Shown piece by piece: positions 1 to 64,000 of a stretch of 64,000 bases of DNA. Position 1 is the stretch's first letter. The number at the start of each line of letters is the position of its first letter. This DNA is from Quercus robur (taxonomy: Eukaryota; Streptophyta; Magnoliopsida; Fagales; Fagaceae): contig NC_065538.1 in the NCBI RefSeq assembly GCF_932294415.1, positions 46,166,843-46,230,842 of the forward strand, written 5' to 3'. A program made the translations under genes and the position numbers. The notes below the pieces were generated by a model. The model ran no database searches, was not told the origin of the DNA, and was given only the letters and a program-made list of their open reading frames with translations.

Positions 1-1
1 A

Positions 2-2500
2 CAATCAGAGAGGCATTTGTTAAGATCTGGTCGTCGTATTTCAAAACCTAAGGCAGATGTATTTGATACCATGGTGAATACAGGTATAAGAACAAAGAAT
101 GCTTATTCATATCTAACAAAAGAAGTTGGAGGGAGTGAAAATGTGGGTTTTACCGAAAGAGATTGTTATAATCATGTGAATATGCAAAAGATTACAATGA
201 TTAGTGCTGGAGATGCTTAAAGCTTATTGAATCATTTTAAGTCTAAGCATACAGAAGATCCCATGTTTTTTTACACAGTTCAAGTAGATCAAGAAAATCG
301 AATGACAAATTTTTTCTGGAGAGATGGGAGATCAAGAGTTGATTATGATTGTTTTGGAGATGTAGTAGTATTTGACACTACATACCGTACCAACAAATAT
401 AATTTGATTTGTGCTCCATTTGTAGGTGTTAATCACCATTGGCAAAATGTGATGTTTGGATGTGCATTCCTTTTGGATGAGACCACTGATTCATTTAAAT
501 GGTTGTTTAAGTCATTCTTAGACTCAATGGGGAATCGATCGCCTATAATAATTTTCACTGACCTGGATCAAGCTATGTCAAATGCCATTGGGGAAGTGTT
601 TCCAAATACACATCATCGGCTATGTTTGTGGCATATTTCAAAAAATGCTCCTTCTCGCTTAGGAGACTTAAACTCTAACTCAGAGTTTATGTACTTGTTC
701 AACAAGTGCCAAAAATATTGTGATTCAGAATTGGAATTTCAACAGACATGGGATCAAATGACACAAAAATTTGATATTGAGAATCATCATTGGCTTAATA
801 TGATGTACAAAATTTGACATAAGTGGAGCACTGCATTCACTAAGGATTTTTTCACAGCTGAATTTAAATCTTCCTCGAGGAGTGAGAGCACGAACCATGT
901 TTTGAATGGTATAGCAAATAAATCAATTAGCCTCACTAAGTTTGTAATTGAATATGAAAATGTATTGGCAGGTATGCGTTCCTCAGAGTTGGATGAAGAT
1001 TTTCGATGCAAGCAAGTTGCCCCACAAAAAGCAGTTAAGAAGAGTGGCATTTTGGGTCATGCAGCTCAAATTTACACCTGTAAGATATTCAATTTATTTG
1101 AAAATCAATTTCTTAAGAGTCTTGCAATGGTTTGGGATCAAGTTGATTGCCAAGATACAATTAGTGTTTTTGAGGTCAAAGAAGAAAATAGTGAAAGAGT
1201 ACGCATTGTCCGGTTTGATTGTCTCAATAACAATATTTCTTGTTTTTGTAAGAAATTTGAGTCATTGGGGATTCTTTGTTGTCATGCATTGTGGGTTTTT
1301 AGTATAAAAAATTTAACTAGAATTCCAAGTCAATACATTTTGAAACGTTGGAAAAAAGAGGCTAAGAAGGGGATGATGACTTGCAAACAAGACAATCATT
1401 CACTTAGTAATGATAAAGAGGCAAAGATAGTATGGCGTAATAGCATGATGCGAATAGCTAATACAATCATATCTAAAAGTCAAGGGGAGGATAGCCTTAA
1501 GAGAATTTGCCAAAAATTGCTATTGGAACTTGATGAAAAAATTGAAAGGGAGTTATCAAGGGTCAAGTTTGGTACAGATGAAAATGTGGAAGAGAATGAA
1601 GTCATACAATCTGACACCACTGATGAAATGCCTTGCTTGCCAAATGAGGTGTTAGTGTTAAATCCCCCATGTGTGAGATCAAAAGGTTTAAGAAATACTA
1701 GACTTAAAGGGCACTTTGAGAAGCACAAGGCAAACACATCTAAAGATGCATCTTCTTCAAGTGAGTAACTTTTTGTTAAAAACTAAATATACAATTTAAC
1801 ATTTTTATCATCACTAAATATTTTTTGTATATTAAATTCTGATTTTGTGTGTGATTTTTTTTTGTGTACAATTTCATAGGAAAAAGAAAACAACAAGTAG
1901 TTGATGAACATTCAAATGTCTCATTTGGTGGCGCATACAATACACTAGTCTGTCAACCACCTAATCCCTACTCTTATACAGGCTTTACAAGTGCTAACTT
2001 ATATGGTCAATCTTACTCGCCTTGGACAATGCATTCTCAGGTATATATATAATGTATAGTCATAATCTGATTGCTATACTTGATACCTAATTACGAGCTA
2101 TTTTCTATTTAGGACATGAGCTATGTAAATGTACCATTTACATCTATGTTGCAAGGTACCGATGTTGTAGCCCAACTTAGTTAGGTAAATTGACACAATT
2201 CATTCATTCTATACTATGTGAAACTATATGTACAAAGCTTTGTTTCTATATAATGTGTTCTTATATTTTATTCCTTATAGAATTCATCTACTTCCCAAAT
2301 GAGCTCATTGATTTATAATTCCAAGCAACCAGATTACAAATATAGCCAAGAGGTAAATTTGGAAATTATTGTGGCATACTTGTTTTATCAATAGTGTCAT
2401 TTATTTCTTGTTCTCAAGGATTACTTACTTTATACATTTTATTTATTTATTTTTCTTTAAATTAGGTTGTCAACCACATAGAAAAGTTACAGAAGTAGGA
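2..2500 (+). pseudogene. FAR1/FHY3-related (FRS) MULE-transposase-derived gene, two in-frame stops, 5' end outside window
   Basis: FRS proteins are transcription factors domesticated from Mutator-like transposases; FHY3 and FAR1 act in far-red light signalling in the nucleus. One frame (position mod 3 = 2) runs from the window edge to 1768 and encodes the end of an N-terminal region, a MULE transposase core and a SWIM zinc finger (CFC...CCH, about 1240-1300). Two transposase-type acidic residues are visible: Asp in VFDTTY (codon 374-376) and Asp in IFTDLD near 560. The frame is interrupted by TAA at 218-220 and TGA at 815-817, both explicable as C-to-T changes of CAA and CGA. Small 3' exons with GT..AG borders follow at about 1880-2040, 2113-2184, 2281-2352 and 2466 onward, encoding a Tyr/Gln-rich tail. 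The retained splice sites suggest recent decay. Two sequencing errors are possible but less likely. Confidence 0.88.
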
Positions 2501-3080
2501 CATGGGCAATGGCCACAAAGAACTAAGTAAGAGAGTTCATAAGGTATTTTTTGAAAAAGGTAGAGTTGGAGTTGGAGCTGGGATTGGAAGAGCTAGAACA
2601 TGAGATATATGATGTGTACTTGGATCAACATTTGATGGATTTCATTTTTATTTTTATTTTTTGTTGTTGTTAGGACTTTATATTATTAGCATATGTTAGT
2701 GCTAGATTGAGGTTGATTGTGGTCGCTCTTTTGTAAGCTCTCCATGAGTTTCTTTTTTGTGTTGATATTTTTCAGAGCCATTGTGTACTCATGAGGCAAT
2801 TTTGTAATGACCAACTTAATATTATGCCAGTGTTATGATGAATCCATATTGATCGTTTTAATTTTAGTTGATGAGACCATTGTGTCTATTAAGCTGTGAA
2901 TTCCATCACACAAAGAGGGAGGCAAACTAGGTTGCCCACACTCTAGCCCACAAAGCTATTTAGTTTGACACAGAGATGGCTTGGCTTGAGGAGATTCAAT
3001 TTTTATTAAGTTCAATTTTTAACTTTAGCCCGCACTCCAGCCCGCAAAGCTATTCACTTTATTTGTGTCTTATTTTTTAG
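2501..3080. other. FRS 3' flank; no gene seen
   Basis: The stretch holds the AT-rich 3' flank of the FRS relic. A short imperfect direct repeat (a 'cccRcactcYagcccRcaaagctatt' motif near 2935 and near 3028) lies just before the oxygenase exon. I see nothing else. Confidence 0.5.
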
Positions 3081-3360
3081 GGAGGTTGTAAGTGAATATA
3101 CAAAACACATGATTGAACTAAGCAAAGCATTATTAGAATTACTATCAGAGGCTTTGGGACTTAACATTGACTACCTAGAAAACATAGAAGGCATGAAAAC
3201 TGAAACATTGGTATGCCACTATTACCCAGCTTGTCCTGAACCAGACTTGACCCTTGGCACAACAAAGCATTCGGACCCAGCCTTTCTAACCATACTCTTA
3301 CAAGACAGTATTGGTGGCCTCCAAGTCCTCCATCACACAAAAAAAAAAGGGTTCAATTTT
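3081..3360 (+). pseudogene. 2-oxoglutarate/Fe(II) oxygenase exon fragment (ACC-oxidase-homologue type)
   Basis: After a good acceptor (TTTTTTAG at 3073-3080) an open frame encodes the middle of a plant 2OG-Fe(II) dioxygenase of the '1-aminocyclopropane-1-carboxylate oxidase homologue' (DOXC) group. Visible family marks are the LGLN..YLE segment, [15 protein letters not shown], and the [13 protein letters not shown] motif, which supplies the first two metal ligands (His, Asp). Homology stops after GGLQVLHH, where an A-tract leads into unrelated sequence with an early stop. The final exon with the distal His and the RxS motif is missing, as are the upstream exons, so the piece cannot make an active enzyme. 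It is either a truncated gene copy or a fragment moved by a transposon. Confidence 0.75.
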
Positions 3361-3363
3361 TAA

Positions 3364-4262
3364 TTTTGGGTTGTAGGCTCTGCAGTAGGAAGAATTTTTG
3401 TTGCATATCACAATCACCAAACTAAAATTCATCCACACTTTCAGTAGTCCTCTTACTCAACCATGAAACTGAACCAACATAAGATCAAAAGCAACATTTT
3501 TAACATTGATTGAAATATTCCGAATATATTAAAATTTTAAAATAATCCTCTCTAACATAATAAACCATAAAATTTAAGAAAATATGAATATAGCTTAGTT
3601 ACACACCAACTGGCAGAAAAATAAGCAAAACAACTACCACCATCTAAAATAACACATCAGCTCAAGGCAAAACTGTAAAGCACAAAGCATTGGAACTAAA
3701 GTTTTTAACAGGTATTTTCACAAACATCATCTGTGCATTTCCAAAACAACATTAAAATCAAATCAAATATAAATCAGCCACATTTGGGCTAGAGAGAGAG
3801 ATGAGAAAGCCTTAAGATAGGAGGTGACATGGGCAAGCACAGTCGGTGGTGGTGGTGTGGGACTTCGTGGTTGATGCAACCATGGAGATTCGGCCATTTT
3901 TGTCCCACAGAAAAGTATGGTAGAAACAGAGATTTTAAAGTTTGGTGAAGCTGAAGAAAAAATGGAGAAAATGAACAGAGAAAGTGAGCTAAAGAGAAGA
4001 GAAAAGGGAGAAAATGGAGTAAGCCTTTAGTGTTCTCCGCCGCTTGTCTTCTGCCTCTGCTTTGTTTTGTTTTCTTTATGGCTTTTAAGCCATTAAGTTG
4101 AGAACCCTACTGAGAAAATGGAGTAAGCCTTTAGTTATATTCCTTATTTTTATTGATGTGGGCCAGGTGTTGCTTCATGACCCGCCAACTCAAATATGCA
4201 AATTTTAAATATGCTAGCAATTCAAACGGTAACAGACGTTAACAAAGTCTCCTTTATTACGA
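3364..4262. other. Gene-free AT-rich stretch
   Basis: I see no convincing coding sequence. A minus-strand exon-like stretch near 3830-3900 has a short 'ccatggagattc' similarity to 32079-32090, but no frame extends from it. Confidence 0.4.
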
Positions 4263-4621
4263 CTAGCCTCTAAGCACGCGCTCACGCGCGTGCTCAGAGG
4301 CTCTTCTATTTTTTGGATAAGGGTTAATTTAGAGCATTTATTATAATTTGGGATTACTATATTTTCTAATCACAAAAAAAACCTAGGGTGTGATGAGTGT
4401 CATGTGTGGAGAAATAATTTTCCAATCACACCCCTAGATTTTTTTGTGATGAAAAATTATTGTGATTGGAAAATTATTTCTCCACACATGACACTCATCA
4501 CACCCCTAGGTTTTTTTTGTGATTAGAAAATGTAGTAATCCCAAATTATAATAAATGCTCTAAATTAACCCTTATCCAAAAAATAGAAGAGCCTCTGAGC
4601 ACGCGCGTGCTCAGAGGCTAG
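4263..4621. repeat. 359-bp palindrome whose two ends both look like Helitron 3' termini
   Basis: Two arms of about 160 bp run outward from a loop near 4426-4461 and are near-perfect inverted copies. Each outer end carries a GC-rich hairpin (gcctct..gagc acgcgcgtgc tcagaggc type) and CTAG. The left end is preceded by A at 4262 and the right end followed by T at 4622, so both satisfy the Helitron 3' rule on opposite strands. The same ~80-bp 3' tail closes the Helitron at 49449-50281. The arms could fold into a long RNA hairpin if transcribed. It could alternatively be a foldback MITE that has borrowed these ends. Confidence 0.75.
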
Positions 4622-5956
4622 TTTTTTGCTAATAAATTTTGTAAGGTTATATGTAATGAATAAATAAGAAAAGAGGAAAATTATCTTATGAGAGATTCTC
4701 ATGAAACCTCTCTCCTACATTACGTGTGGGTTTCCTATACTGTTGTTACATGTCTCCCACAAACCCACCTAAAATGTTTTTCCTTTTGATATGTTTGTAG
4801 TCATTTTGTTTGGAATTTTTTTTTTTAAAGCTTCATAAAATTTATTTGTTACTAAAATTTTGATCCGCCTTATATTTTTCTTTTTCACAATCTCCCTACT
4901 AAAATGTTTGGATAATCAAATTTAATGGTTACTAAAATATACTCAGAATTATCTATATCACTCTTAGCTAACTTGCACTCTCAAATGACAAAAAATAAAA
5001 AAATAAAAAGGGAATAATATAAAAAATAAAAAATGAAGAATTTAATGCAACATAAAAAATGAAAAGAATTCTAAAATGAAAGAAAGAAAACAATCAAACA
5101 AAATGGTATATGCCATTCAGTTAGTAAAATGTAAACAAAATGATTTCAAAAATTTGTTTGTGCCCTCTACTAAGTCCATAATCAAAAGGTAGTTTCTCAA
5201 TAAAATGAATAAATGGTAAAAAAAAGTCAGCTACTTACAATACATAATATTTACTTTAAAAAAAATACATCTCTCTTAGATCAAAAGCCAGGGCAGTCAA
5301 TTGTTCTCCCATCTTGCTAATATCCTCATGTTCTTTGCACATGTACATAACATCTGCAAGAAAAAAAAAATGGTAAGACCTGGGCTCCACACAAAGCACA
5401 AAATGGTGTTGTAGAATAGAGGCCAAAGATGCAAATGTTCAATCCGAAATAAAACCAAATAAATTGTGCAAGCAAAGGAATGATCAGTGGCACAACCATC
5501 CATTGAGTTCCATTGATTTTCTTATGAAATCAAAGAATTAATGGGATTTTGAGGAATGCTCTGCATATTGGGTTCCACAGTTTGCTAACAGCACCACACG
5601 TGGTCTTGCCTAGCTTGCAATTGAGATTAAATCCATTTAAATTTTTGTTCAAAAAAATTCTAAAATAAATTTATTACAACATAAATAAAAAAGAAACCCT
5701 ACTCACCATATATTCTGTATGACAATGGTTGCAACCCGAGGCATTAAAAATTGGATAACAATGAATGGAACTCAAGAGAAGACACGTTGAGAGCAAAAAC
5801 AGATACAATATTTTAAAGCATCAATTGAATGTAAGAAATAGAAAACTAAAAACATTATAAGTAAAAGAATAATATTTTCTTATATACTTATCCGGATAAT
5901 CTTGGAAGTCAAGTAATGAAGTCTTTTGTTATTCCAGTGCATTAATATTCTCTTCG

Positions 5957-5991
<35 letters not shown>

Positions 5992-6080
5992 ATATATCCA
6001 GAAGAAGAAGAAGATGAAAAGGAAGGAGGATATAACATGAAACTTAAATAAAATAAAATAAAAACTGGATAAGCAAAAGA
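4622..6080. other. AT-rich sequence without genes; long poly-T at about 5959-5990
   Basis: No exon-like or conserved frame is visible. The minus-strand frame at 5297-5503 has no recognisable domain and looks accidental. Confidence 0.4.
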
Positions 6081-6082
6081 AG

Positions 6083-7050
6083 TTAAAGAGAAGTTAAAAT
6101 TTTTAAATTTGATAGTAAAGCAATTTCTTAGGAGTAAAACATGGGAGAGTGGAATTCAAACAATTTGTTAGGAGTAAAATGTGGGAGTGGAATTCATACG
6201 TGTTAAGGTTTTTTTTTTTTTTTTTTTTTTTTTCAAAATAGAAATGTGGTAGATAATTTTTTTGATACAACGTGGCTTTTTTCATTAGGTTTTTTGTTTT
6301 CAATTTTTATCAATTTAAGATTTTAAACCATTTCTTATGATTTAGAGATAAAGATGAGTTTATTAAATTAAGGGTATTTCATTAGGTTTTTTTTTTACTG
6401 AACGTGAGGTTTTTTCTAAGAATAAAATATTAGAAATTTTTTTTACTAAACGTGAGGTTTTTTTTAAGAATATAATATTAGAAACATGTGTTAGAATAAG
6501 TGGGTTAGTAGAATTGTTCCTATTTTGTAGGTAATGTTTTGTCAAATTTATCTAAAATTTAGGACTCTTTAAATTGATAATTTTACATGTCTAACCCTAC
6601 TATTTTACATGTCCATTTCAATGACTCCTCAATGCAATCCAAAAAGTTTGTGCATACGTGAACCTAAGAGAGATAAAAGAATTAGGTAACCAAGTATTAT
6701 TATTATTATTATTATTATTTTAAAAAAACTTTAATTAACAAACCAACGTTAGCATGCATGTTATTAAAGAGAAGTTAAAATTTTTTAAATTTGATAGTAA
6801 AGCAGTTTCTTAGGAGTAAAACATGGGAGAGTGGAATTCAAACAGTTTGTTAGGAGTAAAATGTGGGAGTGGAATTCAAACGTGTTAAGGTTTTTTTTTT
6901 TCTTTTTTCTATTTTTTTTTTTGAATTTGAAAAAAAAAAGGGTTGGCCAGAGTTTTTTTTTTTTTACAAAACGTAGGATTTTTTTTTTTTTCAAAATAGA
7001 AATGTGGTAGATAATTTTTTTGATACAACGTGGCTTTTTTTGTTTTCAAT
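6083..7050. repeat. Dispersed direct duplication (6083-6300 and 6769-7040)
   Basis: A block running from 'gagaagttaaaatt' through 'ggaattcaaac' and a T-tract to 'gatacaacgtggc' occurs twice with few differences. The second copy has gained an extra T/A-rich stretch of about 80 bp (6900-6980). An (ATT)n run at about 6699-6718 lies between the copies. Short frames here are translations of T-tracts. Confidence 0.7.
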
Positions 7051-7114
7051 CACCACCAACATTTCAAAATTAAATTTAAAAAAAAAAAGAAAAAAAAAAG
7101 AGTTAACGTGATAC

Positions 7115-7145
<31 letters not shown>

Positions 7146-7345
7146 ACTCAAGGTTGCTACATACCTAAATAAAAAAATTTAACGCCAAAAACATATACAT
7201 TCAGTCACCTCCAACATTTCAAAATTACATTTAAAAAAAAGAAAAAAAGGATAGTTAACGTGATACATTAAAAAAAAAAATGTAGAACTCAAGGTTGCTA
7301 CATACCTAAATAAAAAAATTTAACGCCAAAAACATATACAATGAT
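7049..7345. repeat. Tandem duplication of a ~155-bp unit with (AT)n runs
   Basis: Two adjacent units each contain 'caacatttcaaaatta', 'gttaacgtgatacat', 'gaactcaaggttgctacata' and 'aacgccaaaaacatataca'. They differ mainly in A-tract length and an (AT)n run at about 7114-7138. A further (AT)n run follows at 7360-7384. Confidence 0.7.
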
Positions 7346-7350
7346 GGTAA

Positions 7351-7381
<31 letters not shown>

Positions 7382-7572
7382 TATGAAGAAGGAAAAAAAA
7401 AAAGAAGTGAAGTGAGGAAGGAGAAGGAAATAGTAATTGATCATTTATATGAAACTATTTTTATTTCAATTCAAAAATTTTAAATAAAATGTAAACAAAG
7501 GCTATTAAAGGAGGTAAGGGAAGTCATATTGTTTAACTGTTTACGAATGATTTTGAATGCTTCTTTTGTAGC

Positions 7573-8562
7573 ATAAGGCAGCCCTGTCTTTGGATCACAA
7601 TACCTACAACATGAAATGACAATTCATTAAGAAGTGCAATGGTAAAGTATATGAAGGAACTATTTATTTCAAAATTACATTTAAAAAAAAGAAGAAGGAA
7701 AAAAAAAAGTAGAACTTAAAGAAAGTCAATCATAAACAAAAGAAAAGAAAATAAAGAGGAATTTGCAAAAAATAGAACCTGAAAATTTGTTGAAGCCTCT
7801 GACAGTAAATGTCTTTAATCTGAAGAAAAAGAAAGGAGGATGTAGAGCTAAACTAAATGTCTTCAATCTGAAGAAAAAAAAAATGAGAGAGAGAAAGTGA
7901 GATAGAAACTGCAAAGCGTACGTGAGTTTGTGGTTTTAAAATGTAGGAGTTTTAATTTACATATCTATCCTCGGTAGTTGAAAACTTGTAAGTGGGTATG
8001 ATGAGAGTATCTTAGGCATGAAAAATGTGGAATCCAAACAGGGGAAGCCCCTTAAATAGTAGTATAGATAAGGTAGCCCTGTCTTTGGATCACAATACCT
8101 ACAACATGAAATGACAATTCATTAAGAAGTGCAATGGTAAAGTATATGAAGGAACCATTTATTTCAAAATTACATTTAAAAAAAAGAAGAAGGAAAAAAA
8201 AAATTAGAACTTAAAGAAAGTCAATCATAAACAAAAGAAAAGAAAATAAAGAGGAATTTGCAAAAAATAGAACCTGAAAATTTGTTGAAGCCTCTGACAG
8301 TAAATGTCTTTAATCTGAAGAAAAAGAAAGGAGGATGTAGAGCTAAACTAAATGTCTTCAATCTAAAGAAAAAAAAAATGAGAGAGAGAAAGTGAGATAG
8401 AAACTGCAAAGCGTACGTGAGTTTGTGGTTTTAAAATGTAGGAGTTTTAATTTACATATCTATCCCCGGTAGTTGAAAACTTGTAAGTGGGTATGATGAG
8501 GGTATCTTAGGTATGAAAAATGTGGAATCCAAACAGGGGAAGCCCCTTAAATAGTAGTATAG
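7573..8562. repeat. Two tandem 495-bp units, junction at a Helitron-like 5' end
   Basis: Unit 1 (7573-8067) and unit 2 (8068-8562) are nearly identical and both start with 'ataagg' plus a 'agccctgtctttgg' segment. Each ends with the sequence that, on the minus strand, is a Helitron-like 5' terminus. The identical 62-residue frames at 7726-7914 and 8221-8409 are only this duplication and are not genes. Confidence 0.85.
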
Positions 8563-8563
8563 A

Positions 8564-9190
8564 TAAGCTGGCAGTTCAAGTGAGGTAAGCAAATTTTAAT
8601 GTGCTAACATACTCCGGGACTAGGCAATAATTTCCCTACCATCACATAATATAATCCAATAATAATAATTATACATAGAGTGTTATTATTATTTTTTTTT
8701 ATATACTTATTACCTACAGTTAGAACGTTAGATAGAAAATAAATAAAATAGAAAAAAAAAAAATTATGGCTAAAGCCTACAATATGTGGCCTGTGTTCGT
8801 GGAAAAAGACAAAGCTTTGAAGAGTTTGAAACATTTGTTCAAAATTTTCAACTATGTCAGAATTATTCACAACTCTCGCTCTCTTTCTCAAACTCTTTTC
8901 ATTTCGATTTTTGTATTCACAAAGTAATACAAAAGAAGAGAAGACGAAGAAGAATCACTTTACTCTCAATCTCATATCTCTCATCTCTCTCTCTTTGTTT
9001 CTCAAAATTTCGTCATTCCAATTCTTGTGTAGGTCACAGAGTAAAGAAGGTATGATCGGTTTTGTGTCTGCAACCAGGGATGTGGTGGAGAGTGGTGGAC
9101 CGGTGGTATCATGTTTATTCTTTTATTTTGTACCAGTTAGGTGTCAAATTCTCAAAATCTAGTTTTTTTTAGCTATCCAGTGACTGGTGA
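8564..9190. other. AT-rich spacer with CT-rich leader-like segment
   Basis: Positions 8870-9050 are CT-rich and look like a plant 5' leader. The frames there have no recognisable domain. The hAT element begins just downstream, so any gene that started here is interrupted. Confidence 0.35.
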
Positions 9191-9198
9191 GATCGACC

Positions 9199-9804
9199 CA
9201 GTGGTGACTCTAGAAAATTTTTTCAGGGTGTTCCTCAACAAGCATAAATTACACAATCTAATAAAAAAAAATTTATATATTGACAACAACAACAATAAAA
9301 AAACACGCAAATACATAAAATTTACAATTGTCTTCTACGAGTTTTCATATTTTGAAATCGTTGCATGATAGTCTCATTATCAATGCTACAAGTTACATCT
9401 TTTTCAATATACACAACCAAGCAATCATTCATATCTCCCATTCGATTGCGCAGTTCATTAATTATTTATATATTTCATTGTTGAAAAACTTCTTTCTACT
9501 GTTGTAGTAGTAACATGAAGGGTTAAAGTTAACTTCACAAGCAAATAGACTAGTAGATAAGTCTCATGCTTCCTTGTGCTTACTAACTTTTCAACAAATT
9601 CACTAACTCCTTGAAACTCTAAAAAGAAGTCATTGCTCAAGTGCCAAAATATCTAGGATTTGTTTACAATTATAGCACCTACTGTGTATTTTTTTTTTTT
9701 TTAGCAAATGACATGTTAAGATACAAACACGCGTATCTAAAATTGGACACGTGCTATAAAAGGACTCAACACCAACTTCACCCGCACCAACTTCACCCGT
9801 TTGT

Positions 9805-9836
<32 letters not shown>

Positions 9837-10815
9837 GAGAAACAAACCCATACAAGAGAAAGGGAAATGGATTAAACAGTGAAATCTCTTATAGAATTAG
9901 AATTTATTGACACCATTCTCTTTCTTCCAGCTTGATGTTAGAAATCTCTTAACTGACATGGTTGAATCATGAATGTTATACTCCTTCCCCAAACTACCCT
10001 TGACCAAAGATTAAAAACTCAAGTCTTTTAGACTTAAAAAGAAAGCCCACAAATGTAAATATCTACTCCAAAACCCAACAACATCACACAACCAAAACTC
10101 TCAACATCTCAATTTATTATCGTATGAAAAAAAAAAAACCACTCAATTTATTACAGATACCACCATTAAGACAAAACTAAACCCAAACAGACGTAAACAC
10201 ATTTTTCTTTGTTTGAAACTTACAATTGACTTACTCTGAATACAAACAGACATTGCAGATCACATCTGTTGGGTTTGGAAATCAATTAATCAAACAATAG
10301 ACAGTCACTCTCTCTTCCTTACAAAAAGTCCTATCCGTAGGGGCGTTGACGACGACGACGCGGAGGGGCGAGCAAGTGATCCGATGATTCCGATCTCTGT
10401 TTGTTGCTCGGAGCGAGCGATCCGATTTAGCGATCTCAAGCAGCGTTGCAGCAAGCGAGCGAGCGATCAGCGATCCGATCTCAAGCAACGACGGCGTTGA
10501 AAAGAACCCGTTGCTCTGTCTCTAGGTTTGGATTGGATTTTAGTGATTTTTTTTTTTTTAATTTTTTAATTTTTTGGAGAATCCATGGGTTTGCTACGTT
10601 GGGCTTGTCGTGGGCTCTGTTACATTTTTTTTTTTTGCTTGAAAGTAGAACATATAATTTTTTTTTTTTTTTATTAATTTAAGGATGTTCCTAATTCTGT
10701 GATTGAGGGTGTTCCTAATACAGAGGAAATATAAAAATTAAAAAAAAATTCAGGATTTTTTTTCAGCTTAGGGCGTTCCTAGGAATACCCTAAGTTGTAA
10801 GTGGCGTTGCCACTA
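9199..10815 (-). mobile_element. hAT transposon derivative with 8-bp target-site duplication
   Basis: The left end starts CAGTGGTGACTC and the right end, read on the minus strand, starts TAGTGGCAACGC, a hAT-like terminal inverted repeat. The element is flanked by the direct repeat GATCGACC at 9191-9198 and 10816-10823, the 8-bp duplication diagnostic of hAT insertion. The tail of a hAT transposase lies on the minus strand near the 9199 end, so transcription would have run from the 10815 end. The rest (T/A tracts and a GC-richer piece near 10330-10500) does not encode the catalytic part. It is a 1.6-kb internally deleted, non-autonomous copy. Confidence 0.85.
9322..9640 (-). pseudogene. hAT transposase C-terminal dimerisation region, frameshifted
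   Basis: The minus strand encodes the conserved C-terminus of plant hAT transposases of the TTF-zinc-finger type. It has a hydrophobic LLVKLTLTL segment, the ERSFSTMK motif of the hAT dimerisation domain, then, after a frame change near 9460-9470, LRNRMGDMNDCLVVYIEKD and a QRFQNMKTRR tail ending in TAA at 9322-9324. Catalytic residues upstream are absent. It sits inside the hAT element at 9199-10815 in the expected orientation and is its only recognisable coding remnant. Confidence 0.85.
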
Positions 10816-10823
10816 GATCGACC

Positions 10824-11405
10824 TTCTCCTTGCTAAAAAGAGAGACAAAGAGAAACATATGACACAGTTACAGTGAGCAGAGAGAGAGAGGCGGCGAGTG
10901 TGAGATCGTTTTTTTTTTTTTTTTTTCTAGCCAGCACCAAAATATCACTAGCTCTGGCGAGGGATACTCTAATGTTAAAATTGTGAGAGAAAATATTGAG
11001 AATGATGCGTGAGTTTTTTTTTTAGTAGTATTAAAATAACTACACTGAATGCTCTTATATATACCACACAAAGCCAAACTCAATCTCATTGTAATGCTTC
11101 TTGATCTTTTCGATGATCTTTCGCTTTTCCTCTACTTGCTCAGCCAACACTTTCTCCTCATTCTTTATGGCCCAGAGAAATTTAGTGCTTAATGTGCTCT
11201 TGTTTCCTTTACAAAACTACAACCTCCCTCTCACTTGCTTATATTGCCCAAGTGGAGAATCAAACAGCTTTTTAATTAAAACATAAATGTGCTATCACAG
11301 GGTCTACTACTTTTAGAATCATCAATCGGCATACATATGATTCTTGTTAAACAATCAAACATGTGAATTTATTTTATAGGTCAAAATATGTGAAATAGGA
11401 TTACA
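10824..11405. other. Spacer with a short coiled-coil-like minus-strand frame (about 11044-11180)
   Basis: On the minus strand 11180-11044 a charged open stretch (NEEKVLAEQVEEKRK, then KIIEKIKKHYNEIE) looks like an exon remnant of a coiled-coil protein. I cannot name the family. The remainder is AT-rich with no gene. Confidence 0.35.
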
Positions 11406-12319
11406 CTAGTCACTAACCCGTGCAATGCATGAGCTAGTTATTATAAAAAGATAATTAATCAACCACATGGTAAAAAAAAAAAAAAAAAAAACCAATAAGA
11501 GACTAATTTGTTCATCAAGTAATCAATCTAAGTAGCATCATAGCTCATGTACAAAACTATTAATCTATTGTCAAAGGGTCAAATGACAATGTGGAAAACA
11601 TTTCATAAATAACTTATTGATAATAGGTATATAGAGAGGGGACTTTCGTAAATCATCAATGGAATTCGAGTCAACATCTCATTGCAAATGGAATGTAGCT
11701 CTATATTAAAACTAAAAGTAAAGTTTCAATCATTCTCTTTCTATAAAACATTATCGAAACTATAAAACATTATCAAAACTATATGTAGTTTACCTCGGTT
11801 TCAAATGGAAATTACTTGAAGAAACAACTATATCTATGTCCTCAGCACCATACATTTCCATCACGTATTGTTGTGTCAAGCACACTAACATAGTGAAGAA
11901 ACAGTCACCAATACATGCTCTCACCAATCATAGAAGTTGGAATGCCAAATTGTGACGATGCAGAAGATACCATTGCCATACCATAAAAAATATTCTCTCT
12001 TTCGTCTTATTCAACTTCAATTCCATTACTCTTTCCACAAAATTGTAAAAAATGAAATGAAAAAGCATGAAGTAAACTTTGACATCACAGCCACTAGGAA
12101 TGTTGTCTTTGCTAAAAATTGAGGGATGAGGGTTTACACCCATCACAACTTGGCAACAAAATTCATTCCTCTGCTTCAAGTTCATAATTTCTGTAAAAGC
12201 CATAAAATGTTAAATACTATCCCAAGTTTCACTATTGCAACTGAAACCTTCATGACTGCCTGTTTTATATGCTTACAATTAATCATTAAATAGGAAGATA
12301 AATACTTGATAGATCTCAT

Positions 12320-12439
12320 TTACCTACTTTACCCAAGTGCTTCAACATCTTCCAAATAACCTTTTTTTTTTTTTTTTTTTTAATTTTCTATTATTATTAT
12401 ATGGTAACATCTTCTAAATTACCTATGACATGGGTGTGA

Positions 12440-12484
<45 letters not shown>

Positions 12485-12655
12485 ATGAACTTGATTTTTT
12501 TTTTTTTTCCTGAGATTGATTACCTCAATCCTATCTATGTCTATAACCTTGAGATTTTGGAAACCTGACTAAGCCAAGTCTTTTAGTAGCTCACAGCCCA
12601 ATCCATCAGCCCCTTCTACTAACACTTTTGCATTTTTTGCAAGATCCTCACTCAA
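12320..12655 (-). pseudogene. Fragment of NEDD8-activating E1 catalytic subunit (UBA3/ECR1-like)
   Basis: The family forms the adenylating half of the NEDD8 E1, starting cullin neddylation. On the minus strand about 12655-12519 encodes the nucleotide-binding Rossmann motif with GADGLGCELLKDLA, then, after TAG at 12569-12571 replacing a Leu codon, SGFQNLKVIDIDRIEV. This matches the family pattern of a Gly-rich loop followed by a helix and a VIDxDxIEV strand; the second Gly of the loop is Asp here. A second piece at 12356-12320 (LEDVEALG) resembles the following LEDVGKP segment. Poly-T and poly-A runs separate the pieces. The catalytic Cys region is absent. UBA3 fits better than SAE2 because of the GLGCELLKDLA wording. 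Confidence 0.65.
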
Positions 12656-13146
12656 GTCTCAACTACCACCAATTAAAACAAAAACCTTAAAAGTTTTAAC
12701 ATATTTTGAATAAGGATTAAACCCAAGAAGATTGAAGATGAAAATTGATAAGAAAGAGCAGTACCGTGTGGGGGTACCTTGTTTGCCGATTAAGTCCATG
12801 AAATAAAAGAAAAAGAATTGAACCCATAAAAGTTGAATGAAAAATAAAGACCCAGATATTATAAACTAAAGAAAATAAAATTTGCTTTAAGAAAGTGAGT
12901 GAATTTGAAGGAAAATTTAAAAGAAACATTGCCATCACATAACCAAGTATATGCTTTGAAGAGCATCCCAAAAAATAAAAACCTATACCTGAAAGGCCAA
13001 AGACAACCTTCATGGCCTTCTACTTTGATCTATCATCATATAATCTTTTACAGAGGCTATTTGAGACTTAAAGATTCCATTTGTGGCACTGTGAGATGAT
13101 AGCCTACCCTAATAAATAAAAATGGAATTGGTAAAGCAAATAATAC

Positions 13147-13632
13147 CTTCATAGATTTCATCCCATCCAATGTAGTAATGATGTCCATTTTTCTTTTCAA
13201 ATCCAAGGCTTTTGTTCTCTAAAGATTTCATTGCATCTTCCATCTCTCCAACTTCTTTCATGGTTATTGTCTCTACTGCCTAATGAATTAAAAGAATAAT
13301 CAAAATATTTAGTCAAAAACCATGTTATATGTACAAAAGATTGCAAGACTTTTATTTTTATTTATTTTATTTTACCTCATCCTCTTCACACAGGTTCAAA
13401 ATTTTTGGTAGCACCAGACTCAACAATATAGTTGAAATTTTATGGGTCAATCTTGATGGTAAGCTCAGCAAAGCATCTGTACATTTGAAGTAGAATCAGA
13501 ACCTTCGAATACCTAATTAATTGTCACCAATAACATCTACTTATGGGGAGCATCATGCGTGCTTGACCCCTCAAAAGCCTCTGGGTTGAAGACAGGTGAG
13601 TAGTATTTGTCTAGCACCTTCCTCTCTCCCAT
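13147..13632 (-). pseudogene. Splicing factor YJU2/CCDC94 (CWC16) gene fragment
   Basis: YJU2 is an NTC-associated factor acting at the first splicing step in the nucleus. The minus strand has the family start MGERKVLDKYYSPVFNP (ATG at 13632-13630). At about 13490-13376 follow the zinc-region remnant (YRCFAELTIKIDP) and YIVESGATKNFEP, broken by a TAA. At about 13280-13147 comes EMEDAMKSLENKSL and, in another frame, MDIITTLDGMKSMK. The order matches YJU2, exon borders are still partly visible (GT after the second and third pieces), and central zinc-binding segments are missing. Stops and frameshifts make it non-functional. It lies in the same orientation as the putative Helitron. Confidence 0.75.
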
Positions 13633-13786
13633 CCTTCAATTATTAAAACCAAGAAAATTTTCAAAATCCAACACCTAATTGTAATGTGTAAGACACAAAT
13701 AAATACTAAATCATAAGAAACAATTTGTTAGTAATCTCCATTATTTAATCAAATAAAACACATCCACTCAGCTTATTTTTACCAGT

Positions 13787-13905
13787 CAACATCTGATACC
13801 AAATACCCCCCCCCACCTTTTTTTTATAGAGAAAAGAGTTCAGTCAACATTCGATACCAAATACCCCCCCCCCTTTTTTTTACAGAGAAAAGAGTGCAAT
13901 AGTGA
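13787..13905. repeat. Tandem duplication of ~61 bp with poly-C and poly-T
   Basis: Two adjacent units read 'agtcaacat..gataccaaatac', then a run of 10-11 C, a T-tract and 'agagaaaagagt'. This small duplication lies within the putative Helitron. Confidence 0.75.
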
Positions 13906-14319
13906 TACACATTGTGATTTCTTAGAATGAGCCAACAATTATGAACAATCGCATGATAACAAAGTCAATGTTTGGTACATGTTTAGTCATATCATATACA
14001 AATGAATAAAAGAATTGAAAGTCAAAGATTTCAAGTTTTTCATATCTCCTCTTAGATTCATTGTGACTGCTTTGGTTCTCATTAAAATTATCAAACATGC
14101 AGATTGAAGTGGCTTTTCATTCTTCTTCTTATAGTCATGCTCCAGTTCCTCCTAACACATAGACACCTAATAATTAAATAAAACATATATAAAAAAATAT
14201 GCTAGAGTTCCAAAGATTGGTCATTTGGTTGCATTCAAATAAAATAATAATAATAATAATGGAAAAGAGAAGAACAAACAACTTATGCAAGAGTATAAAC
14301 TAAAAGAGAATAAAAAGAA

Positions 14320-14490
14320 TTTGTCCAATACCAGAACAATCTCATATACATAATATTCAACTCCATGCTTCATCTGTGTCAGATCAGCAATTAATACAGC
14401 AATCTTTTCATCAGTATTAGAGGGCACCGGTCTGACAGTAGTGAAGGGCCTCCCGTAGATCTCTCTTTCTCTCTCCAACTCTCTCTGCAC
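14320..14490 (-). other. Unidentified open exon-like segment inside the putative Helitron
   Basis: The minus strand encodes an open, ordinary-looking protein stretch with GRPFTTVRPVPSNTDEKIA and then VLIADLTQMKHGVEYYVYEI. Its upstream portion has a diverged second copy at about 15540-15605. I do not recognise the family. By position it may be a third captured gene piece, but that is inference. Confidence 0.35.
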
Positions 14491-15841
14491 AATACATATT
14501 CATTACCAAAAAAAAAAAAAATGAAATCAAAATTAAATCGCTGAAAACTATAACAAAACAAAAGGGCCTGAAAACAAAATTGGAACAGAAAATTAACAAC
14601 AAAAGGCTTACATTTCTTCTCAGAGTCATAACAAAGGTCATATACCTGTATTCATAAAAAGTAAGGACTTCCTATAGCGTGAAAATACCAAAATTGTTAT
14701 ATTCAAGAGAAATACCTGTTGGGGAATGAGTCGTGGGCAACTCATTCCCTTCGTGGCCTAAACAAAACCTGAAAACTCTTGAATAACAAAAAAAAAAAAA
14801 ATTAAGCTATAACCAAATTAAGTAATAGAACTTTGACTAAAACAATCAAATCAGGGAGGAGTAAAATAAAAATCAGATAATGATTCATAGATATAAAACC
14901 CAAATTGCCCAGATTATAAACCAACCAATCAAATCTTCAATAATTTTGACCCTTTTTTCAAGTAGAGAAACCCCCTGATAGGATTAAAATCAAAAGAACA
15001 TTAAATTACCAAGTAGATTATAAAGTTAGCCTAAAAAAAAAAACACAAAACCCCTTAGTAACAATCGGAAATTAAGCGAAAATTGAAATTAGTAATATAT
15101 CTTTGACTAAAAAAATCAAAACAGGAAGGAGGAAAACAAAAATCAGATAATAAGTCATAGATTAAAACCCGAATTGCCCAACAAAAACAACGAAATTTCC
15201 CATTTTTTAATCAAATGAAAGCAAACCCAGATTATAAATCAATTAGGACTGCCCAAATTTTGATTGAATAAACACAATAAACCTAAAAACCCTAGAATAT
15301 GAAACTAAGATCAAAAACAGAAAAACAAAAGGCAAATAATAGAAAGATTCAGAGAGAGAGAGAGAGAGTAGAAACATTGTGGATTTGAAATATCTTTTCC
15401 CTTCGTGGCTTGCGTTTGCTCCACTACCTTCTTGTCTAATAACCAAGATATCAAACCAAATAAATAAAAATGAAAAACAAAATAGAATAGAACAGAACAT
15501 GAAACTGAAACTTAACAACAACTGTGTGGAACTGGAAGATAGAGGGAGATTGGTCTAACAGTAGTGAAGAGGCCTCCCTCAGGTTTCTCTCTCCAACACT
15601 CTCTGCATCTTATCATATTTCTCTATGTTTCACTATCACAAAAGCTCTCTATTCTTTATATCTCTCTCTCTAGTCGTTTTTTATTTAATATAGAGAAGCA
15701 GAGCATCGGGTTTAGGGTTTAGAAAAGTATTATTATTATTATTATTATTTTAATATTGTGCTGACGTGAAAAATTGTAGAAGTTTTAAAAGTTTCGGTAT
15801 TGTAGAAGTTTCAAAAGTTTCGGTTTTATATATATATATGA

Positions 15842-17297
15842 GTAATTCTACGGTACCCTCCCCAAAAAAAGGGGGTACGGTACCCACTAGTAGGTAGCCT
15901 ATTACATCAGGTTACTTTTTTCTCACATTTGACGGTTTCATGTATACATTGTGCAATTCCAACATCATATTTGACAATTCTTTTTTCACATTTGATGGTT
16001 CCTTTCTCACATATGACGGTTCTATTCTCACATTGTGTAGTTCCAACATCACATGTGACAGTTTTTTCTCACATTTGGTGGTTTCCTTACTTTTTTTTTT
16101 CTCATATTTGACGGTTCCATCCTCACATTGTACGGTTCCAACATTACATATGACAGTTCTTTTGTCACATTGGATGGTTCCCTTACTTTTTTCTCACACT
16201 TGACAGTTTTATGCTTACATTGTGCAGTTCCAACATCACATGTAACAGTTCTGTTCTCACATTTGGTGGTTCCCTTACTTTTTTCTCACATTTGACGATT
16301 TCATCCTAATATTGTGTAGTTCCAACATCACATGTGACAGTTCTTTTCTCACATTTAGTGGTTCCCTTACTTTTTTCTCACATTTGACGGTTCCATTCTC
16401 ACATTGCGCAATTCCAACATCACATGTGACAGTTTTTTCTCACATTTAGTGGTTCCCTTACTTTCTTTTTCTCACATTTAACGGTTCCATCCTCACATTG
16501 TGCGGTTCCAACATCACATATGACAGTTCTTTTGTCACATTGAGTGGTTCTTTACTTTTTTCTCACACTTGACGGTTCCATCCTCATATTGTGCAATTCC
16601 AACATCACATGTGACAGTTCTTTTCTCACATTTGGTGGTTCCCTTACTTTTTTCTCACATTTGGTGGTTCCCTTACTTTTTTCTCACATTTGATGGTTCC
16701 ATTCTCACATTGTGCAGTTCCAACATCACATGTGACAGTTTTTCTCACATTTAGTGGTTTCCTTACTTTTTTTTCTTACATTTGACGGTTTTATCCTCAC
16801 ACTGTGCGGTTCCAACATCACATATGATAGTTCTTTTGTCACATTGAGTAGTTCCCTTACTTTTTTCTCACACTTGACGATTCCATCCTCACATTGTGCA
16901 ATTCCAACATCACATATGACAGTTCTTTTCTCACATTTGACGGTTCCATTCTCACATTGTGAAGTTCCAACATTACATGTGACAATTTTTTCTCACATTT
17001 GGTGGTTCCCTTATTTTCTTTTTCTCACATTTGATGGTTCCATCCTCACATTGTGCGGTTCTAACATCACATATGACAGTTCTTTTATCACATTGGATGG
17101 TTCCTTACTTTTTTCTCACACTTGACGGTTCCATTCTCACATTGTGTAGTTCCAACATCACATGTGACAGTTTTTTTTCTCACATTTGGTGGTTCCCTTA
17201 CTTTTTTCTCACATTTAACGGTTCCATTCTCACATTGTGTAGTTCCAACATCACATGTGACATTTTTTTCTCACATTTGACGGTTCCATCCTCATAG
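15842..17297 (+). repeat. Satellite-bearing element, copy 1: hairpin terminus plus ~92-bp minisatellite
   Basis: The left end is 'taattctacggtaccct' followed by a stem-loop (CCCTCCCC, A7, GGGGG type) and 'gtacccactagtagg'. From about 15920 a unit recurs roughly every 91-94 bp, with 'acatcacatgtgacag' repeats near 16045, 16139, 16230, 16326, 16417, 16510, 16601 and onward to 17246. Units alternate between 'cacattggatggttc' and 'cacatttggtggttc' types. The repeat lacks stops in several frames and so yields spurious long frames rich in SHC/TSHVTV strings; these are not genes. The same element lies inverted at 32331-33735. Confidence 0.9.
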
Positions 17298-17329
17298 TTG
17301 AGGTCATTTTCTTGATGTTTATATTTTTA

Positions 17330-17860
17330 TTATTTATATATGATGGTGAACCAAAAATTAGACTATCTCCAATTCGTCCATAGTGTCGTTCAGGACCAGA
17401 AAGGTCACCCAAGTGTAAGAAGGTTGTCCAGTATGGAGTCACCTGGACGACCGCCAAAAACTTAAAAATTTTCGGAGTAAATCTATATCCAAAAGCTTAT
17501 GATTCAGACCATGTTCTACTATTCTGAAGTAGAAGCAAAATTCTTATCCATCGCTCTAACTTCCCACAAATTCTTAACTTCTGATGGCAGTTGTAGAAAT
17601 TGAGTTTGAACCTTCTAACTTCCATCCATGTTGAGGAAGTTACTAAACAAGTAACCACTCCAAAGCTCACTATAAAAGGACTCAGCCATATGAAATCAAA
17701 ATAAGTTTTTCACCACTTATAGAGTTGGAATTCCTAATTTCAAGAGAGAAAACTAACTTAAGCATCGGAGGGTTCTTGGCCAGTTCACCACAGTCACCTT
17801 TGATCTTGTGCTTCTTTCTTTTCAGGCCTTCCAAGCAATCTCAAGCCCATTGAAACCCGA
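17330..17860 (+). mobile_element. LTR-like remnant (retrotransposon leader with TATA and 'cttaagcatcggaggg' motif)
   Basis: A TATAAAAGG box near 17672 is followed about 90 bp later by 'aacttaagcatcggaggg' and a CT-rich stretch. I associate that arrangement with LTRs of plant Gypsy-type and related small retrotransposons. No second LTR, primer-binding site or internal coding is seen, so it may be a solo or truncated LTR. The motif assignment is from memory and needs a library search. Confidence 0.45.
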
Positions 17861-20419
17861 AGCATTCAGCCTACTGATTTTCTATGCATCATCAATATAT
17901 ACTATAAAACTGAAGATGTATAACCTTATGTGCTCTCTAATTGTTCTTATGCAACATCTGCAACTTAATCACAGTTTTGTGTTTATTGTGGTGTCTAAGG
18001 TTGGAAATAGGGTGACTATACAATTAGCAAGATATGCAAAAAATCCAATACAAAGATTGTTGACAATTTTAAATTTTCAGTAAACACTTGAATTGAAACT
18101 ACAGATCCAGTATGAAATAGTCATCAATCAAGGCTACTACACCAAGTTTTATATTTTTTAGGCATTTTCATTAGATCCACGTGTGCGGAAATGTCAAATG
18201 ACTGTGTCCGACACAAGTATAACCACCCCAACTAAAGTGTCTAGTTTGTTTCATAAAATTATTATTATATTTAGACCCATCTAAAACAAAATAAACATCC
18301 CAAAAAATTTCCACAATAACAAAAATTACCAATAGAAAAGCTAAAAACAATTAAGCATAATTGACCGATTTTACCAAAAACGAACAACCCAGTCCTTTTA
18401 AAAAAAATTATCAAAATAATTTTGTCATTGAGAGTTTAACATATCGACCACAATGATAAGTGTGAGCCTTATTTGAGTTAGCAGAGCCTCCACTAGCTAA
18501 GTCTGAAAGAGCCCTAATAGCAATGGAATGTTTTCATTGTTGAAGACTTATCGGTGCCACAAAGCACTTATCTCTCTCTCTCTCTCTCTTTCTCTCTCTC
18601 AGGGTTTCGCAAAATTTATACAAACCCGTCATTCTAAATCCATTTGGTATTTGTTCCTATAAAATATTAGAATGTGTAATTTGAACATAATTGGCTGTTA
18701 AAAGGTCAATTTTCATCTCTATATTTTGTTTGAATCAGCATGGTGGCAAGTCGATATATTTTTTGCCGAGCAACTCTAGTTCGAATCCTTCACACTTGCA
18801 ATTTTTTTTTTTTAATTTTCAATTTTTGGTCCATAAGCTGAAAAGCCCACAAGAGCCTACGCCCAAGAAAAACCCTAGTTCATCCCAAATCTTCATTCCT
18901 TCAATGTTGGTGATAAAACCGCCGATTTTCCTCTCTTTCTTTGCCCTTTTGTTCGAAGTCTCCACCGTTTCTCATCTCTAAAATATCAGTACGTCTCATC
19001 CTTATTCTTTAGTTTTCCATCTGGGGTTTTTGCCGTTTGGCTTTTGTATTGCTGAATTGTTATTAATCTTGTTTTGTTTTTGTTTTCCTTTTTGGTTTTG
19101 CAGGGCCAGGGATAGACACAAGTGGGGGCCTGGACCCTTTTGGCCGAATTTTTTTTTTCTTTTTTTAAGTAGGTTAATTTTCAAAAAATAAAAAATCAAA
19201 AATAAAAAGACTTGGGCCCCCTTACAAAAGGCTTGGGCCCCCTCAGAAACTGTAACCCAGCCGGCCAGCCCACATGTAAAAAAAAAAAAAAAAGGTTTTA
19301 GTCCAAAAATGTAAACCTAGCAATCCGACCGAAGACTCCAGTCTCTGAAGTCCAAACAGAAAAACAAAAGAAAAGAAAATCTAAGGCTGAGGCAAGACAG
19401 AGAGAGTGAGGGGCTTTTCAAAAAAAAAAAAAAAAAAAAAGACAGGTGTAACTTCTTTAATATTGGATACTTTTTCTGGTCCAAATTCACTACTGGCCTT
19501 TTGATTATTTGAACTGCTTTTGCCTTTATTTATTGCAATCATCTCAAACTTGAACTATTTTTGCCCATACTTCAAGCACTGCCATATTTTTCTTGATACA
19601 CAGTGTCAGGTCCTGTTGCTGCATGCAATGGGGTATTGCTATTTTTCCCCCTGTACTGGTTTCTCTGCACTAGGTACTGCTGAATTTCTGCACTGGATAG
19701 CTGCTGCTTGTAGCGTGTGGACTGTTGTTTTCTTAATGCAATTGCATCAATAGCACTCACTGAATAGGCTTGCTTGTGTATCTGATGGTGAAAGTGGTAA
19801 TAAATACATTTGTACATAGTATTACAGATTGCATCATTTATTTCTTTTGAGCTGAATATTGCCAATTGTTGTATGTGTACAATTTTTTTGTATGGATTAT
19901 TTAATTAGTGTACTTGAAAATCTTAGTGTTTTCTTGGTTTTGGATGAGGGCTGTACTTATTGGATCATAAATGAATGTAGCCAGTTGCTTTACTAGTTAT
20001 ATGCTTTGCCTTCAAGATCATATCTCCACTTCATGCAAGACCTGCTTGGAAAAATAGTACCTACTTTGGTATTTTGGATGTCAGAAACTTGAAAGAAAGC
20101 ATTGATTTTTTCATTCACCAAGTAAAATTTGCACCGATATATTTCTCAGCTTAACAACATGTCTAGCCAATACTAAACTAACAATATCATTTCACATCAC
20201 AGAAAATTATTCTCATATACACAAATATTCACTTCCACAAAAACATACTGCAAAAAAATCTATACACATAGCTCTTAGTTCCCACTATTTTCTTTAAGTG
20301 CAGGTAAATGAAGGTTGGTGGACTCTTTTTATAAAGGATGAGGCAACCTGTGGTGAACATAGAGCCAAAACTCACAATAAATTCAAATGAAATGGCTTAA
20401 ATGCCACACTTATAACTCC

Positions 20420-20451
<32 letters not shown>

Positions 20452-21282
20452 AGTTTTGATAATAAAATGAAGTAAACAGTGTTTTATTATTGTAAACTCA
20501 CATTACAAATATCACATGGCATATTGCAAAAGATAGTACACTAAAGTAAAAACAGAATTCACTAATTAAATACAATGCTTATTGTGCAATTTTTAAATAA
20601 CTTGCAACTGTACAAAATAATTTGAATGTATTCAACATCATAAGTCCTACTGCCTATTCAATCTAACACGTCTTTCTGCCGTTTGAAATGGTTGAGCTGC
20701 AAATCACTTTATGTCTCAAGACGCTTGAAATGCATCCCTCATAAATCCTAAAGTGGCAAACTTTGCCAATCTGTCTGCCTATGCACAAGTCAGAACCAAG
20801 GCAAAATGAGAAATATTAACAAAAATAGTCAAAAGGTGGCACTAAGAAGCAAGCAGATATGTACAAATATTTATGTTCTTCGCATACATTGGCCTTCACA
20901 TAATGCTGTTAAAAGCTCCTTAAGGGAGACAGTAAATGCAGAATGCTAGTTAGAACAATCAAATACGTATTTATGTCTCCACTTACTACCTAAATGAAGT
21001 AATATACTAGCTAGCCGCAAGGTAAGAACTTCAATAAATAATCCTTGGCATTACCAGAACTTCACTTTCTTACAGCAACTTGTGGACAGGTGTTTTAATT
21101 TTAAAAAGGGTACCTAAGGTACTGTATCTAAGTTTTGCTCTTTTCATATATATGCATCTTAGCATCCTCACCAATCAAACAACATAAATTGATATCTAAA
21201 AACATGCAGGGCAACTCACATAAACAAGGGTAGTGCAACTCACGAAATTCAATCTCCCTTTCAATTAAAAATAAAATTCACT
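17861..21282. other. Gene-poor AT-rich stretch
   Basis: I see no supported gene. There are a (CT)n run at about 18572-18600, a leader-like CT-rich segment at 18840-18990, and a 'gggggcctggaccc / gggccccc' segment at 19110-19250 that looks like a decayed transposon end. Poly-A runs lie at about 19279-19293, 19421-19440 and 20420-20446. The frames here carry no recognisable domain. Confidence 0.4.
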
Positions 21283-23879
21283 AAATTGCAGCGAGGAAGT
21301 GCCCAGGTGCTGGGGTTGCTTGTGTGGAAGGTCCAGAGAGAAGGAGCCAGGGAAGGAAAGTGTGAGCTTCCCTATAAACTTGAAACTGTTGAGAGAGAGA
21401 CGGAAGAGTTGAAAAAACTGAGACGTGAAGATGCAAGAGCCACTGAGAAAGTTGTGAGAGGCAGAATAAGAGTGAATTAGAAGAAAAGCTAAAAGAAGCT
21501 GAAAATGTCATCAAAGAATTGAGAGAAACTGCAACGCTTGAAGCCCAAGAGCATTCTTCTGAGCTATGGAAGCACAAATCTGCCTTCATTGAAGTTGTGA
21601 CAAACCAACGGCAACTTGAAGCTGGAATGGGCTGCACACTTAGGAAAATTGAAGCTACAAAACAAGAACTTGGAGTAGTATTAGAGCAAAAGGAGGAGGC
21701 AGACTTGATGGTTCAAAAACTATCAATGGAGATGGTAAAAATGCATAAGGATTTGGAGCAAAAAGAAAAAATTATGTCAGCAATGCTTAGGAAGAACAAG
21801 CTGGATACAACAGAGAAACACTTGCTTTTAAAGGAGGTTAAACTATCAAAGGCTAAGAGAAAGCAAGCTGAAATAGAAACTGAAAGGTGGAGGGCAGTAT
21901 CAGAGTCTAGACATGAGAGGCATTCATTAAGAAGTATGTTGACTAACCAAGTAAATTCAAAATTGGACTTTTACGCAGGGGCAAGAGGGGTGCATCAGCA
22001 TGCAACAGGATCATCATACAATGGAAACACAAGATCACAGCCAATTGATCTTGTTCTTGAGTATGGGCATATTGGACTTAAAAAGGACAGAAGGGAGCCA
22101 GAACTTTCTCCAATCTCTGACTGCTACTCACTGGAAGGAAATGAGGCATTGGGTAAGAACAAATTTCCCAATTTTCATTAGGATTTAACATATATGAACT
22201 CTTAGCTTTAACCAACATTATCAATAGCGAACTCTAATACACATGTGTGCACGCACACATATATTCTTGATTTTATTTTCCTTTATAAAATCCAGTCAAA
22301 ATGCTTTAATTCCTGATTATGTATAAAATTCTAGATTCTTATTTTCTTAATACCTTCCCTTTTCTTGCTTTTTAAGCTATGACAGCTGATGTTAAGCAAT
22401 TGGAAAGTTGGGTACTGTCAGAAGCTGAGAAGTATGCAACTTTAATTGAGCAAAGGCATCACTTAGAACTAGATGCTTTTGCAAAACAAATGAGAATCAA
22501 AGATGAGAAATTAGAAACATTTCGTTGGCAGTTGATGAGCATGGAACTAGAATTAAAGCGGCTGCAGTCCCATATTGAGGGAATGAATGAGGATATGTCA
22601 CAGCTCAGACATGATAATATGAAATTGGAAGCCTTGTTATTGGAGAGAGAAGAAGAATTAACTTCCTTAAAAGAGCAACTAGCATCACAATTGAAGGCCC
22701 TAAATTACCAAAATACTAATTTAAATTGTTCTGTACATAGTCCATTAATAGCCCATAAGGCCATTGGCTCTGAAGTTATCAATAAGAGAAAACAGAATGA
22801 GAGAGAGCAAGAAACAAGGACTCCAAATTCGGAGGATTTGTGTCAAGAGGAAGATGCTGAGAAAGAAGAAGGAAACTCATCCTTTAACCAGTCCAAGGAT
22901 GTAGGTTTAATAGCCCATTCTCCTGAAAAAGAGTTAGAAGATGATAAGGAAATTGCCAATGAGGGTCCTGTAAAAGAGGGAAGAACAAGTCCAGTGGATA
23001 TTGATGTTACTGAAAACCTGGCATCATCTGTTCAGCCCTTGAATAAGACAAACAATTTTCCTTGGAGGATGGATCTTCATGCTCTTCAAGTTTCTTATAA
23101 GATCAAAAGGCTGAAGCAGCAACTTCTAATGCTTGAGAGACTGACAGGGAAGCAAGAAAGCCTAGAAGATACAGAAAGCAATGATAATGGGCAAATTGGG
23201 ATCAAGAGTTTCCTTGCATTGATGTCTTTGCTGAATAAACAAGTTGGCAGGTACTAGTCCTTTCAAGAGAAGGCAGATGACCTTTCCAAACGCATAGTAA
23301 GCTTGGATTAATTCAGTAAAGTTCAAAAAACTATGACAATAAAATTGACTTTTGGCAATTCAGTGTTCTCAACACTTTGATAGTTGCAAAATTTCAACCA
23401 TCTCTTTTAAATATCGGTGCTTCTGTTTGGCTTCAATTAGGGCCTAACACACTATATGACATTCTCATTGGCCTCTCTTTTGGCAGTTTAAAAATGTAGT
23501 CATTTACGTATGGTTTCTTATTTATATTTTTCAGCATAAGCATAATCTAACTGCGAGTGGTGGACATTCTAGTACAGCAAGACCAAAGGAAGAAACTAAA
23601 GCACTACAAAAATTCCTAGACGAAACATTTCAGCTGCAGAGACATATAGTTGCAACAGGACAGAAATGGGTGGAAATTCAATCCAAGATTGCTTCTGGAT
23701 TTATTGGGGTCACTGAAGAAATAAATAATATTGCCAGCTTTGACATGAAACGCTTTGCTGATAGTGTCAGAACTCTCTTCCAGGAAGTTCAAAGGGGCCT
23801 TGAGGTTCAGATAGCTCGAATTATTGGAGATCTTGAGGGGACATTGACTTGTGAGAGGATGATACATTTAAGGAGGTAG
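21283..23879 (+). pseudogene. Plant long coiled-coil protein gene (USO1-/myosin-like annotation type), 5'-truncated and broken
   Basis: Three exon blocks are visible: about 21283-22150, 22379-23289 and 23533-23879, with GTAAG donors near 22153 and 23290 and TTTTCAG before the last exon. They encode long heptad-rich stretches, then a conserved KQLESWVLSEAEKYATLIEQ segment, an acidic linker, PWRMDLHALQVSYKIKRLKQ, and a C-terminal domain with SFDMKRFADSVRTLFQEVQR and IARIIGDLEGTL. Plant proteins of this kind are often labelled 'intracellular transport protein USO1-like' or 'myosin-like'; the cellular role is unclear. A 1-bp loss near 21465 shifts the frame and TAG at 23255-23257 interrupts RYQSFQEK. 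The N-terminal exons are absent. Both lesions argue for a pseudogene. Confidence 0.75.
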
Positions 23880-23956
23880 TGAGGAGAGCTAAAAAAAATA
23901 AAGATGAGGCTTAATACATATTAGATAGTCTTGCAGTTTGTAAGTGTTTCTACTGA

Positions 23957-24150
23957 TTTTTTTTTGAGATTTTTTTTTTCTTTTTTTTTTGAGAAACCAG
24001 TCTATGAGACAGAATGATGCTTTTATTAAAACATAAGAAAACTAATCAAACAGAGCAAGGGGGATAATGTCCCCAGGTAAGTCTTCAACCCAAACCTGAC
24101 GTTCTAGTTCTAGCCCAACCCAAGATTTCTTTGCCAAAGCATCGGCAACA
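23957..24150 (-). mobile_element. 3' end of a LINE (RNase-H tail), poly-A at 23957-23990
   Basis: On the minus strand the frame VADALAKKSWVGLE, then VWVEDLPGDIIPP and a stop, matches the C-terminal end of the RNase-H domain of plant LINE-1-type elements. A poly-T run on the plus strand (poly-A on the minus) follows. It is a 5'-truncated insertion lying about 80 bp beyond the coiled-coil pseudogene. Confidence 0.7.
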
Positions 24151-24655
24151 GGCAATCAGTGGTGGATTGTCAAGCCCTTCGGTGTAAAGATTAATTTGTC
24201 AAATATATAAGAACCGAAACTCAAACAAAACAATAATATCATAAACCCACAAAGTTTAGAGAAATAATATAAACCCATATCAGCGATAATCACATGTAAA
24301 GAGAGAACCTGAAGATTGTGGGTGGTGTTGCCGATTTAGAATGGAAGAGAAGAAGCGCCGCTGAGTCGTCCGGGAAGAGATGAAGCGCCGCCGAGTTGGA
24401 TTGGATATGAGTGCGCTGCTGATTTGAATATGGATTGGAAGAATAAGCTAGAGAGTGGCGTTGACGAGTTGGATTGGATGAGAAGAAGCGCCTCCGATTT
24501 GAGGTTGTGGGTGCGCCACAAATGTGGTATCAACTGTCTGATTTGAGGGTTTTGTTTAGAGAGGCAAACAGAGCAATTAGCAAACGAAGTAGAGAGGTAC
24601 AGAAGCAAACGTGAGAAAGGAGAAAAGGCTGAAAAAGCGTGATATATAGATTAGG
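24151..24655. other. Spacer with short GC-richer direct repeats (24330-24530)
   Basis: Segments such as 'gagaagaagcgcc', 'gccgagttggattggat' and 'gacgagttggattggatgag' recur imperfectly. The minus-strand frame across them (24336-24608) has no recognisable domain. Confidence 0.4.
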
Positions 24656-24925
24656 GGTATGTTTGGATAGAACTTATTTTACTAAAATTGAAAACTGAAA
24701 ACTGAAAACACTGTAGCAAAATAATTTTTAAATGTGTAAATAGTACCGTGGGACCTATTTTTAATGAAAAAGTTGATAAAAAGTGGAGTTTGTGGGACCC
24801 GTGAACAGTACAATTATGCACTGTTTACAAAAGACCGGTCAACAGTTGCAGCTGAAAAAAAAAAAAAATTTTGAGAAAACGTAGACGCAACACTTAAACC
24901 TGCTATCCAAACATACACTAGATAA
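24656..24925. mobile_element. MITE-like element ('tgtttggat' family)
   Basis: The element begins 'gtatgtttggatag' and ends 'ctatccaaacatac', an inverted terminal repeat. Internally it has 'gaaaactgaaaac', 'gtgggacccgtgaacagta' and 'ctgtttac' segments shared with elements at 50331-51117 and 43811-44020. There is no coding potential. Confidence 0.7.
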
Positions 24926-25069
24926 CACATAAGTATTGAATTAACTTTGATTCATTCAGCGAGAAAAAGAAAAAGAAAAAAAAAAGACTTTGATTCGATG
25001 TTGAATGGAAAGATAATCATATGTTTGGATGGATGGAAATAAATTCATGACTCACATGATGACTATTTT

Positions 25070-25215
25070 TCGATCCTGGTCATTCCACCATACCCCCTCT
25101 TTTTTTTGGGGGTATGGCACCCACCTAAATCTAAACCGTTAAATGAATAAAAATTTGATCCGGACCATTCATTTAATTTGGAGTAATTTAGAGTAAATAC
25201 TGGCTACCGGTCAAA
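25070..25215. repeat. Hairpin-terminated repeat end (ccatacccccc .. gggggtatgg)
   Basis: A stem of about 10 bp separated by a T-rich loop, followed by 'cacccacc', mirrors the hairpin at the ends of the satellite-bearing elements (15850-15890 and 33700-33740). Here it leads into 'aaccgttaaatgaataaaaatttgatcc' without any minisatellite. Confidence 0.45.
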
Positions 25216-25250
25216 CAAGTTATATATATAAGTAAAAAATCTAAAACAAC

Positions 25251-27566
25251 CCAGTATTGACTGTGCGCTTCTCCTTCTCAGAAACAAATTTCTCTCTGTC
25301 ACGCTTCGGACTCTGTCACACTTCGGACTCTATCACGCTTTCGATTCAGTTTATCTAAAGAACCCAGAATTTGGCTTCTTCTTCTCTTACTAATCAACCA
25401 CAAGAACCTAGGATAGCTAAACAAAACCCAAAGAAGAAACAGTATCGGCCGGCGACGATATTTGAAATAGGTTTGTCTTTCTCTTTCTGTTTCTCTCAGA
25501 CGAAGTTGATTTCACTACTAATATACAGATTATTAAAGTTTCTTTGACTATCAACGCATGATTTGTCTTTAGTTTTATTCATTGTTAGTAATCGCTAATG
25601 CTATTAATTGATTTGGGTTTTTATTTTTATTATTTTGATAGGAGATTTGGGTGTTGTTTGTTAAAAGTTGATTTGGAATTTCCTCCTATTTGAGAAACAA
25701 AATTTCAATACCATGATTGCTGTTTTCTTTCAACTGTTTAGGTCCCCAAGTAAAATTTCAAATACAGTATTGCTATTAATTAGATCTTTTCTCTTCATGT
25801 TCCCCATATTAATTTCCCTGTTATGCTCACTTTCTTGGTACTGGTCCTTATATCAGTGAGTCTTGGAATTTAGCACATGGGTCCAGAAGTTCCATTGTAC
25901 GATGAAGTTATATATGTAGACACTGTTCTGGAAAAAAATTGGCATTGAAGGTGAAGGTAAGGCCCCGCCTCAATTCTTCTAAATGAATCTACATTTTTCT
26001 ACCTGAACTCCCATTTCATATTTTTTCTTCGTATAAATTTTGGAATGGTCATTGTTTGCAAAATAAATTTGCTGCACAAATGAATTCAAAAGCTTTCTCA
26101 CGACTTTATTCTATGGAAGCAGATTTTTTAGAACCCAAGGAAAATTACACTTCCGAGATCAAATAGATGTTGATGTACTATGATTTTTCCCTTTTAAGAA
26201 TTGTACTCAGTCTCAACTGATTAACAAGTGCATGAAAAAAAAAAGCTTCATTTTGTTTTGTCCAACCAATGAATTTTCCATTGATTAGACTATTTACTCC
26301 TTGGTGGTTGGTAAAAGTGTCATGTATGCTTTGTAGATTTGGTGATGAAGAGTTTATTTTTAGAAGTCAATTACACAATTTGCCTTAATGTTTTCTTCAC
26401 TCAAAATATTTTCAAAAAATCTCTTGAGATAATCAAGTTAAAAATGTTTAGTTGAAGTTTATCTTAATTTCTCAACAGATTTCCTTAGTGTATGTAATTA
26501 TTTATTTATCTTATAAATTGATGCTTAAAGTCATGGCTTAGTTCGTCCAAGTGAAACAGTGCTAGCACTTACAGTGCATAAGGCTAGAATATGGCTTAGC
26601 TCACTAAATGTTTTTATGGTTAATGAGTTCTTAGACTTCATTTTTTGCAATAGGAAATTTTAGACTTTTGTCATAGTTATTGAATCTTTCTTAGCAGATT
26701 ACCTTAGTGTATGTAATTATTTATTTATCTCTTAAAATGATGCCTAATGTCATGGCTCAGTTCATCCAAGTGAAACAGAGTTGGCACTTACAGTGCATCA
26801 AGCTAGAGTAAGGCTTTGCTCACTAAATGTTTTTTTTTTGATTAATGAGTTCTTAGACTTTATTTTTTGGCTATGATGATAGAGTTGGGGGTGGTGAATG
26901 TCATTGCAGTTCTGGCAGCATGGTGTGAAAGAGATTTAGGGTGGTATATCATAATAGGTTGTTGCATCTTCATCATAATCACAAGGTGAATATGTGTTTA
27001 CCCAAATCAATAGCTGATGTGTTTTTGTCATTATCACAAGATGAAGATAGCCTTAGTGTGGTATATTTATCTTAGTTTTAAAATTGATTTTATTATCCAT
27101 TATAACATTTGTATATGCCTTCTAATTTTTTATGATATAAGTTTTATGTTAAGTTGTGCGGTAGTCACTCCACAAGTATAAGTATTTGTGGGGTGTGAGG
27201 GATAAGGGATAGGGTTTAAGTTTCCAAGAGGGAACTTCACACACATATGCACTTAGATTAGGCTATAATAGAATTTTTATATTGTATAAAAAAATAAAAA
27301 AAATTAAAAACATTGATCATCTATGTTGTCCAGGACAAAGTTTGCAAGGAAAAAGTTTGCAATTCCCACAGCTTTCAATTGTGACTTTTTTTTTTTTCAA
27401 ATGTATGTCATTGCTTACCTTGTTTTTATTTCATGTTATATTGAGATAGGAGAATGGGGATAGTGGACCATTTTTAATTTATTAGTAAGATTCATTTTCA
27501 TTATATATCCATTTATAATATATTTCCTATTTTTATATTTAAAATAATTTAAATTTGGATTTTCAG
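25251..27566 (+). other. Putative leader and first introns of the PMD-like gene; tandem duplication inside
   Basis: Positions 25260-25475 look like a 5' leader (CT-rich, then 'ggccggcgacgat') ending near a GT. A possible small exon with ATG at 25878 is weak. Positions about 26484-26880 hold two copies of a ~217-bp unit ('ttagtgtatgtaattatttatttatc' .. 'gttcttagactt'). A SINE lies at 27155-27305. I see no other coding sequence. Confidence 0.4.
27155..27305 (+). mobile_element. tRNA-derived SINE-like element, copy 1
   Basis: The body matches the element at 43043-43194: 'gtagtcactccacaag', 'tttgtggggtgtg', a box-B-like 'gggtttaagtttcc', 'gagggaacttcac', 'cttagattaggct' and a terminal A-rich tail. 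There is no coding. The target duplication is not clear in this copy. Confidence 0.6.
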
Positions 27567-29628
27567 TAAAAAGCAAATAGAATTGATGAAAGCTAAGGGC
27601 ATTGTCGCTAAGATAAGCACAGCTGTAAGTTGAATAATACTTATAGTTTTTAGGTTATTGTTATTGTTTAGTTGACATGACATATTCATGGAGATCTTAA
27701 TTGAGTATGAATATCTATTACACGTTAAGACTAGGGGTGTCCAAGGCAACCCGGGAACCGACCCACCCGCCCAAACTGCCCGGGCCGACCCGAAAACCGG
27801 CCGACCCAATGCCAGTGACAGTTGAAGACGGGTCTCTGTCACCAAAAACCGACTTAGGCGGGTCGGATGGCGGGTTTTCTTCTTCAAAACCCGATATACC
27901 TGATCTGACCGACGAAACCCATGAGAGAAGGCCGGAGTTCCTAGATCCGTTCAGATTCATCAGTATTCCGGTGAAGGTTTGGTAGTTTTTGGTTAGATCC
28001 GGATAAGATCTAGGTTTTCTTCCTTAGATCCGGGGGTGAGATGAAGATTTTGCTCTGATTTGCGCGTGCTTTTGCTTCGATTTTTCTTAGATCCGGCGAT
28101 GAGAAGAAATTTTCTCTCAAATCTGAACTTGATGTGGGGGTTTTTGCTTCAATTTTTGCTTAGATCCGGTGATTTTCGCTCAAATCTGAGCTTGATGTTG
28201 TGGTTTTTCTTTGATTTTTGCTTAGATTCGGTAATTTTCACTCAGATTTGGGCTTGATGTGGTGATTTTGAGCTTGATCCGGTGATTCAAACTCAGACCG
28301 AGGCTGACCGACCCGACCGTTGTCAACTGGAGACCGATCCGACTCGACCCGAGGTTGTCGACGGTCGGCGGCGGGTAGTTAAGCCATTCACCCGATTCCG
28401 GCGGATCGGTTTCGGGTTGGGCACAAACCCGACCCGGACCGACCCGTGGACAGCCCTAGTTAAGACGGAGATTAGAGAAAAGTGGATGAATCTTGATGAA
28501 GATTCTAAATTAGAGTACAAGAAGGAAGCACGTGAGAATTTTGAAAAGTATGCTAATTTGTCACATAATATTCCTCGCAAATCACGTAAAGTAAGTATTT
28601 ACCTATGAAACTTTTAGCATTCAGGACTATGTATTAAATTTCATAATGAAACCCTTTTTATTCATTATATAATGCAGGTTTCATTATATTCTCGGTGTGC
28701 CCCTAATCGTGTTCATTTGATGGCTTTAAATTTAAATGAAAGACAAAGATTTGTTATTCGAGAAATGGGATTTGGTAGTATGTTGGATTTAAGGTCTATA
28801 CAGTTGGATAGAGATTTTTGCAAATGGTTAGTTGATCATTTTGACCACAATTCTTGTGTATTGGATATTTGTGGAAGGAGGTTACCAATATCCACTGAAG
28901 ATGTAGAATTTATTATAGGAATAAAATCAAGTGGGGTAGATGTGTCTATTGTTGCAAGCGCTGAAGAGATAAATCATATATGCCTACAACATGGATTAAA
29001 TGTGGTAGGGGATATACCAATTAACCTCTTAGAGGGTAAGCTGAAGGAGATGAAAACATCAGGAAAAGAATTTGTTGGTTGTTTTTTGCTGTTTCTATTG
29101 GGTACTTTATTATGTCCCACTCCAAAACCTTATATCAAATGGTCCTTTATCTCAATTCTGCTTAATATTGATGAGTTCAAAAACTTGAATTGGGCAAAGT
29201 TGGTGTTGGATTTTTTTATTCAAGGTGTGCGCAAATATAAAGAAAAGAATCGTGTTGGCGTTAATGGTTGCTTGCTATTTTTAATGGTAAGTTGTAGAAA
29301 ATAGTTACTTTCAAGAATATGATTTTGTTTATCAAATTTCTATGACTCTTTTGACTAAATTTCTATGACCCTTTTATACATATTGCAGTTGTTTTATTTT
29401 GAGCATGTCAATGTTGAAACGAATCTTGAACATGTGTCCAAACGACTTCAACCACGTGTTTGTTATTGGGGGAAAAAAGAAGTTAACCAAACGATGCTTC
29501 AATTACAGTCAATTGGAAGTTTTGACAATCCTAAGGTAATAATTGACTTTTTTTAATGTTTGACTTTTTATAAATAAGTTAAATATGTTTTATATATGAA
29601 TTATTATCCCCATGTCGTTGACACTTTT

Positions 29629-29666
<38 letters not shown>

Positions 29667-30539
29667 TAGTTGGTTGTAACACAAATGGATGGTGCACACG
29701 CGACAGAAAGTATTCCACTAGAGAAACAAGATATTAATGAATCTCATGCTATGCCATCTCAACATGAAGACAAGCGAAATATGGTATCTTTTTTCGACCA
29801 ATAAATCTTATGAATTTGATGATAATTTGGTGCTAGACATTTGTTGATGATTGTACCTATAAATTAATCCACAGGATTCTGTTGAAGCAATTTGTAGAAT
29901 TGAGCAATCAATAACAAGTCTTAGAGATGAAATGCTAGTCATGCAGAAAACCGTGACAAACATTCCAAACAATCTGGACACATTTAAGAATGACATTCTT
30001 TTGGAGTTAAAGAAAACAGCAAGGGAACATAGTGGACATTCCAATGACCTCAACTTAAATGATATTGTAGATGTTAAAAAAGAAATGAAGTCTGCATCTC
30101 CATATATAATCCAAGACACAATGGATCAAGATGATACAGTATGTGCTAAAAATGAATCTAAGATAGAGTCTACATCTCCAGTTCAAGACAAAATGGATCA
30201 AGATGATACAGGGCACATTAAAAAAGTATCTAAGATGGTGTCAATGAAGGAAGACTACAATGTTCACATTGCTGGGCTAAATCAATCTAATCAAAAACCT
30301 GGCAGTAAAACACCCTTATCTCATAATGTGGTAAGTGAATTAGTATTTGTTATTTATTTATTTTAAATGTGTTTAGGATGTTTAGTAGCAACATGAGTTT
30401 TTTTATTTTTTTTATTGCACAGGATGTGGATATGCTGCAATTAACTTTCCCTCATAATGTTCAACTTAAAGCATCACGGGTTACACCTTTTAGCAGGAAC
30501 AACTTCTCACCTCCAAAGCTTTCTCCTCATCATATATAA
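27567..30539 (+). CDS. PMD/DUF1985-like multi-exon gene with HMG-box-like first part; upstream exon split by a hAT element
   Basis: Exons with GT..AG borders, all joining in phase 0: about 27568-27624 ([11 protein letters not shown]), 27706-28590 (interrupted), 28678-29286, 29389-29535, 29670-29783, 29875-30330 and 30423-30539 (TAA at 30537). The interrupted exon encodes [19 protein letters not shown], then [10 protein letters not shown], resembling the last two helices of an HMG box. The 609-bp exon ([20 protein letters not shown], later LVDHFD and [11 protein letters not shown]) resembles the plant mobile domain/DUF1985 family linked to transposons and Ulp1-like genes. Later exons are coiled-coil and acidic, with a repeated DQDDT motif. 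A 727-bp hAT insertion at 27732-28458 splits the HMG-like exon and introduces stops, so the full protein is probably not made. Family names are from memory; function unknown. Confidence 0.6.
27732..28458. mobile_element. Non-autonomous hAT element, GC-rich, with 8-bp target duplication
   Basis: Ends are TAGGGGTGTCCA and, inverted, TAGGGCTGTCCA. The 8-bp direct repeat GTTAAGAC flanks it at 27724-27731 and 28459-28466. The outer thirds are rich in 'cgacccg/cgggtcgg' and much more GC-rich than the surroundings. The middle holds three imperfect direct repeats of about 62-73 bp starting at 28087, 28160 and 28222 ('ttagatccggtgattttcgctcaaat' type). No transposase is encoded. It lies in an exon of the PMD-like gene; element plus one duplication totals 735 bp, a multiple of three, but in-frame stops remain. 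Confidence 0.9.
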
Positions 30540-30597
30540 ATTTTGGCAACTTCCTCAGTAGATCTTTTCTGTCAGCTCCAGCAAGTGCCTTGCTTAT
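30511..30597 (-). pseudogene. Lone 29-codon exon of an unidentified gene, antisense to the last PMD-like exon
   Basis: On the minus strand an acceptor (TTTTTGCAG) precedes an open exon encoding [19 protein letters not shown] and then [10 protein letters not shown], followed by a GTGAGAAG donor. The exon is 87 bp, phase 0 at both ends. The peptide looks like a real conserved plant protein segment, but I cannot name the family. It overlaps the final coding exon of the PMD-like gene (30423-30539) on the other strand, so that gene's C-terminus may be read through an older antisense exon. No partner exon is identifiable up to 32.1 kb. Confidence 0.5.
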
Positions 30598-31771
30598 CTG
30601 CAAAAACTAAACTAATTAGTACTTCAGCCTAAAAACATTTTGAAAAATAAATAAATAAACAGTGCATCTGAGCTGTTAATTGTATGAACAGTATATAAAC
30701 CACATCAATAGCCCAAAAGTGAATCAATAGCCCAATACTTACTGATGCATCACATTGCTGTTTAATTAGGCCAAAGAATTACATACATTTACATATTTCT
30801 TGATACTATGACTTTAAATGAAATATTTTTACTCTATAGGCTCAAAAATGTGACAAAAACACATGTATTACTCCAATTAATTAGAACCTAAGGAGACAGA
30901 TGAACAACATTCTCATTACAAAGCCACTAACAAAGATACTTGCACAATTTGGTTTTCCATCAAATAAACCAGATTTTAAATCATTAAAGTGTCAAAACGA
31001 ACACATACACCACTCTACTTAATTGATAACCTAGGGAAACATAGACACCCAAGACCAAATAAGTTGGATTTCAGTAGGTATATTTCTCAAACATCTTCAG
31101 TGCATTTCACAACTCAAACCACAGCAGTAACATAGGGAATGAAAAAAAACTGATCCATTGTGACAAACTTCAAACTAAGAAATTATTATCAAGCTAAGAA
31201 TCATAGTTCTGTTTCAGTGAAAGAAACTAAGGAATAAGAAATGGATACTCTTAGGCAAAGAAATCTGGATCAGAGGAAAAAATCATAGATTTAGTATCAA
31301 CATTTCCAAAATGCCAAAGCCAAGAGACCCATACACACAACAATTACAAGAAAACCCATATTCATTCAATCACAACAGATTCGGCCATATTGCAAAGCCC
31401 CAATTTTCAAACTCAAGCAAAACCATCAAGCTTTACACTCAACAAGAAAACCCATTAATCAAGCTAATAAAAAAAAAATTCCAATTTCCATACACATAGC
31501 ATCACAGTTTTAGCATAAAAATCCAAAAAAAAAGGCAGAATACAGAGAGATAAACTAAAACTCTATGAAGCACTTCAACAAACATCTTCAATGCCCACCC
31601 AAAAACCAGCTTTAAAAATGCCAATAATAACAGTTATTGCTAATACCAGAAATCCAAACAAGAAAACCCATTCATCAAGCTAATCAAAACTGAAAAAAAA
31701 AATGTTATTCATCAAACTAATAAAAAAAGGAAACAAAATGAGTGTCAAAGGGGTTTCAGTCTTGTCTAAAA

Positions 31772-31819
<48 letters not shown>

Positions 31820-32330
31820 TGAAAAAAAAATAAAAGAGAATGAAAATAAAGAATAAGAGAGCTGGACCCGCGGCCACCAGTGGTTGTGACGTCGATGAGA
31901 AGCACCGCCAACGGCGATAGGTGTGAGTGGAAGCAGAAGCTCGGCCACGGTTGGGCTTGAGAGAAGGAGAAAACAGAGAAACCTAGATGAGAGAGAGAGA
32001 GAAATAGTGAGACGAGGAGAATGCCATAGCGGCAAGCATCACCGGTTGTGGTGAGGGATTTGGTGGCTGCTAGCTATAGCCATGGAGATTCAACCATAGA
32101 CAAAGGTTTGGTGGAAGAGAGAAATATTTTGAATTTTTTTGGTTCTGATGAGAAGCTTAGGTAGGAAGCAGTGAGGAGAGAGCAAATTGAATTGGCAAAG
32201 AGCTGAGCACACGGATTGCCAGCCTGGTATGATGAGGTGTCAAGTAAATGAGTCTTTAGATTAAATGGACGCCTGAGATTTGTGGGGTATTGCAATACCT
32301 ATGGGATGTGAATCCATTTTTTATTATAGG
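30598..32330. other. AT-rich stretch, probable introns/relic of a minus-strand gene; poly-A at 31774-31816
   Basis: No coding frame with a known domain. Segments such as 'aaacatcttcagtgcatttc' (31090) resemble 3725-3755. A GC-richer block at 31860-32090 could be an old first exon on the minus strand (ATG in 'ccatgg' near 32080), but no protein is recognisable. Confidence 0.35.
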
Positions 32331-33735
32331 AAAGCGCAGCATGGTGGTACTACTCAATGTAAAGATAGTACCATTAAATGTGAGAGAAAATAAGACAATT
32401 AGGGAATGTGATAAAAGTGCAGTGACATGTGATGCAGGTGCTACATAATGTGAGGATAGTACCATTAAATGTAAGAAAAAAATAAGGAAATTATTGAATG
32501 TGACAAAAGTACAGTTACATGTGATGTTAGTACTACTCAATGTGAGGATGGTAACATAAAATGTGAGAAAAAAAATAAAGGAACTATCGAATGTGACAAA
32601 AGTACAGTAACATGTAATGTTGGTACTGCGCAATGTGAGGCTGGTATCATAAAATGTGAGAAAAAATAAGAGAACCACTGAATGTGACAATAGTCACATA
32701 TGATGTTGATATTGCGCAATGTGAGGATAATACCATAAAATGTGAGAAAAAAAAAATAAGGAAACCATCGAATGTGACAAAAGTACAATTATATGTGATA
32801 TTGGTACTACGTAATGTAAGGATGGTACCATAAAATGTGAGAAAAAAATATGGGAACCATCGAATGTGACAAAAGTACAGTCACATGTGATGTTGGTACT
32901 GCGCAATGTGAGGATAGTATCATCAAATGTGAGAAAAAAAAAATTAAGGAACTACCGAATGTGATAAAAATACAGTTACATGTGATCTTGGTACTACGTA
33001 ATGTGAGGATAGTACCATAAAATGTGAAAAAAGAAGGGAATCGTCGAATGTGACTAAAGTACAGTCACATGTGATGTTGGTACTGCACAATGTGAGGATA
33101 GTACCATCAAATGTGAGAAAAAAATAAAGGAACTACTGAATGTGACAAAAATACAGTCACATGTGATGTTGGTACTGCACAATGTGAGGATTGTACTATC
33201 AAATGTGAGAAAAAATAAAGGAACCACCAAATGTGACAAAAATACAGTCACATGTGATGTTAGTACTGCACAATGTGAGGATGGTACCATCAAATGTGAG
33301 GAAAAAAAATAAGGAAACCACCGAATGTGACAAAAATACAGTCACATGTGATGTTGGTACTGTACAATGTGAGGATGGTACCATCCAATGTGAGAACAAA
33401 TAAATGAACCACTGAATGTGACAAAAGTACAGTCACATGTGATGTTGATACTGCGCAATGTGAGGATGGTGCCATCAAATGTGAGAAAAAAGAAGAAGAA
33501 GAGAATCACCGAATGTGACAAAAGTACAATCACATGTGATGTTTGTACTGCACAATGTGAGGATGGTACCATCAAATGTGAGAAAAAATAAGGGAACTAC
33601 CGAATGTGACAAAAGTACAGTTATATGTGATGTTAGTACTACACAATGTGATGATGGTACCATCAAATGTAATGTTTTGGTAACCTGGTATAGCAGGTTG
33701 CCTACTAGTGGGTACCGTACCCCCAAAAAAAGGGG
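32331..33735 (-). repeat. Satellite-bearing element, copy 2 (inverted relative to copy 1)
   Basis: Units recur about every 92 bp, marked by 'acatgtgatgttggtac' near 32517, 32609, 32697, 32790, 32884, 32978, 33068, 33160, 33252, 33345, 33436, 33530 and 33620. The right end (33675-33735) carries 'gtaacctggtatagcagg', 'cctactagtgggtaccgtacc' and a C5-A7-G6 hairpin, the reverse complement of the start of copy 1. Several overlapping minus-strand frames are translations of the repeat. Unit consensus differs from copy 1 (for example 'ggtac' for 'ggttc'), so the arrays evolved separately. Confidence 0.9.
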
Positions 33736-34064
33736 GGTACGCTAGAATTACCCCTTATATATAAAATGATTGCCTAATTTTAATTACTCATTCCGTTCAT
33801 TGAATTTTTATTTTCTTTAGTTGGTAAATAGTTAATATGGTAATTGGGTAGATAACTTGTGATTGCTTAACTCAATCAAGACTAGTTCCTTTTCATATGG
33901 GGTTGCTATGCTTTATCTTATTTTATTTTATTTTTCATTATTTGAATTACTTTAATTTGATTGATTAATAAATTCTATAAAAAAAATAACATAACAAAAA
34001 ATTTTTAATTCTTGCAATTGTCATTTAATTTTCATAAATTTTAGAGTTAGGGTTTTCGTGACTT
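33736..34064. other. AT-rich spacer between satellite element and duplicated GLR flank
   Basis: Simple AT-rich sequence, nothing recognised. Confidence 0.4.
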
Positions 34065-35035
34065 TAAGTTAGGATATTTGGAAATAAGGAAATTCAGAAA
34101 ATAATTAATTTGGAGAAGATTTAGTCTTTAAAAATGAATGAAATATCACATTTACATAAGTGAGCTAAGTCAAATGAAATTGGAATAGTTAATTTAGGAC
34201 ATATCTTAAGGGGCACTTAAAAATAAAATCTTTCGTAAACAATGAGAATCAAATCATTTTTAAGTCATTTTCAAATTCAAAATTGGGAAAGATAATGGTT
34301 TTAAATAAATTAAATGCTAAAATATTTTTTAATAAAAGATATAGTCAATTAGGTTTAAATTTCAAATTTGATTCTAATTCATTTTAAGTCAATTTAAGTT
34401 TTGAACTTCTCTCTCTCTCTGACTCTACGTAGTCTCTGACAGTAGAAGTTATGTACTCACCTTTCCTTGTGAGTTTTCAACCTCTCTAATCTGCTTTCTT
34501 ATCAAATTAGAATCTCATGAAGTAGCTGTTTCTGAACAGCAGGCTCAGTTTAGCATTTTGTTCAGATAATTTGAAATCTTGGTTATCAAACCATTAATGT
34601 CTCATTATGTCAATCTTTCTAAAAAAATCGAGTTCAATTCCTTCAACCATTGCAAGGTCAATGTTCTGATATCAAATGTAATGAAAAATTTATGAAGTTG
34701 GACTCTTAGGGAAATTAGTGGTAAATAGACCAATTTGAGGTAGTTGACTTCCAAGAAAAGAGAATGAGAGAAACAAATAGGTTGAAAGGAAAGAATAAAT
34801 GTATATGACTAGTTTCTTATTGAGGTTCAATAATATTGACACATATTTATACAGGCTGGTTTACATCGAGTTCTCTAGTTAGTTTACTCAAACTCGTAAA
34901 ATTAATTGAGTGAGACAACTAGCTAACTCACCAGCCAACTAATTATAACAAATTCTTAACAACCCTTTACAATACCCCTTAACCCTTCCAACAATTAGAA
35001 GTAAATATTACAACATTTGGAGTCATTAAAAAAAT
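34065..35035. repeat. Duplicated segment, copy A (GLR 3' flank)
   Basis: The segment matches 49436-49448 plus 50282-51717, and 59858-60245, in the same orientation and order, with scattered substitutions. It includes a (CT)n run at 34410-34420 and the 'aacaaataggttgaaagg' and 'gctaactcaccagccaactaatt' stretches. It ends about 50 bp before the GLR stop codon, so it is the GLR 3' flank. It lacks the insertions found in copy B and so acts as an empty-site reference. Confidence 0.9.
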
Positions 35036-35088
35036 TCCTCTATAACCTACCTATCCCACTTTGTGTATTCAACAAGGAGTTCTATCAT

Positions 35089-38000
35089 CTATGACATTTC
35101 GATTTTTGACGGTGGGGAGGCCCGAGCAATATCGTCAGGAATGTCGATAGTGTTCGGGTCTTCCCATCTTAAAGAAGTCCAACTATGTAAGTCTGGCGTA
35201 GATGAACTTGAAGCCCTCGGTGGAGTAATGATCTCTCCATTGTAAAAGTATTTTGCAAGTCCAACTACCTTGTTCCAAACTCTTATAGGGCTAGGAGTTG
35301 CATTCTCTTCGTTTGGCTCCTGATGATGTTGATAATTCTTTATTAATCGAATAAATGATAGGAGTAAACAAATAGTAGAAGTGGTAGCAGATATAAGGAA
35401 GAGACCCCAGAAGCTCTGGACGCTCAAAGGATCTGTATTACTAGATGTTTTGTCTGTTGAACACTCAGATGAGGGAATCAACCATTTTTTTTCTAGCTCT
35501 GTTAGGCTACCATCTTCTGATAGTTTTAGTATGGCTTCTGAAAAATCCTTCGTTATTGGTGAGCCCTTTGGGAATACCTGGATGGAGGGTAGTTAGAATT
35601 TAGAAGTGAATCCTACTAGATAAAAGATGATCCTCTCAATTTCACTTGAATTAAAAATAGTCTATTTCATTGTTAAAATTTTAGTTTCTGACAAAGTATA
35701 GATTTTCACGTTATTTAAAACTTTAAACAACAGGGCACTAGATACAACTTTAAATTTATAATAATATTTAATCTAAAGCATGAAATTGATACAATTCAAA
35801 TGGCGAGGATGCTAATGCATTTGGAATGGAATTACTAAAACAAAAATCATAGCATTTATGGAAAATTTTATTTAATCAATATTTATTGAGGATTTGTGTC
35901 TTTAGAAGTCAGAACCAATGTCTGAAAATAAATGAAGACTTCTTAGCCACCATCGAAAGCTTGTATAGAAACTCTCTACAAAATTGTTTCTTTCCATATT
36001 CAAACTGTCTTGGAATTCAAATTTTCTGCAAAGAATATATAAATACCTGAAATAATCTAAAAATGCATGAAAATTTTTGAAAAAAATTCTGTTATGGCCA
36101 GTGCTAATATGTAATATGCTTCTGTTTCTTTTCTGGAAAAATTCAGTATTGAGCTTTATTTGGAATGATCAACTTGAAGTTATGTGGAAACTGAAAGGCC
36201 ATAAGGAGTTTTTTTTTTCTTTTTTTGTGCGCGTGTGTGTAGAGGAAGGAGAACATGTAGAAGGAGTAGTTATTACTTACAAAGCCAAAACCTCCAAATC
36301 TATAGGTCTGTGTGGAGGCAGTGAATCCCTTGCAATACTTGTTGATGAAAACTTTCTCATATGGAATTTCAAAAAAGGCTGCAGTTATGTTTTTGTTTCT
36401 GAAATGCTCTTGATAAGCAGATTCGTTTGTAACTTGAATGATGTTCGTTAACTTAAGCACTTCCTGCAGGTAAGTCATTACAAATGAATCACCATCACAA
36501 CCAATTGGTGCATTGCTGCTCTTCAGCCACTCGATATCTCTAATTGGTTGCAGTCGTTGCACAGTGAGCATTGAAGACAGATTAGCAGTGTAGCTTGAGG
36601 TTAGGATCAACACAACAAAAAGCCAGACTACTACCACCACTCGAGTGAGGTTGCTATAAACTCTCTCCCCTGCAAATTATTGGTTCCGTTCATTAGAAAT
36701 CTCATCTTGGCTGTGTTTAGTCTTTTCTCTGGGGGCTTCTATTGATTAGAAAGCAATTTCATTATAAGATGAACCTAATTGATCCTGCAAGGGTTAATCC
36801 CTTTTTAATATTGGCATTATGTTGTAAGAAAAATCTTGCATCAAATGAAAGTTTCTATTTCACACACAAGTATATTTTCAAGTCATATATGACCTGCAAC
36901 CTTTCACATATTCTAGCATTCTAAACCTTGAACATAAACCTACCTCTTTATCTCCCTCTAACTACTAAGTGCTAGGTTTCTCAAAATTAACTAATTACAC
37001 ATACAGAAATAAGAGAAGGATTTGTGCCATGGTAAATCAATTATATTATTTTACATCCTAGACAGCCATAAGTTATTAGGGGTGGGTACAATAAGGCTAA
37101 TTAGACCCATAAACAGTGTTGGAGACTTGATCTTTACCTTGTGCTGACTGCTATGCGTCACACAGTACTTATCATAATCCCAAATATTGGTGTCCATTAA
37201 AATAATAATAATAAAATAAAACAGATTATAGAAATTGGTACTTACTTTGAGCAAAGAACAGAGTGGAGAATGTGAACCAAAGTGTGGTACCAATCTGATT
37301 CTTCAGTGTGCCATTAAATTCTGGATTATATTGATGCTCCAAGAACCAAACTATAAGCATTGTGTACATTAAGACGACACCAGTCATTAACCACATTTTC
37401 CAGGTAAGAGGCTTCAAGAATATCCATGCTGATCCTTCAGGTTGTGCAGGAACTACCATGGACAACCCTGACTCGGCATATGGCTGAGTAAATTCCACAT
37501 ATTTTGTACGGCTGGCTAATATTGTCAAATCCCCAACAACAGCATCAAATGTCTTCCTTGGTTTATGGTCCGTACAAAACAAGCATAGTCTTTATCAGAA
37601 ACGAGTTCATAATGGAGAAAAAAAATGAAAAAAGTGCAGGTTATACACAACTTATTTTAGATATAGATTCGCTGCTCTTCCAAGGGCTTTCACTTTCTGA
37701 AGTCAAACTGGCAGTTTTCTTGAAGTGCAAGTTAGAAATGAGAACTTTGAAAGTTATGAGAAACCATAAGAAGAAAATTCTGTATGAATTTATCTCCTCA
37801 ATAGTCAATACTCTTTTTTCTTTTCATGGTAGCATGTAGAAACTTGACCTATAGAAGATTTGACTTGTAGGCTCTCTTCTATGTAAGATCAGATTGGAGA
37901 GAATTTACATTTATTGCTTAATTACTTGCTCTTGAAGGATAGAATTTATATTTATTGCTTAATTACTTGCTCTTGAAAGCAGCCAGTGTTGGACAGTGTT

Positions 38001-40066
38001 CCACTTTGTATTATATCAATTACAGCCTGCCACATGCCTCTTTTTCTTTCTTTATAAAATTATCAAAGTTGAAAAAAAGAAAAAAAAAAAAAAAAAAGAA
38101 TTAAGGACACATGATATACTGTGATTGGAAAAACATAAAGTGGAACACCTAGAGATGGACAGAGGATTTCTATTCAAATTTGTTGGACTATTGAATTGAA
38201 TTTCATTATACTAAATAATGTGTATCCAATGTAACTTTTTGCTAGGTGAGTAGAAGCAATGAGGAAATTTTTTGGTAAGTCCATAAATATAAGTGAATAT
38301 ATAACAATTTGAGAAATTAATGTGGGAGTTTGTTTGTTTTGTGTCATGCAAATATGAAACGCATGAAAATTAACAAAGAGGTTCAAGAAACTGAATGGTA
38401 AATCTAGAGTTGTTACCTTGTTGTAGACACAATCAACCAGATCCTCATAGGTGCCATTCAAGGGTATGAATTTATAGGGCGGAGAATAAGGCAAATTTTT
38501 ATGCACCTCATTGAAAACCTCAATGCACCAACCATCAAATTTGGAATTATCTAGGTTCCCGTTGTAGTCAACCTTTACAAACTTCGGAAATGAAGTTCTA
38601 CCTGGAACTCCAATTTTCAATGGATTTTGTTTAGTAGGCATTGCCCAACCCTTTGGAACTTGAATTAGATTTCCTGGCCAAGTTACTAGACCTGCAATTT
38701 TCTCTGTACTATTTTTCATTTCAACACTTTCTGAGAATCCAGACTCTGGCGTCCAAAAGTCTAGTTCTTCATATCCCTCCTTTACAACGTTTACTATCCT
38801 CAATATAGGAGTTTGCAGCAGCTTTCCTGCTTCAAAATGTATTTGGCCACTTAAACCAGAGAAATTGCTTGATAGTATATTTTCTAAAATCATCTTTTGG
38901 CTAATTGAGTTACTAATCGTTCTCTCTATGGCTTGTGAAATTGTCATAATGCTATCATATGCTCTTAGAGCATAAATTCCAGGTTCGTGATTATGTTCCT
39001 TGGGATACTTGGTTTCAAAGATTTTTGTGAACTGGCCATAGAAATCTTTATAAGAATTACTACTATTAGAATAGTAGGTCTTGATTCCCAAAGCACCTTC
39101 CATAGAGGAAATAACAGAGTTGTTAACAGAGTCCAGTACACTTGCAACACTCTCGGGAATTATCCAAGCTGACTCTCTCCCTACAAGTCCTACTTTCTTA
39201 GCTTCTTTGAACAAATGAGATACCATTGGTATTGATGACTGAAGAACGATAAAAGCCCGAGATTGTGTTGTTAATTGTAGTTTCAAAAGCTCATCAAGAA
39301 CAAATCCCCCTGCATTAGGGAGAGAAGAAACGGGTGGAAGAACCAATTGGTACTCAATCTCTGAATCAACCTCCTGAAGAGCCTCAGATAGAAGACCTAA
39401 CATCCCTGAGTCACTGCCATATGCATCATCTTCATATATTGCTATAACCCTTCTCCAGTTATAGGCCCGAACAATTTCTGCAATGCATTCAATCTGAGCA
39501 GAATCATTGTTAGCCATTTGAATCAAGAAGGGCCAACGATGTTGCAGAATTGGTGAGGTTATAGCAGGAGCTGCAAATGAAAGAACCGGAACATTAGCTT
39601 TGTTTCCAATAGCAGCTACTAATGCTGCTTCCTCCCACTTGTTCATGCCAACAATCACTTGCACTTTCTTTTCTTTAATAAGCTCATCAGCTGAACCAAA
39701 AAAACAAATTAAGAAACAATATAATTAATATCAAATCAAGAATCTGTCATAGTCATCCTAATAAGAAAATAACTCACCAGCAGAAACAACTTGAAGGGGG
39801 CCTTTCCCAGGGTCTTGGAAATAGAGAGACAGCTTGTGACTCTTTGCATGGTGGTTGTTGAAGTTTTCAGCAGCAATTTCCATAGCTATTTTCTCTTCTT
39901 TCCCAATTCGGGAACTGACATCAATGATGGCACCGATATTTGTAACTTCGTTAGTCGTATTAACTGCTTCATCTCCATGAGAGAGTAAGAGAAGAAAGGA
40001 GATTAGTATGAGAAAGAAGAGGCAAAACTTTATCACTGTTTTACCAGTAATGAAAGGGAAAGCCAT
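35089..40066 (-). CDS. Glutamate receptor-like channel (plant GLR, clade 2-like), intact five-exon gene
   Basis: GLRs are amino-acid-gated cation channels of plant membranes. Exons on the minus strand: 40066-39778, 39690-38417, 37552-37246, 36669-36281, 35577-35089 (TAG 35091-35089). All borders are GT..AG and the lengths sum to 2748 bp, exactly 916 codons (915 aa), usual for the family. Layout: signal peptide (1 to about 36, hydrophobic [16 protein letters not shown]), amino-terminal receptor domain (to about 440), ligand-binding S1 from about 452, conserved Arg near 536, M1 about 572-592, pore loop, M3 about 634-654 with SSYTANL (648-654), S2 to about 785, M4 about 809-829, Ser/Pro-rich tail. 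ATG 40066 is preferred because it starts the signal peptide; an in-frame upstream extension to 40150 is possible. Intron 2 carries a 41-bp tandem duplication (37900-37977). The five-exon layout fits GLR2-type genes; the clade is my inference. Confidence 0.93.
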
Positions 40067-40537
40067 TCTGAGAATTTGATAATTATGTTCACCCAAATGG
40101 GAAATAAAAGAACACACAAACAAAAGTCTCTTAAATCTTAATGTCAGCAACTATTATACATGGACATGGTTGAATACTATTCAATTTACGCAAACGTGTA
40201 TGATAGAAAACTACAAACGAAATCGAAGGCTGGCTGGTTTGAACATTATTCAAAATGTCGGAATCGAATTTTTGTTTTTTAAGTATCTTTGACTAGGTGC
40301 CTTAGTTAGACTTGACTGATTCAATCGAACAAATAAAAACGAAAAATAACAAACTCGATTGTTTGCAGGGAAAGTTGGCTTCTGATGGTCAAATCCAAGC
40401 AACTTTTTACGTGGCATTGTGGAAGATGTTATTTTTGACTTGTGATGTTAAGAAAGTACATTACAACATAAGTTGTTTAATTGCTCCTAAATACGACCAA
40501 TGATACATATATCTGCGATGTCAACGTTTAGAGATAA
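40067..40537. promoter_or_regulatory. Upstream region of the GLR gene
   Basis: This ~470-bp AT-rich interval separates the GLR start codon from a Helitron and should contain the core promoter, read on the minus strand. I cannot assign a TATA box with confidence. Confidence 0.35.
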
Positions 40538-41833
40538 CTAGATGATATCCCACGCAATGCGCGAATTACTTTACAATTTTATTTTAAATTAATTTTATGT
40601 ATATTAAAATCTACATATAATACTTAATACTTATTTTTTTTTGTATAATATTTATGTGCCCACAATATTGTTAATTTTGAAACTTGATTTTCTTAATTCA
40701 TATTTTCTTAAAAAAAAATTGTATTACACTATAAGATTATAATATTTACTATTAAAAATAGATTTTATTTTTCAAATTAGTTAAATGATTTTGAAATCTA
40801 CAAATAAGAATTTAAAGTATATAATACTTTTATATCCTAAAATTATATAAATTTTAGCAACCTACCAAACACTTTCTCAACCACACTATTCTCACAACCA
40901 AATATAGAGACCTTGATCACAAACACCTAATTAATTATCTCAATGAAATTAAGGAAATCATTTGTAAGTATCAACATAAAGAGAACGTGATTAAACAAAG
41001 AGAAATTTGCTAAAAACACATTTATTTATGAAAATTCAATCGTCTTTAGTTGGGCTTTCGTATCCTTTAAAAAAAAGCGAAAAACACTTAAAATCACTAT
41101 GGCTCATACGGCACAAAATAGCAGTAAAATAAACTTACAAAGAAACCTACAAATTATGAATTCTAACACAATTTTTTTTTTTAAAAAAAATATCTAACTT
41201 CATAAATAATCAATTATAATGTTTCTTTTTCTTTTTCTTTAGTTCTAAAAAAAATACATTTATAACTTTCCCAAACCAAAATCTCAAACACCCAAAGACT
41301 CCAAGCGAATCATAATCTTGACAAAATCTACAATGTCTGACTTCAACATTAAAACGGCAAACTACCATTACTGAATAAAAGACGTAAGCCCCCTTCCTTG
41401 GTCATAACCTACTCATACAAGTTACGATCAAATGATACTACAACATTGGAGTTATGTAGGTGTCATTGAAAGGTTGAAAGTAAATGACATTGTTTTTTGT
41501 CTAAGCGTATTTGAGATGGGATGGTATGAAAGGCTATGAAAATGTGTATATAAAGGAGTAGAAGTGAAAAGGGTGAATGGAAATGCAAAGCGTATTTGAG
41601 ATGAAAAGTCTTGAAACATTAAACAAAATAAAACAAATAGTAGTAACATTGAATAATAATGTAACAAAAATAGTCTTGAAACATTGAACCAAAAGAAATA
41701 AAGAGTCTCTATTTTAAATTTGTGCTTATCTCTAATGTGGCTTAAGGGTATTTTAATTCTCTTCATAGAGTGCGTTACATGGCAGAACCTCATTCTTTCT
41801 CGCATGAGGTCTCTGCTTTTATATATATATTGA
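40538..41833 (-). mobile_element. Non-autonomous Helitron upstream of the GLR gene
   Basis: On the minus strand the 5' end reads TCAATATATATATAAAAGC preceded by A (plus-strand T at 41834). The 3' end has an imperfect hairpin (cgcgcattgcgtg) about 10 bp before CTAG, followed by T (CTAG at 40538-40541, plus-strand A at 40537). The A..T flanks, TC start and CTAG end fit Helitron insertion. The 1.3-kb interior is AT-rich and has no RepHel frame. The minus-strand frame at 41452-41805 has no recognisable domain. Confidence 0.65.
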
Positions 41834-41977
41834 TACGAATATTCATGTGTGTTGCCACCCCCATATTATGATATTCAATACTCAATAATTTTTCTAATAA
41901 TACATTATTCATTTAATATTCTCCTATAATATATGAATGGGTCAACTTATCTAAATTTTTTAATAAATTTTAGCTTA

Positions 41978-42410
41978 TAAGAGCATTCATAGTAAGAAAG
42001 CTAAAAAAAATATAGTTAAAAAAAAGTATAGCTTTTAGTAACTCAAAACACTACTTTATCTATTTTAACACTCCACTTTATAATACATTCAACATCAAAG
42101 GTTTTATTTTAACATTCAACACATTAAAATAATATAAACAATACAATAATAACAATCACAACTATCAACACATTAAAATACTAATTTTTTTTAGCCCCAC
42201 GCATTAAAAAATTAATTATTATTATTATTATTATTATTATTTTTAAGTTTTAAGCTACAGTGAGCTACTATCTAATATCTATAGCAACTTACTGGTAATT
42301 GATACTCAAATTTTTTTACATTTCCCTTCTTTGCTATAAAAACACATTTTAAGGTTATTGGTTGCTAAATTGACTTTATAGTCAATTTAGCAATTTTATG
42401 ATTGCTCTTA
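41978..42410. mobile_element. MITE with TAAGAGCATTCAT-type inverted ends
   Basis: The left end TAAGAGCATTCAT and right end (inverted) TAAGAGCAATCAT differ at one base. Direct repeat CTTA flanks both ends. The interior is AT-rich with an (ATT)n run at 42218-42241. No coding. Confidence 0.65.
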
Positions 42411-43042
42411 CTTATTTTTTTTATATTTGCCCCGCTTTTTATATATAACTAAGTCAAATTTACCTTTTTTTCCCCCCTAGTTTTGCATTTAAGTAATCCT
42501 TTTATGTTCTTTTATTATTTTTTCTTCTCTCCAAAATTTTTCCTTTTTATTTTTTTATTTTTTTATCTCTCTTTCCATCCTTCTCCGCCTCATCAAGCTT
42601 CCCATCTGAGCACCATCCTTTCACCAACAAAAATTCCCAATTTTCATTAACAAATAAAAAAAATTTCCCCAAAAAACTTTCCAATTTTCAACAACAAATC
42701 ACAAACTTGTTTTGTAGCCCCTTCATACTCTTGAAAAATAACATCACATTGCTCAGATCAACCTATCAATTCCTACCCACAAAATTCTTCTTGCAACCTC
42801 CCTATCAATCCTCGTTAGGGTCAATGACTCTTTATCACGCCCCAAACCCACTAGGGGCCTAGTGCCTCTAAAAAACCATGAGTTTCTAAAAATGAAAAAG
42901 AAGTTTTCACACACCTGGTTTATTAAAAATAGTAATAATAAAAAAGAAAGAAGAAAAATCACACACATGGTTGCATTGACTAATAAAGTGCAACCAATGT
43001 TATCTTTTTCAAGAACAATTAAATTCAATGTTATCTTTTTTA
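42411..43042. other. AT-rich spacer
   Basis: Nothing recognised. The final 15 bases (43028-43042) are the target duplication of the SINE. Confidence 0.4.
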
Positions 43043-43194
43043 CCACTGCACACCTTTGATGCGATGGTTACTAATAAGTGTTTGTGGGGTGTGGAGGGCA
43101 AAGGTTGGGGTTCAAGTCTCCAGGAGGGAGCTTCACATACATATACAGTTAGATTAGGGTAGAGTAGAATTTCTATCTTGTATATATAAAAAAA
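43043..43194 (+). mobile_element. tRNA-derived SINE, copy 2, with 15-bp target duplication
   Basis: The perfect direct repeat ATGTTATCTTTTTTA at 43028-43042 and 43195-43209 flanks a 152-bp insert. The insert has a box-A-like 'gcgatggttactaa', a box-B-like 'gggttcaagtctcc' about 40 bp on, and an A-rich tail. This is the structure of an RNA polymerase III SINE inserted by target-primed reverse transcription. It matches copy 1 at 27155-27305 over its length. Confidence 0.8.
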
Positions 43195-43254
43195 ATGTTA
43201 TCTTTTTTAAGAACAATTAAATTCAATACAACTATGTGTTTGATTTTAATTTGG

Positions 43255-44612
43255 GAGTGGCCTGTTTGGTTTGCTCCTAACTCAAAACTCAGTTCTCATA
43301 TTTCATTTCTCATCATTTAAACACAGTTTTCATATTTTATATCTCTATCTCTACTTTTTCCTTAACTCTATCTTATTTTTGTTTGGTTTCAAATATGGGT
43401 GTGCTTAACTCAAAATTTTGACAAAATGGTGGAGCCCATGTACTGTGTAGATCAGAACGGTAACATGTCTCTCCTCCATCTCTTTCATTTTTTTTCCTTC
43501 TCCTCTTTCACAAAGCCTGAAACATTGAAACCTTTCTCCTCCCATTTTTGGCCTTTACCACCTCCAACAACCCACAAACCCACCAATTACAATTCTCAAA
43601 AACCCAACCCACTATCATTGTTTTGCATCCACCACTGTACATATCACAAAAAATCAAACCCATCCACCATAGCAAATCCACCAACACCTTCAACATCATA
43701 GCAAATTCTTTTACATATATAATGAAAATAAAAATAAATACAAACACTAGAAAAAATTATCCCACAAAATCCACAACTCCAAGCCCAAAAAGCACACCTT
43801 AACCTGATTAAGTGTGTATTTGGCTCCAGCTTAAAAAGCCAACTTATTTTACTGTTCAACTTATTTTTGCTACTATTCATGGGTCTCATTGCACTTTTTT
43901 GTACTATTCATGGGTTCCATTGTACTATTTCAGCTAACTTTTACCTTTATCTACAATACTTTCAGCAAAAATTTTTCAGTTTCAGCAAAATAAGTGGATC
44001 TCAAACAAACCTTAAAACACAAATCACAACTGAAATCGAAGCCCTCTATGATCTCTGCGATCATCACGTGAAGAAAAAGAAAGAATGAAGAAGAATAATA
44101 AGAAGCTGAAAAAAGAAACCAGAGTGAAGAAGAAAGAAAAAAAAATGAAAGAACCCAGCCATGAAGAAGAATTAAAAAAAAAAAAAGAAAAAGAAAAGAA
44201 AAGAGAAGTAGATGAAAGAACCCAACTTGAAGAAGAAAAGAAAGAAAGAAAAGAGAAAAGAGGAGAGGGAGAGAAGAAATATCAGTACGGTGGAGAGAAA
44301 AAGTGAAGAAGAAAAAGAGGTTTGAGAACGTGTGTGGTCTTGAGTGTCTAACCGTGGGTCCCATAATCATCAAATATTTACAAAAATACCTGGTATCTCA
44401 GTTTTCAGAATTTGGAAACTCCTAAAATTTGTTTTCAATTCTCATCATTCTAACTCTTTTTTTTTTTTTTTTTTTTGGAGTTTTGAGTTATGAAAACTCA
44501 ACTCAAAAACTAAACCAAACAACATACTTTGAGTGGGTCCCACAATTTTTGAGTTTTGAGTTATGAAAACTGAGTGATATAACTCAAAACTCATCAAACC
44601 AAACATACATCC
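43255..44612. mobile_element. Foldback-type element with nested MITE (43811-44020)
   Basis: The left part has 'ctgtttggtttgctcc' and 'aactcaaaactcag'. The right part has 'ctgagtgatataactcaaaact' and 'aaaccaaacatac', an inverted arrangement, with repeated 'gagttttgagttatgaaaac' units near 44479 and 44551. Inside, 43811-44020 is a MITE of the 'tatttggctcc/ggatctcaaacaaacc' kind sharing 'actattcatgggt' and 'ttcagcaaaa' with those at 50331-51117. Positions 44070-44310 are an A/G-rich low-complexity run whose Lys/Glu frame is not a gene. Confidence 0.5.
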
Positions 44613-45554
44613 CCAGCCTTGGTCCATGGTGAATTATAATGTGGATTGGGCTTTTGTATTTGTCCAAACTGGGCTTCGTGAGGCCTACCTTTTGGAACCC
44701 ATATGCTTTTTCGAAATACCCAGAAAAATAGTTCTAAAGAACCAGAAAAACACCCAGAATACCAAAATTTGCGAAAACAAAACATAGCCAAAATATATAG
44801 TGAAAACCTAGAAAAACAAACAGAACTAAAATTCCACTACTTTAATTGTACTAAAAAATCCAAGAAAGTAGATTCAGAGAAAAGAATAATTAAAAAAGGG
44901 GTAAATTTTTTTCTCATTCTTCAAAATAAAATCTCTGTGTACATGTTCATAGTTCATGCATTATGGCTACGCTATATATACACTTCTTTGTACTCTGTAC
45001 ACAATCTCACACACTCAGAAGTAGAAAATTGCACAAAGACTCAATAATAACACTTTAACCCCATAACACCGAATATCCAACACGACTTTCACGCACCAAC
45101 ACATAACCCTCATTTATCCACCCTTGATCTATAATCTTTAGAATTTCCAATCCTTGAATCCATTACCCATGTGCTGTCTAGAGGCACCAGATCGAAGAGA
45201 AGGAGTGCGAGCCTTGGGATTTGAAATTTTTGAATAGGCAAAGATAGGGGGTTTGTACTAGGATGATTGAAAAGGAAACCAACACCTTTTGTGGCAATGG
45301 CATTTAGAGTGGAAGAGATCGACACATTTGGGTTTGGGTTTGAGCGAAATCAAAGTGGGTCGGTCAAAGAAAGAAAAGAAAGCACCACCGTTGATGGGGT
45401 GATGGTGGTGGCAATGAGTGTAGGAGGCAACGCTCGAACCTTTCGACCATGGAGTTGGAGAGAGAGAAGGCTTGGGGAACCAGTTTGATAAGGAAGTAAT
45501 GGGTTGGGTTAGTTTGACCTAGTTGGCTGAGAGTATTTGAAAAGTTAGAAGCCA
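44613..45554. other. Gene-free spacer
   Basis: No domain is visible in any frame. Some GC-richer sequence lies at 45250-45480, without support as a gene. Confidence 0.35.
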
Positions 45555-46590
45555 TATAAGAGCATTCACATCAGTGGATGTAAAATTTTGCAAAATACAA
45601 AAAGCAACAAATTTTACACATTTTGCCCCAAAAATCTTCCACATCAGTCCTTCTAAAACTATGTATATTTACACATTTGTTATAGTAACTGTTTATATAT
45701 ACACGGTTAATGTAGCTGTGTATACCATTATTTTATTAATTTCACATTTCGCACATTTTTTCTCTCTCTTCTTTGTGCAAAATGAACTCAATCTCAGACT
45801 TTTGATCTCCTCGTCTTCTTTTTCCTCAGATACACATAAACACATCTACACAGACAAATCAACATAGAGATGGACAAACACACCCACATGGACAAACCAA
45901 TAGAAAGACAAATCGGTGTTGGTGTTGGTCACTTGTGGATCTGTGGATCAGTGTTGGTAGCGCTAGATCAGAGTTCGTGGGTCGACGGAAATGGGCCTGG
46001 ATGCTTGTGGATCGGTGTTGGCAGGGTGGATCGGTGCTTGTGGGTTGATGGGAATGGGTTTTGATGCTTGTGGATTAGTGCTGGCAGCAGAGATCGATGC
46101 TTGTGGGTCGACGGAGTCCGTGCTTGTGGGTTTTGATTCTTGTGGTTCTTATGGGGTTTGGTTCTTGTGGTGGAGATTGGTGCTAGTGGTGGATAAGTGA
46201 TTTAACCATTAGAGGAAAAAGAAGAAGAAGATGCTTAAGGAGGGAGGTGATTTGATTGTGACCTTGAAAGGAAGAAGGAGAAGTTACCATGGAAGGAAGA
46301 AGAAGAAGAAGTAGAAGAGGGACAAAAGATTGGTCTGAGAGATGAGATAAGGACAAAAAAAAAAAAAAAAAAAAAAAGATAAGTACAAAAGAAAAGATAA
46401 AAAGATAGGGACAAAAAAAAAATATAAACAATAATTAAAAATTAAAAAAATATTATTATTTAAATAAAGGGGGTTATAAAATTGATGAACTGATGTGAGT
46501 ACTTTGGACAAGTGGTAGTGCAAAATAGAAAAAAGTAGGTTTTTAGTGTAAAATAGACGGAAAAATTTGGCCAGATTGATGCAATTTCTC
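45555..46590. mobile_element. Probable non-autonomous DNA element ('gagcattcacatcag' ends) with internal minisatellite
   Basis: The left end 'taagagcattcacatcagtggatg' and right-end segments 'gatgaactgatgtgagta' and 'gatgcaatttctctaataa' are loosely inverted. The middle (about 45915-46190) is a G/T-rich imperfect minisatellite ('ggatcggtgttggc', 'gatgcttgtgg' units). A poly-A tract lies at 46357-46378. Ends and duplication are not clean, so the class is unassigned. Confidence 0.45.
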
Positions 46591-47433
46591 TAATAAGCCT
46601 AACCCAAAGTAAAAAGAAACAAATTCATTCCCAAATAACAAGCCCAGTCCAACAAATATGTGACTTAAGCCCATTAGCCGCCAAACTTCCAAAATTTCAC
46701 AAAGTCCCTTCAAGTCATAAAAATGTATTTTTGGTCCCAAACTTTATCAAAATAAAAAGATTTTCTTTAAAATTGTTAAATGAGATTATTTTTCACATTT
46801 TCTTGAATTTAAGCCCTTGAGTTCCTTGTTGTTTCTTTCTCTTTTTGCATGAAAAAAAATGCTTAGACAGGGATCGCAGTACTATGCAATGCTATGGAAT
46901 GACGTAAGCCTCATTAAATTTTTGTCATGCAATTTGCTTTCCTAGTAAATGCAATGCAATCGCATCCTTAGTTATGCTTTCTAGTCTTGTTTTCTATAAT
47001 AAATTGTTCATGTGTTCATGCATTTTACATATGCTTGCATGCTCATGTATTTGCCATGTCATCTCATTGGATAAATTTATGTGTTTATATAATCACATGC
47101 TCATGCATTTTCCTATGTCATTCTCTAGAGTAGATTGTACATGTTTCACATGGTCAATAATGAACCAAATGCCAAATTCTTTAGTTATCCTTTAAATGTT
47201 GAATCTTTGGATTAATTTTGAAATAATGTGCTATCCTTTGAGATAAGTGTTAGGTGTTGTAAGGTGTCTAACCAAGATTTTGAATTCTGTTAATTATGGA
47301 GATTGTTTCAAATTGTTAATTGGAACAGAATATTTTGATATCGATGCACCATTTTGGGATTACATGCTATATATATATATACACACAAAGTTTGGCTATA
47401 AACTTGACTGTAGCCTAAGACTACAATTTTACT
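46591..47433. other. AT-rich stretch without a gene
   Basis: Short imperfect 'catgcattt/catgttcatg' repeats occur at 46990-47130. Frames have no domain. Confidence 0.35.
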
Positions 47434-49440
47434 CAATATCTTTTTATTGAATGTGAATTCTAACAAATCCATCATTGGATTACATTTTCTTCTTACATCC
47501 TTTATACTTGCAAAATTTCCAAAAAATCAAAAATCAATAACTATGTCATCAATCAATTGTTAAAATTGCAAGTTTTTGTAGTCTTAAATTATGCATCATC
47601 CATTTTTCGCTGAATGTACACAATTTTATTACATCAATGCACTTAAATTTTTCTACAAATCTAGACAATTTGTACATCATATGTACTCAATTTATAATAG
47701 AATTTATAAAATTCTATACATTCAACTTATTCCTTTTTCCCAAAATGTACACAATTCTGTTTGATCAATGCACTCAATATCTTTTTATTGAATGTGAATT
47801 TTGACAAATCCATCACTGGATTACATTTTTTTTTACATCTTTTATACTTGCAAAATTTCCAAAAGATCAAAAATCAATAACTATGTCATCAATAAATTGT
47901 TAAAATTGCAAGTTTTTGTAGTCTTAAATTATGCATCATCCATTTTTCACTGAATGTACACAATTTTATTACATCAATGCACTTAAATTTTTCTACGAAT
48001 CTAGACAATCTGTACATCATATGTACTCAATCTATAATAGAATTTATAAAATTTTATACATTCAACTTATCCATTCTTCCCAGAATGTACACAATTCTTT
48101 GTGATCAATGCACTCAAATTTCTCTAAGAATCTAGACAATCTGTATATCAAATGTACACAATTTTTCATTGAATTTACTCAATTTTATACATTCATCATA
48201 TCCATTTTTTCACTAAATGTACACAATTTTTTGTTGGATTTACAGAATTTTGTACATTTAGCTATCCATTTTTTACAATTCTATACAAAGAACACATTCA
48301 TTTTTTATAAGAATCCATGAAAATTTTGTACTAGAAAGCACGGGTGTGGCTCCAGGGCTATTGCACCCGCACCCGATACTTGGCGACGTGCTGATTCACC
48401 TTTTTTTTTTTGGGTTTTCCAATTCATGCTGATTCGGGCGGAAACCAGTCGAAATTGGCCCGATTCGGGCCGAAATTAGTGTTAAAAAAAAAAAAAGTAA
48501 AAAAATTGTGTCAAAACTCTCTCAATGTTCATTCTTTTTATCCCTTCTTGAGTTTCACTAATTCTATTCTACCCATGGCATCAAATATAACCAAAAAAAA
48601 TCCAAAACAAAACAATGAACATTGAGAGAGAGAGAGAGAGAGAGAGGGTAAAAAACGAAGTGATCTTTGATAATTCTTTGAGCCTTCTTCAATCTTCACA
48701 TATTGCAGCACAAAGAGAGAGGCAGATAGAGTGTTACAAGTAAAAGAATAAAACATAGAGAAAGAACGGAAAACCAAGAGCTGTATACGGGTAGAAGAAG
48801 TGGGGTAAGTGAAATCTTAAATGGGAAAGTAATAAAAGTTTGCCACGTTATTCTTCCTTTAACGCTAGTGCCACGTTTTTATCAACCACGAATATAAACA
48901 TGAACAAACAGTGAAAATAAAAAGGTACTTTTTTTTTTTTTTTGTTATAAGTTATTAAAAAAAAGGTACTCTATTTAATAATATATAAATATATATTTAC
49001 CATTATATGAAAAAATATGATTAGTAATATATAAAAAATATAGATAAAAATATATTTAATAATTTAGTAAAAAGCATATTCTGCTGCACCCGCACTTTAA
49101 TTTTCAAAAATTGTCGAGTTGCCACAGCACACCCTCACTCGCACCCGAACCCGAATCCGAATCCGCACTTGTGTTTCCTAGAATTCGTACATCAAATGTA
49201 CACAATTTTATTTATTTATTTTTGTGGAATTTACTTAAGTGTATACATTTAAAGTATCCATTTTCCCTGAATGTATACAATTTTGTACTATGAACGCTCT
49301 CAATTTTTTTTAAGAACACATCAAATGTATAAAATTTTTAATTGAATTTATATATTTAACTGATCCATTTTTTACTGAATGTACACAATGCTCTGCATGA
49401 ACGCACTTAATTTTTTTTAAGAATCTAGAAAATCATTAAG
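47434..49440. repeat. Diverged tandem repeat, ~343-bp unit ('tgaatgtacacaatttt' motif), split by an insertion
   Basis: Two adjacent long units start with 'caatatctttttattgaatgtg' at about 47434 and 47777. Shorter derivatives, each with 'aagaatctagaca', 'tgtacatca' and 'tgtacacaatttt', run on to about 48330 and resume at 49182-49440. The interruption at 48331-49181 is a separate element. No coding potential or family is recognised. Confidence 0.75.
48331..49181. mobile_element. TIR element inserted into the 343-bp repeat array
   Basis: Ends CTAGAAAGCACGGGTGTGG and, inverted, CTAGGAAACACAAGTGCGG form an imperfect inverted repeat. Both ends are rich in 'gcacccg' segments. Flanking 8-mers ATTTTGTA and AATTCGTA agree at six of eight positions, which could be a decayed hAT-size duplication. 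The interior includes a (GA)n run at 48624-48646 and no transposase. Confidence 0.5.
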
Positions 49441-49448
49441 TTAGGATA

Positions 49449-49770
49449 TCTATACTATATATAAGAAGATTCCCCTCCTTCAATTGGACTTTTTTCATGT
49501 CAAAAATACCCTCATCAAGTATCCAATATATTTTCTTACAAGTTTTTAAAAAATAGGGTCAATAACGTCACACCAAATTACTTTTTTTTTTTTTTTTTAC
49601 AAGTTCAAACTTGCTTCTTTTTTTATTTATTTATTTTTTAATTTTTTTACATTAAAAACAGACATCTTTAAATTTAGGTTTCATTTTTCCAGTTTCTTTT
49701 CACGTTCTTTAATTCTTTTTCATTTTTTTTATAACTTTTTTCACGTTCTTTTAAATCTTGTACAGCTCAG

Positions 49771-49812
<42 letters not shown>

Positions 49813-50281
49813 TGTGGCTATATTTTTTCATGTTCTTTTTCATTCTATAAGGATGATTTTTTATTTTTATTTTTTTTTTCATTCAACCTATCGGATGAGG
49901 TTTTTTAATTTTTGGATAGAATTATTGATATAGGTTACCGTGGGATGAGGATTAGGTTTTTTTTTTTTTTTTTTTAATTTTTTCTTTCAACTTACGATAG
50001 GTTTTCGTTTTGACAAGTAGGGTTGTGTTTGAAAACATGAGTTAGTGGAAGAGTGGTTTTAACTTATTTTCTTTTAACCCTTCACCTTTAGAAAAGAAAT
50101 TACTGCTTATCTCTAAAGATTATCATTTTGGAGCTCAAAAAAAAAAAGTTTATCATTTTTATTTGTTTGAAAAATAAAAAATATATTTCTAAATTATAAT
50201 AAATGCAAATTATTAACTTTTACCCAAAAAAAAAAAAGAAGGGCCTCTGAGCATGCGCTCATGCGTGTACTCAGAGGCTAG
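49449..50281 (+). mobile_element. Non-autonomous Helitron with empty site in copy A
   Basis: The element starts TCTATACTATATATAAG (49449) after A and ends with a hairpin (gcctctgagcatgcgc..gtactcagaggc) and CTAG (50278-50281) before T. In the 34-kb paralogue the sequence reads 'ttaagttaggata' directly followed by 'tttggaaataagg' (34065-34086). Here the same two pieces flank the 833-bp element, so it entered exactly between A and T with no duplication. The left homology covers only about 13 bp; the right extends for tens of bases before the next insertion. Poly-T runs fill much of the interior; no RepHel coding. Confidence 0.88.
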
Positions 50282-50330
50282 TTTGGAAATAAGGAAATCA
50301 GAAAATAATTAATTTAGAGAGGATTTAGGG

Positions 50331-51117
50331 TCTGTTTGGGATCCGCTTATTTTGTTGAAACTGAAAACTTTTTACTGAAAGTATAGTAGATAAGGTAAAA
50401 GTTAGTTGAAATATACCGTGAGACTCATGAATAATATCAAAAAGTACAATGGGACCCATGAATAGTAGCAAAAATAAGCTGAATAGTAAAATAAGTTGGT
50501 AAAAATAATTTTTACCAAACATACACTTAGTGTGCGTTTGGATTGGGCGTTTTGCCCAATTCGCGCATTCTACGTTTTTTAGTGGGTCCCATGGGTACTG
50601 TTCACTTTTCTACCAAACTCAGCAAAACACAGATTTCTAGGTAAATTTGGGTTCCCCAACACTATTCATACCTTTAAAAATTATTTTGCTATAGTGTTTT
50701 CAGTAATAAGTTTTCAGTTTTTAGCAAATAAGCGGTATCTAAACACACCCTTAGTGTGAGTTTGGATGTTGCTGAAATGATTTTCTCAGTGCGTTTGCGT
50801 TTTAAACAGTGGGTCCTGTGCACTGTTAATGGGACCCATAAGTACAAAATTCAGCAAAATTTTCATTAAAAAAGGGTCCCATGGCACTATTCACACATTT
50901 AAAAATTAATTTGCTACAATATTTTCAGTTTTCAGTTTTCAACAATAAGTGATATCTAAACAGACCCTTAGAGTCCATTTGGGATCAGCTTATTTTGCTG
51001 AAACTAAAATTTTTTTGTTGAAAGTACGGATGATAAATGTAAAATTTAGCTGAAATAGTACAGTGAGACCCATAAATAGTACCAAAAAGTGCAGTGGGAT
51101 CCACGAATAATAGCAAA
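50331..51117. mobile_element. Cluster of four related MITE-like units
   Basis: Units lie at about 50331-50530, 50531-50753, 50754-50970 and 50971-51117 (truncated). They start 'tgtttgggatc' or 'gtgcgtttggat' and end 'caaacatacactta' or 'atctaaacacaccctta'. Units 1 and 4 belong to one subfamily ('cttattttg.tgaaact'), units 2 and 3 to another ('gtgggtcc', 'cactattcacac'). Copy A has only 'tctttaaaaatgaatga' here. No coding. Confidence 0.75.
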
Positions 51118-51232
51118 AATATCACATTTCCATAAATGAGCTAAGTCAAACGAAATAGGAGTAGTTAATTTAGGACATGTCTTAAGGGGCACTTAAAAAT
51201 AAAATCTTTCATGAACAATGAGAATCAGATCA

Positions 51233-51316
51233 ATCAGTTTTCTAGGCAGATTTATCTAGCCTGCCTTAATAAAACATCTTTGTCTTCTTTCTCAAAAAAA
51301 AAAAAAAAAAAAAAAA
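51233..51316 (+). mobile_element. Short poly-A retrocopy with 11-bp target duplication
   Basis: An 84-bp insert with AATAAA and a terminal A-run of about 24 is flanked by GAATCAGATCA (51222-51232) and GAATCAAATCA (51317-51327). Copy A has a single uninterrupted version at about 34247. It is probably a very short 5'-truncated LINE or LINE-mobilised transcript. Confidence 0.8.
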
Positions 51317-52672
51317 GAATCAAATCATTTTTAAGTTATTTTCAAATTCAAAATTTGAAAAGATAATGGTTTTAAATAAATTAAATGCTAAAATATTTTT
51401 TAATAAAAGATAATATTTTTAAGTCAATTAGGTTTAAATTTCAAATTTGATTCTAATTCATTTAAAGTCAATTTAAGTTTTGAACTTCTCTTTCTCTCTC
51501 TCTCTCTCTCTCTCTGACTCTACGTAGTCTTTGACAGTAGAAGTAACGTACTCACCTTTCCTTGTGAGTTTTCAACCTCTCTAATCTGCTTTCTTATCAG
51601 ATTAGAATCTCATGAAGTAGCTGCTTCTGAACAGCAGGCTCAGTTTAGCATTTTGTTAAGATAATTTGAAATCTTGGTTATCAAACCATTAATGTCTCAT
51701 TATGTCAATCTTTCTTAGTTTAAACATTACGCTCTATTACTTATAATGGGCTTAAATCCTAACAAAAGAGATCTAATGAACCACGTACGTACGACGTACC
51801 TTGCCCACACCCCCTGTCATGGACTTGGGAGAATCTTCGTATTTAGGGAACAAGACTGAATGTCGCATGCAGTTGCACACTTAGAGCTTCTTTTTTTTAT
51901 GGCAAACTTGGAAGAGTATCATTCCAACTTGAAATTGAAATACAACAGAGCAAGGAAACAGGTAGAGACAACAAGAGAAATTACAAGAAGTCATCCCTAT
52001 TAATCTGCTGAATGGGAGGGGGGGGTGACACCTTTCCATATCTGAGTTTGGCCCGAGAGTTTAGCTTCCTTGGCTAACGCATGAGTTGATCTATTGCCGC
52101 CCCTTTTCAAGTGCTTGAAGGAATAACAAGAGAGGAGTGCGAAGAAGACTTGATATCATGAAGGATATGACCAACCTCACCACTTGAGTCTCTTAAGGAT
52201 AGAGCTTGAATCACTAATAGAGCGTCGGACTCAAAGATGGCACGAGAAATCTGCATCTCTAAAGCGAAAAGGACTCCCTGGAGAAGGGCAAATGCCTTGG
52301 TCACCTCAGCAGAAAAGTCTAATGGGAGGGGTTTGCTTAGAGCTCCGATGGGGTTGCCTGAGTAGTCTTTGATGATTACACCTATGCAAGAGTTCCTCCC
52401 ATTGTCTGAAGTTGCTCCATCTACATTGACCTTAAAGAAGCCTGGTGGGGGAGGGGGGGGGGGGGGGGGGTGGGGAGTAGGTAGCGTTAGGAGGGGCTGG
52501 ATGCAGGCATTATTGAAATCAAGTAAGGTTCTTCTAGCTAATTCCCACGCTTGCAATGGAGGGCCACCTGCATCATTGTGGATGGCTTGGTTCCTATTAC
52601 TCCAAATGGTCCAAGCAGTCATGAAGAAGATATTCAGCTCCCTAAAGGTCCCTTTCTTGACGAATTGGCCTG

Positions 52673-52982
52673 TGTTAAGGATACATCTGTAGTTGTCAAG
52701 GATAGCAACTAATTCATTTTCAGCTAGAGTTACTGATGTATCATAGCTGTAATATTCAAAATACAAATCTCGGATTGTGATGAGATAGGATTAGGATAAG
52801 ATAGAATTGAATTTTGAATCTGTATCTAAGTTATAAGATAGAAGTATATCTGAATTTGTATACATGTGATAAGTTAGAATTGTATTTAAATTTAAATCTG
52901 TAACAAACTCTTCTATATATTAAAAGGCCTTGAACCGTGAAAGGTAAGGCTTGAAAACAATTTCAATTATCTTGTTTTTTCA
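52673..52982 (+). repeat. Copia 5' LTR
   Basis: Starts TGTTAAGGATACA and ends TTTTTTCA. It aligns throughout with the 3' LTR at 58263-58572 with scattered substitutions, so the insertion is not recent. A 'tatatatta' stretch near 52914 may be the TATA box. Confidence 0.93.
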
Positions 52983-52990
52983 TGGTATCA
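52983..52990 (+). other. Copia primer-binding site (initiator tRNA-Met type)
   Basis: TGGTATCA directly follows the 5' LTR and matches the start of the usual Copia primer site complementary to initiator tRNA-Met; the match decays after eight bases. Confidence 0.7.
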
Positions 52991-52994
52991 TTCA

Positions 52995-53888
52995 ATGGCT
53001 TCCTCGTCTTCATCAACTTCTGCTGTGAACACTGCTACTTCTCCTTCTCCCACTTCACTTACTACCATTCACCATCTCATCATCATCAAACTTACCTGTG
53101 ACAACTACCTACTGTGGAAAGCTCAAATTGTTCCTTCTCTCAAGGGGCAACATCTCTATGGCTATCTCAACGGAACCACACTTGCTCTACCTCGGATTGT
53201 CACCATTGCAGCTGATGATACCACTCAAGCTATCCAAAATCCAAAGTTTCAGCACTGGCATTTGCAAGATCAAATGATACTCAGTGCCATTATTTCTTCC
53301 CTTTTAGAGAAAATTCTAGCCCATGTGGTTAAATTTACCACCTCTCGAGATGTTTGGTAGGCATTAGAACGCATGTTCACCTCCTAATCTAGGGTTAGGG
53401 CAATGCAAATCCACTATCAGCTCGCTACTTTGAAGAAAGGCAATTCCTCTATTGCTGATTATTTTCACCAGTTTACTTCATTGGTTAACACCCTTGCTAC
53501 CATTGATTAACCCTTGAACGAGTTTGAAATTGTTTATTTTCTTCTCGCTGGTCTTGGCTCAGACTATGATTCATTTGTCACCTCAGTGACTACAAGAGTT
53601 GATCCTTTCTCAGTTGAAGACTTGTATGGGCATTTATTAGCTCATGAACTCTGGCTTGAGCATCAATAACCAATTGTGGACCTCTCACTTGTAGGGGCAA
53701 ATTTTGCAAGGCGAGGGCTTTCACGTGGTGATCGTGTAGGTGGCTCCTCCCCTTTAGTAGGCCGTGACTCTTCATCCAAGAATCAACAGAATTTTTGAGG
53801 ATGGGGTCGTGGTCATTGTTCCTCTTCCTCCCAAAATCGTCCCATCTGCCAGGTTTGCCACAAGACAAGACACATGGCCTTGAAGTGC
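52995..53888 (+). pseudogene. Copia gag region
   Basis: The frame starts MASSSSSTSA and includes the DNYLLWKAQIVPSLKG and LYGYLNG segments of Copia gag. It is stopped by TAG 53358-53360 and TAA 53385-53387, with further stops near 53506, 53668 and 53797. It ends in a zinc knuckle CX2CX4HX4C at 53847-53888 (CQVCHKTRHMALKC). In life gag forms the particle that packages element RNA. Confidence 0.85.
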
Positions 53889-54395
53889 TATCACAGGTTT
53901 GATAATTCCTTCTCCATTGACACTACTAGCAACATGCATGCTCTACTCGCCACTCCACAAGCATCACCCGATCTCAATTGGTACCTCGATTCTGGTGCAA
54001 CTCATCATCTCACTTCTGATTTTGCAATTTTGAATGTGATGGAAGAGGAGTATCACGGTCCAAGTCAAATTCGCATTGGTAACGGTATTGGTTTGAATGT
54101 TAAACACATTGGCTCTACTAAACTATCCACTCCTTCCTCTTCTTTTCTTTTACATAATGTGCTCCATGTGCCTCACATTACCAAAAATTTGATTTCTGTT
54201 CACAAATTCACATATGATACTAATACCTCTATTGAGTTTCACCCCTCTTATTTCTTTGTGAAGGATCAAACAACGGCAAGAGTTCTGCTGTGCGGACTGA
54301 GTAGAAATGGGCTATACCTTTTTCCCTTTGCTTTCAATAAATTGCCTTCGTCATCATCTGTCTTTGTTGTTGAACGTACTTCTCCAGCACAATGA
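53874..54395 (+). pseudogene. Copia protease and pre-integrase region
   Basis: The frame encodes WYLDSGATHHLT, with the DSG active site of the aspartic protease (Asp codon at 53988). A VLHVPHITKNLISVHK segment follows, then a TGA at 54393-54395 just before the HSRLGHP pre-integrase motif, which continues in frame beyond the stop. Confidence 0.85.
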
Positions 54396-55278
54396 CACTC
54401 ACGCTTAGGACATCCTATTTTTCGTATTGTTAATCATGTTCTTTCAAAATTTGGTCTGCCTGTTATTTCCAGCAAAATTGTTCATCCTTGTTCTGCTTGT
54501 TTCAACTCTAAGAGTAAACAACTTTCTTTTTCATTATCTTGTACTCAAATAAATTTTCCTTTGGATTTAATTCACACCGATGTATGGGGTCCATCTCCTA
54601 TTTGCTCAAAATTTGGTTTCAAAAATTATGTCTCTTTTGTTGATGCGTACAGTCGCTATACTTGGCTTTATCCCATGACAAATAAAAGTGATGTGCTACC
54701 TATTTTTATTAAATGGCAAAAATATGTTGAGCGTTATTTTAATCACAAAGTAAAAGTTGTTCAATCTGATTGGGGGTGGTGGATATTACTCACTTAACAA
54801 TTTTTTCCAAAACTGTGGCATTACTTATCATGTATCTTGTCCTCACACGCTTCAATAAAATGGTGTTGTTGAGCGCAAACACCGTCATCTTGTGGAAACT
54901 GGTTTAGCATTATTAAATCATGCTCACATTCCTCTTCAATATTGGGAAGATGCATTTCAAATAGCTTGTTATCTGATAAATAGACTCCCCACTTCCACAA
55001 TACAAAATCTATCTCCTTATGAAAAATTGTTTGTTCAAGCACCTGATTATAATTTCTTGCGTGTTTTTGGTTGTGCATGTTGGCCAAATTTACGTCCTTA
55101 TAATTCTCACAAAATTCAACCACGCTCAACTCAGTGTGTCTTCCTTGGATACAGTTTACTTCATAAGGGATATAAATGTTTACATCTTCCTTCAGGTTGT
55201 GTCTATTTTTCCAAAGATGTGTTCTTCAATGAAGATGTCTTTCCCTTTGCTAGGCCTTGTTCCACAAATTTCCAGTAA
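54396..55278 (+). pseudogene. Copia integrase region
   Basis: HSRLGHP opens the region. The core has LIHTDVWGPS and VVQSDWGG (two catalytic Asp) and NGVVERKHRHLVETG (Glu). A frame change near 54770-54800 and a TAA in the 'caataaaatggt' stretch near 54855 break the core. The C-terminal RVFGCACWP and FLGYS segments follow. Confidence 0.85.
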
Positions 55279-55593
55279 CTATCTACTTCAAGTTTAACTT
55301 CTTTTCAGGTACAATCCTCTACTGGGCTTCGCAGCAATCCCTCTCTCTGTTGGCACGCCTTCTTTCACTTCTGCCACATTCCCCTCTTCAGCCCATATTG
55401 CATCTCCACAGGCCCATTCCGAAACCTAAGCTAGCCCACAATTGTTGGCTCATCCCTCATCTCCTTTACCTTATTCTGAATCCCTTCCCTCACATATCTC
55501 TCCGCCCCTTCAACTCTCCCAAATAATTCCCTTGACGACACTCAACCCACCGACCCTCAACCCATATCCACCGACCCTCAACCCACCCATCCC

Positions 55594-56764
55594 ATGATCA
55601 CCCGCTCCAAAAACTTAATCACCAAACCCAAAACCTTCACCGACAGTATCGTGCGATATCCAGTTCCGTGTGCACTCCTTGCTGATGGTAATGCCTCCAT
55701 TGTTGAACCCACTTGTTTCACCACTGCTGTGAAAGACTCCAATTGGCGTGCAGCCATGAATCTCAAGTTTGATGCCTTGCTAAAAAGTCAGACGTGGGTT
55801 CTTCTTCACACTGCTCGCAATGTCATTGGATGCAAATGGGTATTTTGGGTTAAGCGTAATGCCGATGGTTCCATTGAACGCTATAAAGCTCGCTTGGTGG
55901 CCAAAGGATTTCATTAATTGCCTGGAATTGACTTCGGAGAAGCCTTCAGTCCTGTAATCAAACCCACCACTATCAAAACAGTTCTCTCTATTGCTGTTTA
56001 AAGAGGCTGGGTTCTTCGCCAATTTGATGTTCAAAATGCCTTCTCTCATGGCCATCTATTTGAAGATGTTTATATGTCTCAACCTTTTGGGTTTATTCAC
56101 CCCCAATTTCCTAATCATGTTTGCAAGTTGAAGTAAGCTTTTTATGGGTTGAAGCAGTCCCCTCGAGCTTGGTTCTCACGACTCTCTTTTCACTTACTTG
56201 CTTTAGGCTTCAAAGGATCGAGGTCTAATTCTTCTCTGTTTATTTATCATAGTGCCACCATTACTATATATTTTCTCATTTGTGTGGATAATCTTATTAT
56301 TGTTACTGCCTCTAAACCTTCTGCAATTGATGATCTTCTTTGTCATCTAAAGACTAATTTTGCTATTAAGGATCTAGGTAATCTCAATTTTTTCCTTGGC
56401 ATTGAGGTTCTGCCAAACTCCTCGGGTCTTGTCTTGTCTCAGAAACGTTACATTATTGATCTTTTAAGGAAGACAAATATGCTAGAGGCAAAACTCGCCA
56501 GCTCTCCCATGGCTCAATCCACAAGTTTATCTGCTTTTGAGGGGGATCCCCTTTTTGATGTCACTATGTATAGAAGTACCTTTGGGGCTTTGCAATATCT
56601 CTCCCTTACCTGTCCTGACATTTCTTTCACAATCAACAAACTCTCTCAGTTTATGCATCGCCCTACTAACATCCATTGGCAGTCTATCAAACGCTTCCTG
56701 CGTTATCTTAAGCAAACTATTCATTTTGGTTTGCAGCTGCACCGCTCTAAGTTCAATTCTTTTC
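55594..56764 (+). pseudogene. Copia reverse transcriptase region
   Basis: Recognisable blocks are NWRAAMNLKFDALL, GCKWVFWVKRNADGSIERYK, ARLVAKGF, FDVQNAF and FYGLKQSPRAW. The catalytic Tyr-Val-Asp-Asp box reads CVDN (near 56284), so the second Asp codon has become Asn. Stops lie after GFH (55915-55917), near 56000 and near 56134. Translation is cut by the insertion at 56765. Confidence 0.88.
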
Positions 56765-57776
56765 TGATAAGCCAAAAATGAATTGACCCCTTGTGATAAA
56801 TTAACCAATTAATTTAGCCAAGTGAATTAATTAAGTTAATTAATATGCAAACGCGTGGTAGCACAAACAAACCACCAATAAACTAATTATGCATCGGAAA
56901 ATAAATAACACGGTGATTTGTTTACGAATGGGGAAAACCTAACGGCAAAAACCCTACCGGGTGATTTTCAGGTCACCACTCCCGAAATTCCACTATTATC
57001 ACAACAAGCGGTTCCAAGTAAAGGAATCTCAGTACCTTATACCAACCTACAGTTGAACCCTTATCCCAATACCCAATTGGACTTGTTCTGTAGTGACAAT
57101 TTCCCCTTTTGATGCACGGCTCCCAAGTATGTGACTAACCAATGCGCGGAGCCTAGTACACGACTTCAATCACCAACTAGAGAAGGTTGTTGGCTGCAAA
57201 ATTTTTCAGTTCATTCCAACGATGAAGATCAAGAAGATGCTTGGTCACAAAATCCTACAGTGCACATACACAGCAACTTCTTCACAAGAATGATGAACTA
57301 GGGCAAAATTTTGTCTCCAGTTACAAATTGCTTGAACAAACTTTGCTCAACACTTGTGCAACATGTATACACTTTGACGGCCCTTAAAATAATCATTTTA
57401 TATGTCTAGGGTTAGAAGAAAAGAAAGCCCAAACACATAATCACGGATTAGAGTCAAAACAAAACTGGAATTCTGTTTTTCATAAAGCTCGATAGATACT
57501 TGTCTGTCGAGATGCTGTCAAGCCACGGGGCTGGAACAGCTTCTTAAGCTCGATGGATAGCTAGCTGTCGAGCTTTAATGAATAGCACTTCTTCAGCTTG
57601 AATCTTGGATAGACTTGCATGTCTTCAACACTTGATCCTGAAACACAGTTTCTTGAAGTATTAAACACATTCTAGATATACCCAAATACAAGTAAAGTGC
57701 ATTTTGTCAAAAGATAAGTCAATTACATAAAATAGCGACATATGTTCCTAACAAGTGAATCACATATGTCCTAACA
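56765..57776 (-). mobile_element. Solo-LTR-like insertion within the Copia RNase-H region
   Basis: The insert separates two halves of Copia coding (SKFNS before, AFSDAD after). On the minus strand it begins TGTTAGGACATATG and ends GGCTTATCA, i.e. TG..CA. Flanking 5-mers are TTTTC and TCTTC (four of five identical). It is 1012 bp, with no internal coding of a known family, and looks like a solo LTR of another element. Confidence 0.6.
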
Positions 57777-58262
57777 TCTTCAAGCCTTCTCTGATGCAGA
57801 TTAGGCTGGATGTCGTGATGATCAGCGGTCTACTGGAGGTCTCTGTGTCTTTCTGGGCAACAATCTTATTTCCTGGAGTTGTAAAAAGCAACAGATAGTG
57901 GCTCGATCCAGTATAGAGGCTGATTACAAGGTCCTTGCCAATGCTTCAGCTGAGGTTAAATGGTTGCGTACCCTTTTGTTTGAACTTGGAATTCCTATCT
58001 CTAGTTTTCCTGATCTGTGGTGTGACAACATTGGTGCGACCTATTTATCCTTAAATCCTATTTTCCATGCTCGCACTAAGCATGTTGAGATTGATTTTCA
58101 CTTTATTTGAGATATGGTTGCTGATGCTCCTCTTCTCATTCGTTTTCTGTCTACCAGAGATCAGCTTTCTGACATTTTTACAAAGCCTTTGTCTTCCTCC
58201 AGATTTTCTCTTCTTTGGACCAAGCTCAATGTATCTCCAATACTATTGTGCTTGCGGAGGCG
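57777..58262 (+). pseudogene. Copia RNase-H region and polypurine tract
   Basis: The frame continues FSDAD, then a TAG in place of the Trp codon, [11 protein letters not shown], and, in frame, [28 protein letters not shown] and [14 protein letters not shown]; further stops follow. The last bases before the 3' LTR (cttgcggaggcg) are the polypurine-type primer site. Confidence 0.85.
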
Positions 58263-58572
58263 TGTTAAGAATACAACTGTAGTTGTCAAGGATAGCAGCT
58301 AATTCATATGCAGCTAGAGTTACTGATGTATCACAGTTGTAGTATTCAAAATACAAATCTCGGATTGTGATGAGATACGATTAGGATAAGATAGAATCGT
58401 ATTTTGAATTTGTATCTAAGTGATAAGATAGAAGTATATATGAATTTGTATACATGTGATAAGTCAGAATTGTATTTAAATTTGAATATGTAACAAACTC
58501 TTCTATAAATGAAAATGACTTGAAACGTGAAAGGTAAGGCTTGAAAACAATTTCAATTATCTTGTTTTTATA
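58263..58572 (+). repeat. Copia 3' LTR
   Basis: Aligns end to end with the 5' LTR, has the same length, and is followed by the GCCTG duplication. It ends TA instead of CA. Confidence 0.92.
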
Positions 58573-59430
58573 GCCTGCGATGTCAATGATGTTCATTTCA
58601 GTGGCTGCAATGTCCATCGGGCTCTTGCATGATTACAATTTAGAAGGGCATGCAAAGTGGATTCCATACTTTTATCACATAAAGGACAAAACCTAGGAGA
58701 GTTCAATCCACTGCAGCGGAGATTGTACATGGTTGGGAGTCCATTCATGTAGGCGCGCCAAGCAAAATTTTTGACCTTTGGTGGGATTTGGAGTTGCCAG
58801 ATTTTCTTCCAAAATGGTGGGTTTGAGCGGTTAGATGTGCCTTCCTCGGCTCACATTGTTCAACCACCTTAGTAGCAACGTAATAGGCACTCTCAAAAGT
58901 GAAAGATCCACTTTTGTTCCCCATCCAGATTAGACTATCCTCCGAAAGACTATAGTCAACAGGAATTCTAAGGATGGTGTCAGCTTCAAATGGGAGAAAC
59001 AGGGACTTTACAAGGTCTGGTTTCTACCATTTGGTATCTTCATCGGTAAATGAGGACACCATTGGGAAGTTGTCGAAAGGTTTTGGAGGAGAGATCACCT
59101 TGTGGGTGGTCGGTATTGGGAGCCATCTATCCTCCCAAATATGGATCCTTTTGCCGTTTCCCACCCTCCACCAAGTGCCTTTCCTTATAATCTCCAGGCT
59201 GTTATGGATACCTCTCCATGCGTAACTTGGGTTGCTGCCTTTCTTTGAGTTCAAGACATCGTCGTGGGGGAAGTATTTAGCTTTATAAACCTGCGCCACT
59301 AAGGAGTTGGGGTTTGAGAGGATCTGCCACCCTTGTTTGGCTAATAATGCCAAGTTGAAGCCTTGGAGATTTCGAAAGCCCATACCCCCAAAGAGCTTAT
59401 CTTTTAGGGCGCTCCCATTAGCAATTTCAA

Positions 59431-59857
59431 TGTTTTGTTTTTTTTTTTTTTATCCCTTTTCCATGAGTAAAATATATATTTTTTAAAGTGAAAAAAAAAA
59501 CAAAAAACAAAACACTAATTAGCCTTTTATATTCAAGTTGAAAGATTTTCCCCTCCGTACTTGGGAAAGTCAAGATTCATTGTCTGCCTCAATTACCTCT
59601 AGGAAGTTTTAGGGTATGTTTGGTTGGAGGTGAAATAGGGAGGATAGAAAAAATAGGAGAGAAAGGTGGAGAGACGATGTTTAATTAGTTCTATCTTTCT
59701 ATTGGATTCTTGACTCCTTATGTTATATTTCAGTAAGGGCTTTAGCCTTTAAGTCTTTCAAAGAGCAAGTTAAAATTGTTGTGCTGGCCCGAAGCTCCAA
59801 GGCATTTTGATGGTAATTTTCTTGTTACTTCATGGAAACCATGGATTAAATTAACTA
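59431..59857. other. Spacer right of the LINE
   Basis: T- and A-tracts with a 'gggtatgtttggttgg' MITE-like start near 59610. No gene. Confidence 0.35.
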
Positions 59858-60250
59858 AGAAAATCAAGTTTAATTCCTTCAACCATTGCAAGGTCAATGT
59901 TATGATATCAAATGTAATGAAAAATTTGTAAAGTTGGACTCTTAGGAAAATTAATGGTACCTAGACCGATTTGAGGTAGTCGCCCTCCAAGAAAAGAGAA
60001 TGAGAGAAACAAATAGGTTGAAAGGAAAGAAGAAATGTATATGACTAGTTTCTTATTGATGTTCAATAATATTGACACATATTTATACAGGTTGGTTTAC
60101 ATCAAGTTCTCTAGTTAGTTTACTCAAACTCGTGAAATTAATTGAGTGAGACTACTAGCTAACTCACCAGCCAACTAATTGTAACAAATTCTTAACCACC
60201 CTTTCTTTCATACAGCACCCCTTACCCCTTCCAACAATTAGTATTACAAA
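59858..60250. repeat. Duplicated segment, copy B part 2
   Basis: Colinear with 34625-35005 of copy A ('ttccttcaaccattgcaagg', 'aaataggttgaaagg', 'actcaccagccaactaatt'). Homology stops about 80 bp before the point where copy A meets the GLR stop codon, and no GLR coding follows. Confidence 0.9.
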
Positions 60251-61377
60251 ATCTATATCTATATATATTATATTTTTATATATAATAGCAGAAGCTGAGA
60301 GAAAGTGGATTCCTATAATTAAGGAGTTGCTGACAAATAGGATAACTACTTATCTAAAATTCAGACACGTATAAGTTAAAAAGCGATACATTATATTGTT
60401 TGGCAATACTATGCACAGTTTAAAAGCCTCTTATTATAAATATCAAAAAAATAACCGATGTTTCTATAAAAAAAAAAATTAATAATAACTGGTTAATATT
60501 AAAAGATACACGAAAATAGAAATAGAGAGGCAATGAGGAAACAGGGAAAGAAAAGAAAAAAAAGAAAATAAAAAGAAAGATTACTACATGATGAAAGGAG
60601 GAAGAGAGATTGAGAGAAAAGAGAGATAGAGAAATAGAGAGGCAGAGATAGAGAGACATCACCGTAAGGGCGCCTTCCGTTTCTCCTATTCGAATACTTT
60701 CTTTTCGCTTCCTTTTCAATTTTCTAAACACCGATGCTTGCGATCCAGATATAGAGAAGGAGGAAAAAATAAACCTTGCAACACAGAGTTGAGAAGGAGA
60801 CAAACATTGAGAGAATACCACCGGTAAGTTTTTCTTCTTTTCATTCTTTCTTAGATCTAGGTATGGGTATGAAATATGAATTAGTTTTAAGAAATTTGGT
60901 TGGATTGATTTTTATTTAGGAATTTGGGTAACATTAGGTTAAAAATTTGGTTTGATTTTTTGAAATTTGGGTTTATATATGATTTAGGTTTGGAGAGGGC
61001 AAAAATAGAGAAATATGAGAGAAGGAGAGAGTTCTCCTTCCCTCTTCAGACTTAGAGCACCGTTGCAAGCACATAGGGAAAGAAAAATCAATGGGCATCA
61101 ACACTGTTAGGCTACATATCTGCCACCATCAAATTGTCAGAACCGGCTCTAGTACGTTTTCCTTCATTTATTTTAGATTTGGTAATGAAACATTACTTTT
61201 TATTGAGTTTTTTGTTGGATAGGTTTAGATTTGATTTTGGTTTTGATATTATTTTTGTTTCGGGCTTTTGGGTTCTCCATGAAAATGTTTGTTTTCTCAA
61301 TTTTTCGAATTTTTTCCCTATTTTGGATTACAGAAATCACTAAGCCTTTCCCTATTTTCTAATATCTACGTTCATAG

Positions 61378-61421
<44 letters not shown>

Positions 61422-61521
61422 GGTTTTGATTTGGAAAACCGGTTTTGTTGTTGATTCATCACCAATAGCAAAACTTTTATCCCTATTGAAAAATATATGG
61501 GTTTAGTAGAAGGTAGGCATG

Positions 61522-61554
<33 letters not shown>

Positions 61555-64000
61555 CCTATTCAATTACCGTTTCAAATTGTATAAAACTATTCCCTTTTAT
61601 GATTTGGGAAATTATGATTTATTCATTCATTCTGTTCTTTCTTTGCTGAATTTATTTGTATTAAGGAACTGTCATTTTGTATGTGAATGTTTTGCTTTAT
61701 GAAATGGGCAGTACTTTTATGATTTCTTCTTTTCATTTTGCTTTGTTATAGTGTGAAACTTGGAAAACATTTTTTTGTTTATATGTGAATTTGATTTGGT
61801 ATTTGATGTTTACTATTAATTAAAGCCTTTTTTTTTTTTTTTTTTTTTTTTTGTTTATGAATTCATGGTGTTGAATGGGAAGCCAAGTCCAAAGAAGAAG
61901 AAGAAGAAATTGTCAATTCTTCCCCTTCATCATATCTCTTATTTGGTGTTTTTACTTTTCTATTGATTTCAATATTTGTTTTATATTGAAATATTAAGTT
62001 CTTTTTCTTTCTCTCTTTTACTATGGATTGCCTACATTGCCATTAATTTTGTTACTGACAATAATTCGAATTTTTGTATCTTTATGGTTTCATATGTTTG
62101 AATAAGTTTTCCCAGATTATCTGTTGCTGAACAATCTCAAAACCGAGACTTCTTGCCAAGTGCCAAATCAAGTTCAAAGGTTTGCACTTCTCATTTTACA
62201 ACACCTTTTTACCGTTTTGATCATTCTAGAATAGAGTTTTTACATTGCTAGTGGTATCCAATAGAGTTTTTTTTTCTCACTGCCCGTTTCTCCTTTGCAA
62301 TCTCTACTGATAGTGTTCGGCAAAACTTTTCAATAGAACATAAACAATTTTGGCCCCCAAACTCTCCCTATAATGTTTTTTTAAAGGTAAGATTATCATC
62401 CTGTATAGTGATAAACTTTGTATATCCCACAAAAAAAAAATAAATAAATAAATAAATTAAATGGGCATTCAAAAAAACTAGGATGTATACAATTTTTTTT
62501 TGAACAAACTTACATTGCAGAGTTGGAGTTGACCATGAAAGGAGACTCATTTCTTGGTCTCTCTCTCTGACTCCTTAGTATTTGGCATCTAGACTTACTA
62601 TTTAGGCTGGTTTTTCTTTCCTTCTTCTTCTTTTTCTTCTTCTTCTTCGTCCTTACTTCTTTGACCCTTTTACAGTTTTTTACTTATGAATCTCTAAGTC
62701 GAAGGTTTCTTTTTTCATGCTACAATTTGCTGGATTGCTCCAACTTCTACCACATTTGTGGCTCACGTGTTCTAGCCACCAGCTATCACCCACTTCAATA
62801 TATTTACTATTTTATTTGTTAATTTTACCATTTCATTAGTTTTTTTGGGACAATAACATTTCATTCGTTTTTTTCCAATTTCCAAAAAGTGAATTTGACA
62901 CTTGATGTGGTTTTCTTTGTTTGCTAGCAAAACACTTCTTGCTATTTATATCATCATTTTTTGCTCTGTATCCCATTAATTTTTTTTGGGAACCAACTTT
63001 TTTTTACCCCCTCCTATTACAAAAATAATTTTAATTATTGATAGATTTTGTAGCTATCTGAATTCTGGGCTGTACATGAACCACTAACAAATGCAGAATC
63101 AAGGTTTGATTAGTTGTGGTCCAAACCTTCATTTTCCAGATTTAAATTTTCATTGAACTGCTACATTACATTTTACAATTCAACCCATATTTTCAATGTT
63201 TTCTTAGGCTTCGTTTGTAGTATTTCTTTCATCTTTCTCTGCTGCAATTTAAAGTTGCTATGCTTTTTTTTTTTTTTTTTTTGAGCAATCAGAAATAATG
63301 GCTGCAATTATATGGATTGCCCTCTTTGCAGTTTCACTAAGAATAGTTAGGTATACAAAAGTGCTCACCACAACCAAGAAAGAAAACCAAAAATCCATAA
63401 ACTGATACCGAAGCAATAGTAAAAGTGTTAAACTTGAAACTAAAATCCTATGAATAGTGGAGCTAAGCAAGATGTTTTGCACAGATCATGCACTTGTAGA
63501 GCAGTAAAAGATAGAGAACACCAGTTACACATCACACGCATGATACAATGCCCTTCAAATTCCACTAGACATGAATTGGATCTTACCTTCTGTTGTAGGA
63601 CTTTAAAAGTAGGAAGTAAGGCTACAGCATTTGATGCAACATGAAAAATAGTTTGCAATCTTTGTTCTAATGGTTAAGAGATGTCATTTTTTGGTTTCAC
63701 ATACTGTGCAAACCAAAAGCCAGCTCAGCTAGATATTGCACAGATCACTATTATCCATAGAAACATCATGCCAAGTTAAATTAAATTAAAGGGAGTAGAT
63801 ATATCATAGAGTCCAAAGAGAATAATTGCACAGATCTCTATTACCCATAGAAATCCTTGGGTAAAGTATAAGTGAAAACCAGATTTCGCTTATACTTGAG
63901 CTCACTACATTTTCTGTTTTAGAGCATTTTGATTCTTAAGTTATATTTAAACTTAATTAATCTATGCCTTACTACTTTGTGTTTTGTCAGTTGGGCATGA
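60251..64000. other. AT-rich stretch without a supported gene; long poly-T tracts
   Basis: Positions 60600-60830 are leader-like (A/G-rich, then 'aataccaccg|gtaag'), and a short exon-like piece with AG..GT borders lies at about 62114-62180 (LSVAEQSQNRDFLPSAKSS), but no frame links them. A possible Helitron-type 5' start (TCTATATCTATATATATT after A) is near 60253. Poly-T tracts lie at 61379-61420, 61523-61554, 61830-61852 and 63266-63282. A TTC-rich run is at 62613-62650. Confidence 0.4.

Follow-up and report, generated by a model that had tools for sequence, protein, structure and literature searches.

The insert and its flanks

The window analysed here is a 64,000-nucleotide stretch of the Quercus robur genome, lying on contig C5 of a 786-Mb assembly of 42 contigs. 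It holds two copies of a duplicated region, A and B, and copy B carries an 833-bp insert. A glutamate-receptor-like gene is represented between 36146 and 39724 by frames that have receptor and ligand-gated channel domains, and a plant mobile domain gave a sub-threshold match. Two short-tandem-repeat arrays (15871–17294 and 32341–33724) lie in opposite orientation, are ~73–83% alike, and have units of ~90 bp as judged from offsets. The features at and around the insert are as follows.

34064–34089, plus strand: insert-free site in copy A, junction 34076/34077 (paralog comparison)
49434–49435, no strand: putative rearrangement junction left of the Helitron (boundaries of repeat matches)
49448, plus strand: host A at the 5′ edge (37 of 41 family TC starts follow A)
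49449–50281, plus strand: almost certainly a non-autonomous Helitron, TC...CTAG, 833 bp (ends, family copies)
50243–50278, plus strand: 3′ hairpin, with an inner 16-nt stem-loop at 50253–50268 and a 9-bp outer stem (folding)
50278–50281, plus strand: CTAG terminus (sequence)
50282, plus strand: host T at the 3′ edge (46 of 46 family CTRR ends precede T)
50282–50328, plus strand: right flank, homologous to 34077–34124 (alignment)

In copy A, TTAAGTTAGGATA and TTTGGAAATAAGG are contiguous, the right side of the junction beginning TTTGG directly after TTAAGTTAGGATA. Their direct joining had been placed at 34065–34086 in the initial annotation, and it holds at 34064–34089. In copy B the same two strings stand at 49436–49448 and from 50282, with 833 bp between them. 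This insert begins with TC (49449–49450), ends with a hairpin and CTAG, and lies between A49448 and T50282 without a target duplication, so that the insert and the target described from the first reading stand as drawn, and the Helitron rules named there hold at both 49449 and 50281. Because the insert starts with T, copies A and B by themselves are compatible with two insertion points one base apart (A|T or AT|T); other copies of the family settle it as A|TC...CTAG|T.

The right flank of B matches A at 94% over ~48 bp and, past further inserts in B, at 92% over 116 bp and 91.5% over 400 columns; judging by these alignments, the two right flanks are clearly paralogous. Another insert breaks the right flank of B at 50324–51121; its ends are repeated (50325–50476 and 50968–51121, 81%), and it is related to 43839–44016. 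On the left, the match between A and B extends over 13 bp only, as had been observed, and this short homology can be attributed to a separate rearrangement junction at ~49434. The flank at 49182–49434 matches C5:46305233, C5:46371086, and C5:46426328 at 88–90%, and these matches end at 49433/49434, where the paralogs go on with their own sequence. It appears that a local repeat was joined here, ~14 bp before the Helitron, to the last A-like bases. The junction at 49434/49435 unites two different local repeats.

A dispersed family with shared ends

A genome search with the B insert gave 70 matches from the best 40 of 1347 candidates, falling mainly into three patterns: matches to B ~1–70 only, matches to B ~697–833 only, and long matches within B 1–629. 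A 24-bp core of the 3′ end has 443 matches genome-wide at two or fewer mismatches, and its reversed control has none. The short elements of the family are represented by the S-type consensus, a 347-bp majority sequence from 20 copies of ~325–360 bp. When models of the two ends were scanned over 63 of 78 loci (the other 15 overlapped these and were left out), 66 5′ ends, 114 3′ matches, and 34 end-paired copies were found. Of 57 5′ matches starting at one of the first four positions of the model, 41 begin with TC and 16 do not; A precedes 37 of the 41 TC starts and not the remaining four. At the other end, 46 of 111 3′ matches end in CTRR, and T follows in every case while positions +2 and beyond are mixed, a count made after the 65 matches without CTRR, many of them antisense to the near-palindromic hairpin, had been dropped. 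The family is dispersed in the genome with shared ends. Homology running past the ends of the insert in other copies had been a concern of the initial annotation; across the 63 loci the ends are common and the flanks diverge, except in head-to-tail arrays.

Two such arrays consist of ~345-bp Helitrons. In L076 (C39:12972000–12977500) a 3′ end passes straight to TC in a G/TC junction, and a shortened 5′ end is also seen at a junction; in L077 (C6:46346500–46351500) two junctions have an identical 4-bp spacer. A strict CTAG-to-TC junction pattern with zero mismatches allowed returned no matches, although the arrays were seen directly. G/T junctions of tandem Helitrons have been published for maize and bat, as excerpts of the reports describe (PMC2267711; PMC5876387). 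Nested insertion also occurs within the family: on C41, a Helitron nested in locus L059 (positions 4023–4723) occupies, to the base, an A|T site at which L061 and L062 have no insert.

Mosaic structure of the insert

Comparison with the S-type consensus and with four copies of a related, rarer L-type (two on C41 and one each on C6 and C40) divides the B insert into four parts, all by alignment.

49449–49518, plus strand: 5′ terminal block, 70 bp, like both S-type and L-type
49519–50073, plus strand: interior, T-rich, close to the four L-type copies
50074–50144, plus strand: apparent mosaic transition zone between L-type and S-type
50145–50281, plus strand: 3′ terminal block, 137 bp, S-type, widely repeated in the genome

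The first 70 bases agree with the four L-type copies at 61–62 of 70 positions and with the S-type at a similar level. Likeness to the L-type then spans B 71–625 (38–41/42 at B 71–112 and 36–38/40 at B 561–600), the switch to S-type falls within B 626–696, and B 697–833 agrees with the S-type consensus at 124 of 137 positions versus 83 to 94 of 137 for the L-type copies. In the global alignment the consensus was placed at the 3′ side of B, leaving the S-type column at zero for B 1–200 and 340–420, and for these intervals the local alignment is to be used. The L-type copies that serve as the yardstick limit the comparison in that a clean 3′ end of L-type elements was not found among them, the copies being interrupted by nested elements. 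The closest interior relatives of B are only ~77% alike, and no second copy of the hybrid was found, both among the best 40 of 1347 candidates. The interior has a single stop-free frame of at least 110 codons, of low complexity, and there is no long frame in B. By these alignments B is evidently a mosaic, with an L-type interior and an S-type 3′ block.

The most likely origin of the mosaic is read-through or the capture of a nested element, at about even odds against recombination: transposition would have started from an L-type 5′ end and terminated at the 3′ end of an S-type element close by. Both routes have precedents, since read-through past a weak 3′ end makes hybrids (PMC4778049) and nested elements make hybrid Helitrons (PMC3288121), as far as the excerpted texts of these studies go. 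A substrate for read-through is available in the nested or adjacent elements of L029, L059, L064, L076, L077, and L078. If L-type and S-type copies instead exchanged sequence by homologous recombination or gene conversion, with no read-through, a substrate was available for this too, as the two types are recognisably related around the switch; this route is a serious contender, if somewhat the less probable one.

The 3′ hairpin

The folding energy of the hairpin at 50243–50278 is −13.4 kcal/mol, whereas shuffled sequences average −4.83 (z −5.10) and none of 200 shuffles is as good. Published descriptions, in their available excerpts, place a hairpin of 16–20 nt at 10–15 nt before the end (PMC13286980; PMC6591975), and the inner stem-loop of B, which is 16 nt long and ends 13 nt before the terminus, fits this 10–15-nt rule. 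The 9-bp outer stem is non-canonical: it pairs the usual spacer up to the C of CTAG, so that the hairpin taken whole stops 3 nt short of the terminus. The stem read from the S-type consensus is an unbroken 17 bp with only AG unpaired. The EAHelitron finder looks for a hairpin 2–10 nt before the end, according to the part of its description that is available; a finder that requires a spacer in front of CTAG could overlook families with an extended stem or place their ends wrongly.

Covariation was considered as further support for the hairpin and rejected. Over 50 distinct ends, the paired cells amount to 84.6% versus 83.9% in shuffles (75 of 500 shuffles as high) and the covariation score is 0.224 versus 0.216 (101 of 500 as high), so that covariation of the hairpin pairs is no higher than in shuffles. 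The structure does beat slid versions of itself, a comparison in which the structure was itself derived from the consensus. The hairpin is a property of the source sequence; the inserted copies are without visible constraint on it. In maize and rice little evidence was reported that 3′ palindromes have any special status or are required (PMC2575219, in excerpt), and deletion of the Helraiser hairpin gave lower transposition and higher read-through, in the passages available from PMC4778049.

RepHel elements and a palindromic 3′ end

The genome contains 126 matches to Helitron_like_N, several of which may fall in one gene, with open frames up to 1491 aa. The 3′ flank was read at five RepHel loci, and one of them, L089 on C38, has the 3′ end of the family (96.9 bits, E 1.1e-29), positioned after a Pif1-type helicase tail (Pif1_2B). 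The 3′ flanks of L085–L088 are without the family 3′ end, L086 having instead a canonical-looking hairpin some nucleotides before CTAGT. The last 42 nt of L089 agree with the S-type consensus at 42 of 42 positions, and those of B at 34 of 42. Since the last 30 nt of B agree with L089 at only 23 positions, the match to a RepHel acting in trans appears clearer for the family than for B.

The end of L089 forms one arm of a palindrome of 382 bp (384 bp with the flanking A and T), the arms of which are alike in 93% of ungapped columns; the opposite arm consists of a second 3′ end, inverted and with a CTAG|T of its own. In the 4 kb upstream of the L089 RepHel, the family 5′ end was not found. A query consisting of the helicase tail and the palindrome was then compared with the genome, and the best 40 of 1453 candidates were scored. 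Among these, 21 other loci have a match of more than 1 kb beginning in the first 510 query bases. In 14 of the 21 the match begins in the tail and extends far into the palindrome (query end at least 2179), and 14 of the 21 start 2172–2198 bp downstream of a same-strand Helitron_like_N match (one of them via a neighbouring piece), the same spacing in L089 being 2197; nine loci combine the spacing with the reach into the palindrome. Several of these best-40 matches end exactly at query position 2384, the T after CTAG. This collinearity of tail and palindrome in other loci, together with the exact ends, indicates that these RepHel elements include the palindrome and that it lies at their 3′ edge. 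A search with the palindrome alone, of which the best 40 of 1446 candidates were scored, matched both strands at all 40 loci, the copy in the window included; the best palindrome matches tend to be whole palindromes, and the frequency of second-arm loss is not given by them.

The copy in the window belongs to a larger Helitron on the opposite strand.

4263–8563, minus strand: second Helitron, 4301 bp, 5′ TC at 8563 and 3′ CTAG ending at 4263 (insert-free copies of the target repeat)
4263–4621, minus strand: 3′-terminal palindrome, 359 bp, two inverted family 3′ ends (alignment, folding)

Read on the minus strand, this element lies between an A (T at 8564) and a T (A at 4262), and its 5′ end reads TCTATACTACTATTTAAGG. 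Its joined flanks match six loci at 90–92%, continuous across the junction without the insert, and five more at 73–76%; these loci are copies of the repeat that the second Helitron entered, and as such fix both of its edges. A direct duplication of 504 bp (7569–8072 and 8065–8567, 98.4%) covers its 5′ end region, so the element has two tandem 5′ ends. Its palindrome is 88.8% identical to that of L089 over 384 columns, the arms are alike in 96% of ungapped columns, and 4263–4622 folds at −183.5 kcal/mol (z −37). This larger related Helitron in the same window had escaped the initial annotation, as had the mosaic structure of B and the rearrangement behind the short left homology.

It is an evenly balanced proposition that a lineage of RepHel-coding plant Helitrons and its large non-autonomous relatives end in a palindromic double 3′ terminus of 359–382 bp, each end with a hairpin and CTAG|T, and that this is kept as the working end; it may act as an extra-strong terminator or be readable from either side, and B and the S-type would carry one arm of it. 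What is unusual in the family is its palindromic 3′ end; B itself is ordinary. No description of a double inverted Helitron 3′ end was found in the open-licence literature, in the portions available, which is not proof of absence. If the palindromic end is real and general in the lineage, the debated role of the 3′ hairpin in termination becomes testable, because a single genome contains this end both with one arm and with two.

Origin of the insert

Sites without the insert were sought with a 311-bp query around the junction of copy A, which gave six matches: A, two pieces of B, C5:46322287 (97%), C5:46435348 (98%), and C3:34158411 (69%). The last three are all continuous across the site without the insert, and the insert-free sites are thus four paralogs (A and three others), not alleles. 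Whether an insert-free copy would have a different junction had been raised earlier; all four have the expected junction region, and in one of them, C3:34158411, the base after the junction is A instead of T.

With three more paralogs lacking the insert, the insert-free state is most simply taken as ancestral and the insert as gained by B. A precise deletion of an ancestral insert from A, leaving the junction as a deletion or excision footprint, would account equally for A and B alone, from which the direction is undecidable, but two near-identical paralogs and a diverged one on another contig are also without the insert, and the ends of the insert recur as a dispersed repeat; on the three further paralogs this reading was rejected, and it is highly improbable. 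Still less probable is another kind of transposon (a MITE, hAT, Mutator-like, or Helentron/Helitron2 element) with TC and CTAG by chance, since B, though as short, T-rich, and free of a plausible gene as MITEs are, has neither target duplication nor inverted ends, on which ground these classes were rejected, and A/T flanks recur across dozens of family copies.

The segment at 49449–50281 is therefore read as a non-autonomous Helitron insertion, with a probability of about 0.96 that applies to the insertion and not to each step of its proposed history. B has the 5′ TC, the 3′ CTRR, the A|T position without duplication, and the dispersed copies with the same ends by which Helitrons are known, and its inner stem-loop is the hairpin expected of them. 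The terminal inverted repeats and target duplication of MITEs are absent, the two ends of B being unrelated by eye; for one such comparison of class with the B sequence, the definition came from an excerpt of PMC5148889. The element most likely entered the B copy of the duplicated region after B split from A. It probably moved by rolling-circle transposition, in trans, through the RepHel of palindrome-ended relatives. In this scheme, a RepHel protein (an HUH nuclease joined to a Pif1-type helicase) supplied by those related elements would nick the strand at the 5′ TC and peel it off through the interior; peeling would stop at the 3′ hairpin and CTAG, and the freed strand would be joined between A and T. 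B is a canonical TC/CTRR, A|T-inserting plant Helitron of an ordinary kind, and its documentation is unusually good. With several insert-free paralogous sites and family ends readable to the base, it provides a clean textbook case of a small Helitron.

Comparison with known Helitrons

Canonical plant Helitrons (Helitron1, with maize HelA and wheat Xuan-Feng), as excerpts of PMC2267711 and PMC13286980 present them, share with B the TC and CTAG ends, the A|T target without duplication, and the 3′ hairpin, and like this family they include non-autonomous copies beside RepHel-coding ones. They differ from it in that the stem of B runs outward into CTAG, on the descriptions in those excerpts, and in that some relatives of B end in a palindrome of 359–382 bp. 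The maize and bat head-to-tail arrays resemble L076 in having CTAG joined directly to TC in a G/T junction (PMC2267711, in part); the 4-bp spacer in L077 and the shortened 5′ end in L076 set the present arrays apart.

Helraiser/Helibat is alike in its TC and CTAG ends, A|T target, hairpin terminator, and new 3′ ends created by read-through. However, its palindrome, 19 bp long, is separated from the end by 11 nt, and a long inverted double 3′ end is not described in the available sections of that report (PMC4778049). Maize helitron_mc2 and other multi-terminus Helitrons are likewise hybrids formed from nested Helitrons, and in helitron_mc2, according to the excerpt of PMC3288121, only one 3′ terminus has an intact CTAG. 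In L089 and in the copy in the window, by contrast, both of the inverted 3′ ends keep CTAG|T.
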